NCBI RefSeq assembly: GCF_003151135.1
Contig: NZ_QEQK01000005.1
Coordinates: 62,001 to 126,000 of the forward strand
DNA length: 64,000 nt
Origin: Abyssibacter profundi
GTDB taxonomy: Bacteria; Pseudomonadota; Gammaproteobacteria; Nevskiales; OUC007
Reading direction: 5' to 3'
The notes beneath the pieces were generated by a model that made no database searches, was not told where the DNA came from, and saw only the letters and a list, made by a program, of their open reading frames with translations. Each line of letters begins with the position of its first letter. Position 1 is the first letter of the stretch. Below are positions 1 to 64,000 of the stretch, one piece after another. The position numbers and the translations under genes are program-made.

Positions 1-187
1 AACGCCCATTTCCAGCACCCTTGTGGTGACCGTCGATGGGGTCGAAGTGCCCGAAGACGTCGACAACGGCTGGCAGTACGTGGCCGGTAGCAACAGCATC
101 GTGTTCCGCGGCACGGCGGTGCCCGGTGAGGGCGCGGCGATTGTGGTGCGTTACCAGTACGTCGAGTCAGGCGAAGCGGCGGGCTAA
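1..187 (+). CDS. C-terminal end of an exported-type protein (5' partial)
   Basis: An open frame enters from the left edge and stops with TAA at 185-187, giving about 61 residues. The visible residues (…VTVDGVEVPED, then GWQYVAGSNSIVF, then IVVRYQY) alternate hydrophobic and polar residues as a beta-sandwich does. The pattern GW.Y…NSI.F…V..Y resembles the last domain of secreted VWA-type or adhesin-like proteins, but too little is present to name a family. It is the only plus-strand reading before the minus-strand LON-domain gene that ends at 223, so the two genes converge 35 bases apart. Confidence 0.55.
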   Translation, partial: TPISSTLVVTVDGVEVPEDVDNGWQYVAGSNSIVFRGTAVPGEGAAIVVRYQYVESGEAAG

Positions 188-222
188 GGTCCATGCAAGC
201 GACGGCAGGCGCCCGCCTGCCG

Positions 223-822
223 TCAGCTGCCCGGACGCGCCCGCACCATCTGCTGGACGAAGCAGGCAATCTGATGCAGCCGGGCGATGGGGTCTCGCAG
301 CTCCAGGAGCTGTTGCTTGGCCGACCCGGGGATCGGCAATAGCTCCGTGAGTCGGCTGCCAACCCAGCGCGCGTTCTGTGGCTGCGGGGCATCCAGATCG
401 AAAGGCGGGCCGAGCTCGGTCACCAGTTGCAGGGCGAGGTCGGCGAGGTGTTCATAGGATTCCGGAACCGCGCCGTCTGGCTCGTCGCCATAGGGCGCGG
501 TATCACCCAGCCACAGACCGGCCCGGGTTTGATGCGGCGTCAGAATGCGTACGCGTTGCTGCCCTCGGCAAACAATGCCCAGAAACCCGTGGTCCAGCGC
601 CTCAAAATCGATGATCTCGACATAGGTGCCGATCTCCTGGGGGCGGACGTCTCGCCCGGTTTCCTGGCCGGAGGCCGACAAGGTCACCACGAAGCCGGTG
701 CCGCTGCGCATGCAGTCGCGCACCATGTCGTGATAGCGCGTCTCGAAGATGCGCAGGGGCAGAAGCCCACCCGGCATCACGAGCCCGGAGAGCGGGAATA
801 GCGGAACGTCCGTGGTAACCAA
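223..822 (-). CDS. LON substrate-binding (peptidase S16 N-terminal) domain protein
   Basis: About 199 residues. From near the start it carries the Lon N-terminal domain hallmarks: LFPLSGLVMPGGLLPLRIFE, then RYHDMVRDC, then IGTYVEIIDFE and GIVCRGQQRVRI. No AAA or protease domain follows, so this is the stand-alone family of about 190-200 residues common in proteobacteria, presumed to bind unfolded or damaged protein. The frame is open far upstream, but that part is low-complexity and overlaps the divergent lipoprotein gene. I chose TTG at 822 because GGAGGG lies 10 bases upstream and the length then matches the family. The start is inferred. The family is clear; its biochemical role is unknown. 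Confidence 0.8.
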   Translation of the reverse strand: MVTTDVPLFPLSGLVMPGGLLPLRIFETRYHDMVRDCMRSGTGFVVTLSASGQETGRDVRPQEIGTYVEIIDFEALDHGFLGIVCRGQQRVRILTPHQTRAGLWLGDTAPYGDEPDGAVPESYEHLADLALQLVTELGPPFDLDAPQPQNARWVGSRLTELLPIPGSAKQQLLELRDPIARLHQIACFVQQMVRARPGS

Positions 823-989
823 GGCGCCGAGTCCCTCCAGCAGTAACCGCCGGCAGTGTAGAACGTGGGGCAGCACAACAGAAATGTCGCAAAGAGTCGA
901 GTGAGCCGGGGCGGCTGCTGCGGGTTTCGTGACTTTTGAGCAGTCTTTGCCTAGCCTCTGAGCGAACCCTTCCTGAAGGATCCATCGGC

Positions 990-1775
990 ATGAACCGCGT
1001 TGCCCTCGGCTGGCTCTGGTCAGCGTTGATTGTGGGCCTGACGGCTTGTGGCTCGAAGCCGGCAGAGCAGCCGCCACCGCTGTTTCCGGGCGTGCCGACA
1101 TTTGAACTCGTCGCCGATGAATTCCCCATCGAAGCGCTGTTCGGCCCCGTTCCAGCGGCTCGTTTCTCAAAGCTGAGCTATTTGCAGGACATCGAATCGC
1201 CGGAACACCCGGTGCCAGTCGAACATCTGTTCGAGCTGGTGATTCGGCAGGGGGCCCGGGCGGGGATGCAGCGTGTTCGATCGGAGTACACCTTTGCGGA
1301 TTCCAATCGCCACGCCATCGAGGAGTCGGTGCAGGTGGCTGACTTGTTCGACTTGTTCACCTACGCCTACACGCCCGAGACCGACACCGCTCCGGAAACC
1401 GTGACGCGCAGCTATGTTGCGGAGGTCTCGCAGGTCAGGGGCGTGCTATTCCCGCTGGCGGTGGGCAACCACCTGCAGTTCGAGGCCACGCGGCATTATC
1501 AGGTCGAGCGCGATGGTCAACGGGCCGAGGCCCAGACCCTGGAGTTTGCCTACGACCTGCGCGTGGACCGCCAGGTGGCGCCGGGCAACTACAGCGGCGT
1601 CGAGTTGCAAGAACCGGTTTGGGTGATTCAGCTGCTGGAGGTTGATCCCGATGGTGTGGAGCATCGTCGGGAGGCGCACTTCTCTGCCGAGGTCGGTATG
1701 CCCGTCTTCGACGCCCGCCGCCACGACAGAACCATTACCACCCGTCGCCTCGTGCGCTGGGAACGCGACGCCTGA
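990..1775 (+). CDS. Putative lipoprotein, function unknown
   Basis: 261 residues. It begins with a short basic N-terminus, a hydrophobic stretch and the lipobox LTAC followed by GSKPAEQ, so it is probably a lipoprotein. The residue after Cys is Gly, with no Asp at +2, so outer-membrane sorting is expected. The ATG at 990 follows GAAGGA 10-15 bases upstream. The mature part is acidic and rich in beta-type sequence, and I recognise no domain. It diverges from the LON-domain gene, with 167 bases between the chosen starts. It directly abuts the convergent GNAT gene: TGA at 1773-1775, opposite stop at 1776-1778. Confidence 0.75.
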   Translation: MNRVALGWLWSALIVGLTACGSKPAEQPPPLFPGVPTFELVADEFPIEALFGPVPAARFSKLSYLQDIESPEHPVPVEHLFELVIRQGARAGMQRVRSEYTFADSNRHAIEESVQVADLFDLFTYAYTPETDTAPETVTRSYVAEVSQVRGVLFPLAVGNHLQFEATRHYQVERDGQRAEAQTLEFAYDLRVDRQVAPGNYSGVELQEPVWVIQLLEVDPDGVEHRREAHFSAEVGMPVFDARRHDRTITTRRLVRWERDA

Positions 1776-2276
1776 TCAAGACGGCGGCTGCCGCGACAGT
1801 GACAGCAGCATCCATCGGTCGCAGCCATGGTGGCCGGTTTGTCCAAGCGGCTGTTGCAGGGGCTGGAATCCAGCCGCGCGATAAAGCCTGCGCGCCGCGG
1901 TCATGCTCTCCAGCGTTTCCAGGTAGAGCTGGGCATAGCGCATGGCACGGGCTGCGGACAGACAGTGATCCAGTAAGGCGCGACCCACACCCTGGCCGCG
2001 GGCCGAGGCCCGCAGGTACATCTTGCGCAGCTCGGCCGTTTCGCGATCACCACCTGCCAGCGGTGCCACGCCTGCGCCCCCCAGCAGCTGCCCATCCCAC
2101 TCGGCAACAAAGTAGGCATGGCGTGGTTGGGCATAAGCGCCAGCCAGCGCGCGGGTTTCGGGGTCCTGGCCGGCGAATCCGTCTCCGCAGGCGTCAAACT
2201 GCGCCAGCGTGGTCCAGATGATGTCCGCCATCTCGGTGTTGTCGGCGGGGGTGATCGGGCGAATTCGGGCGTCCAT
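1776..2276 (-). CDS. GNAT family N-acetyltransferase
   Basis: 166 residues, typical of a single GNAT domain. It transfers an acetyl group from acetyl-CoA to an amine; the substrate is unknown. Visible landmarks are the N-terminal beta strand IRPITPADNTEMADI, the beta-4 strand ELRKMYLRASARGQGVGRALL, in which RGQGVGRAL is the acetyl-CoA pyrophosphate-binding R/Q-x-x-G-x-G/A motif A, and the C-terminal YLETLESMTAARRLYRAAGF (motif B). It is divergent from the L,D-transpeptidase gene with 37 bases between start codons, so the two promoters must overlap. Confidence 0.9.
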   Translation of the reverse strand: MDARIRPITPADNTEMADIIWTTLAQFDACGDGFAGQDPETRALAGAYAQPRHAYFVAEWDGQLLGGAGVAPLAGGDRETAELRKMYLRASARGQGVGRALLDHCLSAARAMRYAQLYLETLESMTAARRLYRAAGFQPLQQPLGQTGHHGCDRWMLLSLSRQPPS

Positions 2277-2313
2277 GCTGCGTCAGGGTTCGGCTCGGTG
2301 TGATAATGCCGTG

Positions 2314-2817
2314 ATGCGTCCCACCATTCATATGCTGGCCCCTCTGGCCGTGTTGTTGGCGGTGCTCTGCTGGCCGCTTGAGGCGCAGGCAGACGCCCAG
2401 ACCTGGCTGCAAATCGACAAGAGCGCCCGCACCTTGACGCTGTTCGAAGGCGAGCAGGCCGTGTTGGAGTATCCGATTGCATTGGGGCGCAATCCGATTG
2501 GTGCCAAGCAGCGGCAAGGCGATGGCAAGACGCCGGAAGGTCGTTACTTCATTCGCAGCCGCCTGCGCGCCAGCCGGTTTCACCTCGCATTGCAGGTGTC
2601 CTACCCCTCGCTGGCTGACCAGATGCTCGCTGATGCGCTGGGCGTGCCAGCCGGCGGACAAATCATGATCCACGGTGTCGGCCCGAACGCACCGCCGGCC
2701 GCCGCACATCACCCCCTGTCCGACTGGACCGATGGCTGCATCGCCGTGACGGATGCGCAGATCGAAGTGCTGTGGCAACGGGTGCCGGTGGGTACGCCCG
2801 TGGATATTCGCCCATGA
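2314..2817 (+). CDS. L,D-transpeptidase family protein (YkuD fold), exported
   Basis: About 167 residues. An N-terminal hydrophobic signal (MLAPLAVLLAVLCWPLEAQA) is followed by the YkuD domain: WLQIDKSARTLTLFEG, then GDGKTPEGRYFI and IMIHGVG. The catalytic segment DWTDGCIAVTD carries the nucleophilic Cys in the usual S/T/D-x-G-C context, most like the YafK/ErfK branch. Such enzymes make or break peptidoglycan cross-links or attach proteins, in the periplasm. The ATG at 2314 is preceded by an in-frame GTG at 2311. Its TGA overlaps the ATG of the downstream antiporter (ATGA at 2814-2817), suggesting co-transcription. Confidence 0.88.
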   Translation: MRPTIHMLAPLAVLLAVLCWPLEAQADAQTWLQIDKSARTLTLFEGEQAVLEYPIALGRNPIGAKQRQGDGKTPEGRYFIRSRLRASRFHLALQVSYPSLADQMLADALGVPAGGQIMIHGVGPNAPPAAAHHPLSDWTDGCIAVTDAQIEVLWQRVPVGTPVDIRP

Positions 2818-4595
2818 ATCTGCTCCATGACGCCGTGATTTTTCTGGCGGCTGCCGTCGTGGCCGTGCCGTTGGCCCGGCTGTTGGGTGTCGGAGCGGTC
2901 ATCGGCTACCTCGCGGCCGGGGTGGTCATCGGGCCCGCCGTTCTGGGATTGGTCGGCGATGTGCGCGAGGTCATGCATTTCGCCGAGTTCGGTGTGGTGT
3001 TGCTGCTGTTCATCATCGGACTGGAGCTGCAACCAGCCCGGCTCTGGGCGCTGCGACGGCCGATTTTCGTGAACGGCTCGGCGCAGATTCTGATCTCTGC
3101 GCTGCCGATTGCAGCCGTGGCCTATCTGGTGGGTTTGCCCGCCACCCCGGCGATTCTGGTCGGCCTGGTGTTGGCGTTGTCATCCACCGCCTTTGCATTG
3201 CAGGTCTTGGCGGAACGCGAGGAGCTCACCACCCACCACGGGCGGGCGGCATTCGCCATCCTGCTCATGCAGGATTTGGCCGTCATTCCACTGCTGGCGG
3301 TGATTCCACTGTTCGCGCCCCATGGCGATCAGGGTTTCGACCCCATCGCCTTGCTGCGCACGGTGGCCGTCATTGCCGTTGTGATCGTGGGCGGGCGTTA
3401 TTTGCTGCGCCCGGTGTTGCGGACGGTCTCCGCTGCACGCACCAACGAGATTTTCACGGCCATGGCTCTGTTGGTCGTGACCGGCACGGCGCTGGCCATG
3501 GAGTGGGCGGGACTGTCCATGGCGCTGGGGGCGTTCCTGGCCGGCGTGCTGTTGGCCGATTCGGAGTATCGCCACGCGCTGGAAGCCGATATCGAGCCAT
3601 TCAAGGGCTTGCTGCTGGGGCTGTTCTTCATCTCGGTCGGCATGGGGGTCGATCTGGGGCTGTTGGTTGAGCAACCCGACGTCATTGTCGCGATTGCTCT
3701 GGCTCTGACCGCGGTCAAGGCAACCGTGTTGTGGCTGGTCGGCCGCGCGGCGGGGCTGGATCGACGCGGTGCGCGTAGCCTCGCCATCGCCTTGTCGCAG
3801 GGGGGGGAGTTCGCGTTCGTGCTGTTTGCCGTCATGGTCAACGAGGCGGTGCTTGCGCCGCAGATCGTCGATCCGCTGATCGTGGCGGTGACCCTGTCCA
3901 TGGCGCTGACGCCGCTGCTGTTCCTGATGAACGACCGCTGGCTGCTGCGCTGGCTTCCGCCCACCCAGCGTCCCTTCGATCAGATTGCCAGCGAGCACCA
4001 TCGCGTGGTGATCGCCGGATTCGGTCGGTTCGGCCAGATCATCGGTCGTGTGCTGCGTGCCCGCAATATTCCGTTTACCGCATTGGAGCTGGACGCCGAT
4101 CACGTCGATTTCGTCCGCCGCTTCGGTAACCGCACCTACTACGGCGATGCGTCGCGCCCCGAACTCCTGCGCGCCGCCGGTGTTGAGCATGCCGATTTGT
4201 TCGTGCTGGCCGTGCAGGATGAGGCGGCCTCGCTGCGCATCGCCAAGGCGGTGCGCGATATGGCGCCGTCGCTGCGGATCATCGCCCGCGCCCGCAATCG
4301 CAGCCATGCCTACAAGCTGATGGAACTGGGCATCCGCGATGTGATGCGCGACACCTTTGACACCAGCGTCCGCGCCGCTGGCGAGGTGCTGCGCGGATTG
4401 GGCCTGTCCGAGGCCCAGGTGCGGTACACCACGGAGACCTTTGCCGAGATGGACGAGCAGCGTCTGTTCGAGGCGTTTGGCTCGCATGACGATCTGGACA
4501 AGATGATCGAGATGGCCCAGCAGTCGGCCGGCGAGCTGGAACGGCTGTTCGCCGAGGGCCACCCCAAGGATGGCAAACCACCGAAGAAAGGATGA
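2814..4595 (+). CDS. CPA2 monovalent cation:proton antiporter, KefB/KefC-like
   Basis: 593 residues. The first 380 or so form the Na/H exchanger domain with about a dozen membrane segments (for example GVGAVIGYLAAGVVIGPAVLG and HFAEFGVVLLLFIIGLEL). Residues from about 400 form a TrkA-N/RCK domain with the nucleotide-binding motif VIAGFGRFGQIIGR and the acidic pair LELD at the end of beta 2. This is the architecture of glutathione-gated K+ efflux proteins KefB/KefC. No KefF/KefG ancillary reductase gene is adjacent. The ATG overlaps the stop of the transpeptidase gene. A run of eight G (3800-3807) encodes part of SQGGEF and could be prone to slippage or sequencing error; the frame is intact here. 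Confidence 0.92.
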   Translation: MNLLHDAVIFLAAAVVAVPLARLLGVGAVIGYLAAGVVIGPAVLGLVGDVREVMHFAEFGVVLLLFIIGLELQPARLWALRRPIFVNGSAQILISALPIAAVAYLVGLPATPAILVGLVLALSSTAFALQVLAEREELTTHHGRAAFAILLMQDLAVIPLLAVIPLFAPHGDQGFDPIALLRTVAVIAVVIVGGRYLLRPVLRTVSAARTNEIFTAMALLVVTGTALAMEWAGLSMALGAFLAGVLLADSEYRHALEADIEPFKGLLLGLFFISVGMGVDLGLLVEQPDVIVAIALALTAVKATVLWLVGRAAGLDRRGARSLAIALSQGGEFAFVLFAVMVNEAVLAPQIVDPLIVAVTLSMALTPLLFLMNDRWLLRWLPPTQRPFDQIASEHHRVVIAGFGRFGQIIGRVLRARNIPFTALELDADHVDFVRRFGNRTYYGDASRPELLRAAGVEHADLFVLAVQDEAASLRIAKAVRDMAPSLRIIARARNRSHAYKLMELGIRDVMRDTFDTSVRAAGEVLRGLGLSEAQVRYTTETFAEMDEQRLFEAFGSHDDLDKMIEMAQQSAGELERLFAEGHPKDGKPPKKG

Positions 4596-4602
4596 GCCGA
4601 TT

Positions 4603-5457
4603 ATGAATCACTGGCCTGTACGCATGCTGGAGACCCAACGCGGTCGGCTGAGTCTGCGCGAGCGTCCAGGCAGCGGGCCTGCGGTCGTCTTTATCCACGG
4701 CTGGCCGGAGAGCAGCGCGACCTGGAGCCCGATCCTGCCGTTGCTGCCGGACGACTGGTGGGTGATTGCGCCGGATCTTCGGGGGTTGGGAGATGCCCCG
4801 CGCACACCGGAGCCCGCGGCCTATCGCAAGCATGCGTTGGCGCAGGATGTCCTCGCGCTACTCGATGCATTGGGCGTCGGCAGCTTCGATCTGGTGGGGC
4901 ACGACTGGGGTGGGATTGTTGCCCAGGAAGTGGCGCTGGCCGCAGCCGACCGCGTGCGAACACTGGGCGTGTCCAATATCGCGATCATCAATAATCTGGA
5001 AACGAATCGGCGGATCGCGGCCAAGCCCAACCGCTACGTCTGGTACCAGCACTTCATGCAGTCGTCATTGCCCGAGGCGCTGATCCCGGGCAACGAGCGG
5101 GCGTTTCTGCAGGAATTTCTGCGGATGGAAGGCGGGCGCCGTTTTCCCGACGAACTGCTGGATGAATACAGCCGTTGTTATGCCATCCCGGGTACGCCGC
5201 GCAGCGCCGCTCAGCTCTACCGAACCTATCGCGACGACATCGCACGGTGGAGCGAGCTAAGCCAGCATCGCTTTTCCATGCCGGCCGCCTATCTGTATGG
5301 CGAGCTGGATGTGGTGATTACACCGGCTTATCTGGAGGGGGCCGAGGCCTGCTTTGAGGATTTGCAGATTCACCGCATGGATGCGGGACACTTCGTACAG
5401 GAAGAACAGCCGGAGGCCTTTGCAGCAGGCGTGCGCGCGCTGGTGGCGCGTGGCTAG
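4603..5457 (+). CDS. Alpha/beta hydrolase, epoxide hydrolase/haloalkane dehalogenase-like
   Basis: 284 residues. Landmarks are HGWPESSATW (oxyanion HGxP), the nucleophile elbow VGHDWGG with Asp as nucleophile, the lid region, and the catalytic His in DAGHFVQEEQPE. An Asp nucleophile in the sequence HDWGG points to the epoxide hydrolase/dehalogenase branch rather than Ser esterases. The natural substrate cannot be told. I chose ATG 4603, which follows GAAAGGA by 10 bases. An upstream in-frame ATG at 4570 lies inside the antiporter gene. It follows the antiporter by 7 bases on the same strand and may share its transcript. Confidence 0.88.
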   Translation: MNHWPVRMLETQRGRLSLRERPGSGPAVVFIHGWPESSATWSPILPLLPDDWWVIAPDLRGLGDAPRTPEPAAYRKHALAQDVLALLDALGVGSFDLVGHDWGGIVAQEVALAAADRVRTLGVSNIAIINNLETNRRIAAKPNRYVWYQHFMQSSLPEALIPGNERAFLQEFLRMEGGRRFPDELLDEYSRCYAIPGTPRSAAQLYRTYRDDIARWSELSQHRFSMPAAYLYGELDVVITPAYLEGAEACFEDLQIHRMDAGHFVQEEQPEAFAAGVRALVARG

Positions 5458-5498
5458 TCCTGCCTGCTAATCGCGCAGAGCGGCTACAATCCCGCGCC

Positions 5499-6374
5499 AT
5501 GAGTACCGTACTGCAAGATTTTCTCGACCTGTTGAACCTGGAGTACCTGGAAGACAACCTCTTCCGGGGTCAGTCCCGCGACCTGGGGGGGCGCAGCGTT
5601 TTCGGCGGCCAGGTGTTGGGCCAGTCACTGGTGGCGGCCACGCGCACGGTGAGCGAAGACCGCCCTCCGAACTCGCTGCATGCCTATTTTCTGCGGCCGG
5701 GGGACATGGAAGCGCCCATCGTCTACGACGTGGAGCGGTCCCGTGATGGCGGTTCGTTTAGCTGGCGGCGGGTTAAGGCCATTCAGCACGGCCAGCAGAT
5801 CTTCTCGATGATGGCGTCATTTCATGTCGAGGAGCCCGGCCTGGCCCATCAGGCGAGCATGCCCGACGTGCCCATGCCCGAAGCGCTGGAAGACGAACAA
5901 AGCCTGCGCAAGCGCTGGCTGGAGGACTGTCCGGATCGGCTTCGTCGGGCCTTCTTGCGGGAATCCGCTTTCGAATTCCGTCCGGTGCGGCCGACCAATC
6001 CGCTGAATCCGGGCCAGGGTGAGCCGGCCCATTCGGTCTGGTTCCGTGCGTCCGGCACCTTGCCTGATGATCCGATGTTCCATCGCTGCGTACTGGCCTA
6101 TGCCAGTGACTACAACCTGCTGATGACCGCGATGCTGCCGCACGGGCGTAGCTTCTTGCAGCCGAACATGATTGTCGCGAGTCTGGATCACGCCTTGTGG
6201 TTCCATCGCCCGCTGCGGGCCGATGAGTGGTTGCTGTACCACATGGAAAGTCCTAGCGCGCAGGATGCCCGCGGTCTGGCCCGCGGTCTGATCTTTGATC
6301 GGCAGGGGACGCTGGTGGCGACGGTGGCGCAGGAGGGACTGATGCGCGACACAACGCTGAAAGCCGGCGCGTGA
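5499..6374 (+). CDS. tesB: Acyl-CoA thioesterase II
   Basis: 291 residues, the usual TesB length. It is a double hotdog enzyme that hydrolyses medium- and long-chain acyl-CoA to free acid and CoA in the cytoplasm. Landmarks are N-terminal LFRGQS and VFGGQVLGQSLVAA, central HAYFLRPGD, and the C-terminal hotdog with YASDYNLL, the catalytic Asp in SLDHALWFHRP, and the Gln in TVAQEGLMR. These positions match the Asp-Thr/Ser-Gln catalytic network of TesB. Its 3' end overlaps the convergent yggU-like gene by about 120 bases. Confidence 0.93.
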   Translation: MSTVLQDFLDLLNLEYLEDNLFRGQSRDLGGRSVFGGQVLGQSLVAATRTVSEDRPPNSLHAYFLRPGDMEAPIVYDVERSRDGGSFSWRRVKAIQHGQQIFSMMASFHVEEPGLAHQASMPDVPMPEALEDEQSLRKRWLEDCPDRLRRAFLRESAFEFRPVRPTNPLNPGQGEPAHSVWFRASGTLPDDPMFHRCVLAYASDYNLLMTAMLPHGRSFLQPNMIVASLDHALWFHRPLRADEWLLYHMESPSAQDARGLARGLIFDRQGTLVATVAQEGLMRDTTLKAGA

Positions 6375-6624
6375 GCGTGGCGCGATCGCCGGCCACCCGC
6401 AGCCGTTTTCGCACCGAACCCGCGCCCCGGGTCACCGTGACCTGGCTCGGCGGCACGTCCAGTGCCTCGGCTAGCAAACGACAAACCGCCCGGTTGGCCT
6501 GGCCGCGCTGCGGCGGGGCCGTCACCCGCAGTTTGAGCTGATCGCCCATCCAGCCATCGATCCGGTCGCGTGAGGCGCCCGGTGCGACCTTGACCCACAG
6601 TTCCAGGGATTCCTCTGATGTCAT
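6253..6624 (-). CDS. yggU: DUF167 (YggU-family) protein with an extended C-terminus
   Basis: 123 residues. The first 80 or so match DUF167: LWVKVAPGASRDRIDGW, LKLRVTAPPQRGQAN, AVCRLLAEALDVPPSQV, and the GAGSVRKRLRV motif. The family is small, conserved and of unknown function. The usual domain ends near residue 85. The remaining 40 residues are Pro/Ser/Arg-rich and are encoded entirely on the strand opposite tesB, so the C-terminus looks like a read-through tail. The ATG at 6624 overlaps the ATG of purU on the other strand by 7 bases. Confidence 0.8.
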   Translation of the reverse strand: MTSEESLELWVKVAPGASRDRIDGWMGDQLKLRVTAPPQRGQANRAVCRLLAEALDVPPSQVTVTRGAGSVRKRLRVAGDRATLTRRLSALCRASVPPAPPSPPASPADQRSDRGPDRGHPAR

Positions 6625-7475
6625 GCTCCGCCCGCCTTTTGATCCAGTGTGCCGACCAGCCGGGTATCGTGGCCGCCGTCACGCGATTCCTGTTTGAGCA
6701 TGCCGCCAATGTGACCCACCTGGATCAGCATTCGACGGAGATGACCGGCGGTCGTTTCTATATGCGGGTCGAGTTCCAACTGCCCGACCTGGAACCACCC
6801 GATGCCCGGCTGCGGGCGGCTTTTGACGCCCAGGTCGGACAACCCTTTTCGATGCACTGGTCGATGATCGACGCCAGCGTGCGCAAGCGCATGGTCATTT
6901 TTGCGTCGCGCACCGAACACACCTTGCAGGAGTTGCTCTGGCGACAGGCCCGCGGCGATCTGGCTGTGGACATCCGGGCCGTCATCTCCAACCACGCCGA
7001 GACCGAGGAGCATGCCCGTCGGTTCGATGTGCCGTTCTGGCACATACCCGTCACGCCGGAGACCAAGGCTGAGGCCGAAGCCCAGGCACTGGAGGTGATC
7101 GGGGAGGAGACCGACCTGATTGTCCTGGCGCGGTACATGCAGATCCTGTCGCCTGCGCTGGTGGATCGCTTCCCCGAACGTATCATCAATATTCACCACA
7201 GCTTCTTGCCGGCTTTCGTCGGTGCCGACCCGTACCGGCAGGCCTACGAGCGCGGTGTGAAGCTGATCGGGGCCACGGCGCATTACGTTACCTCGGAGCT
7301 GGATCAGGGGCCGATCATCGAACAGGATGTCGCCCGCGTGACGCATCGTGATGCGGTCGACGACCTGCGGGCCATGGGCCGGGACATCGAACGTCGGGTG
7401 CTGGCGCGTGCCGTGCACTGGCATGTTGAGGACCGCGTCATCGTCTCCGGCCATCGGACCGTGGTGTTCCGCTAG
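6618..7475 (+). CDS. purU: Formyltetrahydrofolate deformylase
   Basis: 285 residues. PurU hydrolyses 10-formyl-THF to THF and formate, supplying formate for PurT-dependent purine synthesis and balancing one-carbon pools. The N-terminus is an ACT-like regulatory domain (LLIQCADQPGIVAAVTRFLFEH). The C-terminal formyltransferase domain carries KRMVIFASR, AVISNH, the catalytic Asn-His in INIHHSFLPAF, and the Asp in SELDQGPIIEQD, the N-H-D triad of this family. The start ATG at 6618 sits inside the first codons of the divergent yggU-like gene, so its promoter must lie within that gene. It ends 4 bases inside the convergent thioesterase gene. Confidence 0.93.
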   Translation: MSCSARLLIQCADQPGIVAAVTRFLFEHAANVTHLDQHSTEMTGGRFYMRVEFQLPDLEPPDARLRAAFDAQVGQPFSMHWSMIDASVRKRMVIFASRTEHTLQELLWRQARGDLAVDIRAVISNHAETEEHARRFDVPFWHIPVTPETKAEAEAQALEVIGEETDLIVLARYMQILSPALVDRFPERIINIHHSFLPAFVGADPYRQAYERGVKLIGATAHYVTSELDQGPIIEQDVARVTHRDAVDDLRAMGRDIERRVLARAVHWHVEDRVIVSGHRTVVFR

Positions 7476-7936
7476 CTGCGATCAGGCAGCCAGGCGGCAT
7501 AGGCAGCGCGAAGCTGCACGGCGTCCGGGCAATCGTTGCTGCCCACTTGAATGTCCAGCGTCCACCGGGCCTTGCGCCCGGATTGCAGGTCCGCGCGCAG
7601 GCGCGCGATCGCCGGGTGCTCGCAGCGGACCTCGGCCATCAGGTCGCCCCGGACCGGCTGCCGAAACCGGGTCTGTACATCGAAGATCGCGCATTGCGCT
7701 GCCGCATCCACGCCCGCCGCAGTGCGCTGGGTCAACGCCCACCCGCACAACATGCCCAGCGCTGTCAGGCTGCCGGCGAACGCCGTCTGTTTGTCGTTCT
7801 GGTTGCGCGCCAGCGGTGCCGCGAGACGGACATGGTCTTGCGATAGGTGCAGGCAGTCCACGCCGATACCTTGCAGCGCCGGCATGTCCTGGCGCATGCG
7901 CGCCAGCAGGGCGCGCGTCTGTTCGTCCTCGTTCAT
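7472..7936 (-). CDS. YiiD C-terminal-type (hotdog) thioesterase
   Basis: 154 residues from ATG 7936; an in-frame GTG at 7957 is also possible. The segment LAAPLARNQNDKQTAFAGSLTALGMLCGWAL is the signature of the YiiD_C hotdog family, in which the N-x-N-x-x-x-T-A-F-x-G-S stretch forms the acyl-thioester pocket. The central helix and following strands (AIFDVQTRFRQPVRGDL) complete a single hotdog fold. The substrate is unknown, probably an acyl-CoA or acyl-ACP. The stop overlaps purU's stop by 4 bases (convergent). No strong ribosome-binding site is visible. Confidence 0.8.
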   Translation of the reverse strand: MNEDEQTRALLARMRQDMPALQGIGVDCLHLSQDHVRLAAPLARNQNDKQTAFAGSLTALGMLCGWALTQRTAAGVDAAAQCAIFDVQTRFRQPVRGDLMAEVRCEHPAIARLRADLQSGRKARWTLDIQVGSNDCPDAVQLRAAYAAWLPDRS

Positions 7937-7998
7937 CCAAAGCAGTGTAGGCAACACGTGGCTTGCTGCCGACCCGGGCTGGCGCGCGGAGCCGAGGC

Positions 7999-8745
7999 CT
8001 ACCAGGGAATCGCAGCGCCATCCCAGGCGAAGAAGCGGCCGTTATCGTCGCGTGTCACCCCCGCCATAACGGTTAGCAACTGCTTGGCAGCGCGCGCGGG
8101 CTCGAACAACCGTTCCGGGGGCACGTTGGCCTGAAACGGCCGGGAGAGGGGCGTGTCGACGGTGCCCGGATGCAGGAGCACGCAGGTCGGATGGCGTCGT
8201 CGCCGCCCAAGCTCGATTGCGGCGGTCTTCCACAGCTGGTTGAGGGCGGCCTTGGACGCCCGGTAGCTGTACCAGCCGCCCAGGCGATTGTCCTCGATGC
8301 TGCCGACGCGCGCCGACAGCGCGGCGATGAGCGATGGCTCATCATGCGTCAGTAAGGGCAGCAGCGATTGCAGCAGCTGCAACGGGCCGATGGCATTGAC
8401 CGCGAACGCCTGTTCTAGCGTCGAGGACTTGACCTGATCCAGTGACTTTTCCGGACCATGCGGTGGTTGATTTAGCAGGCCCGTGCAGATCACGACCAGG
8501 TGCAAGCGCGGACAATGAGCCGCAACGCTATTCGCCAGATGCTGGGCACTGTCGGGCTCCGCGAAATCGATGGGGTGCTGGGAGTCTGCTGACTCGCAGC
8601 GTGAATGTCGGCCGGCGACGGCCAAATGCTGACACTGGGCGTGGGCGTGCAATTGCTCCGCCAGCGCGTGACCAATACCACCGCCTCCAACCACCAGCGC
8701 ATTGAACCGATCCGGCAGCTGACCAAATTCCAGCGGCTGTTCCAT
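7999..8745 (-). CDS. SDR family NAD(P)-dependent oxidoreductase (C-factor-like)
   Basis: 248 residues. The Rossmann motif NALVVGGGGIGHALAEQL lies near the N-terminus, followed by VICTGLL (in place of NNAG) and the catalytic Ser in ALSARVGSI with Tyr-x-x-x-Lys in WYSYRASKAALNQ. The end is HPGTVDTPLSRPF. The order and the absence of a classical NNAG motif resemble the CsgA/C-factor group of short-chain dehydrogenases, often annotated only as carbonyl reductases. ATG 8745 was chosen because upstream residues are unlike the family. It is divergent from the TorF-type porin, 158 bases away. Confidence 0.85.
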   Translation of the reverse strand: MEQPLEFGQLPDRFNALVVGGGGIGHALAEQLHAHAQCQHLAVAGRHSRCESADSQHPIDFAEPDSAQHLANSVAAHCPRLHLVVICTGLLNQPPHGPEKSLDQVKSSTLEQAFAVNAIGPLQLLQSLLPLLTHDEPSLIAALSARVGSIEDNRLGGWYSYRASKAALNQLWKTAAIELGRRRRHPTCVLLHPGTVDTPLSRPFQANVPPERLFEPARAAKQLLTVMAGVTRDDNGRFFAWDGAAIPW

Positions 8746-8903
8746 GGCGGGTATTCCTGCAAACCGAACGCGAGTGTCAGGCGGGCTGGGCCTGGTCAAC
8801 CAGCGCTGTACAGCCACGGGTGGATGACAAACGCCGCTACGACGTTCACATTACCGGTCGCCGAATCCGGCGCACGCGCATCCCGAAGGTCACCCGGCAA
8901 GAC

Positions 8904-9662
8904 ATGCGATTACCTCTGATCTCCAACATCGTGCTGCTCACGGCGCTCTGCTGTTGCGGTGCTGGGTCGGCGGCGTTCGCCCACCCACCCGCGGTCATGG
9001 CATCGACGACACTGACCAGTGACTACGTGCTGCGCGGCACCAGCCAGAGCAGCGGCGAGCCGGCTTTGCAGGCCGGGTTGTCAGCAATCTGGCCGGCAGG
9101 GTGGACGGCAACGGTCTGGGGCTCGACCCTGGATACCTCGAATCTGCAGCCCGACACCGGGGACGGGCAGGGCTACGAGCTGGACCTGATGGTGGGCCTA
9201 GAGCGTCCGCTGGGGACTGATTGGCGCGGTTCACTGTTGCTGGGCCATTACCAGTACGTGGACACCGGACACCTGCTGGACTACGACCACACGGAAGTCA
9301 GCGGTTCGCTGGAATATCGCCAATGGCTGGCGTTGTCGGCCAGTTGGACGCCGGAGGCAACGGACCACACGTTCGAGCAGACGGCGTTGCTGCGCGGCAG
9401 TCGCTGGACGGCCGAGGTGCAGGTCGAGCAGGGTGTTGGCGACGGTGTTTGGGTGCATGCCGGGCTGGGCTACAACGCGGCGGGCAATGTGTCCGAAGTC
9501 CAGCATCTGTATGGCAGTGTCGGTGTGGGTCTGCAATGGCAGCGCACGGTGTTATCCGCCGCGATCATCGGCACCGACGCCCGGGCACGGGAGCGCTTTA
9601 CTGACGGCCGCGCGGATACCCGTCTGGTGATGTCCATCAGCCAGGCTTGGCGCCTGCGCTAG
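8904..9662 (+). CDS. TorF-family putative outer-membrane porin (TIGR02001-like)
   Basis: 252 residues. A signal peptide (MRLPLISNIVLLTALCCCGAGSAAFA) precedes the hallmark opening of this family, STTLTSDYVLRGTSQSSGEPALQAGLS. The rest is a run of amphipathic beta strands (GYELDLMVGLERPL, GSLEYRQWLALSASW, HAGLGYNAAG, and a final ISQAWRLR), as expected for a beta-barrel. Function is putative; family members are outer-membrane proteins of unknown substrate. The last residue is Arg rather than Phe or Trp. The start ATG 8904 is the one directly before the signal peptide. Confidence 0.8.
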   Translation: MRLPLISNIVLLTALCCCGAGSAAFAHPPAVMASTTLTSDYVLRGTSQSSGEPALQAGLSAIWPAGWTATVWGSTLDTSNLQPDTGDGQGYELDLMVGLERPLGTDWRGSLLLGHYQYVDTGHLLDYDHTEVSGSLEYRQWLALSASWTPEATDHTFEQTALLRGSRWTAEVQVEQGVGDGVWVHAGLGYNAAGNVSEVQHLYGSVGVGLQWQRTVLSAAIIGTDARARERFTDGRADTRLVMSISQAWRLR

Positions 9663-9740
9663 GGGATTTCGAGGTCGTTGGCGTGAGCCTCGCTGCGCCA
9701 GTCGGCCGTTTGTGTCCCCGGTGGCGTGGCAGGCGGCTGT

Positions 9741-9770
9741 GAACCTTTTGCGACCGGGCCGGAATCAAGT
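9741..9770 (+). promoter_or_regulatory. Candidate ECF-type promoter for the sigma/anti-sigma/subtilase operon
   Basis: GAACCTTTT at 9741-9749 resembles the GAACTT -35 element recognised by many ECF sigma factors. About 16 bases after GAACCT comes AATCAAGTC, with TCAA as a possible -10. It lies 45-70 bases upstream of the TTG start of the sigma gene, so positive autoregulation is plausible. This was judged by eye only. Confidence 0.35.
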
Positions 9771-9813
9771 CACAAGCGGCTTATGCAGGCCGGGTTACCA
9801 GGGGTGAGGCATC

Positions 9814-10401
9814 TTGGGCGGTAGCGGGCAGGCGGTACCACAAACAACGGACACGGCGCTGGAGGCCGAATTGCTGCGTCGTGTGGCCGCTCGGGATGAA
9901 GAGGCCTTCGAGGCGTTGTACCGCATTTATCACCGCCGACTCAGTCGATTCTTGATGCGACTGACGCCGGACTACGCGATCGCCGAGGAAGTGATTAACG
10001 ACACCATGCATATTGTCTGGGACAAGGCGGAACAGTACGACGGACGCGCCAAGGTTTCGACCTGGATTTTCGGAATTGGCTATCGTCGTGGCCTCAAGGC
10101 GCTGGAGCGTCAGCGCACCCGAAATCGGTATGAGGAGGCCGCCGCGCGCGACCGGAGCACGATTAGCGAGCCGGTGGACGAGACCGCCCGAGAAGATGAG
10201 GGTCAGTGGATCGACCGGGGTCTGCAGCAGCTGTCCACCGAGCATCGCATGGCCTTGGAATTGGCCTATGTCGCCGGTCACTCCTGCGAGGAGATCGCTG
10301 CCATCGTGGGCTGTCCGGTGAACACGGTAAAGACGCGGCTCTTCCACGCCCGTAAGCGGCTTCGTGCGCGGTTGCCGAATGATGCGGGTGGGGGCTCATG
10401 A
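9814..10401 (+). CDS. ECF-type RNA polymerase sigma factor
   Basis: 195 residues. Sigma region 2 is seen in EEAFEALYRIYHRRLSRFLMRL and the -10-binding helix VINDTMHIVWDKAEQYDGRAKVSTWIFGI. Region 4 is LAYVAGHSCEEIAAIVGCPVNTVKTRLFHARKRLRARL with its helix-turn-helix. The start is TTG 9814, preceded by GGTGAGG at about 8 bases. The gene overlaps the next by ATGA (10398-10401). With the zinc-finger anti-sigma and the S8 peptidase lipoprotein it forms one operon, so it probably responds to an envelope or extracellular cue that the two exported partners sense. Confidence 0.92.
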   Translation: MGGSGQAVPQTTDTALEAELLRRVAARDEEAFEALYRIYHRRLSRFLMRLTPDYAIAEEVINDTMHIVWDKAEQYDGRAKVSTWIFGIGYRRGLKALERQRTRNRYEEAAARDRSTISEPVDETAREDEGQWIDRGLQQLSTEHRMALELAYVAGHSCEEIAAIVGCPVNTVKTRLFHARKRLRARLPNDAGGGS

Positions 10402-11090
10402 CCCGCCTGCCGGAGGATCCGATGGAGCAATCCCGAACCCACGCCTGGGCCGAGGCGGCCATGACGGACTGGGTGAACGGTCGGATGGACGCAACGTCGG
10501 CTGATCGTATGCGTGCGCATCTGGCGCAATGCGCAGTGTGTCGCGCCGACGCGTTAATCGAAGAGCAGGTGCAGGCCCGCCTGTCGCGGCAGCCCGTTGT
10601 CGAGTACGCGCCGCAGGCGTCTTTTCGCAGGCTCATGGACCAGATTCACGCCGGTGAGCCGCCGGATTCGGATGCCAGCGCCGATACCAAGACCCCGCGC
10701 CCCCGTTCCCTGCGGCGCCGGGCGCGGCCTTGGCTGAGTCGGGTGGCCGCTGTCGCAGCGACGGTTCTGGTGACCGGCCTGTGGATTCAGCTGGCCTGGT
10801 CTCCGGCGCCGGAGTACCGGACGCTGACCAACACCCCGGCCGTTGAGAACAGCTTGCGATTGCAAGTCGTGTTCGCCGAGGGCGCCACCGCGGGCGATAT
10901 TCGCGCTGCGCTGGGTGAGGTCAACGGGCGGATGATCGATGGTCCGGGCCCCAGCGGATTGTTTACGGTCACGCTTGCGTCTGCTGATGCCGAGGCATCC
11001 GTAGCCGATTGGCACGCTGCGGAGCAGCGGCTTCAGCAGCACCCGTCTGTCCGGTTTGTGGCCCTGGTGGGCGAGGCGGGGGCGCCATGA
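10398..11090 (+). CDS. Zinc-finger anti-sigma factor with a prodomain-like periplasmic domain
   Basis: 230 residues. The cytoplasmic N-terminus has the ZAS-type motif in ADRMRAHLAQCAVCRAD (His-x3-Cys-x2-Cys), which binds the sigma factor. One membrane helix follows (VAAVAATVLVTGLWIQLAW, about residues 115-135). The periplasmic part holds LRLQVVFAEGATAGDIRAAL, then GRMIDGPGPSGLFTVTL and AEQRLQQHPSVRFVALVG. This beta-alpha-beta-beta-alpha-beta layout and its wording resemble subtilase (I9 or fervidolysin-type) prodomains. The next gene is a subtilase, so the periplasmic domain may bind it; that is inference. It overlaps both neighbours by 4 bases. Confidence 0.85.
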   Translation: MTRLPEDPMEQSRTHAWAEAAMTDWVNGRMDATSADRMRAHLAQCAVCRADALIEEQVQARLSRQPVVEYAPQASFRRLMDQIHAGEPPDSDASADTKTPRPRSLRRRARPWLSRVAAVAATVLVTGLWIQLAWSPAPEYRTLTNTPAVENSLRLQVVFAEGATAGDIRAALGEVNGRMIDGPGPSGLFTVTLASADAEASVADWHAAEQRLQQHPSVRFVALVGEAGAP

Positions 11091-12391
11091 TGCAGCGCCT
11101 GCTCCTGCTGGCAGGGCTGCTCCTGCTGGGTGGCTGCGTATCGCTGGCCGGTCATACGCCGCGAGGTGCGGCCACGCGCCTCGCCGATCCGGCGTCCATG
11201 CTGGTCGTCACGGTCGACAACCCCTTGGCGCCCGGTTCCGCCAGCGTCGGGAGTACGCCGCGGGGCTATGGCCTGTCGGGTGGCTATGCCGTCAGTCCCG
11301 TGGCCAGCCGGGCGATGGACGCACTCTCGCGCGAACATCGATTGGAGCTGGTCGACAGTTGGCCTATTCAAGCGCTGGGCGTGCATTGCGCGGTCTTCGC
11401 CTGGCGGGATGCGGTGTCCCGTGACGAGATGCTGCGCCGCCTGGCGGCGGATGCGCGCGTGGAATCGGTGCAGCCGCTGCAGGTCTTCCGGAACACTGCG
11501 CGCCCGGCGGTCGTCGGGGCCGCCGATCCACATCGCAGTCTGCAGCATGCCGCCGATAGCCTCGGGCTGGAGGCTGCTCATCGCTGGAGCCGCGGCGCCG
11601 GCGTACGCGTGGCCGTGGTCGACACCCAGGTGGATGCGAGCCACCCGGATCTGATCGGCCGCATCGCCCAGCGCATGGATTTGGTGGGGGAGGAGACCGT
11701 GGCTGCCGAGGCGCATGGCACGGCGGTCTCGGGCGTGATTGCAGCGCTGGGCGGCAATGGCGAAGGCATTTTGGGGATTGCCCCCGAGGCTGAGTTGCTG
11801 GGCTTACGCGCCTGCTGGGAACAAGGTGGCGGCTCCATCTGCAACAGTTTCACCCTGGCGCGGGCCTTGTCTGTGGCCCTGGATGCCAGCGTCGACATCG
11901 TCAACCTGAGCTTGGCTGGCCCTGCCGACCCCCTGCTCAGTCGTTTGCTGCGGCAACTGATCGTCCGGGGTGTGTTCGTGGTCGGTGCAGAGTCACCTTC
12001 CGACCCATCGGGGTTTCCCGGTGGCGTGCCTGGCGTGGCCGTGGCGCGCATGGCCGAGTCGGGTGTCCTGGCCGAAGGTGAGGTCTTGCCGGCGCCGGGG
12101 CGCAGCATCCTGACCACGCTTCCCGGTGGCCGCTACGCGTTCCTGGACGGGAGCTCGCTTGCCGCTGCGCATGTCAGCGGTGTGGCGGCGCTGGTCTTGT
12201 CCCAGCGGCCGGGGATGGCGCCGGCGGTTTTGCAGGCGACCCTGCAGGCCTCGGTTCGGCCGCCGCGTTCACCCGCCAATCGGGGCGATCCGGCCCGATC
12301 GCCCATGCTAAATGCCTGCGAGGCATTGGTCCGCGTCGATGTCGCGACAACCGATTGCCTGCGGCCGACACGGGTCGCGCAGCGTCCGTAA
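11087..12391 (+). CDS. S8 family serine peptidase, lipoprotein
   Basis: 434 residues. The N-terminus is a lipoprotein signal with LGGC (Cys17). A prodomain-like region follows (about residues 85-140, with LVDSWPIQALGVHCAVF and LAADARVESVQPLQVF). The subtilisin domain has Asp179 in VAVVDTQVD, His210 in EAHGTAVSGVIAA and Ser357 in LDGSSLAAAHVSGVAAL, so the triad is complete although the canonical GTSMA reads GSSLA. The enzyme should be anchored to a membrane facing the periplasm or surface. It is the last gene of the sigma/anti-sigma operon (ATGA overlap at 11087-11090). It could be the effector of the operon or its sensor. Confidence 0.9.
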   Translation: MMQRLLLLAGLLLLGGCVSLAGHTPRGAATRLADPASMLVVTVDNPLAPGSASVGSTPRGYGLSGGYAVSPVASRAMDALSREHRLELVDSWPIQALGVHCAVFAWRDAVSRDEMLRRLAADARVESVQPLQVFRNTARPAVVGAADPHRSLQHAADSLGLEAAHRWSRGAGVRVAVVDTQVDASHPDLIGRIAQRMDLVGEETVAAEAHGTAVSGVIAALGGNGEGILGIAPEAELLGLRACWEQGGGSICNSFTLARALSVALDASVDIVNLSLAGPADPLLSRLLRQLIVRGVFVVGAESPSDPSGFPGGVPGVAVARMAESGVLAEGEVLPAPGRSILTTLPGGRYAFLDGSSLAAAHVSGVAALVLSQRPGMAPAVLQATLQASVRPPRSPANRGDPARSPMLNACEALVRVDVATTDCLRPTRVAQRP

Positions 12392-12575
12392 TTCAACGCG
12401 TCGGGGTGTGGCGGCCTGGCCGTGGACACGGTTGTTGATTCTTGGATCAGGTTGTTAGGGTGATTGTGAGGGAAATTTAGACCAAAGCCCGCTCACCGCT
12501 GGTGTGCGGGTCTGCGGCGTTCGCGGGGGCGCGTCGTTCGTTATCTGTCTCAGAGAGGAACAAGGAGCGATCACC
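12392..12575 (+). promoter_or_regulatory. Intergenic leader of the beta-helix protein gene
   Basis: 184 bases without a gene. It contains an interrupted hairpin at 12488-12510 (CCCGCTCACC, loop GCT, GGTGTGCGGG, one T-T mismatch). The strong ribosome-binding site AAGGAG lies at about 12562, 8-9 bases before the ATG. No clear -35/-10 pair was recognised. The hairpin is in the right place to act as an attenuator or as the terminator of the preceding operon, but it has no T-tract. Confidence 0.3.
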
Positions 12576-15500
12576 ATGAAGACATCACATTTCCCAGAAC
12601 GCATGGCGGGGCGACTCGCCTGCGTCGGGCTTGGCCTGATGATCCCGTTGGGGGCGGCCACTGCAACCGACTACGTTGTGGACTCCGAAGCCGACAATAC
12701 CGATACCGACGGCGTGATCACGCTGCGTGAGGCGGTCTTGGCCGCCAATACCGATACGGCGGTCGGCGACGCACCGGCCGGTGAGGCCGACGGCGACACC
12801 ATCACGTTTGACGGCGGCGATCCGCTGCTCGGCGGCGGTGTGGCAACCATCACCCTGGGGTCTCCGCTGGCGGTGACCGATGATGTCAGTATCGACGGCG
12901 AGTTGGATGCAATCACGGGTACGACCATCACCATCAGTGGTGGCGATGCGACCCAGCTCTTTGCGGTTGATACGGCCGCCTCCGTGGGGAGCGAGGCTGC
13001 GGTCACGTTCAGTAACGCCACCCTCACCGAAGCTGTGGCCGAGTCCGGCGCGGCATTGGACATTGCGGCCGGCGCGACGGTGACGCTAACGGCGGTGACC
13101 GTGTCCGAGAGTGAAACCACCGGCGCTGACGCCGGAGACGGCGGTGCGGTCCTCAACAACGGCACATTGACGATCGTCGACGGCGCGTTCACCAATAACG
13201 CCGCAAGCGGACTGGCGGGCAGCGGTGGTGCATTGCTGTCCAATGGTCAGCTCACCGTGACAGGCACCACGTTCACCGGCAACACGGCGAACAGGGCAGG
13301 CGGGGCTGTCGAGTTGGGCGGCAGTTCGACGAGCACGTTCTCCGGCGTGACGATGTCAGACAACTCGCACGTGGCGCCGAATCCTGGCAACGGGGGCGCG
13401 CTGCATGTCTCGGGCGCTGGCGACGTCACCCTCACCGGGGGGACGTACAGCAACAACACCGCGGGCAGCGAAGGCGGTGCCCTGTGGAACAGCATGGGCA
13501 CCATGACCATCGACGGGGCAGCCTCGTTCACCGCGAATACAGCCGCAGGCAACGACGCGGATAATGGCGGCGGTGCGCTGTTCAACAACGGGGGTACCCT
13601 GAACGTCGAGGGGGCGACCATCGATGGCAACAGCGCCACCGGTGACGCCGGCTCCGGCGGCGGCCTCTTCAACAACGGCGGTGTCTTGACCGTGGCTTCG
13701 AGCACCGTGAGCAACAACACGGCGGCCCGCGCAGGCGGTGGCCTTGAAGACCGGGCTGTTGAGACGGCCACGACGGTCAATCTGTCTGCAGTCGATTTCA
13801 CCGGCAACAGCGTGACGGGTATCGACGATGGCATGGGGACGATGACCGCTGGTAACGGCGGTGCCGTTCACATCAGCGGCAACGGGAGTTTTACGGCCTC
13901 CGGCGGCACGGTGTCCGGTAACACGGCCTTTGCCGAGGGTGGCGGCTTCTGGAACGGATCCGGCACGATGACACTGATCGGCGTCACCGTTGATGGCAAC
14001 GCGGCAGAGGGTGACGACGCGACTAATGGTGGCGGCGGTTTGTTCAACGAAGGCGGTGTCATCTCGATGGACGACGCCACGGTGATCAGCAACAACACCG
14101 CGCTGGGCACCGCCGGCTCCGGTGGCGGCATCTTCAACAACGATGGGCGCATTGTCGCGGTGGGCACCACCATCACCGGCAATACGGCGAACCGTGCCGG
14201 CGGCGGGATCGAGGACAAGATACTTAATTCCACGCCCTCCGCAGACATGCCTTCGGTGCGCCTGACGGCTGTGACTCTGGACGGAAACGGTGCGGGCACC
14301 GACAACACGGGGGCGGTGCTGGCAACCGCCAATCCGGGTAATGGGGGCGGGCTGCACATCACCGGTCCGGGGTATGTCCTCGTCTCTAACGGGACGGTCT
14401 CGGGCAACTTTGCGGCGCTGGAAGGTGGTGGTTTGTGGAACAACACCGCGCCCAGCACCATCGGCGTCAGCGGTACCGTGTTCGATGGCAACATTGCCAA
14501 TGGCGTCACCAGCGATTCCGTGGCGGTGGCCGGTGGCGGTGCCCTGTTCAACAAGGGCGGCGTCATGGCCGTGAGCAACGCCACCATCACCAACAATATG
14601 GCCGCCGGTGATCCCGGCGGTTCGGGTGGCGGCATTCTTAACCAGGGTGGTCAGCTGGCCGTAACCGCGACCACGTTCACGGGCAATACCGCCGTGCGTG
14701 CTGGCGGTGCGCTGGAAGACCGGTCGGTCGAGGGTGAATCCACGGTCAACCTGCTCGACGTCACCATGGATGCCAACGCGGTTGGGCCGACACCGGGTAA
14801 CGGGGGCGCCGTCCATGTCACCGGTGAGAACAGCACGGTGACCATCGACCGGTCCCAGGTGTCGAACAACACCGCGGCCAACGAGGGTGGTGGCCTGTGG
14901 AATTTCGACAACTCGGTCATGCAGGTCTACAACTCGACCGTGTTTGCCAACGAGGCCTCGGGGACCGACGGGGGCGGGCTGTTCAACCGACCCAACGCCA
15001 ATACCACCTTGCTCAACGTGACGGTGGCATCGAATTCCGCGGCCGGAAACGGTGGTGGCGTGTTCGTCAGCGACACGTCGACGGTTGCTGCGACCAATAC
15101 GCTCATTGGCGACAACAGCGCCATGGCCGGTGCGGACGTCTTCGGCACGGTGGATGGCGGTGGCTACAACCTCGTCGAGGACACCTCGGATGCCACCATC
15201 AACGGGCCGTCCAACATCACGGGTCAGGATCCGGCATTGGATTCCGAAGGCTTGCAGGCCAACGGTGGACCGACCCAGACGGTGGCCTTGCAAGGCGCCA
15301 GCCCTGCCATTGATGCCGCCCTGGCCAGTGTTTGTGTCGGCCCGCAGATCAACGGGTTCGACCAGCGCGGTGTCACTGACATTCGCCCCTTTGATGGCGA
15401 CGGTGACGGGACGGCCGACTGCGACATCGGCGCATTCGAGCTGAACAATGCACCGATCATGGCGGTGACGGCCACGGCGAATACCGATGTCAGTGTCCAG

Positions 15501-16100
15501 GCCGATGCCACCGGTGTGGTGGCGCTGGGCTACAGCCTGACCAACCAGTCCGACGAGACCGTGACCTACACCGGGTTTTCAGGCTCTCTGGGCGGCACCG
15601 GCGATTTCGACACGATTGCGGCGGCCTCCATCGTGCTGGATGCCAATGGTGATGGCGTCGTAGATGATGGCGAAACCACCATCGCCGGCTCCGTCAGTTT
15701 CGATGACAACGCCGGGACCTTCACGGCCAGCTTCGACACCGCACGTAGCCTGGACCCGGCCGCCGGCGAGAGCCTGATCGTGACCGTCGACTTTGGCACG
15801 TCAACCGCGTTGCTGGGCACGCAGATGCTGGCCGGTGGCGGACTGATGCTCATTGGCCTGGCCGGTTTGGGCGGCTTGTCGCGACGTCAACAGGGCTTGA
15901 TCGCCGCGATCGCGACGGCAGCAGCATTGGCCGGTTGCGGGAATAGCTCGTCGAACTTTGCACCGGAACAGCCACCGGCCATGTTGACCTATTCGGTCAC
16001 GCTGACGGCCGTGGCCGCGATTGGCAATGAGTCGGGCAGCCCGGCAGATATTGCGGGTCTGCCGCTTGCCGGGCCGGTGATCACCGTCGACAACCGCTAA
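12576..16100 (+). CDS. Large right-handed beta-helix surface protein with internal sorting-like segment
   Basis: 1174 residues. A signal peptide (up to about LGAATATDY) precedes the LREAVLAAN motif typical of choice-of-anchor/polymorphic beta-helix proteins. Then come about 700 residues of short helix coils built around GGALFNNGG, GNTANRAGG and GGGLWN turns. A long-range super-repeat begins each unit with GNGG at nt 13386, 13851, 14337 and 14796, so units are 153-162 residues. After the helix come a Ca-binding-like DANGDGVVDDGE loop and a beta domain. Near residues 1084-1106 a hydrophobic helix is followed by SRRQQ, then a second hydrophobic stretch and LAGC (Cys1121), leaving a 53-residue tail. 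It is probably a cell-surface adhesin or matrix protein. No exosortase is in the window. Confidence 0.82.
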   Translation: MKTSHFPERMAGRLACVGLGLMIPLGAATATDYVVDSEADNTDTDGVITLREAVLAANTDTAVGDAPAGEADGDTITFDGGDPLLGGGVATITLGSPLAVTDDVSIDGELDAITGTTITISGGDATQLFAVDTAASVGSEAAVTFSNATLTEAVAESGAALDIAAGATVTLTAVTVSESETTGADAGDGGAVLNNGTLTIVDGAFTNNAASGLAGSGGALLSNGQLTVTGTTFTGNTANRAGGAVELGGSSTSTFSGVTMSDNSHVAPNPGNGGALHVSGAGDVTLTGGTYSNNTAGSEGGALWNSMGTMTIDGAASFTANTAAGNDADNGGGALFNNGGTLNVEGATIDGNSATGDAGSGGGLFNNGGVLTVASSTVSNNTAARAGGGLEDRAVETATTVNLSAVDFTGNSVTGIDDGMGTMTAGNGGAVHISGNGSFTASGGTVSGNTAFAEGGGFWNGSGTMTLIGVTVDGNAAEGDDATNGGGGLFNEGGVISMDDATVISNNTALGTAGSGGGIFNNDGRIVAVGTTITGNTANRAGGGIEDKILNSTPSADMPSVRLTAVTLDGNGAGTDNTGAVLATANPGNGGGLHITGPGYVLVSNGTVSGNFAALEGGGLWNNTAPSTIGVSGTVFDGNIANGVTSDSVAVAGGGALFNKGGVMAVSNATITNNMAAGDPGGSGGGILNQGGQLAVTATTFTGNTAVRAGGALEDRSVEGESTVNLLDVTMDANAVGPTPGNGGAVHVTGENSTVTIDRSQVSNNTAANEGGGLWNFDNSVMQVYNSTVFANEASGTDGGGLFNRPNANTTLLNVTVASNSAAGNGGGVFVSDTSTVAATNTLIGDNSAMAGADVFGTVDGGGYNLVEDTSDATINGPSNITGQDPALDSEGLQANGGPTQTVALQGASPAIDAALASVCVGPQINGFDQRGVTDIRPFDGDGDGTADCDIGAFELNNAPIMAVTATANTDVSVQADATGVVALGYSLTNQSDETVTYTGFSGSLGGTGDFDTIAAASIVLDANGDGVVDDGETTIAGSVSFDDNAGTFTASFDTARSLDPAAGESLIVTVDFGTSTALLGTQMLAGGGLMLIGLAGLGGLSRRQQGLIAAIATAAALAGCGNSSSNFAPEQPPAMLTYSVTLTAVAAIGNESGSPADIAGLPLAGPVITVDNR
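13386..15060 (+). repeat. Coding super-repeat, about 460-490 bp period
   Basis: Units open with GGC/GGT-AAC/AAT-GG (Gly-Asn-Gly-Gly) at 13386, 13851, 14337 and 14796, spacing 465, 486 and 459 bases. Each unit repeats the order: GNGG-H-sG; GGT.SGNTA..EGG.lWN; GGGALFN.GG; SGGGIFN.GG; TGNTA.RAGGALEDR; VTLDGN. The fourth unit is shortened. The repeats diverge strongly at DNA level, so this is old protein-level duplication. Confidence 0.7.
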
Positions 16101-16119
16101 TTTCACGGGCGGACACAAC

Positions 16120-16155
16120 AAAGCCGGGGTGGGCGACCACCCCGGCTTTTCTTTC
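16120..16155 (+). terminator. Strong rho-independent terminator, probably bidirectional
   Basis: A perfect 13-bp stem (AAAGCCGGGGTGG at 16120-16132 with its complement at 16137-16149) closes a GCGA tetraloop, and TTCTTTC follows on the plus strand. It sits 19 bases after the beta-helix gene stop and before the convergent DUF4340 gene stop at 16174. The A-rich left arm gives T's on the minus strand too, so it can serve both genes. Confidence 0.93.
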
Positions 16156-16173
16156 GTCCGGACGCGGCGCCGT

Positions 16174-17163
16174 TTACGCGTCGTCGTCGGTCTCGATCAA
16201 CAGTTCACGTTTGAGCGTGACATCGTTGAACTTGTAACCCTGTATTTCGAACACTCGACCGGCCACGCGTTCCGCGGCCTTGCGCAAGGCCTCATCCGCG
16301 TCATCACCGGCTTCGATGGTCAACCGGGCGAGTTTGCGCCCGTCCTGCTCAACCGCCTCGACCGTCACGACGCTGCCGTCGGCCAGCGTGTACCGCGCCT
16401 GTGTCCAGCCGGCCGTGGGCAGGGTTGCATCCGGTGGCAACACATCCTCCAGGCGCAGGTTTTGCAGTACCCGGCCGACACGGGCGAGATTGGCGCCCTT
16501 GGCCTGCTCGCCATCCGACAAGGCGTCTAGCGACCAGCTGTCGTCCTCGCGTCGCAGGCTGTAGTCCGGTGATTCGGCGGGCGCAACATCCACGCGAGTC
16601 ACGTCATCCGGCGGGACATTGATCAGCGCCTTGGCCAGCCACTGCGTGGGGTCGGCGCTGGCGACCAGCACCCGGTCCGCCAACGCACTGGCCTCGCCGG
16701 CGATCAACCGGACATAACTGCCCCGCGGCTGGCTGGCCGTCTTGCCCAGGACCAGCCCGGCAATCTGATCGTCGCCGGCCCAGATCAGGATTTGCTTGTT
16801 GTCCGCCTCGCCGGTGCCGTAGTCCTGCACGCCCAGACGCTCGTACAGCGCGGGATTGCGGGTCTTTTCTTCCAGCACGGTGGCCTCGGACAGGTTGATC
16901 AGCAGTTCGCGAATCTTGCCGACATCTGCCGGGTAGCTGCGCTCGCCGACCTGCCAGCCAGCCTCCACCCGCTGCAGCGTGACCTGATCGTCCGCCTGCC
17001 CCTGGATCCGAACCCGGCTGATGTCGTTCAGGGCATCGCCCAACTGCGGTAGCAGCAAGGTGCCATTGTCGACCGCGCCGGGATGCCGGTCGTTGAGGAT
17101 GACGGCGGTAAAGACGAGCAGGGCGGCCAGGGCCAGGCCGCCGAGAAACGTTGGCTTTTTCAT
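16174..17163 (-). CDS. DUF4340 domain-containing protein of a Gld-like ABC operon
   Basis: 329 residues. One N-terminal membrane anchor (PTFLGGLALAALLVFTAVIL) is followed by a periplasmic part with the DUF4340 pattern: ISRVRIQG, GWQVGERSYPADVGKIRELLINL, NPALYERLGVQD, and a repeat of the same fold later (DYSLRREDDSWSLD). This family regularly follows GldG-type genes in ABC operons of unknown substrate. It is the last gene of the four-gene minus-strand operon, overlapping the previous gene by 4 bases, and ends at the strong terminator. It is thought to be an accessory subunit; no enzyme motif is visible. Confidence 0.85.
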   Translation of the reverse strand: MKKPTFLGGLALAALLVFTAVILNDRHPGAVDNGTLLLPQLGDALNDISRVRIQGQADDQVTLQRVEAGWQVGERSYPADVGKIRELLINLSEATVLEEKTRNPALYERLGVQDYGTGEADNKQILIWAGDDQIAGLVLGKTASQPRGSYVRLIAGEASALADRVLVASADPTQWLAKALINVPPDDVTRVDVAPAESPDYSLRREDDSWSLDALSDGEQAKGANLARVGRVLQNLRLEDVLPPDATLPTAGWTQARYTLADGSVVTVEAVEQDGRKLARLTIEAGDDADEALRKAAERVAGRVFEIQGYKFNDVTLKRELLIETDDDA

Positions 17164-19010
17164 GCGGCTCTCCTGTGGGCGCGACGCCAGCCGATGACCA
17201 GCGCGCCGAGGGCGAGCAACAACGGCACGAGGCCGATGTTGATGAACTTGAGGGTGGTTCCGAGCTGTTCGATGTCCTTGTTCAGCTCGTGCTGGACATC
17301 ACGCAACTGTCGGCGGATGCGAACCTTCTCCTGACGGAACTGCTCGATGGCGTCCTGCTGTTCCGGTGTCAGGATGAAGGCATCGCCTTCACCGCCCTGG
17401 CTTTGCAACTCGGTGATCTTGCGTTCGGTGTCGCGCAGCGCGGCCTGCAGCTCACGCTCGGTTTCCAGATACCGGCCTTCGGCCTGGCGCTTGAGCTGCT
17501 CGACGACCTCGAAGGGTCGGGAGAAGCTGGCCCGTGCCCGAATGCCGATCAGGTCGGAAGAGCCCAGCAGATTGTCCACGGCGTTCACGACCAGGTCGCC
17601 ATTGCTCGCGAAGGGCGTGGCCATGGTCTGGCCGAAGAAGTTCTGCACCTGCACCCACAGGTTGTCGCGCAAGACGTCGGTGTCGGCGACGACAACCAGG
17701 TTGATGGGGGCGTCCGACTGGCTGCGGTGGGCCTCGGGCTCAACCCCGGCTGGCGGCTGATCGCCAAATGCCGAAGGCGCCGGTCCGCGCAGGCGCACGG
17801 CCAGGTTGTAGCGCTCATCGTCTGGCGCGAATCCGCGCCGCAGGTCATTTGGATCCATGCCCGGCTGGATCCGGAACGCCGGAATCAGCGCCGATTCGGC
17901 GCTGCTCTGAATCAGCGGTGTGATTTCGAGTTCGGCGCTGTCGGAGATCTTCAGGGCGCCGGCGTAGCCAAAGTTCACGCTGTCCAGGCCCTGGGTGATG
18001 ACGTCATCCTGGCTTAAGGACTCGCCACCCAGACCGATCAGGCCGAGATGGTAGGCCGGGGCGCCACTACGCGACTGGATGGCCAGCGCATTGGCGCCGT
18101 CACCCACCACCTGCTGTGGATCCATGGTCAGACCCCAGGGTTCGAGCAGCGTGGCCAGATCGGAACTGGTTGGTTTGGGATCATCCGCCATACCCATCGA
18201 ACTTTGGGCTGCCGTTTCCGCGAAGGGATCGACGAAGACCAAGGTGCCGCCGCCGCCGAGCACGAACTGATCGATGGCATAAAGCAGTTCATCGGACAGG
18301 CCGGCCGGGTGCACGACCATCAGCGATTCGATGTCCTCCGGCAATGACTCCGCGCCAGCGTCGATTTCTTCAACCAGGAAGAACTGACGCAATTGGTCGA
18401 GCAGCATCCACTCCCGTCCCGGCTGCATGGTCTGCGGATTGAAGCTGCCGCCCATGTCCAGCCCGCTGATCAGGCCCAGCGTTGGCTTGAACTGTTGCGA
18501 GAGCTGGTAGATCAGCTTGGCCAGGTCGTACTCCAGCAACGATTCCTGGTTGAGCTGGAAGAACGGAATGACCTGGACCTCGTCCACCGAGTTGGTGCCG
18601 GCCAGGCCGAAGTACAGCGTTTCTCCAGCATCCAGCGGCACGCCCTGCAGACCGAACTCGGCCGCGCGATCCTCGGCCTCTGAGAACGGTTCCGGGTTGA
18701 TCTCGGTCAGCCGGACCTTGTCGCCGCCGATGTCTTCCATCTCGCGCAGCATTTCACGCACGCGCGCGGCATAGGTGCTGATGGCCGGCACGTCGCTGGC
18801 GGCATCCCGCGAGTAGAAAAAGTACAGGTTAATGGGCTCGTCCAGGTCCCGAAGAATGTTCCGGGCCCCGTCGGACAGGGTGTAGAGCTTGTTTTCCGTG
18901 AGGTCCATCCGCACGCCGCCGAACAGCGTGTTGGCCAGCGCAATGATCGCGAGCGCGATCACTGCCACCAGCGCCAGACCCCAACGCGAGAAGAGCTTGG
19001 TCTGGTTCAT
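17160..19010 (-). CDS. GldG-family ABC transporter accessory protein
   Basis: 616 residues. An N-terminal membrane helix (WGLALVAVIALAIIALANTLFGG) leads to the GldG opening MDLTENKLYTLSDGARNILRDLDEPINLYFFYS. The large periplasmic ABC_transp_aux domain includes LGLISGLDMGG and DQFVLGGGGTLVFVDPFAE. A coiled coil (about residues 500-590: LKRQAEGRYLETERELQAALRDTERKI…) precedes a C-terminal membrane helix (FINIGLVPLLLALGALVIGW). In Bacteroidetes GldFG forms a complex linked to gliding. In proteobacteria the substrate is unknown, and gliding should not be assumed. It lies one base from the permease gene. Confidence 0.87.
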   Translation of the reverse strand: MNQTKLFSRWGLALVAVIALAIIALANTLFGGVRMDLTENKLYTLSDGARNILRDLDEPINLYFFYSRDAASDVPAISTYAARVREMLREMEDIGGDKVRLTEINPEPFSEAEDRAAEFGLQGVPLDAGETLYFGLAGTNSVDEVQVIPFFQLNQESLLEYDLAKLIYQLSQQFKPTLGLISGLDMGGSFNPQTMQPGREWMLLDQLRQFFLVEEIDAGAESLPEDIESLMVVHPAGLSDELLYAIDQFVLGGGGTLVFVDPFAETAAQSSMGMADDPKPTSSDLATLLEPWGLTMDPQQVVGDGANALAIQSRSGAPAYHLGLIGLGGESLSQDDVITQGLDSVNFGYAGALKISDSAELEITPLIQSSAESALIPAFRIQPGMDPNDLRRGFAPDDERYNLAVRLRGPAPSAFGDQPPAGVEPEAHRSQSDAPINLVVVADTDVLRDNLWVQVQNFFGQTMATPFASNGDLVVNAVDNLLGSSDLIGIRARASFSRPFEVVEQLKRQAEGRYLETERELQAALRDTERKITELQSQGGEGDAFILTPEQQDAIEQFRQEKVRIRRQLRDVQHELNKDIEQLGTTLKFINIGLVPLLLALGALVIGWRRAHRRAA

Positions 19011-19011
19011 G

Positions 19012-19746
19012 TTATTCCGCCTTCTTGAGGTCGATCAGAATCGCGCCGGCGACCAGCCAGGCTGCGATCACGACAATGAAGTAGATGACATCGTTGGCTG
19101 CCAGCACGCCCTTGCTAATCGCCTGGAAGTGCGACAGGAAGGACAGCGAGGACACCAACTCCACCAGGGCCACCGGAGCCCAGCCGGAGAAGGCATCGAG
19201 CACCAGCGGGAAGCCGGCCAGCGTGAACAGCAGGCAGACCACCAGCGTGGCCACGAAGGCGATGACCTGGTTCTTGGTCAATGCCGAGATGCAGGCCCCT
19301 ACCGACAGATAAGCGCCGGCCATGAGCCAGCTGCCGATGTAGCTGGCGACGATCACGCCGTGGTCGGGGTCGCCGAGATAACTCACCGTGACCCACATCG
19401 GGAAGGTCAGCGCCAGGGCAATGCCCAGAAACGCCCAGGCCGCGAGGAACTTGCCCAGCACCGCCTGCCACATGGTCACCGGCAGGGTGAGCAGCAGCTC
19501 GATGGTGCCCGACTTGCGCTCTTCAGCCCATAGCCGCATCGCAATGGCCGGCACCAGCAGCAGATAGAGCCAGGGGTGGAAGGTGAAAAACGGCTGCAGA
19601 TCAGCTTGACCGCGTTCGTAGAAGTTACCGAGGTAGAAGGTGAAGACCCCGGTCAGTGCCAGGTAGATCACGATAAAAACCACAGCCAACGGGGTTGCGA
19701 AATACGCGGCCAGCTCGCGCTGGAACAAGGTTTTGACGTGGTTCAT
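19012..19746 (-). CDS. ABC-2 type permease (GldF-like)
   Basis: 244 residues with about six membrane segments (AVVFIVIYLALTGVFTFYLG, LYLLLVPAIAMRLWAEE, FLAAWAFLGIALALTFPMWV, VIAFVATLVVCLLFTLAGFPLVL, and a last one near VIYFIVVIAAWLVAGAI). The cytoplasmic ERKSGTIELLLTLPV segment is the coupling motif of ABC-2 permeases. It overlaps the ATPase stop codon by one base and precedes the GldG-type subunit. Together the genes should form an exporter in the inner membrane. Confidence 0.9.
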   Translation of the reverse strand: MNHVKTLFQRELAAYFATPLAVVFIVIYLALTGVFTFYLGNFYERGQADLQPFFTFHPWLYLLLVPAIAMRLWAEERKSGTIELLLTLPVTMWQAVLGKFLAAWAFLGIALALTFPMWVTVSYLGDPDHGVIVASYIGSWLMAGAYLSVGACISALTKNQVIAFVATLVVCLLFTLAGFPLVLDAFSGWAPVALVELVSSLSFLSHFQAISKGVLAANDVIYFIVVIAAWLVAGAILIDLKKAE

Positions 19747-20660
19747 TACGCGGCCTCCGTCAGCGAGCGGAACACATCATCCAGCCGTCCCGGTTCCTGG
19801 AAGATGGAGTCGGTCTGCCAGCCACGTTCGCGGGCCAGGCGATTCACCGGCTCGATAAGCTGGGCGCCGGGCTTGGGGAATACGGTGACGCGACCCGGGG
19901 CGGTGTCGACGTCGGCCACTTGGTCGAGCCCGCGTAGGGCCTCGGCCGCCTCGTCCGTGGCCTCCAGGTGCAGGGTGACCGCATGGTGGTAGCGGGAGCG
20001 GGCGCTGAGCTCCTCCGGCGTGCCGTCGAACAGCTTGCGGCCGCGGGCGATGAGCACCGCCCGGCTGCATACGGCCGGCACCTCTTCCAGGATGTGCGTG
20101 GACACGACAATCACCTTGTCCTTCGCCATCGACTGGATCAGCTTGCGCACCTCGTGCTTCTGGTTGGGGTCCAGGCCATCCGTGGGCTCATCGAGAATGA
20201 GCACCTGGGGGTCGTGCAGAATCGCCTGCGCAAGCCCCACGCGGCGCTTGTAGCCCTTGGACAAGGCTTCGATGGGACGGTCGACGACCGCCTGCAACTG
20301 GATGGTCTCGATGACCGACTCGATGCGACTGTCGATCTGACCGGGCGGCAATTCGCGGATCTTGGCGATAAAGCGCAGGAATTGACGCACGGTCATGTCA
20401 CCGTAGGCGGGTGCGCCCTCGGGCAGATAGCCCAGCGCCCGCTTGGCTGCGACCGGATCGGTCTGGATGTCGTGACCGCAGATACTCGCGGTGCCTGACG
20501 TGGGTGTCAGAAAACCCGTGATCATCTTCATGGTGGTCGACTTGCCTGCCCCGTTCGGGCCCAGAAAACCGAGGACTTCCCCGGGCTGGACCTCAAACGA
20601 CAAGTCGTCGACCGCAACCAGCGCACCAAAGCGCCGGCTCAGCGACTGAACATTCAGCAT
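19746..20660 (-). CDS. ABC transporter ATP-binding protein (GldA-like)
   Basis: 304 residues from ATG 20660. Walker A is GPNGAGKST, the signature region is LSKGYKRRVGLAQAI, Walker B is VLILDEPTDGLDP and the H-loop is VVSTHIL. A C-terminal extension of about 80 residues (YHHAVTLHLEATDEAAEALRGLDQV) is typical of this ABC-2 ATPase group. It is the first gene of the operon ATPase/permease/GldG/DUF4340. The reading frame is open another 43 codons upstream, but that part has no family similarity. Confidence 0.92.
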   Translation of the reverse strand: MLNVQSLSRRFGALVAVDDLSFEVQPGEVLGFLGPNGAGKSTTMKMITGFLTPTSGTASICGHDIQTDPVAAKRALGYLPEGAPAYGDMTVRQFLRFIAKIRELPPGQIDSRIESVIETIQLQAVVDRPIEALSKGYKRRVGLAQAILHDPQVLILDEPTDGLDPNQKHEVRKLIQSMAKDKVIVVSTHILEEVPAVCSRAVLIARGRKLFDGTPEELSARSRYHHAVTLHLEATDEAAEALRGLDQVADVDTAPGRVTVFPKPGAQLIEPVNRLARERGWQTDSIFQEPGRLDDVFRSLTEAA

Positions 20661-20901
20661 CCCTGTCTCACTCTTGTGTGTTGTCGAAAGGGCCGGCGCA
20701 TGCACCGAGGCGCCGGTCGGTTCGAACGCGACCGGCCGACGGCCAGCACGCGTTGCAGCGCTGTTGGGGGCGCTGCACCCGGTTTTCAACCATCTGGCCG
20801 TTGCGAATGGTGGATTGGCCGCAACGGGTAGGTGCCCCCGGCCCGGGCTGAGCTACTCTTGGGACAGTGATTGCACCAAGACATTCAAGGAGACAAGACG
20901 C
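20661..20901. promoter_or_regulatory. Divergent intergenic region, ABC operon / SDR-greB genes
   Basis: 241 bases without a gene between two divergent starts. The SDR gene has a clear ribosome-binding site (AAGGAGA at about 20888). No convincing operator or promoter hexamers were found by eye. Confidence 0.3.
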
Positions 20902-21801
20902 ATGACCATGAGTACCGGCTCGCTTGCGGGCAAAACGCTATTCGTATCCGGCGCATCGCGGGGGATTGGCCTGGCCATCGCACTGCGAGCGGCCAAAGAC
21001 GGCGCCAACGTCGCCATTGCCGCCAAGACCGACCAGCCCCACCCGAAGCTGCCGGGCACGATCCACACGGCCGCAGAGGAGATCGAGGCCGCGGGTGGCA
21101 AGGCGTTGCCGCTGGTTTGCGATATCCGCGACGAGGCGGCCGTGGAGGCCGCCGTGGCCAAGGCCGTGGAGGCGTTCGGCGGCATCGATATCTGTGTGAA
21201 CAATGCCAGCGCCATCATGCTGACCGGCACGCTGGAAACGCCGATGAAGCGCTATGACCTGATGCACCAGATCAACGGCCGCGGCACCTATGTGGTGAGT
21301 CGCGCCTGTATTCCGCATCTCAAAAAGGCCGAGAACCCGCATGTGCTGAACCTGTCGCCCCCGCTGGACATGAATCCCAAGTGGTTTGCGCCGCACCCGG
21401 CCTATTCCATGGCCAAGTACACGATGAGCATCTACGCCATGGCCATGGCCGAGGAATTCAAGCGTGACGGCATCGCCTTCAACACGCTGTGGCCACGCAC
21501 CGCGATTGCGACCGCTGCGGTGGCGAATCTGCTGGGCGGTGACCAGCTGGTCGCCAAAAGCCGCACGCCGGAGATCATGGCCGACGCGGCCCACGTCATT
21601 CTGACCAAGCCCTCGCGCGAGTTCACCGGCCAGCACTGCATGGATGACATCGTGCTGTACGAGGCCGGTGTTCGGGATTTCGCCGGGTATCAGGTCAACC
21701 CGGACGAGACCGAGCTGGCGCCGGACTTTTTCGTTCCGGACACCTTGCCACCGCCACCCGGATCGCTGCCGGGCCCCATGGGCGGTAAGCTGGGTCACTA
21801 G
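20902..21801 (+). CDS. SDR oxidoreductase, HSDL2-like
   Basis: 299 residues. The cofactor motif is FVSGASRGIGLAIAL, followed by VNNASAI, the catalytic Ser in LNLSPPLDM and YSMAKYTMS (Tyr-x-x-x-Lys). The distinctive AAKTDQPHPKLPGTIHTAAEEIEAAGG and LNLSPPL…KWFAPHPAYSMAKY segments match the SDR domain of HSDL2 and its bacterial relatives, here without the SCP2 domain. The likely role is oxidation or reduction of a fatty or steroid-like hydroxyacyl compound; the substrate is not established. ATG 20902 follows AAGGAGA. A second in-frame ATG follows two codons later. It lies 6 bases before greB. Confidence 0.88.
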   Translation: MTMSTGSLAGKTLFVSGASRGIGLAIALRAAKDGANVAIAAKTDQPHPKLPGTIHTAAEEIEAAGGKALPLVCDIRDEAAVEAAVAKAVEAFGGIDICVNNASAIMLTGTLETPMKRYDLMHQINGRGTYVVSRACIPHLKKAENPHVLNLSPPLDMNPKWFAPHPAYSMAKYTMSIYAMAMAEEFKRDGIAFNTLWPRTAIATAAVANLLGGDQLVAKSRTPEIMADAAHVILTKPSREFTGQHCMDDIVLYEAGVRDFAGYQVNPDETELAPDFFVPDTLPPPPGSLPGPMGGKLGH

Positions 21802-21807
21802 GTCGCT

Positions 21808-22341
21808 GTGGCCAGTCCCTACATCACCCCGCAAGGCCATGCGGCCCTGCGGGGTGAACTCGATCATCTGTGGCGGACCCGGCGGCCGGCCGTTGTTCGG
21901 GCGCTGGCGGCGGCGGCCGCCGAGGGTGATCGCTCGGAGAATGCCGAGTACATCTACCGCAAGAAGGAGCTGCGGGAGATTGATCGGCGCCTGCGCTATC
22001 TCACCAAGCGCATGGACGAACTCAAGGTGGTTGACCGGCTGCCGGATGACACGGGGCGCGTGTTTTTCGGTGCCTGGGTGCGGGTTGCCGACGAGGCCGG
22101 CGAGGAGCGGACCTATCGCATCGTCGGCGTGGATGAAGTCGCCCCCGGCGAGGGCTGGATTAGTGCCGATTCGCCGATGGCACGTGCGGTGCGCGGCAAG
22201 GCGGTTGATGATGTGGTGGTCGTCCAACTGCCTGCGGGGCCGGCAGAGTTTGAGATCGTCGAAATACACTACGCCGACCCGACTGGGGCGGTGGCAGCCG
22301 AGCCGCCATTTGAGAAAGAGCCCGGAACCATCCGGTCTTGA
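21808..22341 (+). CDS. greB: Transcription elongation factor GreB
   Basis: 177 residues from GTG 21808. The N-terminal coiled coil carries the essential acidic tip [26 protein letters not shown], with Asp and Glu in the expected places for Mg-dependent transcript cleavage in the RNA polymerase secondary channel. The C-terminal FKBP-like domain has [35 protein letters not shown]. The YIYRKK wording is that of GreB rather than GreA. It is about 20 residues longer than the E. coli protein because of a C-terminal tail. It is probably co-transcribed with the SDR gene 6 bases upstream. Confidence 0.93.
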
Positions 22342-22383
22342 CCCTTCAACGCCGCTCCACGTGAGCTTCCAGGGAGTCCGATC

Positions 22384-22884
22384 ATGTCCGCGCCACAGCG
22401 CTACCTACCCGCTTTGCTGTCGATTTACATCGCCTTCGTGTTCATCCAGTCGCTGTTCTTCAAGTTCATTGACGCGCCGGAGACACAGTTGATCTTCGGA
22501 ACACTGGATGCCTGGGCAGCCGGGGTATTCGGGGTCGAAGGGCTGTTCGCGCCCGGTGGTGTGTTCTCCGCCAAGGTGATCGGCTCGCTGGAGCTCGTTG
22601 CCGCCATCGCCTTGTTGCTGGGTTTATTCGTGCCTGGCCTGCGGATGCTCAATGCGCTGGGTGCGCTACTGGCGTTCTGCATCATCTCGGGGGCCATCTT
22701 CTTCCACCTGTTCACGCCGCTGGGCATTGTCGTGGGCGACGAGCAGGTGGCCGGTGTTCGTCAGGGCGAAGTCGCCACCGAGGGTGGGCTGCTGTTCTTC
22801 ATGGCGGTCGGCGTCTGGATTGCTTCGGCGATTCTGATCGGCATGGGGCGAGACCGTCTGTTGTCGCTTATCGGCCGCAACTAG
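22384..22884 (+). CDS. DoxX-like small integral membrane protein
   Basis: 166 residues with four hydrophobic helices (LLSIYIAFVFIQSLFFKFI, VIGSLELVAAIALLLGLFVPGL, ALGALLAFCIISGAIFFHLF, LLFFMAVGVWIASAILI). The SLFFKF, ELVAAIALLLG and GA(I)FFH positions are those of the DoxX/SURF4-type superfamily. Function is unknown; homologues are loosely linked to redox or detoxification. The ATG at 22384 follows AGGGAGTCCGATC. It is convergent with the radical SAM gene, 25 bases apart. Confidence 0.75.
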   Translation: MSAPQRYLPALLSIYIAFVFIQSLFFKFIDAPETQLIFGTLDAWAAGVFGVEGLFAPGGVFSAKVIGSLELVAAIALLLGLFVPGLRMLNALGALLAFCIISGAIFFHLFTPLGIVVGDEQVAGVRQGEVATEGGLLFFMAVGVWIASAILIGMGRDRLLSLIGRN

Positions 22885-22909
22885 CCACCCGACCACACCC
22901 CTCAGGGCG

Positions 22910-23968
22910 TCAGAACAACGCCATTTGTTCCACCGGTGGGCGAAACTGGCCGCAGTCCAGACGGCCGCGTCGCTCGCGGTCCAGGCCATGGCGTCGACGG
23001 GCCAACTCGAACCGCTTGCGCAGCAGTTCGGCAAACGGGCCCTGGCCCGTCTGACGGCGGCCAAAGGCGGCATCGTAGGTCGCCCCACCATGCATCTGCC
23101 GCATGATCGACAACACATGCTGTGCCCGTTCCGGGCGGTGGGCATGCAGCCATTGTTCGAATAGCGGTGCCACTTCGCGTGGCAGGCGCAGCAGCACGTA
23201 ACCCGCTTCGCTGGCGCCAGCGTCAGCGCTGGCCTGTAATACGGCTTCGATGTGGTGGTCGGTGAGTGCCGGAATGACGGGCGCAACCAGCACCCCGGTC
23301 GGCACACCGCGTTCGGTGAGCGCTCGGATCACCCGAATGCGCCGGGCCGGGTCGGCGGCGCGTGGTTCCAGCGTGCGCTTGAGTGAGCGATCCAGCGTCG
23401 GCACGCTCATCATCACGTGGACCAGATTGCGTTGCGCGAGCGCCTCTAACAGGTCCAGGTCCCGCAGGATCAAGGTGCCCTTGGTAACAATCGTCACCGG
23501 GTGTCGGCATTCGAGCAGGGTTTCCAGAATCTGGCGGGTGATGCGGAAACGCTTTTCGATGGGCTGGTACGGATCGGTATTCGTACCCAGGCCGATCGGC
23601 TTGCAGACATAGTTCGGGTGACTCAGTTCCTGGCGCAGCAGTTCGGCTGTTCTCGGCTTGTAGAACAGCCGGGATTCGAAATCCAGGCCGGGCGACAGGT
23701 CGAGATACGCATGCGTCGGTCGGGCAAAGCAGTAGATGCAGCCGTGCTCGCAACCCCGGTAGGGATTGATGGACTGGTCGAAGGGCACGTCTGGCGACTG
23801 GTTGTGTGACAGCACCGACTTGCTGAGATCAGGCTGAACAAGGGTGTCGACGCGTTCGACAACGGCCTCCTGCCACCAGCCGTCGGCCTCTGCCTGCACG
23901 GTCGATTGCCGATAACGACTGGCCTGGTTGGACAGCGCCCCCCGACCCTTGTATGCCCTGATGTCCAT
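22910..23968 (-). CDS. PA0069-family radical SAM protein
   Basis: 352 residues. The radical SAM cluster motif Cys-x3-Cys-x2-Cys is CEHGCIYC (Cys73, 77, 80), preceded by the family-typical SINPYRGCEHGC and followed by ARPTHAYLDLSPGLDFE. The domain then continues as a TIM-barrel (IGLGTNTDPYQPIEK, VTIVTKGTLILRDLDLL, VAPVIPALTD). The protein is 4Fe-4S/SAM dependent; the reaction is unknown. A LexA-type operator sits immediately before the start codon. To my knowledge the P. aeruginosa member PA0069 belongs to the SOS regulon, so a DNA-damage role is likely. Confidence 0.9.
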   Translation of the reverse strand: MDIRAYKGRGALSNQASRYRQSTVQAEADGWWQEAVVERVDTLVQPDLSKSVLSHNQSPDVPFDQSINPYRGCEHGCIYCFARPTHAYLDLSPGLDFESRLFYKPRTAELLRQELSHPNYVCKPIGLGTNTDPYQPIEKRFRITRQILETLLECRHPVTIVTKGTLILRDLDLLEALAQRNLVHVMMSVPTLDRSLKRTLEPRAADPARRIRVIRALTERGVPTGVLVAPVIPALTDHHIEAVLQASADAGASEAGYVLLRLPREVAPLFEQWLHAHRPERAQHVLSIMRQMHGGATYDAAFGRRQTGQGPFAELLRKRFELARRRHGLDRERRGRLDCGQFRPPVEQMALF

Positions 23969-23972
23969 GAGG

Positions 23973-23994
23973 TAACTGTATAAATAAACAGTTA
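23973..23994 (-). promoter_or_regulatory. LexA (SOS) box
   Basis: TAACTGT-ATAAATAA-ACAGTTA: a perfect inverted repeat with 7-bp arms that contains the gammaproteobacterial LexA core CTGT-N8-ACAG at 23976-23991. It lies only 5-26 bases upstream of the radical SAM gene's ATG at 23968, so LexA bound here would block transcription initiation or early elongation. Confidence 0.85.
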
Positions 23995-24099
23995 TCGGCG
24001 CCAGTCATGGGCTGACCAACGGCCCTGCTGTTGGCGCCCCCTGCCGGGACGACGCCACGCGCCTGAGGACAGGCTTGCCTCGCGCTTGTATCGGAGCTT

Positions 24100-24246
24100 C
24101 CTGAAGGAAGCTCCGATTGATTCGCGCCGCCAAGTTGCTGCCTGCAAACAGGCCAGGCAAGGCGCGAGGAGCGAAGTTTGGTCATTCCAAATGAACGACG
24201 AGCAACGCAGTCTGGCCTGTTTGCAGGCGCAATCCTGACGGAACGG
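24100..24246 (+). repeat. Structured intergenic repeat, copy 1 (16-bp stem, 57-nt loop)
   Basis: The element reads GAAGGAAGC..CGATTGATTCGCGCCGCCAAG, then a 16-base arm (24140-24155, GCCTGCAAACAGGCCA), a 57-base loop (24156-24212) and the exact complement of the arm (24213-24228). Inside the loop is a small hairpin TTTGG-TCATT-CCAAA, followed by AACGAC and CAACGCAG. Copy 2 has the same plan on the other strand with a different stem sequence. Confidence 0.85.
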
Positions 24247-24373
24247 GCCGGTTTTCCCGCGATCCTGCGTTGTCGTTCGCTGACTTGGAATGACCAAGCG
24301 GCACTCACTCCGCCTGGGCTCGCGGGAAAACCGGCTCCGTCTTGGTGGTGCGAATCAATCAGTGCTTCCTTAA
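24247..24373 (-). repeat. Structured intergenic repeat, copy 2, opposite orientation
   Basis: Read on the minus strand it opens with AAGGAAGCACTGATTGATTCGCACCACCAAG. A 16-base arm follows (24320-24335), then a loop of exactly 57 bases (24263-24319) and the perfect complementary arm (24247-24262). The stem is wholly different from copy 1 (GCCGGTTTTCCCGCGA type), yet pairing and loop length are kept. The inner hairpin reads CTTGG-TCATT-CCAAG, a compensated change from copy 1. About two thirds of loop positions are identical between copies. Eighteen bases separate the two stems. Confidence 0.85.
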
Positions 24374-24412
24374 GATGGCGCCCCCGTTTCCCCAGGCTCC
24401 GGAGCCCGGCTT

Positions 24413-25156
24413 ATGCGCGACATTCTCGGATCGGTACTGTCCAGCACCCTGGCTGGTTGGCGTGGCACCAGCGCCTTTGGCGTTCAGCGTCAGCCGGAGC
24501 AGTTGCTTGAGTTGTTCGAGTTCGAGGGATGCCCGTACTGCCGGCTGGTGCGCGAGGCGTTGACGGAAATGGACCTGGATGTGCTGATCCGGCCCTGTCC
24601 CAAGGGCGGGCAGCGCTTCCGCCCCCAGGTGAGCGAGCAGGGCGGCAAGGCGCAGTTTCCTTATCTGGTTGATCCCAACACCGGGACGGCCTTGTATGAA
24701 TCCGACGCGATCATCCGCTACCTGGCCGAGACTTATGGCGCCCGCCGTCCTCGGGGCGGCGGTCACGGGTTACGGGTGCTGACCAGCCAGCTGGCCAGCC
24801 TGCCGCGGCTCACGCGCGGCCTGCGGGCCCGGGCATCGCAGCCGCCCGAGCAGCCGCTGGAACTGTATTCGTTTGAGTCCAGCCCCTATTCAAGGCCCGT
24901 GCGTGAACGACTGTGCGAGCTGGAACTGCCCTACATCCTGCGCAACATGGGCAAGGCGCAGAAGGCCGACATGGGGCCACCGATCGTCCGCCGGAAGTTT
25001 TATCCCGATGCCGGGATTCGGGGGCGGAATCGTCAGCGGATGCATGCCGAGACCGGCCGCCTGCAGGTGCCGTACCTGATCGATCCCAATACCGACACGC
25101 GGCTTTACGAGTCCGCTGACATTCTTCGCTACCTCAACGAGACCTACGCGCAATGA
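24413..25156 (+). CDS. Protein with two tandem glutathione S-transferase N-terminal (thioredoxin-fold) domains
   Basis: 247 residues. Domain 1 (about 30-110) has LLELFEFEGCPYCRLVREAL with a dithiol CPYC (Cys40, Cys43), then PYLVDPNTGTALYESDAIIRYLAETYG. Domain 2 (about 147-245) repeats it as LELYSFESSPYSRPVRERL, where the site reads SPYS, then PYLIDPNTDTRLYESADILRYLNETYA. Each is a GST_N_3-like fold with the cis-Pro and the ESxxI glutathione-binding strand, and no alpha-helical GST C-terminal domain is present. It may be a glutathione-dependent redox protein with one dithiol and one Ser-type domain. It overlaps the DAHP synthase gene by ATGA at 25153-25156. Confidence 0.85.
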   Translation: MRDILGSVLSSTLAGWRGTSAFGVQRQPEQLLELFEFEGCPYCRLVREALTEMDLDVLIRPCPKGGQRFRPQVSEQGGKAQFPYLVDPNTGTALYESDAIIRYLAETYGARRPRGGGHGLRVLTSQLASLPRLTRGLRARASQPPEQPLELYSFESSPYSRPVRERLCELELPYILRNMGKAQKADMGPPIVRRKFYPDAGIRGRNRQRMHAETGRLQVPYLIDPNTDTRLYESADILRYLNETYAQ

Positions 25157-26523
25157 ACGCTCCGCTTACTCCGGATTCCAGTCAGTGGTCGCCAACCTCG
25201 TGGACCGACTATCAGGCCGTGCAACAAGCCCAGTACCCGGATGCCGAGGCCCTTCAGGCCGTACTGGATCAGCTCAGTCACATGCCGCCGCTGGTCACCT
25301 CCTGGGAGATCATGGCGCTGCGCAAGCAGTTCGCCGATGCCGCGGCCGGTCGCAAGTTCGTGCTGCAGGGCGGCGATTGCGCCGAGAGTTTTGCCGACTG
25401 CACGCCAGACATCATCACCAACCGGCTCAAGGTGCTGCTGCAAATGAGCTTGGTGCTGGTGCACGGACTCAAGAAGCGCGTGGTCCGCGTCGGCCGTTTT
25501 GCGGGGCAGTACGCCAAACCGCGGTCGTCGGATCTGGAAACCCGTGACGGCGTGACGCTGCCCAGCTACCGGGGCGACATCATCAACGCGCCCGATTTCA
25601 CCGAGGCGGCCCGCGTGCCCGATCCGCAGCGCTTGCTCACGGCGCATGCGCGTTCGGCCATGACGCTGAACTTCGTGCGAGGCCTCATCGATGGCGGCTT
25701 TGCCGATCTGCATCACCCGGAATACTGGGATTTGCAATGGGTGGAGCATGCGCCGCTGGCCAAGGAATACCAGCGCCGGGTTGATGCCATCGGCGATTCG
25801 CTGCGGTTTATGGAAACCCTGGCCGAACAGTCGATTAGCGAGCTGTCCCGTGTGGATTTCTTCACCAGTCATGAGGCTCTGCATCTGCCCTATGAGCAGG
25901 CGTCGACCCGGCGGGTGCCGCGCCAGCCGGGCTGGTACAACCTCTGTACCCACATGCCCTGGATTGGCAAGCGGACAGCGGACCTGAACGGGGCCCATGT
26001 CGAGTATTGCCGCGGTATCCAGAATCCGGTCGGGGTCAAAATCGGTCCGGGGATGGATGTGGCCTGGGTGCTGGGGCTGCTGGAGCGCCTGAACCCCGAC
26101 AACATTCCCGGCAAGGTCGCCCTGATTCATCGCATGGGCGCAGAGGTCATCGCCAGCGAGCTACCGCCGATTCTGGAGGCCGTGCGCGACAGTGGCCGGT
26201 CGGTGTTATGGATGTGCGATCCCATGCACGGCAACACCGAATCCGTGGCAGGCGGCGTTAAGACCCGGCGTTTCGACAACATCCGCTCCGAACTGGATCA
26301 GGCCTTCGATCTGCATGCCGCAGCCGGAACCTATCTAGGCGGAGCCCATCTGGAACTCACCGGCGAAAACGTCACCGAGTGCATGGGCGGCGCTCGTGAT
26401 CTAACGGAGACCGACCTGGCCCGGGCGTATCACACGACGGTCGACCCGCGGCTGAACTACGAACAGGCCCTGGAACTGGCCATGCTCATCGTCCACAAGC
26501 AGGCCTCGGTGGAGGCCGGCTGA
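25153..26523 (+). CDS. Class II 3-deoxy-7-phosphoheptulonate (DAHP) synthase
   Basis: 456 residues, the length of plant-type (class II) DAHP synthases. It condenses phosphoenolpyruvate and erythrose-4-phosphate in the first step of the shikimate pathway. Landmarks are WSPTSWTDYQAVQQAQYPD, the metal-site Cys in VLQGGDCAESF, RVGRFAGQYAKPRS, GRSVLWMCDPMHGNTE (metal His) and LGGAHLELTGENVTECMGG (metal Glu). No extra N-terminal regulatory extension like that of M. tuberculosis is evident. It sits in an operon after the tandem-GST protein and before two tiny membrane proteins. Confidence 0.94.
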   Translation: MNAPLTPDSSQWSPTSWTDYQAVQQAQYPDAEALQAVLDQLSHMPPLVTSWEIMALRKQFADAAAGRKFVLQGGDCAESFADCTPDIITNRLKVLLQMSLVLVHGLKKRVVRVGRFAGQYAKPRSSDLETRDGVTLPSYRGDIINAPDFTEAARVPDPQRLLTAHARSAMTLNFVRGLIDGGFADLHHPEYWDLQWVEHAPLAKEYQRRVDAIGDSLRFMETLAEQSISELSRVDFFTSHEALHLPYEQASTRRVPRQPGWYNLCTHMPWIGKRTADLNGAHVEYCRGIQNPVGVKIGPGMDVAWVLGLLERLNPDNIPGKVALIHRMGAEVIASELPPILEAVRDSGRSVLWMCDPMHGNTESVAGGVKTRRFDNIRSELDQAFDLHAAAGTYLGGAHLELTGENVTECMGGARDLTETDLARAYHTTVDPRLNYEQALELAMLIVHKQASVEAG

Positions 26524-26708
26524 TGTCGGCTGCAGCCTGGGTGTTGATCGGGCTGGGTGTGTTCCTGGTCTGCGGGTTCGGATTCATCCTCAAGCGGGTG
26601 CGGCTGGCCCGTGAGCAGGAGGCGCGTGCGGACTGGAGCAAGGTGCGCGAGTGGCAGGATGATGAAGACGACGACTGGGGCCAGCCGCCGTCGGGCAAGG
26701 CGCCGTGA
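26523..26708 (+). CDS. Small single-pass membrane protein
   Basis: 61 residues. An N-terminal membrane helix (AAAWVLIGLGVFLVCGFGFIL) is followed by a basic junction KRVRLAREQ and an acidic tail EWQDDEDDDWGQPP, which predicts a periplasmic N-terminus and cytoplasmic tail. The ATG overlaps the DAHP synthase stop (TGATG at 26521-26525) and its own stop overlaps the next small frame. Function is unknown; translational coupling supports it as real. Confidence 0.65.
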   Translation: MSAAAWVLIGLGVFLVCGFGFILKRVRLAREQEARADWSKVREWQDDEDDDWGQPPSGKAP

Positions 26709-26830
26709 TCTGGCTGTTTGGATTGCTGGCCGTCAGCCTGCTCGGCGCGGGGCTCTGGGTGCGTCGGCTTAACCGGCCGTCGGACCGGTCGTCGGCATCA
26801 GCGACTGCAGAGCGCGCCAACCGCCGTTGA
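26705..26830 (+). CDS. Tiny membrane protein, translationally coupled (41 residues)
   Basis: The GTG at 26705 overlaps the preceding stop (GTGA at 26705-26708). The product would be one hydrophobic helix (IWLFGLLAVSLLGAGLWV), then RRLNRP and a Ser/Arg-rich tail, stopping at 26828-26830. The last 62 bases lie antisense to the convergent rhodanese gene. The coupling and the clear helix favour a real gene, but length and overlap make it tentative. Confidence 0.4.
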   Translation: MIWLFGLLAVSLLGAGLWVRRLNRPSDRSSASATAERANRR

Positions 26831-27149
26831 CGGACACGACGTTGCGGTAGCCCATCTGCGTGAGTGCGTCGGCCGCCAGCGCGGAGCGATAGCCGCCGCC
26901 GCAGTAAAGATAAAGCGGCGTTGAAAGGTCGGGATGCCGGGCTTCGATGTCGCGCTCGATCACGCCCTTGCCCAGATGTTCGGCGCCGGCCACATGTCCG
27001 GCGGCGTATTCATCGACCTCGCGAACGTCGAGGAGCACCGCGTCGGGTTGTTGCGACAGCTGTTGCGCGAGTTCGTCGGCCTCGATTTCTCGGATGCGTG
27101 TGCGGGCGGCGTCCACCAGCCGCAGAAACCCGGGGGCGTGCCGGACCAA
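26769..27149 (-). CDS. Rhodanese-like domain protein
   Basis: About 126 residues from TTG 27149. The rhodanese domain shows LDVREVDEYAAGHVAGAEHLGKGVIE and the active loop YCGGGYRS with the catalytic Cys, then AADALTQMGYRNVVSVNGGW. It could transfer sulfane sulfur or act in thiol redox. The start was chosen because homologues begin near APGFLRLVDAARTRI and the TTG lies 7 bases after the stop of the anti-sigma gene. The frame is open further upstream, but only inside that gene. It is the third gene of the sigma/anti-sigma operon. Confidence 0.85.
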   Translation of the reverse strand: MVRHAPGFLRLVDAARTRIREIEADELAQQLSQQPDAVLLDVREVDEYAAGHVAGAEHLGKGVIERDIEARHPDLSTPLYLYCGGGYRSALAADALTQMGYRNVVSVNGGWRALQSLMPTTGPTAG

Positions 27150-27156
27150 GCCTGGC

Positions 27157-27933
27157 CTACGCGCCGACCTTGCCGACCATGGCAATCCGGCCTTGGTCGG
27201 AGACCACAACACCGCCAGGGCGTTCGACGGTAATGGCGAACAGCGTTGGCTGGCCGACCGGTAGCTTGGGATCAATGGGGATCACGACCTCGCCGGCTTC
27301 GTTCACATCGAAGACCCCGCCATCCACCGGGTGTTTCTCCCGGGTGCCGTCAAATATCCAGAGCTGGTACTGGGACTGGCTCGGGTCATTTGGCGCCAGA
27401 TTGCGAATGGTCATGTAGCCGCGCTGATCAGCCTGACTCCAGACCACCGAGCCCTGCGCCTCGTCGCCGGCCGCCGGATCCTCCGTGCCGGCCAGCGCAA
27501 ACTGCACGACCTCGGGGTCTTCTGCAGCCAGCTGATCCCGGAGCTCGGCCACGGTGGGCTCGGCCGGCACCGGTTCCGGTGCCTGCGGCCACCAGCCGGC
27601 GATCGCTGCAATCAGACAGGCCGCTGCTGCAAACCAGGCCAGACCTGCGCTTTGGCTGCGTGCCTGGGCGGATGGTTGCGGCGAGATCTGCGCCACGGTT
27701 GCGGGGGCTGGTTCGGCGGCCGGGAGCACGGCCTCGGCGCGGATGCGCTCGGCCAGATGCTCGGGCATGGGCTCGACGGACTGTTCACTCCGGGCCAGGT
27801 CGTAGGCTGCCGCCACGGCCTCCAGCTCCGCGAACTCGGGGTCATCGCGGTCCAGACGCAGACGCTCCTCGGCCGTGAGTTCGCCCGAAAGCGCTCTCAG
27901 CCAGAGGTCCATGTTGTCGTCAGACTGCGCCAT
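27157..27933 (-). CDS. RskA-type anti-sigma factor
   Basis: 258 residues. The short cytoplasmic part (MDLWLRALSGELTAEERLRL…) has no CxxC zinc motif. One membrane helix follows at about residues 98-114 (GLAWFAAAACLIAAIAGW). The periplasmic domain ends with the RskA C-terminal pattern GYMTIRNLAPNDPSQSQYQLWIFDG, then GGVFDVNEAGEVVIPID and AITVERPGGVVVSDQ. It should hold the adjacent sigma factor at the membrane until a signal, in other systems proteolysis or redox change, releases it. It directly abuts the sigma gene. Confidence 0.88.
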   Translation of the reverse strand: MAQSDDNMDLWLRALSGELTAEERLRLDRDDPEFAELEAVAAAYDLARSEQSVEPMPEHLAERIRAEAVLPAAEPAPATVAQISPQPSAQARSQSAGLAWFAAAACLIAAIAGWWPQAPEPVPAEPTVAELRDQLAAEDPEVVQFALAGTEDPAAGDEAQGSVVWSQADQRGYMTIRNLAPNDPSQSQYQLWIFDGTREKHPVDGGVFDVNEAGEVVIPIDPKLPVGQPTLFAITVERPGGVVVSDQGRIAMVGKVGA

Positions 27934-28488
27934 CTACTTCGTTCCCGGCTCGTTGAGCCAGCCCTTGAGCCGCGTGAGCCCGCGCCGCATATGCGACTTG
28001 ACGGTGCCCAGCGGCATGTCCAGTTTCTCCGCGATCTCGGCGTGGCTGTAGCCATAGACCACACCTAGATCGAGGGTTTCGCGCTCTTCGTCGCGCAAAT
28101 CACCCAAACGGTCGCGGATGTATCCGGCTTCCGTACACAGCTCGGGGTTGGCATCGGCATGTGGGTTCTCGACCCCGGCCGCCGGCAACTCCTCTGCCGT
28201 GGGGTGCCGCGTTTCGGCCCGAAAACGGTCGATAATGCGGCGCTTGGCGATCATGGCGACGAAGACAGTCTCCGATCGCTTGGTCCGGTCGTATCGGGCA
28301 GCGGACTTCCACAATTCGAGAAAGACCTCCTGCACCGCATCTTCTGCGTCGGCCGGGCGCTTGAAATAGCGTCTTGCGATGGACCAGACCAGGCCGCCGT
28401 ACTGCTCGATGCACGCATTGACGGCCGCGGAATCCCCGCGGGCGATGCGTTCGAGTACGGTAAGTTCGGCCGTCGGAGTGGACTGCAT
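27934..28488 (-). CDS. ECF-type RNA polymerase sigma factor (SigK-like pair with RskA)
   Basis: 184 residues from ATG 28488. Region 2 is CIEQYGGLVWSIARRYFKRPADAEDAVQEVFLELWKSAARYDR, and region 4 is LGVVYGYSHAEIAEKLDMPLGTVKSHMRRGLTRLKGWL. The frame is open 25 codons upstream, but the start with MQSTPTAELTVLERIARGD fits family starts. It pairs with the RskA-like anti-sigma downstream and is divergent from an exported MsrA gene 195 bases away, hinting at an oxidative-stress regulon (inference). Confidence 0.9.
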   Translation of the reverse strand: MQSTPTAELTVLERIARGDSAAVNACIEQYGGLVWSIARRYFKRPADAEDAVQEVFLELWKSAARYDRTKRSETVFVAMIAKRRIIDRFRAETRHPTAEELPAAGVENPHADANPELCTEAGYIRDRLGDLRDEERETLDLGVVYGYSHAEIAEKLDMPLGTVKSHMRRGLTRLKGWLNEPGTK

Positions 28489-28585
28489 GACTGGATTGTT
28501 TCGGACCCGAGCGCTGCGCGCAAGCGCGGGGAGCGAAATCATCCCGGTCATTGCAATGTCCACCCGCGCCTCCGTGTCTAATCCC

Positions 28586-28606
28586 GTACGACCATCAAGT
28601 TCGTAC
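28586..28606. promoter_or_regulatory. Imperfect palindrome between divergent sigma and msrA genes
   Basis: GTACGA-N9-TCGTAC (6-bp arms). It contains GAACTT on the minus strand, about 100 bases upstream of the sigma-factor ATG, which looks like an ECF -35 element, with TTAGAC 16 bases further along. It is either an operator or part of an autoregulated promoter. Evidence is by eye only. Confidence 0.3.
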
Positions 28607-28683
28607 CGGGCAAAGGCTTTGGATGCGTGGGAAGCGACCGGTTATCGGCGGGTCTACTCCATCCATCCCTCACGGAAAGCGTC

Positions 28684-29277
28684 ATGACAGGATCGAAAAT
28701 GGGGCTGCAAGCGCTTGTGCTGCTCGCGGCCATGGTGGTGTCTCCAGTGCAGGCCGAGCAGGCGATATTCGCCAGCGGCTGCTTCTGGTGTACCGAATCG
28801 GATTTCGAAAAGGTCGAGGGCGTGCGCGAGGCGGTGTCGGGCTATATCGGCGGAGCGGTTGAGAACCCCAGCTACGAGGCTGTCTCGACCGGGCGCACCG
28901 GGCATACCGAGGCGGTGCGTGTCGACTACGACCCGGCTGTGGTCTCCTACCAAACCCTGTTGGATGTGTACTGGCGCAACGTCGACCCCACGACCGATCA
29001 GGGCCAGTTCTGCGACAAGGGCTCGCAGTACCGACCGGGGATTTACCCGCTGAACGATGCCCAGATGGAGGCCGCGCTGGCCTCCAGGCAGGCGATTATC
29101 GACGCGGGCCGCGTCCAGCCCGTATTGGTGGAAATCGAACCCGCCACAACGTTCTACGTGGCCGAGGACCACCACCAGAACTACTACAAGACCCATACGC
29201 TGCGGTACCGCTATTACCGCTTCGCCTGCGGTCGTGATGCCCGGCTGAAAGAACTCTGGGGGGAGCCGCCGTCCTAA
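28684..29277 (+). CDS. msrA: Peptide-methionine (S)-S-oxide reductase, exported
   Basis: 197 residues. An N-terminal signal peptide (LQALVLLAAMVVSPVQA) precedes the MsrA core: the active-site ASGCFWCTESDFEKVEGV with catalytic Cys, SGYIGG, YEAVSTGRTGHTEAVRVDYDP, and DQGQFCDKGSQYRPGI. YVAEDHHQNYYKTH follows. It repairs methionine-S-sulfoxide in proteins, here in the periplasm. The C-terminal Cys (RFACGRDAR) may be the recycling residue. It is divergent from an ECF sigma/RskA pair. Confidence 0.93.
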   Translation: MTGSKMGLQALVLLAAMVVSPVQAEQAIFASGCFWCTESDFEKVEGVREAVSGYIGGAVENPSYEAVSTGRTGHTEAVRVDYDPAVVSYQTLLDVYWRNVDPTTDQGQFCDKGSQYRPGIYPLNDAQMEAALASRQAIIDAGRVQPVLVEIEPATTFYVAEDHHQNYYKTHTLRYRYYRFACGRDARLKELWGEPPS

Positions 29278-29526
29278 GGGCGCGCGGGCTCATTCCGGTC
29301 GCTCGGCGGGCTCCAGCTGGGCTGGACGGCCGGGTGCCTTCCCGATTGGACTGCGCCGACAACCTGTTGCTGGACAGATGTGCCGGTCGCGGCGCGCCGG
29401 ACAGGACAGGGTCTTGGCCCATGGGCGGGCCACGAAGCCTGTGCATCCGTTCCGGTGCGCTGGCCTGCCTGCGCTGCAGGCCGGACTGCGCCGGCCGCAG
29501 CGATCCGTTGCTGACCTAGGCCTCGG
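29278..29526. other. Intergenic stretch without a recognised gene
   Basis: 249 bases between msrA and the convergent YHS gene. The only frame of note, from GTG 29334, would give a 61-residue Cys/Arg-rich peptide with no family features or ribosome-binding site. No terminator with a T-tract is seen. Confidence 0.4.
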
Positions 29527-29985
29527 TTAATCGTGGCCGATCTTGGGCCACTGGGCATCGGCCTGCTCAATGAATGCGGGCCGGCGTGCCTCCCACTTGG
29601 CCTGGATGGAGGCGTTGTAGTTGAGGTAGAGCTTGCCATCGACGATGGACCAGGCGTCCGGGTCGATCTTCACCAGGTCACCCTTGGCCACCGCATAGGC
29701 GCAATGGCCGCCGTACTGTGGTGCGTAGCGATCCGGCGTGGCTTCGAACAGTGCCTGGTGTTTGGCATTGGCGAATCGCCAGGTCGCGCCTTCCCAGGTC
29801 AGCGTGTGGTCCGGCGAGCCTTTGGTGGGCTGGCCCAGCGTGAAATAGGCCACCGGGTCATAGCCCTGGATGGCGACATCGCTGAACCAGCCGGTGTAGA
29901 TCTTCTGCCCGGCGATGGCCGGCGTGAGCAGCATCAGACCTGCGGCCAGCAGCGCCCAGCGGGGCAGGCGGGAGACATTCGACAT
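29527..29985 (-). CDS. YHS domain-containing exported protein
   Basis: 152 residues from ATG 29985, which follows GAGGT by 5 bases. A signal peptide (LPRWALLAAGLMLLTPAIAG) leads to the YHS-like core: VAIQGYDPVAYFTLGQPTKGSPDHTLTWEGATWRFANAKHQALFEATPDRYAPQYGGHCAYAVAKG, and SIVDGKLYLNYN. Members occur near copper or redox functions, but no partner is adjacent and no metal role can be claimed from sequence alone. Its upstream region borders the left end of the mobile element at about 30129. Confidence 0.85.
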   Translation of the reverse strand: MSNVSRLPRWALLAAGLMLLTPAIAGQKIYTGWFSDVAIQGYDPVAYFTLGQPTKGSPDHTLTWEGATWRFANAKHQALFEATPDRYAPQYGGHCAYAVAKGDLVKIDPDAWSIVDGKLYLNYNASIQAKWEARRPAFIEQADAQWPKIGHD

Positions 29986-30128
29986 GGTGACCTCGTGGCT
30001 TGGATGTGGGGGATAAGACCGGGGCAAACCGGGTTTCTTGCTAGGGCGTCGTCCGGGCTGTCGGGTTCGGTACCATGCACCGCTGATCGCATTGTTGACC
30101 GAAGGGCATTGTCATGATTCCCGCCGGC

Positions 30129-30139
30129 ATAAGTGATAC
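30129..30139 (+). repeat. Left border repeat of the recombinase element
   Basis: ATAAGTGATAC at 30129-30139. Its first nine bases recur inverted at 35220-35228, and its last nine recur in direct orientation at 35187-35195. It lies 20 bases upstream of the first recombinase ATG. Confidence 0.55.
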
Positions 30140-30158
30140 CTGGTGTTAGATTGGTCGT

Positions 30159-31316
30159 ATGGACCTCTTCTATAGCACCAGCAAGTTCAAGCTCAACGGC
30201 CAGAGCTACACAGGTTTCCCGATCCTGATCTCAGAGGAAGGGAAGGTCGTGGGAGAAGCTCTCGACTTCTGTATCACCTACCTGATCAAGCGTGGTCGGG
30301 TTGAATCGAAGAAGTCTTGGGTGACCTACGGGAAGGCGCTTTACCAGTTCTTCGGGTGGTGCGAAGCCAATGCCATCGATTGGCGAGATGTCGGCAATGA
30401 CCGAGAGGCGACCATCTTGGCTGAGTTCCGAGACTGGAACCTGAGCGAAGAGGGTGGAAGTCTGGCGGCAAGGACGGTAAACGCTCGCATGCGGCTGCTG
30501 TGTGCGTTCTATCGCTACGCGGCAAATAAGGGCTGGGTTGCGTCTGTCCCGTATGACATGGAGACGATCACCGTGAGGCAGCCCAAGGGGTTCCTCGCCC
30601 ATGTCGATGCCAGTGGTGGGGAGCGAGTGTCGGCAGACGTGATGCTGAAGACGCCGAGAACCTTGATCCGCGTGCTGACTAAGTATCAATCCCTGGACCT
30701 GTTGAACGCCATCAAGAACCCGACGCACAGACTGATGGTGCGATTGGGGCTGACGACCGGACTGCGCCGCGAGGAGCTGGCGACGTTCCCGTTGAAATAC
30801 GTCATCAACCCCGTCACCTACACAAAGCATCGCTCATTCGTCCGGGTCAATCTTGATCCGAGGGACATGGTGATCAAACGGAATCAGCCGAGAGGGATCG
30901 ATGTGCCGCGCACGGTTATGGAAGACCTGTGGCAATACGTGATCCATGAGCGGCACCAGTTAGAAAGCCTCTCTGGCCAGGCTCAGCCGACGCTCTTTCT
31001 GACGGCGGATGGCCTGCCCTATGCCAACGATGGCGCAGCGTTCCTGGGCATTGTGAAGCGGGCTGGTGAGATTGCTGGTATCCCCTACGTCAATGTCCAT
31101 GTGCTGCGGCATACCTACGCGACACACACGCTGTACGCGATGATGAAATCCAAGGCTCAGACGCACGCACTGATGTATGTGCGCGACCGGTTGGGTCATG
31201 CGTCGGTGACCACGACCGAGAAGTACCTGCACTGCTTCTCCGAGTTGGAGGACGCGCTGATGAACGATTACCAGAACGAGATCGATGTCATCAGCCAGGA
31301 GGTCGCCTGTGGCTAA
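30159..31316 (+). CDS. Tyrosine recombinase 1 of the element (TnpA-like)
   Basis: 385 residues. After an SAM-like core-binding domain (SKKSWVTYGKALYQFFGWCEANAIDW…), the catalytic domain has Arg I in LGLTTGLRREEL, His-x-x-Arg in VHVLRHTYATH, and RLGHASVTTTEKYLH with His and the nucleophilic Tyr. All catalytic residues are present, so this should be an active DNA strand-exchange enzyme. The next gene's GTG start lies inside its last codons. Its size is close to Tn554 TnpA (about 360 residues). Confidence 0.9.
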   Translation: MDLFYSTSKFKLNGQSYTGFPILISEEGKVVGEALDFCITYLIKRGRVESKKSWVTYGKALYQFFGWCEANAIDWRDVGNDREATILAEFRDWNLSEEGGSLAARTVNARMRLLCAFYRYAANKGWVASVPYDMETITVRQPKGFLAHVDASGGERVSADVMLKTPRTLIRVLTKYQSLDLLNAIKNPTHRLMVRLGLTTGLRREELATFPLKYVINPVTYTKHRSFVRVNLDPRDMVIKRNQPRGIDVPRTVMEDLWQYVIHERHQLESLSGQAQPTLFLTADGLPYANDGAAFLGIVKRAGEIAGIPYVNVHVLRHTYATHTLYAMMKSKAQTHALMYVRDRLGHASVTTTEKYLHCFSELEDALMNDYQNEIDVISQEVACG

Positions 31317-32925
31317 GAAGCCGTTGCGGTCATCCGCGTCCCGGCCCTCGAAAGCGGCCAACGACGACACGTTGGATCTCACCACCCTGCCGCCCGCGCA
31401 GACTGTGGTGCGGCTACCAGAGAACGCAAGCGCCTTTCGCAACCTCGACTTCGGCAGGTTTTACGGAACCGGCTGCGATGTCGTGGTGTATGCCTGTCAG
31501 CGGACGCTGGAACGCATGGCTGAGGGGAGCGCAAAGAGCGCTGGAAAGACGCTCAGCCCGGCGACCATTAGGTACTACTTCGGTAGCGGCCTGGCAGCCT
31601 TCCTGCCGCACTGCGCGACGATGGCTGCCGCGCTGGGGCGCGAGCTGCGGCTGGACGACATAGACCGCGACCTGATCGATCACTTCATTGCCGAGTTGCG
31701 GCAATCGGGGGGCACGCTCTCAACGCCGAAAAACCGGTACGCAGCGGCCAAATCGGTGCTGGTTGCCATGGGGCAGTCAGGCTGGATTACCCAAGACATC
31801 TTTCCCCGTAACCCCTTCCCGAACTCCAACCGATCGAAGAAGGGTCAGGCTGCACTCAGCGAACCCGAGCGCAAGGCCGTGCTGCGGGCGCTGAAAGCGG
31901 ATATGCGGGACATCATCAAAGGCAGCGACCCGCTGACCAGTGAAGAGCTGAGCGTCTGTCTGCTGGCGATTGCGGCCCGCACAGGTCTCAATCCCACACC
32001 GGCACTGGAACTGCTAACGGATTGCCTGCAACCGCATCCGCTCAAGGCGGATCGCTATGTGCTGGTGAGCTATAAGCGGCGTGGCAACGCAACCCGCATC
32101 CAGAGCCTGCGTCGCTCGGCTGACATCGAGGCCATGGTGACGGCTCTGCCTGACGTCGCGCGGGTGATCGATCTTATCCGTGACCGCAATGCTGAGCCGC
32201 GTCAGAGTAGCCAGCACCCGTCGTCGCTGTTTGTATATGAATCGAGAGGCCTAAACACCGCCGGGGCGAAATCACGACTGTCGAATAACGTTCTCAGCCA
32301 TGGAATCACCGCATTCTGCAAACGCCATGATCTGCGTGATGCGGACGGCAAGCCCCTGCGCCTGAACCTGATGCGCCTCCGCAAGACCTTCGAAAACCGC
32401 TTGTTTTCGCTCTCTGGCCAGGACCCATTCCTCACAGCAAAGCTCGGAGGGCATACCCCGAAGGTCTCCAACGACCACTACCTGGAGGCTCCGGAAACAG
32501 CCGAACGCGACTGGCACTTGATGGGCGAGATTCGTACCGAGCAGCTTTTGTCTCACGGCAAGGTCGCTCCGCTGCCCACACAGAACACGCCGGTGGCCCA
32601 GTGTCGGGACACCCTGACTGGAGAGCTTGCACCACAGAACGGCGAGCACTGTCAGCGGTTTCTGGCCTGCTTGCGCTGCAAGTCCTTCGTAGTGACCGGC
32701 GACGATTTGTACCGTGTCTTCAGCCTCTATTGGATGCTGGTTGGCATGCGACAGAGGATGGGAGCCAGTGCCTGGAAGCGGGTCTACGGACACATCATCC
32801 GTATCATCGACCGGGAAATCGCCCCGCAATTTGACGCCGAACTGGTGACCATTCAGCGTCAGCGCGCCAAGGCCGATCCGCACCCCTTCTGGCGCGATCC
32901 GGACCTTCTGGAGGGCGCCGCATGA
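31309..32925 (+). CDS. Recombinase-like protein 2 of the element, catalytically altered
   Basis: 538 residues from GTG 31309, which has AGGAGG six bases upstream; an earlier ATG at 31285 lacks this. The catalytic-domain landmarks are AARTGLNPTPALELL (where Arg I should follow TGL but Asn is found), LNLMRLRKTFENRL (Arg II present, preceding His replaced by Met) and LGGHTPKVSNDHYL (His and Tyr kept). A C-terminal extension holds CQRFLACLRCKSF, a possible zinc knuckle. The missing Arg I and His suggest reduced or no strand-exchange activity, perhaps a structural or target-binding role. It overlaps both neighbours. Confidence 0.82.
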   Translation: MAKKPLRSSASRPSKAANDDTLDLTTLPPAQTVVRLPENASAFRNLDFGRFYGTGCDVVVYACQRTLERMAEGSAKSAGKTLSPATIRYYFGSGLAAFLPHCATMAAALGRELRLDDIDRDLIDHFIAELRQSGGTLSTPKNRYAAAKSVLVAMGQSGWITQDIFPRNPFPNSNRSKKGQAALSEPERKAVLRALKADMRDIIKGSDPLTSEELSVCLLAIAARTGLNPTPALELLTDCLQPHPLKADRYVLVSYKRRGNATRIQSLRRSADIEAMVTALPDVARVIDLIRDRNAEPRQSSQHPSSLFVYESRGLNTAGAKSRLSNNVLSHGITAFCKRHDLRDADGKPLRLNLMRLRKTFENRLFSLSGQDPFLTAKLGGHTPKVSNDHYLEAPETAERDWHLMGEIRTEQLLSHGKVAPLPTQNTPVAQCRDTLTGELAPQNGEHCQRFLACLRCKSFVVTGDDLYRVFSLYWMLVGMRQRMGASAWKRVYGHIIRIIDREIAPQFDAELVTIQRQRAKADPHPFWRDPDLLEGAA

Positions 32926-34775
32926 ACGAAGCCGCCTTCCGGGCAGAACAGCTCAAAGCCCTGAGGGGCGCTGAGAGCGGCGAACTCGCCGCCAACGCCG
33001 TCATTACTGGCTTTCGCCTCGACGACGGCAGCTATCACGTCCTAAGCCGCTATGGGGATCCGGTCTGGACCTTGCCCGACAGCCTCTTCGCGGCGGGGAC
33101 CAAGGACAGCAAGAAGAAACTGAACTTCGAGCGGGTGCCGGCGGCCTTCCGGGTGACGATGCGAGCTTGTGTCGCGCGCTACATGCTGGTGGGGATTGAG
33201 GGGCGTGTCCGACCCAAGGGAGGGACGATCCGCAACTTCTTCGAGGGCACGTACTCCTATCTGGCTTGGCTCGATGAGCGAGGCATCAAGCGTCTAAGCA
33301 GCGCATCCCCGCTGATCGCACAGCAATATGTGGACTACTGCCGGGCGATCACACGCAAGGGCAAGGCTTTGTCGGCAGGCACTTTGATGGGGCGATATGT
33401 GGCTGTGGAGACCCTGCATTTTCTCAGCGGTCACACCGCCGACCCGATGCCCCATCCTTGGCCGGAGTCTTCGGCAAAGCACCTCGCAGGCCTGACGGGG
33501 CAGAACAACCCCCACCTTGCAGAAGCAAAGACCACCATCATCCCGGATGCGGTGTTGGGGCCGCTGTTTCAGGCCGCCGTGGAGTGGCTGGATCGGGCGG
33601 ATGAGATTATCGACCGGCGGGATCAGATTGCGGCCTGGAAGGCACAGGGGAGGTCTTGGTACTACATCACGCCGCGACTCAAGCAGGCCGGCTGGACGAA
33701 AGGCTCGGTCAATGAGGCGGTACGACATCTGCAATCGGCCAGCATGGTCATCATCTTGGTCACCAGCGGAATTCGCGTCTCGGAACTCTGCTCACTGGAA
33801 ATCGGGTGCGCCTACACCCAGGTCGGTGAGCACGGCGATCGATTCCACTGGGTGCGGGGTATCAGCTACAAGACGGGAGCTGGCCCTTGCGAATGGCTCG
33901 TCGCCGAACTAACCCATCGGGCGATTGCCGTGGCCGAGCGTGTGGCCGAGCCGCTGCGAGCTCGGCTCAAGGATTCCGTCGACGCGTTGCTCGCCGACAA
34001 TCCGCGCGACCATGACATTACGCGGTTGAGCGAGCACGCCAAGCGGCTGTTTCTGGCTGTCCAAATGCGGAAGAACAATCGGGTCGGGACGCTTTCCAGC
34101 ATTTCGGTCATTGATCGCCTCAATGCGTTTGCGGCCCAGTGTGGACTCGACTGGCACTTCGCACCCCACCAGTTTCGACGCACCTTTGCCGTGTATGCGG
34201 CGCACAGCGCGTTCGGTGACCTGCGCTATTTACGCGATCACTTCAAGCACTGGTCGTTGGACATGACCAGCCTGTACGCGATGAATCGGGAGCAGGACGC
34301 CGAACTCTACGATGAAGTGGGTTCTGCGGCGGTGAGCATCAAGACGGATCTCCTGGAACACTGGCTGGAGCCGGATGCGATCCTAGCCGGCGGTGCCTCC
34401 GAGCCGGTCCGAGCCTTCCGGGCCAAGAACGAAGCCGTAAAGACCGAGGCGGGCCGTGCCGAGATGGCCAAATCGGTCAGTCCACTGGTGAATATCCGCG
34501 CGACCGGTGTGGCGTGGTGTACCGCCGATACGGGCGGCTGCAACGGTGGCCAGGGCGCCGAGAAGACACGCTGTGGCGATTGCGGCAATGCGGTCATTGA
34601 CGAATCCCGAAAGCCCATCTGGCAGGGCATCTATGCCCAACAGCTAGAACTGCGCGACCTGCCCGATATTGGCCCCGGTGGCCAGGAGCGCGTCGAGCGC
34701 GACATCGCACGATGCCGCAAGGTCCTGATCGACCTGGGCGCGGCTGAAGAGGAGCTTGACGATGTCGCAACCTGA
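32922..34775 (+). CDS. Tyrosine recombinase 3 of the element (TnpB-like)
   Basis: 617 residues, close to Tn554 TnpB (about 630). A long N-terminal half with core-binding helices is followed by the catalytic domain: Arg I in LVTSGIRVSELCSLEIG, His-x-x-Arg in APHQFRRTFAVYAAH, and FKHWSLDMTSLYAM with His/Trp and Tyr. The C-terminus has a Cys-rich segment, WCTADTGGCNGG and TRCGDCGNAV, probably zinc-binding. ATG 32922 overlaps the previous stop by 4 bases, and its own end overlaps the small HTH gene by 14 bases. Confidence 0.88.
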   Translation: MNEAAFRAEQLKALRGAESGELAANAVITGFRLDDGSYHVLSRYGDPVWTLPDSLFAAGTKDSKKKLNFERVPAAFRVTMRACVARYMLVGIEGRVRPKGGTIRNFFEGTYSYLAWLDERGIKRLSSASPLIAQQYVDYCRAITRKGKALSAGTLMGRYVAVETLHFLSGHTADPMPHPWPESSAKHLAGLTGQNNPHLAEAKTTIIPDAVLGPLFQAAVEWLDRADEIIDRRDQIAAWKAQGRSWYYITPRLKQAGWTKGSVNEAVRHLQSASMVIILVTSGIRVSELCSLEIGCAYTQVGEHGDRFHWVRGISYKTGAGPCEWLVAELTHRAIAVAERVAEPLRARLKDSVDALLADNPRDHDITRLSEHAKRLFLAVQMRKNNRVGTLSSISVIDRLNAFAAQCGLDWHFAPHQFRRTFAVYAAHSAFGDLRYLRDHFKHWSLDMTSLYAMNREQDAELYDEVGSAAVSIKTDLLEHWLEPDAILAGGASEPVRAFRAKNEAVKTEAGRAEMAKSVSPLVNIRATGVAWCTADTGGCNGGQGAEKTRCGDCGNAVIDESRKPIWQGIYAQQLELRDLPDIGPGGQERVERDIARCRKVLIDLGAAEEELDDVAT

Positions 34776-35199
34776 GACGAATACACCAACGCGCGGCGAG
34801 CTGACCGCAAAAGCCATACGCCAAGCCATCCTGCGCATCCAACAGGGTCGCCCCAAGGTCGTCAAGGCGGGCCGCAAGCTGAGCATTAAATCCGTGGCTG
34901 AGGAGGCTGGCGTTAGCCGCGCGACAATTCACAACCTCCACCCTGGTCTGGCTGAGCGCATCCGTGAGGCGGGCAACAAGGACGTCAGGGCACAGCGGGA
35001 CAAAAAGAACGCCGCACTGCGCGACCTAAGGGCCAAGTACACGGAGCTGCGGCAAGAGCACATCCGTGCCCGTGAACTCAATCAGGACATGGCCTCTGAA
35101 ATGGCCACGCTGGAGGCTGAGAACCAGCGATTGCGCGCCATTGCGGAGAGCAAAAAAGTGGTCGTTTTCCCGTCGAAAAACTCGAAAAGTGATACATGA
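34762..35199 (+). CDS. DUF6262-like HTH/coiled-coil protein of the element (TnpC-like)
   Basis: 145 residues from ATG 34762, with GAGGA 9 bases upstream; an in-frame TTG lies at 34756. A predicted helix-turn-helix (SIKSVAEEAGVSRATIHNL) is followed by a coiled coil (about residues 75-130: LRDLRAKYTELRQEHIRAREL…EMATLEAENQRLRAI). Tn554 TnpC is a small protein of this general kind that helps orient or stimulate integration. The family name is from memory; position and size support the role. The right border repeat overlaps its stop codon. Confidence 0.75.
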   Translation: MSQPETNTPTRGELTAKAIRQAILRIQQGRPKVVKAGRKLSIKSVAEEAGVSRATIHNLHPGLAERIREAGNKDVRAQRDKKNAALRDLRAKYTELRQEHIRARELNQDMASEMATLEAENQRLRAIAESKKVVVFPSKNSKSDT

Positions 35200-35228
35200 T
35201 GGAAAGTCCTTCAATAACAATCACTTAT
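35187..35228 (+). repeat. Right border repeat pair of the recombinase element
   Basis: AAGTGATAC (35187-35195) and ATCACTTAT (35220-35228) form an inverted pair (AAGTGAT and ATCACTT) about 25 bases apart and match the left border in direct and inverted orientation respectively. Such paired short arms are expected for recombinase binding sites. The first copy overlaps the last codons of the DUF6262-like gene. Confidence 0.55.
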
Positions 35229-35262
35229 CCATATATAACATGTTACCTAAGGACGTAATACC

Positions 35263-38031
35263 ATGACGACCAAGATCGGGCCGGGGGGCGGCCCCTTTCG
35301 ACTGGCTGGCGGGTTCGGCCTGGGGCTGCTGGTGGCCGGCTTGGTGGCCTGCGGGCAGGGCCAGCCGGAGGCGCCGGATACCGAGGTCGTGACCGATTGG
35401 GTGCAGCCGACCGCGGAGCTGCCGGTCCGTGAGCAAGACCTCCCGCTGGGGCAGCTCGGCGAAGCCGTGATTCCCACGCACTACGCGCTGGATCTCGAGA
35501 TTGATCCGGTCCGCGATCAGTTTGCGGGGCGCGTCACCATCGACGTGCGGATCACCGAGCCGGTGGACCGGATTTACCTGCATGGCCGCGGCTTGCAGGT
35601 GTCCGCGGCAACACTGACCGCGGGACAAACGCGGATGACCGCAGACTATGCCCAGTTGCATGACAGCGGTGTGGCGTTGTTGACGCTGCCCGTGGCCGTG
35701 TCGGCCGGTCAGGCGCAACTCGAGCTGGAGTACCAGGCCGATTTCAGCACCACGCTGGACGGGCTCTACAAGGTCGTCGAAAACGACCGGGCCTATGCCT
35801 TCACTCAGTTCGAGGCGATTTCGGCGCGGCTGGCGTTTCCGGGATTCGATGAGCCCCGCTTCAAGGTGCCCTTTGACCTGGCCGTATCGGCCCGGCCCGG
35901 CGATGTGGTGATCACCAGCACGCCGGTGCGGCGCAGCGAAACCACCATCGACGGTGCAATTCGCCACGTCTTTGAAACCACGCCGCCGCTGCCCACCTAT
36001 CTCATTGCGTTTGCGGTTGGCCCCTTCGACATGCGCGAGCCGGGGCCGCTACCCGCCAATGCGGTGCGCGATATTCCGCTGCCGTTTCGGGGCGTTGCAG
36101 CAGCTGGCAAGGGGCCGCAGCTGGCCTACGCGTTGGACGAAACCGAGGCGTTGTTGACACCGCTGGAAGCCTACTTCGGCAGTCCACATCCCTATCCCAA
36201 GCTGGACATCATCGCCGCGCCCGACTTTGCCTTTGGTGCGATGGAAAACGTGGGGGCCATCATCTACCGGGAGCAGTTGCTACTGCTGGATGCGCATGCC
36301 TCACTGGGGCAGCAGCGCAGCTTCGGCATGGTTCACGCCCATGAGCTAGCCCATCAATGGTTTGGCAATCTGGTCACACCGGCCTGGTGGGACGACATCT
36401 GGCTGAACGAGGCATTCGCGACCTGGATGGCCTACAAGGCCGCCGACGCCTGGCGGCCTGATCTGCTCCTGCCGCTGCAGGCCCAGCGCCGGGCGCTGGA
36501 CACCATGGCCACGGATTCGCTGCAGTCCACCCGGCAGATTCGCCAGCCCATCACCTCCAACGACGACATCCTCAACGCCTTTGACGGCATCACCTACCGC
36601 AAAGGTGGGGCGGTGCTGTCGATGTTCGAGCGATTCGTGGGCGAGACAGCATTCCGCGATGGTGTCCGTCTGCACATGGAGCGCCATGCCCACGGTGTCG
36701 CGACAGCGGAAGACTTCATGCAGTCGATTGCCGATGGCAGCCAGAATCCGGATGTCGTGCCGGCGTTCCGTAGCTTCCTGGAACAGCCCGGTGTGCCGCT
36801 GATAGAAACCGGCCTGGACTGTGCGGACGACTCACCCACCCTGACGCTGCGGCAGTCGCGCTACCGCCCGCTGGGCTCTGCGATTGATGCCAATCGCCGC
36901 TGGCAGGTGCCGGTGTGTGTTGCGGCGCTAAGCGGCGACCAGCGCGAGCAGGTCTGTCATCTGTTGACCGAGCCGGACGCCTCGATCCCGCTGGGTCGCT
37001 GCCCCGAGGCCCTGCTGCCCAATGCCGGGGGTGCCGGCTACTACCGCTGGAGCCTGTCCGCCGAGGGCTGGACTGCTTTGCTTCAGCGCTTGGACCAGCT
37101 CACACCGGCCGAACAGCTGTCGCTCATCGACAGCCTCGATGCCGGCTTCCGCGCTGGCGTGGTCCCGTTTGATGTGCTGGCCAATGCGCTGCCCGTCTTG
37201 GCGCAGCAGCCAAACTACGAAGTGGCGACGCGGCTTAGCCAGGCCTGGGCCGAATACCAGTCGCAGCTGGTGGACGCGCCTGTACGGGCTGCGATGAAGG
37301 CGCGGCTGGCCTCGGTGCATGCTCCGCAATTGAGCGAGCAATTGGGGTTAGACCCCCGGCCGGACGAGTCTGCCAATACGGCGTCCCTGCGTGGCGCGCT
37401 GGCGCGCATTCTGGTCGAAGACGCCGATGCACCGGCCTTGCGAGCGCAGCTGGCCCAGCGCGCCGATGCCTATATCGGTCCATCCGATGGCGCCATGGAT
37501 TTGGAAGCGCTCAGTGGTGATCTCATCGGGCCCGCGTTGCAGGCCGGTGTCATCGAGCGCGGGGCAGCCTTCGCACAACGGCTATGGCGTCGGTTTGACG
37601 CCAGCACGGATGCCATCCTGCGTCAGCGCATACTCAAGGCCTTGTCGCGGGCCCCCCAAGCCGATGTGGTGTCCGAGGTGCAGCGTCGCGCCTTGGGTGA
37701 GGGGCTGCGGAGCAATGAAGTCATCCAGGTGTTGCGTGAGCAGTTCGAGACCGCAGCAACGCGGGCCCAGGCCTGGGACTGGTTGCGCCAGGACTTCGAG
37801 GCGATTCGTGAACGTCTACCCGACTATGCCCAAGACCGTCTGGTCGAGACCGCCGAGCACTTCTGCTCCGAGTCACGACGGGCCGAGGTGGTTCGCTTCT
37901 TCGAACCCCGGGTGGATGACCTGATGGGTGCACCGCGGGCCTATGCGCAGACCCTGGAGCGCATCGATCTTTGCCTGGCTTTACGCGAGGCGCGGGCCGA
38001 GCAGATCGCAGCGGTGATGGCTGCGCGCTGA
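35263..38031 (+). CDS. M1 family metallopeptidase (aminopeptidase N-like), lipoprotein
   Basis: 922 residues. The lipoprotein signal is AGLVACGQG. The N-terminal beta domain is followed by the exopeptidase motif GAMEN (residues 325-329), the zinc motif HELAH (360-364) and the downstream Glu in NEAFATWMAYKAAD. The C-terminal half is the ERAP1-like helical domain (from about ADDSPTLTLRQSRY). It releases N-terminal amino acids from peptides, here tethered to a membrane outside the cytoplasm. It begins 34 bases after the right end of the mobile element, so the element may have replaced or supplied its promoter. The ATG at 35263 follows AAGGACG. Confidence 0.93.
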   Translation: MTTKIGPGGGPFRLAGGFGLGLLVAGLVACGQGQPEAPDTEVVTDWVQPTAELPVREQDLPLGQLGEAVIPTHYALDLEIDPVRDQFAGRVTIDVRITEPVDRIYLHGRGLQVSAATLTAGQTRMTADYAQLHDSGVALLTLPVAVSAGQAQLELEYQADFSTTLDGLYKVVENDRAYAFTQFEAISARLAFPGFDEPRFKVPFDLAVSARPGDVVITSTPVRRSETTIDGAIRHVFETTPPLPTYLIAFAVGPFDMREPGPLPANAVRDIPLPFRGVAAAGKGPQLAYALDETEALLTPLEAYFGSPHPYPKLDIIAAPDFAFGAMENVGAIIYREQLLLLDAHASLGQQRSFGMVHAHELAHQWFGNLVTPAWWDDIWLNEAFATWMAYKAADAWRPDLLLPLQAQRRALDTMATDSLQSTRQIRQPITSNDDILNAFDGITYRKGGAVLSMFERFVGETAFRDGVRLHMERHAHGVATAEDFMQSIADGSQNPDVVPAFRSFLEQPGVPLIETGLDCADDSPTLTLRQSRYRPLGSAIDANRRWQVPVCVAALSGDQREQVCHLLTEPDASIPLGRCPEALLPNAGGAGYYRWSLSAEGWTALLQRLDQLTPAEQLSLIDSLDAGFRAGVVPFDVLANALPVLAQQPNYEVATRLSQAWAEYQSQLVDAPVRAAMKARLASVHAPQLSEQLGLDPRPDESANTASLRGALARILVEDADAPALRAQLAQRADAYIGPSDGAMDLEALSGDLIGPALQAGVIERGAAFAQRLWRRFDASTDAILRQRILKALSRAPQADVVSEVQRRALGEGLRSNEVIQVLREQFETAATRAQAWDWLRQDFEAIRERLPDYAQDRLVETAEHFCSESRRAEVVRFFEPRVDDLMGAPRAYAQTLERIDLCLALREARAEQIAAVMAAR

Positions 38032-38056
38032 ACTCGTTTGGGGTGAATCGTCGCGT

Positions 38057-38191
38057 CGCGCAAGGCCTGGCTCGACTCGCTGGATAAGGCGGCCGTTCGG
38101 TGCTTTCCTGGCACGCCTTGCGCGGCGGGCAGGATCACAACCCAGAGCCGGGCGAGTACAACGACGCCGGCCATGCACTCGGCCGGCGTCG
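38057..38191. terminator. Hairpins between convergent genes
   Basis: Two inverted repeats lie between the aminopeptidase stop and the convergent gene's stop. One is CGCGCAAGGC (38057-38066) with its complement at 38115-38124, a 10-bp stem with a 48-base loop. The other is an 11-bp stem CGACGCCGGCC (38162-38172) with 38181-38191 and an 8-base loop. Neither has a T-tract, so intrinsic termination is only possible. Confidence 0.4.
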
Positions 38192-38207
38192 CATGCAGCT
38201 GACGGGG

Positions 38208-39188
38208 CTAGCCGCCCGCCAACAGGCCGGAAGCCGGGGCGGCCGTATCGCCGACCAGCTGATCCAGCGGTAGCGGCGCTACGACAAACGCGTCGGTGAG
38301 GACCGGCCCGATGGCATTGGGCATGCCCTGGGTGGACCGCAGGGTGATGGCCCGCAGGCGCAGGGCATCCACCAGACCCAGGTCGCGAATCAGCTGACCG
38401 TGGAAACGCAGGGGAATCCAGTGCACGCCCGGTGACAAGACCTGGGCTGTCTGGGCAATGGCCTGCGGTTGCCCGGCCAGATCCGCCAGGCTGCCTTCCA
38501 GGTGGACACGGCCAGGGGCTGCAACCGTGGCCTCCGCCAGGACCACCAGGTGCCCGTCTTCAATGCGCTGCCTGAATTTGCCGGTGAGCTCGGCGGCCGG
38601 GTTGCTGTAGAGAAACCCGGTCGACCCCTTGCGAACGCTGCCGTCCGGCGCCGTGGCGGTGAGTCGCACCAACACGCTGCTGGCCTGGCCCAGCGGTGGG
38701 GCCTTGGTGGGGTCCAGCGTCAGCGCCGTGGTGAAGACCCCGTCACCGGCCACGGTATCCAGGCCCCGACCGCTGTCCGTGTAATCCAGACTGGCCAATG
38801 GCTGCCCGGCCTCGGTGACCAGTTCGGCCGTAATGGACCAGTCTCCGGTGGCCCCGCGCAGCTGATCCCAGGGAGATTGTTCGGTATCCAGCCAGGCTAG
38901 CTGTGCAAACAACTCAATGGTCTCGCCGGGTTGCGCCGCCACGGTAGAGGCCCAGGCCTGCAGGGCGGGTGCCTCACCGTTGGGACCACGGACCGACTGG
39001 ATGCTGATCTCACGGGCGCTGAGGATGGGATCGCTGTCCACCTGTAGTGGTTGGGACCAGGCTGGATACCGGGCCTGCTCGGCGGCGCTGGCTGCCGCAT
39101 GTGCAGCCAGGTCCGGCAGGGTGGCCGTCTGGGCGGATGCTGTGGCGGTCATGAGGCCGCCGGCTATCAAGCTTGCGATGATTCGCAT
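38208..39188 (-). CDS. Exported multi-domain beta protein (possibly DUF4785-like)
   Basis: 326 residues. A signal peptide (IIASLIAGGLMTATASA) leads to a secreted protein with several beta-sandwich-like segments: WASTVAAQPGETIELFAQLAWLD, DSGRGLDTVAGDGVFTTALTL (a Big/filamin-like turn), VLVRLTATAPDGSVRKGSTGF and VHLEGSLADLAGQPQAIAQT. The organisation recalls DUF4785, but I am not certain. It starts 18 bases after the stop of the lipase gene upstream in the same operon, so it may assist or be secreted with that enzyme. No catalytic motif is visible. Confidence 0.7.
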   Translation of the reverse strand: MRIIASLIAGGLMTATASAQTATLPDLAAHAAASAAEQARYPAWSQPLQVDSDPILSAREISIQSVRGPNGEAPALQAWASTVAAQPGETIELFAQLAWLDTEQSPWDQLRGATGDWSITAELVTEAGQPLASLDYTDSGRGLDTVAGDGVFTTALTLDPTKAPPLGQASSVLVRLTATAPDGSVRKGSTGFLYSNPAAELTGKFRQRIEDGHLVVLAEATVAAPGRVHLEGSLADLAGQPQAIAQTAQVLSPGVHWIPLRFHGQLIRDLGLVDALRLRAITLRSTQGMPNAIGPVLTDAFVVAPLPLDQLVGDTAAPASGLLAGG

Positions 39189-39206
39189 GGATGTCTCCTG
39201 TGGCGG

Positions 39207-40208
39207 CTAGTAGAGGATGCTGACGAATTCGGCGGAGGTCATGCTGCTCTGAACCACGGTGTTCGGTGAACAGGCACTTCCGCTGCAGGTCCAGATGCCA
39301 TCCGGGATCGACCGACGGGTGTCTGAATCCGAGGCGTCGCGGATGTCGGAATGGTTCTCATGGGCCGCATCCAGATTGAAGAAGCCCGAAACCTCCTGCT
39401 TGCTGCCGTTGCCGCAGGCATCGCTATTGTCATAGCTGGTTGTGGCCGAGCCGTTGCAGGCGTAGATCGACGCATACTGGACCACGCCGTCATCCTCGCC
39501 GGACAGGCAGGCGCTGGCGCCGAAGATCGCTTCATAACCACCGGTGAGATAGACGTTCTTGGCCGGGGCGCTGGAAAACGCGCGGACCTGCACGTCTTCG
39601 GAGGAGCGCAGCCAGTAGGTCGCCGTATCGCAGCTTTGAATCCAGCTGGCCGCCCAGTTACAGCCGCCACTGGATTGCCCGCAGACCGCATCGGCGCCTT
39701 CGGAGCCGCGATGGGCGCCGGACAGGCTGATGCTCAGGCTGATCCGGCTGGCGACGGTGTCGTAGGGGCCGTTGTAGTTGTAATTGGGGTCCGAGCTGTC
39801 GTTGTTGCCGAGGATGAAGTCCATCACCGTGTTGCCCATGGAGTGGGCCACGATCCAGAAGCTGCCTCCTTGGGCGTGGGTGGTGCCGCAGCTGTTGCCT
39901 CCGCCATCGGCCGTGCCGTTGGTTGCGGCGACAATCTCATTGGCGACATGGCCGGCCGCATCGGCATCCCAATAGGCCTGGGACCCGTTATAGCCCACCA
40001 CGTAGTAGTCAGTCGCAAAGTTCTTGGTGGCCGTCTGGATGAAGTCATCGCTGCCGTTCTTCCAGTAATCGCGGGCAGCGGTCCAGCTGGTGAAGGTATT
40101 GGTATCGGTTTGTTTGCCGTGGATGAAGATCAGGCAGGGGGCGGCGAAGGCCTCCCAGCTCATGATCGATCCGCAGCACACAAGTAGTGCACCGAGCGTG
40201 CGTTTCAT
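39207..40208 (-). CDS. Secreted alpha/beta hydrolase, lipase-like
   Basis: 333 residues. A signal peptide (LLVCCGSIMSWEAFAAP) precedes CLIFIHGKQTD (oxyanion strand), VVGYNGSQAYW, the nucleophile elbow VAHSMGNTVMDFIL (Ser in AHSMG), LSLSGAHRGSEGADAV, and a C-terminal LDAAHENHSDI with a candidate catalytic His. Eleven Cys residues, several paired within short loops, suggest disulfides in an exported protein. The start is preceded by GGAGG at about 5 bases. The fold is clear but the substrate is not. It is the first gene of a two-gene operon. Confidence 0.8.
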   Translation of the reverse strand: MKRTLGALLVCCGSIMSWEAFAAPCLIFIHGKQTDTNTFTSWTAARDYWKNGSDDFIQTATKNFATDYYVVGYNGSQAYWDADAAGHVANEIVAATNGTADGGGNSCGTTHAQGGSFWIVAHSMGNTVMDFILGNNDSSDPNYNYNGPYDTVASRISLSISLSGAHRGSEGADAVCGQSSGGCNWAASWIQSCDTATYWLRSSEDVQVRAFSSAPAKNVYLTGGYEAIFGASACLSGEDDGVVQYASIYACNGSATTSYDNSDACGNGSKQEVSGFFNLDAAHENHSDIRDASDSDTRRSIPDGIWTCSGSACSPNTVVQSSMTSAEFVSILY

Positions 40209-40495
40209 GTTGCCTCCATTCGTCTTCCATGAACGTCAACCCGCAAGGCTGACGGGGCGGCGGGGCATCCGCCGCCGCAGCCGTGGGATAGCACGACCAC
40301 GCGAAGCCTGCGTGAACCCGGCAACGGTCTGTTGGGGCAGCTTGCCAAAGCCGCATCAAACGGGCGTTTTGTGCGCTGCGAGATGCTTTTGCAGTGCAAG
40401 GTCAGCCGATTAACGTGCGCAACGTCCTGATGAGCGGCCAGATTGTCTGGCGCGGATGTTGCAGCGCATCACGCCACGTATCCAGGGAGTGGATC
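40209..40495. promoter_or_regulatory. Divergent intergenic region, lipase operon / YRG-motif gene
   Basis: 287 bases without a gene. A perfect 8-bp hairpin with a GGCAT loop lies at 40256-40276 (GGCGGCGG and its complement), within the presumed 5' leader or promoter of the lipase gene. No promoter hexamers were recognised with confidence. Confidence 0.3.
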
Positions 40496-40942
40496 ATGGC
40501 GAAGCAGCCACGGATGACCGTTCGGGTGGGGTGGCGTGATCTGGTTGAATCGCAGCAACGCGGTTTGCTGTCGGCGATGAACAGTCTGGGCCCACAACTG
40601 GGCGCCGAGTTCGTGCCGGCCGGTGCGGCAGATGCCGACTTGCTCATCGTTGCGGCTGCCGCATCCGCACCGCCACCCGCGCAGGGTCGCCAGCAGCAGA
40701 TCACCCTGGCTGATCGCAGAGACCAAGCCCGGGCTGATCTCGTGCGTCCGTTTCGCGTGGCCGAGCTCCGGTCCGTACTGGCAGCGGCCTTGGATCGCCT
40801 GCGTCAGGCCCCGCCGTCACCCGCGGCGCCGCGGATGTATCGCGGTGTGCCGGTGGAGTCGTCCGGGCGGGCTGCAGGCCGCGCCGAGGCGGATGAGCGG
40901 CCGCGCACCGGCCTGGTCTACCGCGGGTCCCGGGTGGGGTAG
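40496..40942 (+). CDS. Hypothetical protein with two C-terminal YRG motifs
   Basis: 148 residues from ATG 40496, with GGGAG 7 bases upstream. The N-terminal half (MTVRVGWRDLVESQQRGLLSAMNSL, then DADLLIVAAAAS and ARADLVRPFRVAELRSVLAAALDRL) reads like a receiver-type alpha/beta fragment: the DLVRPF…ELRSVLAAAL segment resembles the end of response-regulator receiver domains, but no clear phospho-Asp is seen. The C-terminus repeats MYRGVPVE and VYRGSRV, motifs reminiscent of DUF4278. I do not recognise a known protein. Confidence 0.6.
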   Translation: MAKQPRMTVRVGWRDLVESQQRGLLSAMNSLGPQLGAEFVPAGAADADLLIVAAAASAPPPAQGRQQQITLADRRDQARADLVRPFRVAELRSVLAAALDRLRQAPPSPAAPRMYRGVPVESSGRAAGRAEADERPRTGLVYRGSRVG

Positions 40943-40963
40943 CCCGGAACCCGTCGTGCCGGC

Positions 40964-41608
40964 TTAGAGCCCGGCTTTTTTCCAGTCAGCCAGAAAGCGC
41001 TCCAGCCCGCTGTCTGTCAGCGGGTGGTTCAGCAGCTTGTCGAAGACTCCGGCCGGAATGGTGGCGGCGTCAGCGCCTGCCAGCGCAGCCTGGAGCAAAT
41101 GCTCGGTGTGGCGGATGCTGGCGGCCAGCACCTTGGTTTCAAAGCCGTAGTTGTCGTAGACCTGTCGCAGATCGCGGATCAGGTCCATGCCCGCCTGACC
41201 GATGTCATCCAGGCGGCCAATGAACGGCGACACGTAAGTCGCGCCGGCCTTGGCTGCCAGCAAGCCCTGGACCGCCGAGAAGCACAGCGTGACGTTGGTC
41301 TTGATGCCGTCATCGGCCAGCGCCCGGCAGGTTTGCAGGCCGTCCCGGGTCAGCGGCAGCTTGACGACGACGTGCTCGTGCAGCGCGGCCAGTTCACGCG
41401 CCTGCTCCAGCATGGGTGCGGCATCGGTGGCCGTGACCTCGGCGCTCACCGGTCCACCGACGAGCTCGCAGATGGCGACGACGGTCTCGTGGAACGGACG
41501 CCCCGTCTTGGCAACCAGCGAGGGGTTGGTGGTGACGCCGTCTACCAGACCGCCGGCCACGCAGCGGCGCAACTCTTCGATATCCGCGGAGTCGATGAAC
41601 AGTTCCAT
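40964..41608 (-). CDS. tal: Transaldolase, small TalC-type
   Basis: 214 residues from ATG 41608 (MELFIDSADIEELRR). The single-domain transaldolase family has GVTTNPSLVAK, the Schiff-base Lys in HVVVKLPLTRDGL, NVTLCFSAVQGLLAAKAGATYVSPFIGRLDDIG and KVLAASIRHTEHL. The two residues that separate true transaldolase from fructose-6-phosphate aldolase read Glu (VSAEVTA) and Phe (SPFIGR), so transaldolase activity is expected rather than FSA. It would interconvert sedoheptulose-7-P and glyceraldehyde-3-P with erythrose-4-P and fructose-6-P, the former supplying the DAHP synthase substrate. Confidence 0.9.
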   Translation of the reverse strand: MELFIDSADIEELRRCVAGGLVDGVTTNPSLVAKTGRPFHETVVAICELVGGPVSAEVTATDAAPMLEQARELAALHEHVVVKLPLTRDGLQTCRALADDGIKTNVTLCFSAVQGLLAAKAGATYVSPFIGRLDDIGQAGMDLIRDLRQVYDNYGFETKVLAASIRHTEHLLQAALAGADAATIPAGVFDKLLNHPLTDSGLERFLADWKKAGL

Positions 41609-41851
41609 GCAGGCAAATTCGCGTGTGGGGGAGGCCTCGCATTGTAAGCGCATTGAACTGCGCGCGACGGTTCGTGCCGGTCAGCCATCCAGAGCGGTAC
41701 ACCGGGGAGATCACCAAATTTCGGTCAGACTGGCCGGAATCAGCAGGGGTTCATGCCTGGCTCGCGTCTAAGTATCTGAATTTCAAAGGGCGCGTGACTG
41801 GCATGCGCCGTGCGCAAGTGCCCGGTACCGATGACATGGGAGATGGTTGGA

Positions 41852-42526
41852 ATGAATCAACGGAAGATGGGGCGCTGGGTTGGACTTTGCGCGTTGGTGC
41901 TGGCGACCTCCGCCTGTGCCGGCGTCGATGTGGAGCGGGTGAATGACCCCTCCGCCGACTTTGAGCTGATCAACGGCGCCATACGCATCGGGCCGAATAG
42001 CCAGGTGGGGTCGCTGGAGACCGTGAATGGTTCGATTGCCGTGGGCGACCGATGCCAGGTGAAGGGCATCGAAGTCGTCAACGGCGCGATCACCCTGGGT
42101 GATCATGTGGAGGCCGGTGATATCGAGTCAGTCAACGGCGGCATCACCGCAGGGGCCGCGCTGCGTGTGGACGCAGGGATCGAAAGCGTCAACGGTGACA
42201 TCCAGCTTGGGCCGGGTGCCCGTGTACGCGGCGGAATCGAAACCGTGAACGGTCAGATCAGCTTCGAAAACGCCCGCATCGAGGGCGGTATCGAGACGGT
42301 GAATAGCTCGATCGACACCGGCGCGAACAGCGTCATCGTCGGCGATATCGTCTACGAGCGCCCTGAAGGCCAGCTTCGCAGCGTGCCGCGCCTGGTAATC
42401 GGGCCGGGCACACGGGTGGAAGGAGATGTGCGGCTGGATCGCGAGGTGGCAGTGAGCATCCACGAAACCGCCCGGATCACCGGCCGTATCAAGCGCGGCT
42501 GGCAACAGGCCGGCATTCAACTCTAG
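41852..42526 (+). CDS. Polymer-forming cytoskeletal-like (bactofilin-type) lipoprotein
   Basis: 224 residues from ATG 41852. A lipoprotein signal (LCALVLATSAC) is followed by a run of short beta-helix rungs with a repeating INGAI/VNGSI/VNGGI core every 18-20 residues: FELINGAIRIG, LETVNGSIAVG, IEVVNGAITLG, IESVNGGITAG, IESVNGDIQLG, IETVNGQISFE, IETVNSSIDTG. It ends VIGPGTRVEGDVRLDREVAVSIHETARITGRI. The fold matches the polymer-forming (bactofilin) superfamily, but these are usually cytoplasmic and lack a lipobox. A secreted, lipid-anchored version is likely a periplasmic scaffold of unknown role. Confidence 0.82.
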   Translation: MNQRKMGRWVGLCALVLATSACAGVDVERVNDPSADFELINGAIRIGPNSQVGSLETVNGSIAVGDRCQVKGIEVVNGAITLGDHVEAGDIESVNGGITAGAALRVDAGIESVNGDIQLGPGARVRGGIETVNGQISFENARIEGGIETVNSSIDTGANSVIVGDIVYERPEGQLRSVPRLVIGPGTRVEGDVRLDREVAVSIHETARITGRIKRGWQQAGIQL

Positions 42527-42530
42527 GGAA

Positions 42531-42556
42531 GAGAGGCGGCCGCTGGGCCGCCTCTT
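42531..42556. terminator. Hairpin terminator between convergent genes
   Basis: GAGAGGCGGCC (42531-42541), loop GCTG, GGCCGCCTCTT (42546-42556): ten pairs plus a G-T pair. It lies between the lipoprotein stop at 42526 and the convergent bfr stop at 42565. T-tracts are weak on both strands. Confidence 0.55.
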
Positions 42557-42564
42557 CACCGGAT

Positions 42565-43065
42565 TTACATCGCCGGGTCGGTTTCCTGATTGGGGTCGGT
42601 TCCAACCTGGGACTGGGTGTAGTTCTGTTCCCCGAGTTTGCCGATTAGCGACAACTGCGTTTCCAGGAAGTCGATGTGCTCCTCTTCCGACTCGAGAATC
42701 CGCACAAACAGCTCGCGCGACACGTAGTCACCCACTTCTTCACAATGGGCAACCGCGTCTTTGTAGAGCGGATGGGCCTGCATCTCGATCTTGAGATCGC
42801 ATTCCAGAATTTCCTGCACGGTCTCGCCGATGAATAGCTTGCCGAGATCTTGCAGATTGGGAAGGCCGCCGAGGAACAGGATGCGCTGGATCAGTGCATC
42901 GGCGTGCTTCATCTCGTCGATGGATTCCTCGTACTCCTTCTTGGCCAGCTCGTGGATGCCCCAGTCCTGCAACATGCGCGAGTGAAGGAAGTACTGATTG
43001 ATTGCGGTCAGCTCGTTCTTCAGACCGGCGTTCAAGTATTCGATGACCTTGCTGTCGCCTTTCAT
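42565..43065 (-). CDS. bfr: Bacterioferritin
   Basis: 166 residues. The four-helix ferritin fold carries the ferroxidase ligands Glu18, Glu51 and His54 at canonical positions, and the heme-ligand Met52 (IDEMKHADALI). DYVSRELFVRILESEEEHIDFLETQL supplies the later ligands. It oxidises and stores iron in a 24-mer with interface heme. The ATG has AGGAG 7 bases upstream. The C-terminal tail (NYTQSQVGTDPNQETDPAM) is slightly longer than usual. It is divergent from fpr, whose product can feed electrons for iron release through a ferredoxin. No bfd gene is seen. Confidence 0.95.
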   Translation of the reverse strand: MKGDSKVIEYLNAGLKNELTAINQYFLHSRMLQDWGIHELAKKEYEESIDEMKHADALIQRILFLGGLPNLQDLGKLFIGETVQEILECDLKIEMQAHPLYKDAVAHCEEVGDYVSRELFVRILESEEEHIDFLETQLSLIGKLGEQNYTQSQVGTDPNQETDPAM

Positions 43066-43337
43066 GGCTATGCTCCTGTGGCCGGCACGTCCGGGCTGTT
43101 GATGTGAAGTGGGCGCGAGAATACGCCCCTAGCCGCCGCCCATCAAGCTAAGTTGCTGATTTTTCAGGACAATTTGAATGATTACCGGAAGCGTTCTCAT
43201 TTGGCCTTACAGCGGCTGGCTGACCTGCATGTCAGGAAGCGTTTGATCCATATAACAAAAGTGGATGTTGCATTGCGGCAGGTGCTTGCCATCCCTATCG
43301 TCGCAGGCCCATTCAAGGCGCACAGGCGACAGACACC
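43066..43337. promoter_or_regulatory. Divergent promoter region bfr / fpr
   Basis: 272 bases with no gene, locally A+T-rich (43141-43270), as expected for promoters. AATGATTACCGG…TCTCATTT includes inverted AATGA/TCATT, but the spacing is wrong for a canonical Fur box. No site can be claimed. Confidence 0.35.
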
Positions 43338-44114
43338 ATGGCCGCAGTAGCTCCCGAAACCGTGCTCAGTGTTCATCACTGGAACGAGACCCTGTTCAGC
43401 TTCACCACCACACGCGACGAAGCCCTGCGCTTCCGCAACGGCCAATTCGTGATGGTCGGTATGGATGTCGAAGGCAAAAAGCTGCTGCGCGCCTACTCCA
43501 TTGCCAGCGCCAACCATGAGGACTTTCTCGAGTTCTTCAGTATCAAGGTGCAGGATGGGCCGCTGACCAGTCGCCTGCAGCACCTAAAAGAAGGCGATCA
43601 GATTTATGTCAGTCGCAAGCCCACCGGCACCCTGGTGCTGGACGACCTGAACCCAGGCCGCCACCTGTGGTTGCTGGCCACGGGCACGGGCTTGGCCCCG
43701 TTCCTGAGCCTGATCAAGGATCCGGAAAGCTACGAGCGGTTCGAAAAGGTCATCGTCGTCCACGGGGTGCGCTACGAGAACGATCTGGCCTATCGCCATG
43801 TGCTCGAACATGAACTGCGCGAGCACGAATACCTGGGCGATCTGGTCGGCGATCAGCTCATCTACTACCCGACCGTGACGCGTGAGGACTTCCACAACCG
43901 TGGACGCATTACGGACCTGATCCGCAGCGACAAGTTGACGGATGACCTTGGCCTGGCGCCGATGAGCCCGGCGCATGACCGCGCCATGCTCTGCGGAAGT
44001 CCCGGCATGCTCAAGGACACGGCGTCGATTCTGGACGAACGTGGATTCACGATCTCGCCGGGAATCGGAGAGCGTGGGGACTATGTGATCGAACGCGCGT
44101 TTGTCGAAAAATAG
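43338..44114 (+). CDS. fpr: Ferredoxin--NADP(+) reductase
   Basis: 258 residues, the size of bacterial subclass II FPRs. The FAD motif is LLRAYSIASANHEDFLEFFSIKV (RxYS), with the GPLTSRLQHL loop. The NADP domain has LWLLATGTGLAPFLSLI, VVHGVRYENDLAY, and AMLCGSPGMLKD with Cys-Gly. The C-terminus ends FVEK, as in the family. It exchanges electrons between NADPH and ferredoxin or flavodoxin and is often induced by oxidative or iron stress. Adjacency to bfr suggests a role in iron mobilisation (inference). Confidence 0.95.
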   Translation: MAAVAPETVLSVHHWNETLFSFTTTRDEALRFRNGQFVMVGMDVEGKKLLRAYSIASANHEDFLEFFSIKVQDGPLTSRLQHLKEGDQIYVSRKPTGTLVLDDLNPGRHLWLLATGTGLAPFLSLIKDPESYERFEKVIVVHGVRYENDLAYRHVLEHELREHEYLGDLVGDQLIYYPTVTREDFHNRGRITDLIRSDKLTDDLGLAPMSPAHDRAMLCGSPGMLKDTASILDERGFTISPGIGERGDYVIERAFVEK

Positions 44115-44118
44115 GTAC

Positions 44119-44160
44119 GGCGGGCGCGTGCACTCGAGCAGAGGCGACTACGCCCGCCGC
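44119..44160. terminator. Hairpin between fpr and the crotonase gene
   Basis: A 9-bp perfect stem, CGGCGGGCG (44119-44127) with CGCCCGCCG (44152-44160), and a 24-base loop, between convergent stops. There is no T-tract, so it is a weak terminator candidate. Confidence 0.4.
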
Positions 44161-44165
44161 CGCCC

Positions 44166-44948
44166 CTATCGGCCCTTGAACTCGGCCGGCCGGCGTTCCA
44201 CGAACGATTGCACGCCCTCTTTGACATCGTCGGAGGCCATGATCGGCTTCAGGTCTGGCAGGAGTTGCTGGATGGCGGCCTGTTCCAGTGTGGCTTGCTG
44301 AATTCGCGCCGACACCAGTGTCTGACGGACGCCGAGCGGGGCCTGGGCCGCGATGGTTTCTGCGATCTCCATGGCGCGGTTAACCACCTGGTCGGGCTCG
44401 GCGATCTCCTGGATCAGCCCCATGCGCTGGGCTTCTTCCGGGCCGAACTCATCGCCGGTCAGCAGGTAGCGCATGGCATTGCCCCAGCCGATGTTCTGGA
44501 TGAACCGGGTGGTGGCGCCGCAGACCGGGTAGATGCCGCGCTTGATCTCGATCTGGCCGAAGCGGGTGCCGGTGGCCGCCACACGAATATCGCCGGCGAG
44601 CATCAGCTCGATGCCGATGGTGTAGCAAATGCCGTGGATGGCGTAGACCAGCGGCTTGGAGACGCGACGGTCCGGGTGCAGACCCACGGGATCGCAAAGT
44701 CCTGCGTCGGGCTTCGGCCAGGCGCCAGAGGAGAACACCTCCTGCCAGTCGGTTAATTCCAGCCCTGCCGTGAAATGCTTGCCGTTGCCATAGACCACGG
44801 CGCAGCGTAGTTCGTCGTCCTGATCCAGTTCGGCAAAGGCTTCCGACAGCTCCCGCCACATGTCCAGATCGAAGGCGTTGTACTTGTCGGCGCGATCAAA
44901 TCCGATCTTGAGGATGTGGCCAACGCGTTCGGTCGAAATTTTGCTCAT
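44166..44948 (-). CDS. Enoyl-CoA hydratase/isomerase (crotonase) family protein
   Basis: 260 residues. The crotonase core shows RADKYNAFDLDMWREL, the first oxyanion strand AVVYGNGKHFTAGLELTDW, then AIHGICYTIGIELMLAGDIRVAATGTRFGQIEIKRGIYPVCG with the second oxyanion-hole Gly and the GIE/P region. Glu residues at the classical hydratase positions are not evident at the first site, so the reaction (hydratase, isomerase or other) is open. It probably acts on an acyl-CoA. It overlaps the upstream VOC gene by 4 bases (44945-44948). Confidence 0.87.
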   Translation of the reverse strand: MSKISTERVGHILKIGFDRADKYNAFDLDMWRELSEAFAELDQDDELRCAVVYGNGKHFTAGLELTDWQEVFSSGAWPKPDAGLCDPVGLHPDRRVSKPLVYAIHGICYTIGIELMLAGDIRVAATGTRFGQIEIKRGIYPVCGATTRFIQNIGWGNAMRYLLTGDEFGPEEAQRMGLIQEIAEPDQVVNRAMEIAETIAAQAPLGVRQTLVSARIQQATLEQAAIQQLLPDLKPIMASDDVKEGVQSFVERRPAEFKGR

Positions 44949-45361
44949 GTGGTGTCTCCTGCTTGTTGTGTTTGAAGGGGATCGGCCTGGTACAGCGCGC
45001 AGACCGCACCCACCGGGTCCCGAATGACCGCGAATCGCGGGGCTTGCTCGGATTGTGCCGGCCGCAGCACTTCACCTCCATGGTCGAGGCAGGCACGGAC
45101 CGCTGCATCCAGGTCAAGGACGTGGATGTAGATCAGCCACTGGGCCGGTAGACCCTGGTTTGGGGGGAGGTCGTGACAGATCCCGGCAACCGGGTCGGCG
45201 CCGGGCGGGCCCACGGCATAGTCCTGATGGTCGTCGACGGGGACCGCCTCGGCCTGCCAACCCACGACGGCTGCGTAAAAATCCTTAAGCGTGCCGGCGT
45301 TTGGGCCGGTTAGGTCGACCCAGCCAATGGTGCCGGGGCGTGCCGATGGCTTACTCATCAA
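44945..45361 (-). CDS. VOC (glyoxalase/bleomycin-resistance) family protein
   Basis: 138 residues. Two beta-alpha-beta-beta-beta modules are visible: GTIGWVDLTGPNAGTLKDFYAAVVGWQAE and QWLIYIHVLDLDAAVRACLDHGGEVL…FAVIRDPVGAVCALYQ. The WVDL, FY..VVGW and DPVGA signatures are those of the VOC group. Metal ligands are incomplete by eye, so it may be non-enzymatic or use a different chemistry. It is the first gene of a two-gene operon with the crotonase. Confidence 0.85.
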   Translation of the reverse strand: MMSKPSARPGTIGWVDLTGPNAGTLKDFYAAVVGWQAEAVPVDDHQDYAVGPPGADPVAGICHDLPPNQGLPAQWLIYIHVLDLDAAVRACLDHGGEVLRPAQSEQAPRFAVIRDPVGAVCALYQADPLQTQQAGDTT

Positions 45362-45423
45362 GATGGTCCTGGCCCGTCAGAATGGCTGCCGGCAAGGCGT
45401 GACCGGCGGGGGAAGTCCTGGAT

Positions 45424-45440
45424 TATTCGCGCCGCGAATA
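45424..45440. promoter_or_regulatory. Palindromic operator candidate upstream of the VOC-crotonase operon
   Basis: TATTCGCG-C-CGCGAATA: perfect 8-bp arms about one central base, 63-79 bases upstream of the VOC start codon. The size and symmetry suit a dimeric repressor of the TetR or MarR type. No regulator gene is adjacent. Confidence 0.5.
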
Positions 45441-45552
45441 GATCAGCGTCTCCCTTGGCATTGTGGCGGTTCGTCCGGGTTTCTGCCACGTGCCTATCGT
45501 TGTTGCAGGGTGCTCGCGGTGATCGCTTGATCGCAACCCGCTGGGCTTCGGT

Positions 45553-47997
45553 CTACCGGCTGGCAGTGGGCAGCGTGAGCTCCAGCCTTTCGATGGCTTG
45601 TTCGCGAATCGCGGCCTGGCAAAACGGGACTTCCAGCCATTGTTTGTCGCCGTACAGCGCGGTTTGGTCGGCGTGGTAGGGCGAGCTGGGGTCGGGTGAC
45701 TGCGCGTAGGTGGTGATCGTCGACACGCGGGGGCAGCCCTGTGGGGGGAAGCTCACGACCTGGGTATAGGTATTCCCATGGTAGGGGTTGGCATAGCCCA
45801 CGGCCGGGTCCCAGTCGATATTCATGATGCTGTACGAGCCCATGCGATCGATGCCGCCATGTAGCGGATAGCGCCGGCCCGCACGTTCGATGAACTGATA
45901 GTCGCGCAGGCGGGCGTCGAGCGCGATGCCGGCGTCGTTCAGCTCGGTGACCGCATCAGCCAGGGCGGTTTGCACACTGGGGTGCAACGGGTTCAGCCCG
46001 CTGGGTGTGTCGATGGGCGCGTCCGGGTCGAAAGGCGTGAGAAACGCGTGCGTGCCGGGCAACCGGGTCTGGGTGGTGGTGCCGGAGGGCAGGGTCTGGC
46101 CTGTGAGTCGGCCGGCGATACGCCGGAACAGCAGGGCACCCGGCGCGTCCAGGTTGGTGGTCAGGTCCCAGGCGGCCAGGACGCTGCAGGCCTCGGAGAC
46201 ATCCACCGGTCCGGCGCTGCCGACCGCGATGCCCAGCGTGTTGCAGAGGCTGACCAGTTCATCCCGCCACAGCTCGCCCAGGTACTGGCGCGAGCCGAAG
46301 ACCCAGTCCTTCATGATGTCATGGGTGAAGCCGACGCCGGGGTAGCCGTCGGTTCCCGCGAGGCGCTCGCGGATCATGGTCAGGCCCAGGCGTGTGCGCA
46401 GCCGCCGCTCCGTGCCTTCTTCGCCCAGAATCCGCGGAAAGCCGGTCAGCGGCTGGTCCGGATGGGTCAGCCAATGCGAATCATTCGAGTTGCTAACGTA
46501 GTCCGATCGAAACAACCGGGGCAACCGGTCCGGGCCGAGGATGCCGGGGGCAACCGCATCCGGGTCGTCATCCCAGGCGCAGTCCGATCGACTGCCGTCA
46601 AGTATGGGTAGGCCCAGCAGGGGAAACGAGACCAGTCCCGCGGCCGATCCGCAGGCGATGGCCTTGTCGTCCTCAACATTGGCGGCCACGGTGATGTCGC
46701 CGTAGAACGCCTCGCCCCCGCGATCGACGGCAATGGTGTTGGCCCAGGGAATGCCCTGCAGGGTATCGAGCAGCGATTCGAACTCGCGCACCGTCCGGAC
46801 CTTTGCCAGGCGCACGAAGTGATTGAGGTAGCGCATGTTCTCGCGATTCGGATCGGCCAGTGCAAAGCCCAGTGCCGGCGTCCAGGCGAACACCGGCAGG
46901 CCGGCGATGTTCGTCACCATCGGGCCGAAACGGGTGGTGTAGAGCGTGCGGTTGATCGTGGTGAGACGGCCGTCGGCCTGTCGGGCTTCCACCGTGAGTG
47001 GCCAGGCCTGCATCGGTTCGACCGCGCCGTCGATGACAGTGCTGTACGGACCGGCCAGGGTCAGCTGATAGGGCGTGAACCGAAAAGCCGACGAGGTCGT
47101 ATGCGACCAGGCCACATCGCGGTTGGTGCCGATCACGATGAACGGCAGGCCCAGAAAGCTGGTACCGGACAGCTCCGCCTCGCCGGGGATACGAAAGCTT
47201 GCCTGATAGAAGATGCCGGAGTCGTTGTAGGTCTGGTGCGGGTTGCCCATTAGTATGGGGATGCCGTCCGCGCTGGCCTCGGTGCCGATGGCCACGGCAT
47301 TGCTGGCCATGTGTCCACCGGGCTGCCAGTCACCGGCCTGGCGCAATCCCGCTATCACCGCCGGCAAGTCGCCGGCACTGGCTTCGGCCACGGGCGCCGC
47401 GCCACCAATCCCGTCCACAGACGGTGCCGAACCCGCGAAGATGGCCAGCGTGTAGGCCATGCGAAACACGTCGTCTGTGGTGATCGGCTTGACCCAGTCG
47501 GCGCCACGACATGCGGGGTCACTGAGCTGGTCGACGCCGGTGTCCTCCAGGTAGCGGTTATAGCCGGCCACATGCCCGGCGAACAGGTCTCGAATTTCTG
47601 GCCCCGGCCCCAGAGGCGGCGGTTGGGCAGCCAGGCGTTCCACCGTCCCTTGGGCGCGAATCAGCTGGAAGAAGAAATCGCTGTTGAGGTTGTTGAAGGT
47701 AAAGCCGTTGGCGGGGAACGGGAAATCCGCATCGGCGCCGAAGTGCCGTGATCGCTCGCCTGCCGCGGTGATGTAGAACTCGGCGATCCGGCAAATCGCA
47801 TCCTTGGCGGCGACGTAGCCATAGCCATAACCCAGGCCAAACCAGTCGGCGGCCTCGATATGCGGCACGCCGCCTGCGGTCCGGGTCACGCTGACCGTGC
47901 CGGTGGCTGCGCCGTCCTCGGCAACCTGCGATGCGCCGTTGCAGGCGGCCAGCACCGTGCTGGTCAGCAGGAGGAGCAAACAGCGGGGTGACAACAT
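45553..47997 (-). CDS. Penicillin acylase family (Ntn-hydrolase) lipoprotein
   Basis: 814 residues. The lipoprotein signal ends LAAC (Cys19). The alpha-chain region (VTRTAGGVPHIEAADWFGLGYGYGYVAAKDAICRIAEF) is typical. The autoproteolytic junction lies in GGHMASNAVAIG, placing Ser232 as the new N-terminal nucleophile of the beta chain. The beta chain has PILMGNPHQTYNDSGIFYQASF, GLPFIVIGTNRDVAWSHT and SNSNDSHWLTHPDQPL. Relatives cleave amide-linked acyl groups (beta-lactams, N-acyl homoserine lactones, lipopeptides). The substrate is unknown. The lipid anchor is less common in the family. Confidence 0.88.
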   Translation of the reverse strand: MLSPRCLLLLLTSTVLAACNGASQVAEDGAATGTVSVTRTAGGVPHIEAADWFGLGYGYGYVAAKDAICRIAEFYITAAGERSRHFGADADFPFPANGFTFNNLNSDFFFQLIRAQGTVERLAAQPPPLGPGPEIRDLFAGHVAGYNRYLEDTGVDQLSDPACRGADWVKPITTDDVFRMAYTLAIFAGSAPSVDGIGGAAPVAEASAGDLPAVIAGLRQAGDWQPGGHMASNAVAIGTEASADGIPILMGNPHQTYNDSGIFYQASFRIPGEAELSGTSFLGLPFIVIGTNRDVAWSHTTSSAFRFTPYQLTLAGPYSTVIDGAVEPMQAWPLTVEARQADGRLTTINRTLYTTRFGPMVTNIAGLPVFAWTPALGFALADPNRENMRYLNHFVRLAKVRTVREFESLLDTLQGIPWANTIAVDRGGEAFYGDITVAANVEDDKAIACGSAAGLVSFPLLGLPILDGSRSDCAWDDDPDAVAPGILGPDRLPRLFRSDYVSNSNDSHWLTHPDQPLTGFPRILGEEGTERRLRTRLGLTMIRERLAGTDGYPGVGFTHDIMKDWVFGSRQYLGELWRDELVSLCNTLGIAVGSAGPVDVSEACSVLAAWDLTTNLDAPGALLFRRIAGRLTGQTLPSGTTTQTRLPGTHAFLTPFDPDAPIDTPSGLNPLHPSVQTALADAVTELNDAGIALDARLRDYQFIERAGRRYPLHGGIDRMGSYSIMNIDWDPAVGYANPYHGNTYTQVVSFPPQGCPRVSTITTYAQSPDPSSPYHADQTALYGDKQWLEVPFCQAAIREQAIERLELTLPTASR

Positions 47998-48027
47998 TGG
48001 AGCCTCCCTCAGGCCTGCGCAGTGCTG

Positions 48028-48954
48028 CTAGCGCTCGGCCCGCTGGTGGTCGCGCCAGTGCAGAAAGGCCTCGCGCGATGACTTGGCGGGCACGTAGCCG
48101 AATGCGTCTTTGAGCCGCTGGTTGTCCAGCACCGGCCGGAACTGGATGAACTTGATCTGCTCCGGGGCATAGCGGCTCAGACCCAGGCGGTGACCGATGA
48201 TCAGCCCCGCCTTGATCAGCGGTAGCGGCAGCTTGAGTACGGGCTTGCCCAGCAATGCGCCCAACTCATCCATGGTCAGGCAGCCATCGCCCGCGACGTT
48301 GAACTGGCCGCCATGACCGGTTTCCACGCCGTGGCGAATAATCCCGACGAGGTCCTGGTCCCAGATGAAGACGAACGGCGAGTCATAGCCACGTATCGCA
48401 AGCAGGCGCTTCTTCTCGAACAAATTGGTGATGAGATTGCGCGTGCCGGACCCGATCACCGTGCCGACCCGCAGCACCAGCTGGGTCAGTTCGGGATGGG
48501 CTTGCCGGTACTCGGCCAGTAATTCCTCGACCTGGCGCTTGTGATCGGCATAGGGCATTTCAACATTGCCGCGTAGTGGATCGGTCTCGGAAATCCATGC
48601 CGGGTTGTCGGCGTAATACCCATAGGCTGCGCCGCTGCTGGTCACGGTTAGGTGCTGCACGCCGCCCGCCAGGCAGGCATCGAGCACGTTGCGGGTGCCA
48701 TTGACGTCGATGTCGTAGTCGCGGGCGCGGTCACCACTGAATTCCAGCACGGCCGCCAGATGGATGACATGGGTGATCTGCTGGTCGATCACCAGGTCCC
48801 GCAGCGCCGGATTGCGGATGTCCATGGCGCGCAGGTCGAACCCGGCGTCGCTGTCGCTGCGCAGATCAATGCCGATGACGTGATGCTGCTCGGCGAGCTG
48901 TCGGGCCACCTGACGGCCGATGTAGCCGCCAGCGCCGGTGATCAGAATGTTCAT
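48028..48954 (-). CDS. NAD-dependent epimerase/dehydratase family protein (extended SDR)
   Basis: 308 residues from ATG 48954. The Rossmann motif is NILITGAGGYIGRQVARQL, followed by VIHLAAVLEFSGD, the SSGAAYGYY segment with the Ser position, and the catalytic Tyr-x-x-x-Lys in MPYADHKRQVEE. FVFIWDQDLVGIIRHGVETG lies in the substrate domain. It could oxidise a hydroxyl or epimerise a sugar or steroid-like substrate. Its start overlaps the stop of the monooxygenase gene (TGATG), so the two are one operon divergent from an AraC regulator. Confidence 0.88.
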   Translation of the reverse strand: MNILITGAGGYIGRQVARQLAEQHHVIGIDLRSDSDAGFDLRAMDIRNPALRDLVIDQQITHVIHLAAVLEFSGDRARDYDIDVNGTRNVLDACLAGGVQHLTVTSSGAAYGYYADNPAWISETDPLRGNVEMPYADHKRQVEELLAEYRQAHPELTQLVLRVGTVIGSGTRNLITNLFEKKRLLAIRGYDSPFVFIWDQDLVGIIRHGVETGHGGQFNVAGDGCLTMDELGALLGKPVLKLPLPLIKAGLIIGHRLGLSRYAPEQIKFIQFRPVLDNQRLKDAFGYVPAKSSREAFLHWRDHQRAER

Positions 48955-50273
48955 CAAGCCGCCTTGGCCGGCAGGTCGGCTCGCAAGGCATCGATATGGC
49001 GGGTGAGCACTTTGTTATAGACCTGTTTGTTGACGTAGTAGGCCATGCGGTCGAGCTTGAGATAGGCGTAGCCGCCATCCAGCCGTTCCCCGGCCTGTTC
49101 CGCCTTGGCCTGCTGCAGCCGCCGTGCTGATGCGGCCCCGTTGTGCAGTTGCCGGATATACAACGCAACCAGCTCGGCCTGGCGACTGCGCGCCTCCCAG
49201 CCCAGCCCGGTGGCTTCGACCATGCCCATCATGAACACATTGTCCGAGTGGGGGTGGAAGCAATTGAGGTAGAGCTCGGGTGCTGCCCCGGTCCAGTTCA
49301 ACTCGGCCGCGTCGATGAAGGGGTAGTGCAGCTTGTAGCCGGTGGCCTGGACGATGAGGTCGTACTCGCCGCTGTTGCCGTCCTCAAAGGTCACGGTGAG
49401 CCCCTGGCAATGCCGAACGTCCTTGCGCACAGTGACATCCCCATGGCCGGCGTAGTGCAGCAACAGCGAATTCAACACCGGGTGGGATTCGTAGAGCTTG
49501 TAGTCGGGGTCGGGCAACCCGTAGTCGGAAGGTTTGCCGACCAGGGCCTTGATCACGGCGCCATCGATAAACTGCTTGATTGGCCGGGGCAGGGCGATCT
49601 GGCCGGCGCCGAGGGTGTCGATCGGCCGGCCCAGCACGAACTTGGGCAGAAAGTGGTAGCCGCGACGCAGCGACATGTCCACGCTCTTGGCGTGGTGCAC
49701 GGCATCGACCGCAATGTCGGCCCCCGAGTTGCCACAGCCGATGATCAGGACGCGCTGGCCCGCGAAGTCGCGGGCGGTCTTGTACTCGCTGGAGTGCATG
49801 ACACGGCCGGCGAATGCTCCGGGCAGTTCGGGCTGGTTGGGTTCGTGCAAGGTGCCATTGCAGAGCATGAGGCCGGCAAACTCCCGCGTCTGCTCCTGGC
49901 CCTTGCACCGCGTGGTGATCAGCCAGGGGGCATCGGGGGCCGGGTGTTGACGCTCGGCGCGTACGACTTCGGTGTCGAATTCGAAATGCGGGTACAGCTC
50001 GAAATGTCGGGCGTAGTCCTGGAAGTAGCGTTTGAGTTCGCTGTGATGCGGGTACTCGGCCACGTCGTCGGCCATCGGGAATTCCTTGAATTCCGTCATG
50101 CGTTTGGACGAGATCAGGTGGGCCGACTCGTACATCGTGCTGGTCGGACTGTCGGCATCCCACAGCCCCCCGACATCATGGTGGATTTCGAAGCCGATGA
50201 AGGGCAGGCCGAGCTTCTGGAGATTGCGGGCCATGCTCAACCCCGTGGGGCCGGCCCCGATGATGGCGTACAT
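48954..50273 (-). CDS. Flavin-containing monooxygenase (FMO type)
   Basis: 439 residues from ATG 50273; an in-frame TTG lies three codons earlier. The FAD motif is AIIGAGPTGLSMARNL and the NADPH motif is VLIIGCGNSGADIAVDAV. Between them is FAGRVMHSSEY, the FxGxxxHxxxY fingerprint of FMOs rather than the Trp/Pro-ending one of Baeyer-Villiger enzymes. VQATGYKLHYPF is the C-terminal ATG motif. It inserts oxygen into a soft nucleophile or ketone using NADPH and O2. With the downstream epimerase-type SDR and divergent AraC regulator it may form a small inducible degradation unit. Confidence 0.9.
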   Translation of the reverse strand: MYAIIGAGPTGLSMARNLQKLGLPFIGFEIHHDVGGLWDADSPTSTMYESAHLISSKRMTEFKEFPMADDVAEYPHHSELKRYFQDYARHFELYPHFEFDTEVVRAERQHPAPDAPWLITTRCKGQEQTREFAGLMLCNGTLHEPNQPELPGAFAGRVMHSSEYKTARDFAGQRVLIIGCGNSGADIAVDAVHHAKSVDMSLRRGYHFLPKFVLGRPIDTLGAGQIALPRPIKQFIDGAVIKALVGKPSDYGLPDPDYKLYESHPVLNSLLLHYAGHGDVTVRKDVRHCQGLTVTFEDGNSGEYDLIVQATGYKLHYPFIDAAELNWTGAAPELYLNCFHPHSDNVFMMGMVEATGLGWEARSRQAELVALYIRQLHNGAASARRLQQAKAEQAGERLDGGYAYLKLDRMAYYVNKQVYNKVLTRHIDALRADLPAKAA

Positions 50274-50374
50274 TAGTGGCAATGAATCTGCGCGAATGTG
50301 GGGGAGCCTAGATTACGCGCCGACACGGCCTGGCTCCCGAGCCATTCGGGACAGCACACGAACAAATCAGGACC

Positions 50375-51319
50375 ATGACCGAGCCAACTGTCACCCGGCG
50401 ATTCAGCCAGGCCCTGCTGGAGGCAGCCACGCGGCTGGGCATCCATCTGCCTGCGCTGGCCGCAGGCGAGGAGCGCATTCGGCTGGATGTGCACGACGCG
50501 CTCTGGGCCCAGCTTGCCGCCGCCAGCGATGACCCGCTCATCGGCTTGCAGCTGGCGCTGCACCTGCAGGTCGGGCACCTCGACGTCGCCGGCCTGCTGT
50601 TGATGAGTTGCGAGACCTTAGGCGAGGCACTGGAGCTGTATACCGAGTACCACCCCATTGTCAGTCAGGGTGGCGAGGTCTGGTTTCATCCCGCCGGGTC
50701 GCAGATGGCACTTTGCTATGCCGGCCACTACGAGGTGTGTCGCGAAGCACGGGCCGAGATGTCGCTGGCCTGCGCCATGCACATCGCGCGCTGGTGTACG
50801 GGGGATCAGTTCGAGGCCTCGGCCGTGGAGTTTCGTCATGCCCCCCGTGATGCAGTGAGTCGCTACGGCGAGTTGCTGGGTTGCGAGGTGCATTTCGAGG
50901 CCCCCGAGGACCGGGTGTTGTTCTCTCAGGACTTGTTGTCGCGCCCGCTGATCCAAGCCAACCCGGCGCTGCGCGATCAGCTACGAGAATTGGCTGACCA
51001 GTCCTTGGCCCGGTTGGGCGATCGTAGTTTTGCCGCCACGGTGGCCGAGACCGTGCAACGGCATCCACAGGCCGGCAAGGAAGAAATTGCCGGGTTGCTG
51101 GCCATGAGCGGTCGGCACCTCAATCGCAAACTGGCGGATGAGGGCTTCTCGTTCAAACAACTGCGCGACCGTGAACTGCAGGCGCTGGCCTGTCGCGCCT
51201 TGGAACGCGGCGACAAGATCGCAGGGATTTCAGCCGAGCTAGGGTTTTCGGACGAGAGTTCCTTTAGTCGCAGCTTCCGGCGATGGACCGGCATGTCGCC
51301 GTCGCAGTACCGCGAATGA
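50375..51319 (+). CDS. AraC family transcriptional regulator (arabinose-binding-like N-terminal domain)
   Basis: 314 residues. The N-terminal two thirds match the Arabinose_bd ligand domain (DDPLIGLQLALHLQVGHLDVAGLLLMSCETLGEALELYTEYHPIVSQGGEVWF, then FRHAPRDAVSRYGELLGCEVHFEAPEDRVLFSQDLLSRPL). The C-terminal AraC DNA-binding domain has two HTH motifs (EEIAGLLAMSGRHLNRKLADEGFSFKQLRD and KIAGISAELGFSDESSFSRSFRRWTGMSPSQYRE). It is divergent from the FMO/epimerase operon, 101 bases between starts, and probably controls it in response to a small hydrophobic ligand. Confidence 0.92.
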   Translation: MTEPTVTRRFSQALLEAATRLGIHLPALAAGEERIRLDVHDALWAQLAAASDDPLIGLQLALHLQVGHLDVAGLLLMSCETLGEALELYTEYHPIVSQGGEVWFHPAGSQMALCYAGHYEVCREARAEMSLACAMHIARWCTGDQFEASAVEFRHAPRDAVSRYGELLGCEVHFEAPEDRVLFSQDLLSRPLIQANPALRDQLRELADQSLARLGDRSFAATVAETVQRHPQAGKEEIAGLLAMSGRHLNRKLADEGFSFKQLRDRELQALACRALERGDKIAGISAELGFSDESSFSRSFRRWTGMSPSQYRE

Positions 51320-51460
51320 GGCCGGCGTCCCGTTCGGTCAAGCGATTGGCCCGAAGGGTCATGCCACATGGCGGCGGTACTCGGTAGCGTGACCTGCTGG
51401 GGCGGGCCATCCGTCGTGCAGCGCGGGGAATGACATGACAACCAGCCGATCCTGGGGGCG

Positions 51461-54010
51461 TTGCTGGTACTCGGCTTGCTGCTGGCCTGGCCGGCTGCAG
51501 CCCAGGATGACGAACTCGACTTTCTGTTCGGCGACGCCATCGAAGACGAATCACCATCCGAGCCGTCGGACACGGAGGCCTCCGAGGAAGCCGAAGGCCA
51601 GAACAGCGATGCGGGTTCGGACAAGGCCGCAGAGGATCCGGACGCCGCATCGGAGCTGGAGACCATCCCCGTGGCCCCAACGACCGCAGCCCGCGAGTCG
51701 ACCAGACCGCCGCGTCGGACCATCGAGGAGATCGTGGTCACGGCGCAGAAAACCGAGCAAAGCCTGAGCGATGTGCCCGTGTCTGTGACGGCGCTGCAGG
51801 GCGACTTTATCCAGAACAATGCGGTGGGTGATCTGACCGAGGCCTCCACCTACGTGCCCAACGTGCGTGTCGAATCGACCAGCCCGACCTCGCCACAGGT
51901 CTTCATCCGCGGCTTCGGGACCAACACCTTCAATCCCAGCTTCGAGCCCTCGGTCGGACTGGTCCAGGATGATGTGTTCTTCGCCCGGGGGTCGTATTTC
52001 ACCGAATCGATGTTCGATTTGGCGCGGATCGAGGTACTACGCGGCCCGCAGGGCACGCTGTTCGGCAAAAACACCATTGCCGGCGTGTTCAACATTGTCA
52101 CCCGGGGCGCGCCGGCCTCGGGGGCGGAGGCCAATCTGCGATACACGCGCAACGAGTTCGGAAACGAGCGTGTGGAGGGCGGGGTGGGCGGCCGTTTCGG
52201 AGACGCTTTGGGTGTTCGGCTCGCGGTGCTGGAAGATCACCGCGAGGGCCGGCTGCACAACACGCTACTGAATCGGCTGGAGGATCGGTCCAGAAAATCT
52301 GCGCAGCGGTTGCGTCTGGACTATTTCACCGACGCTGACCTGGAACTGGGCTTGACGGCGCAGCGCACCGAGACCAAGGTCAATTTCTGGCCGCGACAGC
52401 TCTACCAGCTGGACGCCGACACGGCCGGCTACCTGGCGAATTTCGATCCGCAGATCGAGGGCAATCCATACGACTTTCAGACCAGTTTCGACATTCCGGG
52501 CGTCATGAATATCGACTCGTGGACGGTCTCGGGCACCGCCGCCAAGGACCTGGGCCCGGTGCTCGGGTTGGAGGCGCTGGATACCACGCTGGTGCTGGCC
52601 AGTTCGCGCATGGGCATCACCCAGTTTCAGGACCTGGATACCTCCCCCGCCGACCTGATTCGCCTGTTCGGCGATGCCGAGAACTACACTCAGCATTCCG
52701 TTGAATGGCGGTTTACCGGCCTGGGGGCTGCGCCGTTTGGCTGGGGGCAGGGCAGCGAATTCGTCGCCGGGCTGTACGCCCTGCAGGCGGACTACCGCAT
52801 CGACACGGGCATTGAGGCCGGTGAGGATCTGGCGTCTTACGCGGCATCGGATGCCGGCCTGACGCTGATTAGCAGCGGGGCCATTTCGGGTATTCCGTTT
52901 GCCGGCGCCGGTACGGCATCCGGGGCGCTGGGGCCGCTGCTCGGTCCCCTGACCGCCGGTGTCGTTGACCGGGATCGCTACACCTTCGACTTCACCCAGC
53001 GCACCCGGACCTACGCGGTGTTCGGCCAGCTGACCTGGGACCTGAACGCGCACTGGTCGATCACGCCGGGTCTACGCCTGAATCACGAGCGCAAGAGCAT
53101 CGATTCCATCGGCCGGAGCAGCTGCCGTAGCAAGCCGGTGACTCAGCAGTGTCTCGTCCAGCTGATCGTCGGTGCCAATGACTACCAGTTCAATGGTCTC
53201 AAACGTGACGAGACCAATCTGTCGCCAAAGCTGTCCGTGCTGTACCGCTTCGATCGTGATGTCAGCCTGTTCGCCACCTGGGCACGGGGCTATAAGAGCG
53301 GGGGTGCCAATGCCATCTCGTTTACTGGCGAAGACCTCGAGTACGGAGCGGAAACCGCCACCTCTGTGGAACTGGGCATCAAGAGTCATTGGTTTGGGCG
53401 CACGCTTAGCCTCAATGCCACGGCCTACCGGATGGATTTCGATGACTTGCAGGTCTTGGCGTTCAACGGTGTGTTCTTTGATGTGACCAACGCCGGGTCG
53501 GCGTATTCCACGGGCGTGGAGCTGGACTCCCAGTGGCTCACGCCCTATCAGCCGCTCAGCATCAACACCTCAGTGGGCTTTCTGGAGGCGCGCTACAAGG
53601 CGTACGCCAATGCCCCGGCGCCGGTAGATCAGGGGTTGGACGCACGCCAGGATCTTGCCGGCAAGACGCTGGCGTTTGCGCCGCGCTGGTCGGCCACGCT
53701 GAGTCCAACATTGGAGTACCCATTGGGTGGCCTGAATCTGACGCTGGGGCTGAATGCACGCCACCAGGGTGACCAGTACACCGACACCGACCTGGACCCG
53801 GCCACCCGCGTTGAGGCGCATACGATTTATTCGGCACGCGTCGGTCTGGGATCAGCCGCCAGCAGTTGGACCGTCAACCTGGGCTGCAAGAACATTACGG
53901 ATGAGCGCGTGCTCAACCAGGCGCTGGATACGGCGCTGTTTCCCGGCGTGTTTCTGGCGAATCAGCAACCTGGCCGCACGCTTTACGCCAGCCTGAACCT
54001 GCAGTGTTAG
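51461..54010 (+). CDS. TonB-dependent receptor, N-terminus probably affected by a frameshift
   Basis: About 849 residues from TTG 51461. After the signal-like LGLLLAWPAAAQ and a Glu/Asp/Ser-rich linker comes the TonB box and plug: IEEIVVTAQKTEQSLSDVPVSVTAL, QVFIRGFGTNTF, RIEVLRGPQGTLFGKNTIAGVFNIVTR. The barrel follows (VFGQLTWDLNAHWSITPGLRLNHERKSI, WARGYKSGGANAI, ATSVELGIKSHWFGR). It is most like the large TonB-receptor group used for hydrophobic or glycan substrates. The TTG start leaves no basic signal N-region. An ATG at 51435 with a good ribosome-binding site would give a normal signal if one more G were present in the G run at 51454-51458. Confidence 0.85.
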   Translation: MLVLGLLLAWPAAAQDDELDFLFGDAIEDESPSEPSDTEASEEAEGQNSDAGSDKAAEDPDAASELETIPVAPTTAARESTRPPRRTIEEIVVTAQKTEQSLSDVPVSVTALQGDFIQNNAVGDLTEASTYVPNVRVESTSPTSPQVFIRGFGTNTFNPSFEPSVGLVQDDVFFARGSYFTESMFDLARIEVLRGPQGTLFGKNTIAGVFNIVTRGAPASGAEANLRYTRNEFGNERVEGGVGGRFGDALGVRLAVLEDHREGRLHNTLLNRLEDRSRKSAQRLRLDYFTDADLELGLTAQRTETKVNFWPRQLYQLDADTAGYLANFDPQIEGNPYDFQTSFDIPGVMNIDSWTVSGTAAKDLGPVLGLEALDTTLVLASSRMGITQFQDLDTSPADLIRLFGDAENYTQHSVEWRFTGLGAAPFGWGQGSEFVAGLYALQADYRIDTGIEAGEDLASYAASDAGLTLISSGAISGIPFAGAGTASGALGPLLGPLTAGVVDRDRYTFDFTQRTRTYAVFGQLTWDLNAHWSITPGLRLNHERKSIDSIGRSSCRSKPVTQQCLVQLIVGANDYQFNGLKRDETNLSPKLSVLYRFDRDVSLFATWARGYKSGGANAISFTGEDLEYGAETATSVELGIKSHWFGRTLSLNATAYRMDFDDLQVLAFNGVFFDVTNAGSAYSTGVELDSQWLTPYQPLSINTSVGFLEARYKAYANAPAPVDQGLDARQDLAGKTLAFAPRWSATLSPTLEYPLGGLNLTLGLNARHQGDQYTDTDLDPATRVEAHTIYSARVGLGSAASSWTVNLGCKNITDERVLNQALDTALFPGVFLANQQPGRTLYASLNLQC

Positions 54011-55155
54011 CGCCCGATACGGTCACCGATGGCATGTGGCTGGTCGCCCAGCTCGGGTTCTTGCTGGGGGTGCCGGCCTGGCTGGCCTGGGCAGAATCGC
54101 GGGTTCGCCTGGTCGCGACGTTAAGCCCGGTTGTGCTCTGTTATGCCAGTGGCATTCTGGCGGCGCAGCTACCGGGGCTGCGCTTCGATGCCGGTCTGGC
54201 AGGCGGGCTCGTCGCCGCCTCGGTGTTGCTGGCCATTCCCATGCTGCTGTTCCCCGCCGACCTGCGGCAGTGGGCGCGCCTGGCCCGGAGTACCGTGCTG
54301 TCCTTTCTGCTGGCCGTGGTGGCGGTTTGCCTCAGTTCGACACTGGTGTTTCTGTGGCTGGGTCGCCATGTGCCGGCCGCAGCCGATGTCTCGGGCATGC
54401 TGGCCGCGTTATATACCGGCGGTTCACCCAATATGAATGCGGTTGCGCTGGCTCGCGGTGTCGATGCTGAGACCTTGCTGCTGGTCAACGGAGCCGATGT
54501 CATGCTGGGCAGCGTGTTCCTGCTGTTTCTGATGACAGCGGCCAAGCCGTTGCTCGGTCGCTGGTTCCCGGCATTTCAGGCCGTGGGTCCGCGGGCGATG
54601 CCGCCGGTTTCGGAGGACCAAGACGTCCGGGCGGGGCCCTGGACTCTGGCCGCCGGTCCGGTGCTGTTGTCGCTGGGTCTCGGCGGCCTCGCGGCTGCCC
54701 TGTCCTGGTGGCTGTTCGGAGAGCTGGTCGAAGCATTGATCATCCTGCTGATCACCAGTCTGGCCATCGTCTGCAGTCTGGTCCCTGCGGTGCGTCGCCT
54801 GCCGCGGAGTTACGAGACCGGGCAGTACCTGCTGCTGGTGTTCTGCATCACCATCGGTACCCAGGCAGATCTGGCGTACATGCTGCAGGCGGGGTCCGTG
54901 GTGTTGTTGTACTGCGGGATGGTGCTGGTGCTGGCAGTGGGCCTGCATTGGCTGGTGGCGCGTCTGTGTCGGATTGATGTCGACACGCTGCTGATCACGT
55001 CCACGGCCGCGTACTTCGGTCCGCCCTTTGTAGGGCCGATTGCCAAGGTGCTGGGCAATCGTGAGGTGGTGGTCTCTGGCATGACAGCCGGCGCCTTCGG
55101 CCTGGCGCTGGGTAACTACCTGGGCCTGTCGCTGGCCCGGCTGCTAGGTGGCTAG
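54004..55155 (+). CDS. DUF819 family (YjcL-like) membrane protein
   Basis: 383 residues from GTG 54004, which overlaps the receptor's stop codon. About ten hydrophobic helices are present. Family landmarks are LYTGGSPNMNAVALARGVD, VNGADVMLGSVFLLFLM, VFCITIGTQADLAYML and AAYFGPPFVGPIAKVLGNREVVVSGMTAGAFGLALGNYLG. The repeated inverted halves suggest a transporter of the carboxylate type, but DUF819 substrates are not established. Translational coupling to the TonB receptor implies uptake of the same compound across both membranes. It is convergent with an SDR gene (4-base overlap). Confidence 0.87.
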   Translation: MLAPDTVTDGMWLVAQLGFLLGVPAWLAWAESRVRLVATLSPVVLCYASGILAAQLPGLRFDAGLAGGLVAASVLLAIPMLLFPADLRQWARLARSTVLSFLLAVVAVCLSSTLVFLWLGRHVPAAADVSGMLAALYTGGSPNMNAVALARGVDAETLLLVNGADVMLGSVFLLFLMTAAKPLLGRWFPAFQAVGPRAMPPVSEDQDVRAGPWTLAAGPVLLSLGLGGLAAALSWWLFGELVEALIILLITSLAIVCSLVPAVRRLPRSYETGQYLLLVFCITIGTQADLAYMLQAGSVVLLYCGMVLVLAVGLHWLVARLCRIDVDTLLITSTAAYFGPPFVGPIAKVLGNREVVVSGMTAGAFGLALGNYLGLSLARLLGG

Positions 55156-55958
55156 CGCGCGATTTCGCTGGCAAAGCGTTTGCGGACGCTGCGCAGATAC
55201 TGCCGTGGCCAGATGCGCCACAACACACTCCCCAGCTGGGAGATCCGATCACCGAAAATCCAGGGGCGTCCGCCCTCCATCGCCTGGAGGATGCGCTCGG
55301 CCATCCAGTCGGCCCCGCGCATCTTGCCGACCATCGAGCGTCGGTGTGAGGCCGGCTTGCCGTCAGGCCCCAGCGCGTTGTGCTCGATGGGGGTGTCCAG
55401 AAAGCTCGGATAAACATTGAGGACACGAACGCCGCGCGGCTCCATCTCCAGGCGCAGCACTTCGAAGAACTGGGCCATTGCGGCCTTGGCTGCGCAGTAA
55501 GCGGCCCGCCCGGGCACCGGCATCCAGCTGGCCATGGAGCCCACATTGACGATGATGCCGCGAGCCTCTTCCAGCATCGGCAGGCAGTGGTGGGTCAGCG
55601 CCACGGGCGCCTGCCAGTCCACGGCCATGACCCGGTCGAACACGTCCAGCTGCGTGCTGCGGACCGGCGAGCGATGGGTAATACCGGCATTGTTGATCAG
55701 GCAGTCCAGGCGCCCGGCCTGCTGCTCGACGATCTGGACGACGTCACGACGAAACGTGGCCTGCGTGAGGTCGCCGCAACAGGTGATGACCCGCTGGGAC
55801 GCTCCCAGCTCGCGCTCCCGCGTGGCCAGCAGTTCGGCGTTCATGTCCACCAGCACCACGGTGTCGCCACGGCTGTACAGGCGCTGGGTGATCTCCCAGC
55901 CCAGACCACTGGCAGCGCCGGTAATCAGGGAGACGAAGGGGGTGGACTCGGCGGTCAT
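55152..55958 (-). CDS. SDR family NAD(P)-dependent oxidoreductase
   Basis: 268 residues. Classical SDR: SLITGAASGLGWEITQRLYSRGDTVVLVDMN (NAD(H) preference suggested by the Asp after beta 2), CLINNAGITHR, IVNVGSMASWMP with the catalytic Ser, and YCAAKAAMAQFFEVL (Tyr-x-x-x-Lys). The C-terminal PRQYLRSVRKRF resembles hydrophobic-substrate dehydrogenases that associate with membranes. It may act on alcohols related to the nearby monooxygenase substrate, but that is speculation. Confidence 0.9.
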   Translation of the reverse strand: MTAESTPFVSLITGAASGLGWEITQRLYSRGDTVVLVDMNAELLATRERELGASQRVITCCGDLTQATFRRDVVQIVEQQAGRLDCLINNAGITHRSPVRSTQLDVFDRVMAVDWQAPVALTHHCLPMLEEARGIIVNVGSMASWMPVPGRAAYCAAKAAMAQFFEVLRLEMEPRGVRVLNVYPSFLDTPIEHNALGPDGKPASHRRSMVGKMRGADWMAERILQAMEGGRPWIFGDRISQLGSVLWRIWPRQYLRSVRKRFASEIAR

Positions 55959-56009
55959 GGTCGGACTCCGACAGGGCAGGACATCGGCCCAAGCGTACCC
56001 GACGGTCGC

Positions 56010-56420
56010 CTAGGCCAGTGTCGGCGTGATGATGCTCTTGGTGACACGGGCCGTGGCGACCAGCTTGCCGCCCGATTCCACGCTGACATCCAGAAAGCAG
56101 ATAGCCCGGCCCAGGCGCCTGATTTCGGACTGCACCGTCACGGTTTGTCCGCTGGGCACGGGACGCAGCACCGAGACGTGCAGGTCGTGAGTCACGGCTT
56201 CCTGATTAGGTGCCAATTTGCTGAGCAGGCCGGCGTAGGCACAGACATCGGCCAGGGTGTAGATCACCCCACCATGCAGCATGCCCGCCGGGTTAATCGT
56301 CAACCCATCGGCGGTGAATTCCAGTCGGCCGCAGCCGTCCTCGGCCTGGATATCCCGCACGCCCAGGCTTTGGTGCAGCGGGTGATGAATCACCGATTGC
56401 AGGCGAGCGTCGAGGCTCAC
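56010..56420 (-). CDS. PaaI-type hotdog thioesterase
   Basis: 136 residues from GTG 56420, whose GTGA overlaps the stop of the M23 peptidase. The hotdog core includes LTINPAGMLHGGVIYTLADVCAYAGLLSK (the HGG-x-x-x-x-x-A/D motif with catalytic Asp) and TVTVQSEIRRLGRAICFLDVSVES. It hydrolyses aryl- or acyl-CoA thioesters in the cytoplasm. The reading frame is open far upstream, but only as the opposite frame of the M23 gene. It is in an operon with the M23 peptidase and gltX. Confidence 0.85.
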   Translation of the reverse strand: MSLDARLQSVIHHPLHQSLGVRDIQAEDGCGRLEFTADGLTINPAGMLHGGVIYTLADVCAYAGLLSKLAPNQEAVTHDLHVSVLRPVPSGQTVTVQSEIRRLGRAICFLDVSVESGGKLVATARVTKSIITPTLA

Positions 56421-57250
56421 GAAGCCGGCTCGTCGCGCCTGGGCAGCAGCAACTGCGGATCGATGCGCACCTTGCCCCAGTTCATCGACCAGTGCAGGTG
56501 GGGGCCGGTGGCCCGACCGGTGGCGCCGACCTTGGCAATCGGATCGCCTTGCTCCACGACATCGCCCTCGGCGACCAGCGTGTCGGAGAGGTGGATGAAC
56601 GTGCTGGTAATGCCATGGCCGTGATCGACGATGAGCGTACCGCCGGTGAAGTACATATCGGGATGCCAAAGCGTGACCACACCCCCAGCGGGTGCCCGCA
56701 CCAGCGTGCCGGTGGCCCCGGCGATATCCAGGCCGGAATGCGGCGACTTGGGTGTGCCGTTGAGGATCCGCTGGCTGCCGAACACGCCGGTGACGATGCC
56801 ATCCACCGGCCAGATGAAGGCCTGGGTGAACTCGGTGCGCGCCGACTCCTGGCCCCGGGCTTCGCGAATCTGGACCACGTCACGCCAGATGCGGTCCTGC
56901 ACCTCCTGTGAACGCGGCGGTGTGACCTTGTCCTGTGGCAGGCCGTCGATGCGCTGGACGTTGAAGCTGCGCTCGGCCACGGGCAGCGTGAGCTCGGCGG
57001 CCTGGCCCTTGGCATCGGTGGCGCGGAGCGTCACCTGGCCTTCGTAGGCACGGGCCACGGCAAAGACGAAGGCGCCTTCCGCGCTCACGGGCAGTGTCTG
57101 GCCGTTCATTGTGACGGTGGCACCTGCGGTGGTCTGGCCGCGCACCATGGCGCCTTGGGTCACGGTGTCGCGCACCGACAGCGTCGGCGCTGCCCAGGCC
57201 GGCAGCAGCGCCGCCAAGCCCAGTACCAGGGCCAGTCCTTGCCGGATCAT
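56417..57250 (-). CDS. M23 family metallopeptidase (LytM domain), exported
   Basis: 277 residues from ATG 57250. A signal peptide (MIRQGLALVLGLAALLPAWA) is followed by a beta-sandwich domain (TVTQGAMVRGQTTAGATVTMNGQ…) and the LytM domain: GVFGSQRILNGTPKSPHSGLDIAG (first zinc His and Asp), GGTLIVDHGHGITSTFIHL and HLHWSMNWGKVRIDPQLLL (His-x-His). All zinc ligands are present, so it should be an active periplasmic endopeptidase cutting peptidoglycan peptides. The ATG overlaps gltX's stop (ATGA). Confidence 0.92.
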   Translation of the reverse strand: MIRQGLALVLGLAALLPAWAAPTLSVRDTVTQGAMVRGQTTAGATVTMNGQTLPVSAEGAFVFAVARAYEGQVTLRATDAKGQAAELTLPVAERSFNVQRIDGLPQDKVTPPRSQEVQDRIWRDVVQIREARGQESARTEFTQAFIWPVDGIVTGVFGSQRILNGTPKSPHSGLDIAGATGTLVRAPAGGVVTLWHPDMYFTGGTLIVDHGHGITSTFIHLSDTLVAEGDVVEQGDPIAKVGATGRATGPHLHWSMNWGKVRIDPQLLLPRRDEPAS

Positions 57251-58656
57251 GCGGCGTCCCGCGCGGCCAGGAACTCGATGGCCCGGGCGATGCGAGTTTC
57301 GGTTTGCTCGCGACCCAGCAGTTCCAGCGTCTCGTCGATGGGAGGAGAAACCGCATCGCCAGACACCGCCACGCGGATGGGCTGGGCCACCTTGCCCAGG
57401 CCCAGTTCGCGGCGCTCGGCCACGCCATGGACCACGGCATGGGCGGCGGCGCCGGTCCATTCCGGCAGGGCCTTAAACCCTTCCAGCAAATCGGTGAGCA
57501 CGGCCTGGGCCTCACCTTTGAACCACTTCTTGACCGCCTTGTCGGCATAGGCCGTCGGCGCCTCATAGAAAAAGCGGCTTTTCTCGGTCATCTCAACCAG
57601 CGTCTTGCAGCGCTCGCGCTGGGACTCGATCACGGCGATGGGGTTCGGCCCCTGGGACAGGTCGATGCCGGCCTGGTCCAGATGCCACTGCCAGTGCTTC
57701 AGCACCTGGGCCGGGTCCATGGTTTGCAGGTGCTGGTGGTTGATCCAGATCAGTTTGCTTGGGTTAAAGGCGCCGGCCCCTTTCTGTACCTGTTCGATGC
57801 GGAAATGCTCCAGCATCTGCTCGCGGGTAAAGACTTCCTGATCCCCGTGTGACCAGCCCAGGCGCACCAGGTAGTTGAGCAGGGCCTCGGGCAGGTAGCC
57901 CTCGTCGCGGTAGCTCATGACACCGACAGCGCCATGGCGCTTGGATAGGCGTTTGCCGTCTTCACCCAGAATCATCGGCACGTGGGCGTAGACCGGCACC
58001 GTCGCGCCCAACGCCTCCAGAATCTGGATCTGGCGCGGGGTGTTGTTCACATGGTCGTCGCCGCGAATCACGTGGCTAATGCCCATTTCATAGTCGTCGA
58101 CGACCACGGTGAAGTTGTAGGTCGGCGTGCCGTCTCCGCGCGCGATGATCAGATCATCCAGTTCTTTGTTCTGGAACACGACCCGGCCTTTGATGAGGTC
58201 ATCAAAGGCGGTTTCGCCATCGTCCGGCGAACGGAAACGCACCACCGGGTCCACGCCTGGCACGGGGTCCTGGCGATGGCGGCAACGGCCGTCGTACATC
58301 GGCTTGCGTCCAGCGGCGCGGGCTTCCTCGCGCATGGCCTCCAGCTCCTCCTTGCTGCAATAGCAGTGGTAGGCGTGGCCGCTGTCCAGCAGTTGTTGCG
58401 TCAGGGCCTTGTAGCGATCGAACCGAGCGGTCTGGAATACCGGCGCCTCGTCGGCTTCCAGGCCCAGCCAGGCCATGCCGTCGAGAATGGCCTGCACCGA
58501 TTCGTCGGTGGAACGCTCACGGTCCGTGTCTTCGATGCGCAGCACGAAGCGGCCGCCTTGTTGGCGCGCGTACAACCAGGAGTACAGCGCGGTGCGGGCG
58601 CCGCCGATGTGGAGGTAGCCGGTCGGAGAGGGGGCAAAGCGAGTCGTGACGGACAT
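57247..58656 (-). CDS. gltX: Glutamyl-tRNA synthetase
   Basis: 469 residues. Class I synthetase: FAPSPTGYLHIGGARTALYSWLYAR (HIGH motif as HIGG), FVLRIEDTDRERST, the zinc-type region CYCSKEELEAMREE…CRHR, YNFTVVVDDYEMGISHVIRGDDH, and the KMSKS motif as GKRLSKRHGAVGV. The C-terminal anticodon-binding domain ends in LLGREQTETRIARAIEF. It charges tRNA-Glu with glutamate in the cytoplasm. It is the first gene of an operon with the M23 peptidase and PaaI thioesterase, an unusual set of companions. Confidence 0.97.
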   Translation of the reverse strand: MSVTTRFAPSPTGYLHIGGARTALYSWLYARQQGGRFVLRIEDTDRERSTDESVQAILDGMAWLGLEADEAPVFQTARFDRYKALTQQLLDSGHAYHCYCSKEELEAMREEARAAGRKPMYDGRCRHRQDPVPGVDPVVRFRSPDDGETAFDDLIKGRVVFQNKELDDLIIARGDGTPTYNFTVVVDDYEMGISHVIRGDDHVNNTPRQIQILEALGATVPVYAHVPMILGEDGKRLSKRHGAVGVMSYRDEGYLPEALLNYLVRLGWSHGDQEVFTREQMLEHFRIEQVQKGAGAFNPSKLIWINHQHLQTMDPAQVLKHWQWHLDQAGIDLSQGPNPIAVIESQRERCKTLVEMTEKSRFFYEAPTAYADKAVKKWFKGEAQAVLTDLLEGFKALPEWTGAAAHAVVHGVAERRELGLGKVAQPIRVAVSGDAVSPPIDETLELLGREQTETRIARAIEFLAARDAA

Positions 58657-58758
58657 GGCGTGAGATCAAGGGGGAGTAGCGGGCGCGTAGTGTACCAACG
58701 CGTTGACGCGCGCAGGCGTCGGCGCGAGGCTGTGCGCCCCCACCTGCGATGCAATGCC

Positions 58759-59595
58759 ATGGCCACGCTGTTTGTCGAGCAACTTGCCAATCTCGATTTT
58801 GCCCTGCTGGACCCCGAGCGCGGGCTGGTTGGCGAAACCTATTTGATGGATCTGGAGCTGTCCGGCGAACTGGATGCCCAGGGCATGGTGCTGGACTTTG
58901 GCCGGGTCAAGCGAGAAGTCCGGGCGGCCGCAGAGGCGCTGGTCGATCACAAGCTGCTGATCCCCGCGGCACACCCCGCGCTCGACATCCAGCCGGGGCA
59001 GGTCGTGCTGGGACTGGTGGGCGGCGGCGAGATCGAGGTCTGCTCACCGGATATCGCGTTCTGTCGCCTGCCGGCCATGGCCGTGACGGTGGAGACCGTT
59101 GCTGACGCCGTGTCGGCTGCCGTGCGTGCCGTGGTGCCGGATAATGTTGACGCCGTGCGCGTGCGGTTGCAGCCGGAGGCCATTGATGGTGCGTACTACC
59201 ACTATTGTCACGGTTTGCGGAAACATGACGGAGATTGTCAGCGCATCGCCCACGGGCATCGCTCCCGGCTGGCCATCACCCGGGCTGGCGAGCGCGACGC
59301 GGCGCTGGAAGCTCAATGGGCCGAACGCTGGAACAACCGGTTTCTCGCCACCGTGGACGATGAATTGCCGGCACAGCGACCGGGGCATCGTCGGTTCGGT
59401 TACGACGCGCCGCAGGGCCGATTCGAGATCGAGCTGCCTGAGGCACGGATTGACGTGATCCCGGGCGATACCACGGTGGAATGTCTGGCGGCTTACATGG
59501 CCAGAACACTGGCCGCGCAGCAGGGGCAGACGATGACGGTGCGCGCCTACGAGGGCCTGCGCAAGGGCGCGTTGGCCTCGGCCGAGCCTGCCTAG
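58759..59595 (+). CDS. Two-domain 6-pyruvoyl-tetrahydropterin/6-carboxytetrahydropterin synthase-like protein
   Basis: 278 residues from ATG 58759, about twice QueD length. The N-terminal T-fold unit has GETYLMDLELSGELDAQGMVLDFGRVKREV, with the family's DFG-x-VK motif, but no zinc His. The second unit has AYYHYCHGLRKHDGDCQRIAHGHRSRLAIT, equivalent to the zinc-binding H…HGH segment with the conserved Cys, and ends DVIPGDTTVECLAAYMAR with a Glu-containing motif. It is a fused, partly degenerate T-fold enzyme that could serve 7-deazaguanine or pterin synthesis. It starts 102 bases from gltX in the divergent direction. Homologues of this length should exist, but I cannot check. Confidence 0.78.
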   Translation: MATLFVEQLANLDFALLDPERGLVGETYLMDLELSGELDAQGMVLDFGRVKREVRAAAEALVDHKLLIPAAHPALDIQPGQVVLGLVGGGEIEVCSPDIAFCRLPAMAVTVETVADAVSAAVRAVVPDNVDAVRVRLQPEAIDGAYYHYCHGLRKHDGDCQRIAHGHRSRLAITRAGERDAALEAQWAERWNNRFLATVDDELPAQRPGHRRFGYDAPQGRFEIELPEARIDVIPGDTTVECLAAYMARTLAAQQGQTMTVRAYEGLRKGALASAEPA

Positions 59596-59660
59596 GCTGA
59601 GACCCTGCGCGGGCCGGGTGGTGGTAGCCCGCCGATAACTGGCCCGGCTTTTGCCGACTG

Positions 59661-59670
59661 TTTACGTAAA
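59661..59670. promoter_or_regulatory. Palindrome TTTACGTAAA in the promoter of the redox operon
   Basis: A perfect 10-bp palindrome in a short A+T-rich stretch (59658-59680), 53 bases before the ATG of the DUF1592-type gene. It could be an operator or promoter core. Nothing further is supported. Confidence 0.35.
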
Positions 59671-59722
59671 ATTTACTGAACGGCCCGGTCAGGGCTGATT
59701 CATCGTGATTGGGGAACGCGTA

Positions 59723-62386
59723 ATGCAGGGGTGCCACTTCAACGGGTCAGTCGGCCTTAAAGGCGGTCGCTGGCTTTTGCTCTTCTGTCTGCTGCCGCTG
59801 GCAGTGGCCTGCAGTGGTGATTACTCCGGCGAAGCCGATCCGGTCTCTGACGTCGCTGACCCGGTGGGCGGTGGCACAGGCGATGGCGCCGCGAACGATG
59901 GCAGCGGTGCGGGCGACGGCGGCGACACAGGCGATAGTGGCACGACTGATCCCGGTGAGGTCGGTGGCGATGACGGGGCCTCAGGTGCGGGACCGGATCT
60001 CGACAATGGCAAGCGCCAGTACACACAGCACTGCGCCAACTGCCATGGCGACCGCGGCGAAGGCGGTATCGGCCCGGCGATGACGCCGGCCCAGTGTCCG
60101 ACCTGCGTGGCACTGGAAACGCTCATCCCCGAGATCCACGACAACATGCCCTCGAGCAATCCGTCGCGCTGTATCGACGCCTGCGCCGAAGACGTGGCGC
60201 AGTACATCTGGGAGGGCTTCCCGGAAGACACCAGCGGCGGCGCGGTGGGTGATGGTCAGGGCGGCAGTGGCTCGGGCGACGCCGGTGGTGATGCGGGCGG
60301 GGGTGGCGGTGACGCCGGTGGTGATGCGGGCGGCGAGCCAGGGGGCGATACCGGTTCAGGTGACGGCTCCGGCGATGGCGCGGGCGACGACGGGTCTGGC
60401 CAGGATGGCACCGGCACCGGCGACGGCGGTGATGGGGGCGAAACCGCGCCAGAGCCGACCTGTTCAGTGGAGATGCGTTTCCAGAGCAACTGGAATGTGG
60501 GTTTTGTCACCGAGGTGATCATCCGCAACTTCAGCGGTGCGCCCATCGATGGCTGGGAGGTGGCCTTTACCTTCGACAACGGCCAGCAGATCACCAACGC
60601 CTGGAACACCGACCTGGTCCAGTCCGGCGCCGGCGTGTCGGCCCGGCATGTCGACTACAACAGCCAGATCGATGACGGTGCCGAGACCACGTTCGGATTT
60701 CAGGGCGAGCACGGCGGCACCAATGACATGCCCAGCGATGTGCGCTTGATTGCCGAGGGTTGCATCACGGCCAACAACAGCGCGGAGCAGGACACAGGCG
60801 ACGGCGGTCAGGGAGCCGATCCAGGTGACGGCGGCGGCGAGCCCTTGGCCTGTGCCGACAACCCGGGTGCAAGCCGCGTGCTGCGTTTGCTGACGCGCCG
60901 TGAGTACAGTCGCAGCATCACCGACCTGACCGGACTGACCACCGATTTCACGGCTGATTTTCCGGTCGAGGCGCGCGTGTCCGGCTATGACAACAATGCG
61001 CATGTGGCGGTGGTGACCAGCCGCCATGTCGATCAATATCTTGCCGCCGGCGCGGTCGTGGCGGAGCAGGCCGTTGCCCAGCGTCAAGGCGCGTTGCTGG
61101 AGGGCTGCAGCAGTGGGGATGCCTGCCTGCATGCGTTTATCGACCGCTTTGGACGGCGGGCCTTCCGGCGACCGCTGACGACAGCCGAGCGGGATGCCTA
61201 TCGTGACCTCAACCGCGACGAGCTCACCGGCGGCGACTTCGACACGGCCATGGAACTCATCATCCAGGCCATCCTGACATCGCCGAATTTCCTGTACCGG
61301 GCCGAGATCGGTACCGCCGCGGGCAATGGCGTTTACCTGCTGAGCGACTACGAAATCGCCACGGCCATGTCCTACCTGCTGTGGGGCAGCACCCCGGACG
61401 ATGCGCTACTCCAGGCGGCCGAGGAGGGCAGTTTGTCGACATCATCGGGTCGGCTGGCGCAGGCCGAGCGGCTATTGCAGGACGCACGCGCGCGCGAACA
61501 GGTGGCCGATTTTGCCGAACAGTGGATGGGGGCCTATCAGATTCTTGAGCAGTTCAAGGACGAGGAGATCTACCCCCGTTTCAACGATACCGTCCGGGAA
61601 TCCATGGCCGAGGAGTTCACGCGCTTCGTGACCCACGTGGTGTTTGATTCGGCCGCCGGCACCCTGGATGAGTTGTACACCGCCGACTACGCATTTCTGA
61701 ACGGCGTGCTGCGGGAGTTCTACCGGCAGCCCGGTTCGACCTCCGACCCCGCGTTCAGCCAACAGACGGTCACCGACGGCACCCGTGGGGGCATTTTGTC
61801 CACCGGCGCACTGCTGGCCAGTCACGCGCATTCCAACGAATCCTCGCCGATCAAGCGCGGCGTGTTCGTGCGTGAGCGTCTGCTGTGCCAGGACCTGCCC
61901 GACCCCCCTCAGGACGTGGACACCACGCCGCCGGGCCTGGACCCCAGCCTGACCACCCGCGAGCGGTTCCGGCAGCACACGGATGATCCGAACTGCGCGG
62001 GCTGTCACCAGTACATCGACGGCATCGGTTTCGGGTTCGAGCGTTACGACGGCGTGGGTGACTACCGCTCCACCGAAAATGGTCAGAACGTCGACGATTC
62101 CGGTGAGGTCGTGGACATCGAGGGTTTCCGCACCGGGACCAATGACCCGTTCTTTGGTACGCGCCAGCTGGGCACGCTGTTGGCCAACAGCCCGGCCGCC
62201 CAGGACTGCGCCGTCACCCAGTACTACCGCTACGCCCGCGGATACGCGGAGGGCGAGGCCGACGCCTGTGTGCTGGAAGACCTCACCCAGTCCTTCCGCG
62301 ACAGCGGTTTTGATCTCAGGACGATGCTGATGGACTTGATCGCACATCCCAGTTTCGTGCGCCGCACTGCCGGAGGTGACGCATGA
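59723..62386 (+). CDS. Lipoprotein with cytochrome c, CBM2-like and DUF1592/DUF1588-type domains
   Basis: 887 residues from ATG 59723. The lipobox is LAVACSG. Domains in order: a Gly/Asp linker; a cytochrome c segment with heme motif CANCH (about residue 106) and GIGPAMTPAQ; a long Gly/Asp/Ser linker; a CBM2-like module (CSVEMRFQSNWNVGFVTEV, GWEVAFTFDNGQQI, WNTDLVQSG, TFGFQGEHGG); then DUF1587/1595/1592/1588/1585-type regions (LLTRREYSRSITDLTGL, RRAFRRPLTTAERDAYRDL, SPNFLYRAE, GGILSTGALLASHAH, CAGCHQYIDGIGFGFERYDGVGDYR with a second CxxCH, and YYRYARGYAEGEADAC). This large set is best known from Planctomycetes and myxobacteria. It is probably a periplasmic or surface redox protein that binds polysaccharide. 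Confidence 0.88.
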   Translation: MQGCHFNGSVGLKGGRWLLLFCLLPLAVACSGDYSGEADPVSDVADPVGGGTGDGAANDGSGAGDGGDTGDSGTTDPGEVGGDDGASGAGPDLDNGKRQYTQHCANCHGDRGEGGIGPAMTPAQCPTCVALETLIPEIHDNMPSSNPSRCIDACAEDVAQYIWEGFPEDTSGGAVGDGQGGSGSGDAGGDAGGGGGDAGGDAGGEPGGDTGSGDGSGDGAGDDGSGQDGTGTGDGGDGGETAPEPTCSVEMRFQSNWNVGFVTEVIIRNFSGAPIDGWEVAFTFDNGQQITNAWNTDLVQSGAGVSARHVDYNSQIDDGAETTFGFQGEHGGTNDMPSDVRLIAEGCITANNSAEQDTGDGGQGADPGDGGGEPLACADNPGASRVLRLLTRREYSRSITDLTGLTTDFTADFPVEARVSGYDNNAHVAVVTSRHVDQYLAAGAVVAEQAVAQRQGALLEGCSSGDACLHAFIDRFGRRAFRRPLTTAERDAYRDLNRDELTGGDFDTAMELIIQAILTSPNFLYRAEIGTAAGNGVYLLSDYEIATAMSYLLWGSTPDDALLQAAEEGSLSTSSGRLAQAERLLQDARAREQVADFAEQWMGAYQILEQFKDEEIYPRFNDTVRESMAEEFTRFVTHVVFDSAAGTLDELYTADYAFLNGVLREFYRQPGSTSDPAFSQQTVTDGTRGGILSTGALLASHAHSNESSPIKRGVFVRERLLCQDLPDPPQDVDTTPPGLDPSLTTRERFRQHTDDPNCAGCHQYIDGIGFGFERYDGVGDYRSTENGQNVDDSGEVVDIEGFRTGTNDPFFGTRQLGTLLANSPAAQDCAVTQYYRYARGYAEGEADACVLEDLTQSFRDSGFDLRTMLMDLIAHPSFVRRTAGGDA
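60236..60450 (+). repeat. Low-complexity Gly/Asp/Ser-coding linker repeat
   Basis: Imperfect short direct repeats (GGTGATGCGGGCGG and variants) encode GDAGG-type linkers on the N-terminal side of the CBM2-like module. A matching shorter stretch occurs at about 59870-59990. Such DNA is prone to length change. Confidence 0.7.
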
Positions 62387-63702
62387 TCCGGCGTCCGGTG
62401 TCCCGCCGCGGCTTTCTGCGTGGCATGGCACAGGCCGGCGCGGCCCTGCCATTGTCTGCGCTGCTACATCGCTCTGCGCTGGCTGCAGAGGGCGGTGGCG
62501 TGCCGCGGGCGCTATTCGTATTCATTCCCGACGGCTGTGCGCCGGAGCTGTGGCATCCCAGTGGGGACACTTACAACTTCACGCTGCCGCGCATGACTGA
62601 CCCGCTAGAATCGGTGCGTCAGCACTGCGTGTTCCTCAGCGGACTGAACATGTACTCCGGTGGATCGACGCATGAGGGCGGGGTGGCCAAGGTGCTCACC
62701 GCCACCGGGGACATCTCCATGGATGTGTTCATCGGCCAGTACTTCAAGGATCAGACGCCACATGCGTCCATCCATCTGGGCGTGGCCTCGAATCATCAGA
62801 ACGGCTCCGGCTACATGTCCTACCTGGGTTCGGGGCAGCCGATTTCACCGGAGGACAACCCGTTGTCGGCCTACGAGCGGATGTTTGGTCCCCCCGGCGG
62901 GGTCGAGGACATCGAGAATCGCCGCAAGCTGTCGGTGCTGGACGCCGCCATGGGTGACCTCAATACTCTGCAGACCCGCCTGGGCCAGGCGCAGCGCCAG
63001 AAGCTGGAACTGCATATGGAATCACTGCGTGAGGTGGAGAACCGGATTCTCGCCGCCGACCAGGCGGGTGCCGGGGCCTGTTCCCAGCCGGATTGGAACC
63101 GCGAAGGCTGGACCATCCCCGAGGGGTATAACAGCTACCCGAAGTATCACGATCGGGATGATCAGTTCGCCACCGTTGGCAAGTTGCAGATGGACCTCGC
63201 CGTGCAGGCGCTCAGCTGCGACATGACGCGCAGCCTGTCGCTGCAGTGGTCGCACCCGGTTAGCCCCACGCATTTGCAACCGGAGACCGGTGCTTCGCAG
63301 CGGCATCATGATTCCTCGCATTTCGACGCCAGCAACCTGGCCTCGGCCGAGAATTTCGTGCTCTACAAGCGCTGGTTCACCGAGCAGTTTGCGTACTTGC
63401 TGCGTGAACTCGATGCGCAACCGGAGGGTGACGGGACGCTGCTCGACAACACCGTGATCTTCCTGTGTTCTGAGCTGGGTCACTCCTCGCGGCATGACCA
63501 TCGCAATATGCCGTTTGTGCTGGCGGGTCGCGCCGGTGGTCTGGAGACCGGCCGGGCACTGGATTATTCCTCGGCGCACAATGGCGACGGCGAGACGCAT
63601 GCCAAACTGCTGGTGTCGATTGCCAACGCGGTGGGCATCCCCATCAACAGTTTCGGATACACCGGCCACGGAGACGGGCCGTTGCAGGGGCTATACGCAT
63701 GA
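62383..63702 (+). CDS. DUF1552 domain protein, Tat-exported
   Basis: 439 residues. The N-terminus RRPVSRRGFLRGMAQAGAALPLSALLHRSALAAEG carries a twin-arginine motif (SRRGFLR), so it is folded before export. The DUF1552 body includes ALFVFIPDGCAPELWHPSG, FLSGLNMY…THEGGVAKVLTATG, RRKLSVLDAAMGDLNTLQTRLG, HDSSHFDASNLASAENFVLYKRWF, and VIFLCSELGHSSRHDHRNMPFVLAG. The last part resembles alkaline-phosphatase/sulfatase-fold (DUF1501-like) proteins. This family nearly always sits beside DUF1592-type genes. The reaction is unknown. It overlaps both neighbours by ATGA. Confidence 0.9.
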   Translation: MIRRPVSRRGFLRGMAQAGAALPLSALLHRSALAAEGGGVPRALFVFIPDGCAPELWHPSGDTYNFTLPRMTDPLESVRQHCVFLSGLNMYSGGSTHEGGVAKVLTATGDISMDVFIGQYFKDQTPHASIHLGVASNHQNGSGYMSYLGSGQPISPEDNPLSAYERMFGPPGGVEDIENRRKLSVLDAAMGDLNTLQTRLGQAQRQKLELHMESLREVENRILAADQAGAGACSQPDWNREGWTIPEGYNSYPKYHDRDDQFATVGKLQMDLAVQALSCDMTRSLSLQWSHPVSPTHLQPETGASQRHHDSSHFDASNLASAENFVLYKRWFTEQFAYLLRELDAQPEGDGTLLDNTVIFLCSELGHSSRHDHRNMPFVLAGRAGGLETGRALDYSSAHNGDGETHAKLLVSIANAVGIPINSFGYTGHGDGPLQGLYA

Positions 63703-64000
63703 CACGATGGATCTTCGCGGTAATGGGCTTGCTGGGGGCGGTGACCGCCAGCGCGGTGGAGCTGGGTCAGGTGGCGCCCGAGACCCGCGGCGAACGGCTG
63801 CTTTACGACCAGACGCTGGATCTGGCGGATCTGCGCGGCAAGACCGTTTTGCTGGATTTTTGGGCGTCGTGGTGCGGGCCCTGCAAGCAGTCGCTGCCCA
63901 TGCTCGATCAGCTGCGCAGTGACCTGGTGGCTGGCGGCTATCCCGATCTGTTCGAGATTGTCGCCGTGAATCTGGATGAGAACCCCGAGGCGGCACGCCG
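63699..64000 (+). CDS. TlpA-like thioredoxin-fold protein (3' partial)
   Basis: The first 100 residues are present and the window edge cuts the gene. A signal peptide (MTRWIFAVMGLLGAVTASA) is followed by the TlpA/ResA pattern: GQVAPETRGERLLYDQTLDLADLRGKTVLLDFWASWCGPCKQSLPML, with the redox CxxC as WCGPC, and EIVAVNLDENPEAARR. It is a periplasmic thiol-disulfide reductase, often serving cytochrome c maturation. Here it is translationally coupled to the DUF1592/DUF1552 pair and probably supports its heme or disulfide proteins. Confidence 0.9.
   Translation, partial: MTRWIFAVMGLLGAVTASAVELGQVAPETRGERLLYDQTLDLADLRGKTVLLDFWASWCGPCKQSLPMLDQLRSDLVAGGYPDLFEIVAVNLDENPEAAR

Follow-up and report, generated by a model that had tools for sequence, protein, structure and literature searches.

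A cargo-free four-gene element, probably of the SE type, at the start codon of an M1-family aminopeptidase gene in Abyssibacter profundi

The window, a stretch of 64,000 nucleotides from Abyssibacter profundi, contains a 5143-bp insertion (30117-35259) that is probably an IS-like, cargo-free and autonomous mobile element of the SE type, inserted where an M1-family aminopeptidase gene has its start codon. Its ends were placed by homology with the copies found in relatives. Four intact and overlapping open reading frames fill the whole insertion, the last stop codon lying 60 bp from the right end, and this genome holds one copy of the element. Its features and their surroundings are:

30111..30116 (+): left 6-bp flank GTCATG, which would be the target-derived 6 bp in the SE-type model
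30117..30158 (+): left end, ATTCCCGCCGGCATAAGTGATACCTG..., conserved between unrelated insertion sites
30129-30139 (+): subterminal motif ATAAGTGATAC, within the left end
30159..31316 (+): gene 1, 385 aa, IntA-like tyrosine recombinase (Pfam, residues, profile match)
31309..32925 (+): gene 2, 538 aa, Tfp-like recombinase-fold protein (residues, profile match)
32922..34775 (+): gene 3, 617 aa, IntB-like large tyrosine recombinase (Pfam, residues, profile match)
34762..35199 (+): gene 4, 145 aa, Srap-like protein with HTH and predicted coiled-coil (weak Pfam hits, profile match)
35187..35195 (+): direct copy of the left subterminal motif, AAGTGATAC
35200..35259 (+): right end, ...ATCACTTAT...AACATGTTACCTAAGGACGTAAT, AT-rich (32% GC), conserved in five copies, with a palindrome
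35260..35265 (+): right 6-bp flank ACCATG, holding the M1 peptidase start codon (35263)
35263..38031 (+): host target gene, an M1-family aminopeptidase by sequence, with homologues in the same genus

The first-pass annotation had taken short border repeats, at 30129 and 35228, as the limits of the insertion. The repeats themselves are real. They comprise an inverted pair (ATAAGTGAT at 30129-30137 and its inverse ATCACTTAT at 35220-35228) and a direct repeat (AAGTGATAC at 30131-30139 and 35187-35195), and are present again near both ends of related copies, one of which (L083) has an identical altered form at both ends; this recurrence and the matched alteration indicate that they are more than chance. 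They are subterminal, however, and were rejected as the ends of the element because conservation runs outward to 30117 and 35259, which places the true ends 12 bp (left) and 31 bp (right) outside the repeats and makes the borders slightly wider than 30129-35228. Read inward, the right end gives ATTACG, an inverted match to ATT.C on the left; both ends thus start with ATT.C in the inward direction and have an ACATG-like block in common, a resemblance that is short and gapped. SE termini are imperfect inverted repeats of 13-19 bp with motifs C and C' (PMC10214605).

Among named organisms, the close relatives belong to Marinobacter and Halioglobus. One copy from Marinobacter goseongensis (L006) and one from Halioglobus pacificus (L007), both identified by scanning named genomes, are 79% identical in gene 2, the former located before a 133-aa ORF and the latter between purH and purD, and related genomes without the insertion are known for both sites. 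In all copies the DNA similarity stops at a common point, ATGATT..CGC on the left and CATGTTAC........TAATnnnATG on the right, and CATGTTAC...TAAT is invariant at the right end in five copies. A second M. goseongensis copy occurs as a stand-alone contig of 5160 bp, which starts with ATGATTCCC and ends just past TAATACAATG, as expected if the assembler broke at a repeated element.

The four-gene, cargo-less insertion described in the first-pass annotation was borne out by an empty-site comparison within the genus. At locus L013 of a same-genus genome (G002), msrA, a YHS-domain gene and the M1 peptidase gene follow one another directly without the four genes, so the element has been inserted and is not a fixed feature of the lineage. 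That locus has diverged from the window (about 70-77%), too far for ends to be set at the level of bases; the M1 peptidase homologues in two same-genus genomes are 67% and 66% identical to the window protein. The M1 peptidase reading frame stays intact after insertion, and the empty site expected in the window's own species is ...GGGCATTGTCATGACGACC... A base-exact empty site belongs to a relative of the window copy with 56% identity in gene 2 (genome G056, locus L022), in which the element splits an acyl-CoA dehydrogenase gene that is whole in the related genome G004. Removal of 5135 bp together with one CACATG yields 600 bp of ungapped alignment at 94% identity to G004 and restores the MFHMMNEARIGVG reading frame, so that this copy is surrounded by an exact 6-bp repeat, CACATG/CACATG.

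Absence of cargo is a recurrent property. The five clade copies, from four species, measure 5143 (window), 5152, 5140, 5147 and 5135 bp, and have conserved termini at unrelated loci. A sister lineage of 5164-5223 bp occurs in Marinobacter genomes and on Vibrio and Marinobacter plasmids, and one genome (G923) has two 5176-bp sister copies, 99.98% identical, in different places of one chromosome. The same-sized copies in the clade and its sister, together with this pair, show that cargo-lessness recurs and that cargo-free copies can spread. The suggestion that the four genes form a minimal self-moving unit is well supported, by the occurrence in several species of 5.13-5.22 kb copies that lack cargo and sit at unrelated loci, by the 99.98% identical pair in one chromosome and by the base-exact empty site.

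These observations also bear on whether the element could be a fixed or dead remnant, a larger island that decayed until just the operon was left. The single copy in this genome and the non-identity of the two 6-bp flanks would fit a remnant, but none of the four ORFs is broken, conservation extends to the terminus on either side, and cargo-free copies of this size occur in four clade species and in the sister clade, including the near-identical pair within one genome, which makes this explanation scarcely probable. Movement in trans, or as a plasmid or phage passenger by way of homologous recombination, appears highly improbable to us. Sister copies are carried on conjugative plasmids, as a passenger might be, and no close relatives were found in viral contigs; yet plasmid carriage accounts for transfer between cells rather than for precise insertion, and the insertion sites are unrelated, with junctions in one 6-bp register.

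The encoded proteins point to SE-type machinery. Gene 1 and gene 3 match Pfam Phage_integrase (2e-11 and 5e-9, respectively), the former with a complete R-HxxR-H-Y set and the latter also with a complete catalytic set. The gene 2 protein has TGLN where TGLR is expected, so that the first Arg is replaced by Asn, its box II is without the His, and it has no match in Pfam or NCBIfam; it comprises 538 aa from a GTG start and 546 aa from an upstream ATG. An AlphaFold model of the 538-aa protein, built from three sequences, had a mean pLDDT of 35. Gene 4 gave weak Pfam matches to DUF6262 and HTH families. The first-pass annotation had counted three recombinases, and all three proteins do belong to the recombinase family, but judging from their residues just genes 1 and 3 look catalytically complete. 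As an SE reference we used the blaGMA-1 region of pAQU1, which has been named as an SE (PMC10214605), paired with its homologue on the E. coli plasmid p199. Profile comparison with this pair was one-to-one and collinear, with match probabilities of 98.8% for gene 1 and IntA, 97.8% for gene 2 and Tfp, 99.1% for gene 3 and IntB, and 96.1% for gene 4 and Srap, and off-diagonal values near zero. By blastp against a small database, the Tfp-like protein matched SE Tfp at E=0.011 (one SE Tfp searched) and the Srap-like protein matched SE Srap at 8e-7.

The SE core has the order intA-tfp-intB-srap, with complete IntA and IntB and a Tfp that is without the catalytic set (PMC9345347, PMC10214605). The window element resembles SEs in gene order, in catalytic pattern and in the collinear homology of all four proteins, as well as in its 6-bp junction spacer, a GC content below that of the host and an apparent lack of a mobilisation system. 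It differs in being very distant in sequence, in having no cargo, in its size of 5.14 kb and in its NNNATG/start-codon targets, and its lineage has relatives in Beta- and Alphaproteobacteria. SEs, which were described recently, usually carry cargo, for example antibiotic-resistance genes, and their published sizes have a minimum of 6,353 bp and a median of 15.7 kb. The 6,353-bp element, SE-AmaTe101, is described in the SE survey as having no cargo gene (PMC10214605); compared by description, it and the window element are both cargo-free, SE-AmaTe101 being about 1.2 kb larger. The novelty implied in the first-pass annotation for three recombinases plus a small protein is not supported, since this combination is already published as the SE core (and, in another order, for GInts) and a cargo-free SE is known. 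What is new is a smaller and recurrently cargo-free lineage with exact termini, NNNATG/start-codon targets and homologues beyond the Gammaproteobacteria.

The distance from published SEs raises the question whether the lineage forms a family outside both SEs and GInts, related in gene set but with a transposition chemistry of its own. In the gene-3 tree, the window clade comprises six rows with support of 99/98, and two SE references are placed on a very long branch apart from the window lineage. Distant homologues of the window's branch were also found in Beta- and Alphaproteobacteria, groups in which the SE survey reported no members (PMC10214605). Nevertheless, each of the four genes has its own counterpart in the SE core, in unchanged order, and the junctions agree with the 6-bp spacer rule, so we regard a separate family as rather unlikely and retain the SE type as the probable assignment.

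GInts are ginABCD islands with a non-canonical protein encoded by the third gene, an AT-rich 3' end and 6-nt staggered cuts (PMC5385486). A small GInt, cut out and pasted in by three recombinases and GinD, would share with the window element a four-gene operon with three recombinase-family members, a small HTH-type fourth protein, the AT-rich 3' end and the 6-nt cuts, likenesses that extend to Tn6571-type elements (PMC5385486, PMC10121019). The gene order is different, however, the non-canonical gene being third in GInts and second in the window element, and published GInt cargo is always at least 2.5 kb. No cargo of this type lies between gene 4 and the right end, where there are 60 bp as opposed to at least 2.5 kb. 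The GInt reference was an E. coli four-gene island at the 3' end of ssb, an insertion site known from GInts; in about 8% of E. coli genomes no uninterrupted copy of the ssb region exists, and of the five such rows listed, four are broken at an identical base position. The proteins of this island had no blastp match to the window proteins at E<=0.01, and profile matches were weak and out of order (gene 1 with GinA, 80%; gene 2 with GinC, 61%), on which grounds we rejected GInt membership and consider the explanation quite improbable.

Tn554 carries resistance genes. Two further systems, RIT and Tn554, were set aside on gene sizes, gene number and catalytic residues. RITs share with the window element three adjacent and overlapping recombinase-family genes, but these encode proteins of 315-410 aa, every one of them catalytic, and the elements have 34-bp terminal repeats and lack a fourth gene (PMC3414803, PMC10214605), in contrast to the 385, 538, 617 and 145 aa and the non-catalytic gene 2 of the window. 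In Tn554, one ordinary and one large catalytic recombinase are combined with a small TnpC-like protein and a 6-bp carry-over (summarised in PMC10214605). This element, with tnpA, tnpB and tnpC only, has no counterpart of the 538-aa gene that lies between the two catalytic recombinase genes of the window.

By analogy with studied SEs, we infer that the element most likely moves by SE-type copy-out/copy-in with a 6-bp spacer, a mechanism that is transferred here over low sequence identity (Tfp blastp E of about 0.01). IntA and IntB would cut and rejoin one strand per end across the 6-bp spacer, in a strand-biased manner, and Tfp and Srap may serve as non-catalytic DNA-binding partners, with the subterminal AAGTGATAC repeats as candidates for the sites they bind. 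The predicted product is a circle that includes the 6 bp of the left flank, and the donor would not be cleanly excised. The circle would then integrate at an NNNATG-like target, so that the new left flank comes from the target and the new right flank is the 6 bp brought along by the circle. The two flanks of the window element differ (GTCATG and ACCATG), as do the 6-mers of the Halioglobus copy in the same register. Differing 6-mers are expected under SE transposition, yet are weaker evidence than a perfect repeat. As neither of the two G923 copies resembles a direct donor of its partner, the 6-bp carry-over found no confirmation in this pair.

The 6-bp flanks have the form NNNATG in the window copy, in both M. 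goseongensis copies (the right flank alone is fully readable in the second), in Halioglobus and in G056; right flanks end in ATG in 5/5 copies, and the chance that four independent left flanks would all end in ATG is about 5e-8. The sole exception among clade copies with a readable left flank is GATCTG, ending in CTG, in G760, and NNNATG is therefore a preference and not a rule. For the same reason, the alternative that the left ATG is part of the element is disfavoured, although it is less settled for the window copy. Of the four known contexts, three (M1 peptidase, purD and the Marinobacter ORF) have the ATG as the start codon of the gene that follows, and in G056 it encodes an internal Met; the element is oriented in the sense direction of the gene every time. 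This preference for start codons may come partly from survival, such insertions being less harmful. In the window, the left flank (30111-30116) is preceded by GAAGGG, and its ATG probably served as start codon of the M1 peptidase gene before the insertion.

Since the element lies in gene direction and its target has a terminal ATG, the gene retains a start codon and can gain AAGGA, which is found in the window right end, upstream of the ATG. AAGGA, CGGA or AAGG precedes the ATG in 4/5 copies, and such a stretch is a possible ribosome-binding site, by which the target gene would receive a new Shine-Dalgarno-like sequence from the right end of the element in place of its own. A consensus scan of the element found no sigma-70-type promoter, so host transcription probably drives the four genes. 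A short ORF from the left ATG stops 10-15 nt before intA in 4/5 copies by inspection; as the copies are related, this supports translational coupling weakly. What is said here of Shine-Dalgarno and promoter functions derives from inspecting a few copies.

We tentatively raise the possibility that this is an SE-type lineage turned IS-like, one that is cargo-free, inserts in the sense direction at NNNATG/start-codon targets, borrows a host promoter and returns a start codon and a ribosome-binding stretch, so that insertion is nearly harmless. Start-codon targeting, if true, would be an unusual low-cost insertion strategy. With 5.1 kb, four genes and defined ends, the element is a compact natural system in which to ask why SE-type movement needs two active recombinases, a degraded one and a small HTH protein, and it suggests that SE machinery can spread without cargo, cargo being optional.

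The further proposal that the four genes are a core from which larger islands are built found partial support. Nested inside the window clade, G760 has all four genes intact, followed by a helicase gene, and no right end was recognisable within about 26 kb; this copy could represent a cargo gain or a decayed copy. In more distant relatives the four genes lie beside others, including ars and mer genes downstream.

Across its inner part, the right end of the window element carries an imperfect palindrome:

Window 35228-35253: imperfect 14-nt palindrome, TCCATATATAACAT/ATGTTACCTAAGGA

A close relative of this element in genome G760 (locus L114) is followed by genes on the opposite strand:

L114 7985-10283, opposite strand: helicase-like gene and one further gene

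These two genes possibly form a defence module; no right end of the G760 element was recognised within about 26 kb. The Marinobacter goseongensis contig L083 (G061:C50, 5160 bp) is made up solely of one element, which suggests that this genome carries several copies.

A four-gene island of E. coli, located at the 3' end of ssb, has cargo that includes Avs4 and an AbiGi-like gene:

L092 17712-30529: E. coli island

Among complete E. coli genomes, about 8% have no uninterrupted copy of the ssb-yjcB stretch.

On plasmid pVb1796, a sister element was found immediately upstream of the blaVMB-1 integron, which lies beyond the right end of the element and not within it:

L003 6666-11842: cargo-free sister element, 5177 bp

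Genes for an error-prone polymerase (umuC/umuD) repeatedly adjoin or contain the plasmid insertion sites of related four-gene elements, and those of L011 and L118 appear to be located in a umuC reading frame:

L011 6666-11829: umuC/umuD-associated site
L118: umuC/umuD-associated site
L087 1221-3386: umuC/umuD-associated site
L143 6459-7799: umuC/umuD-associated site
L086 12786: umuC/umuD-associated site
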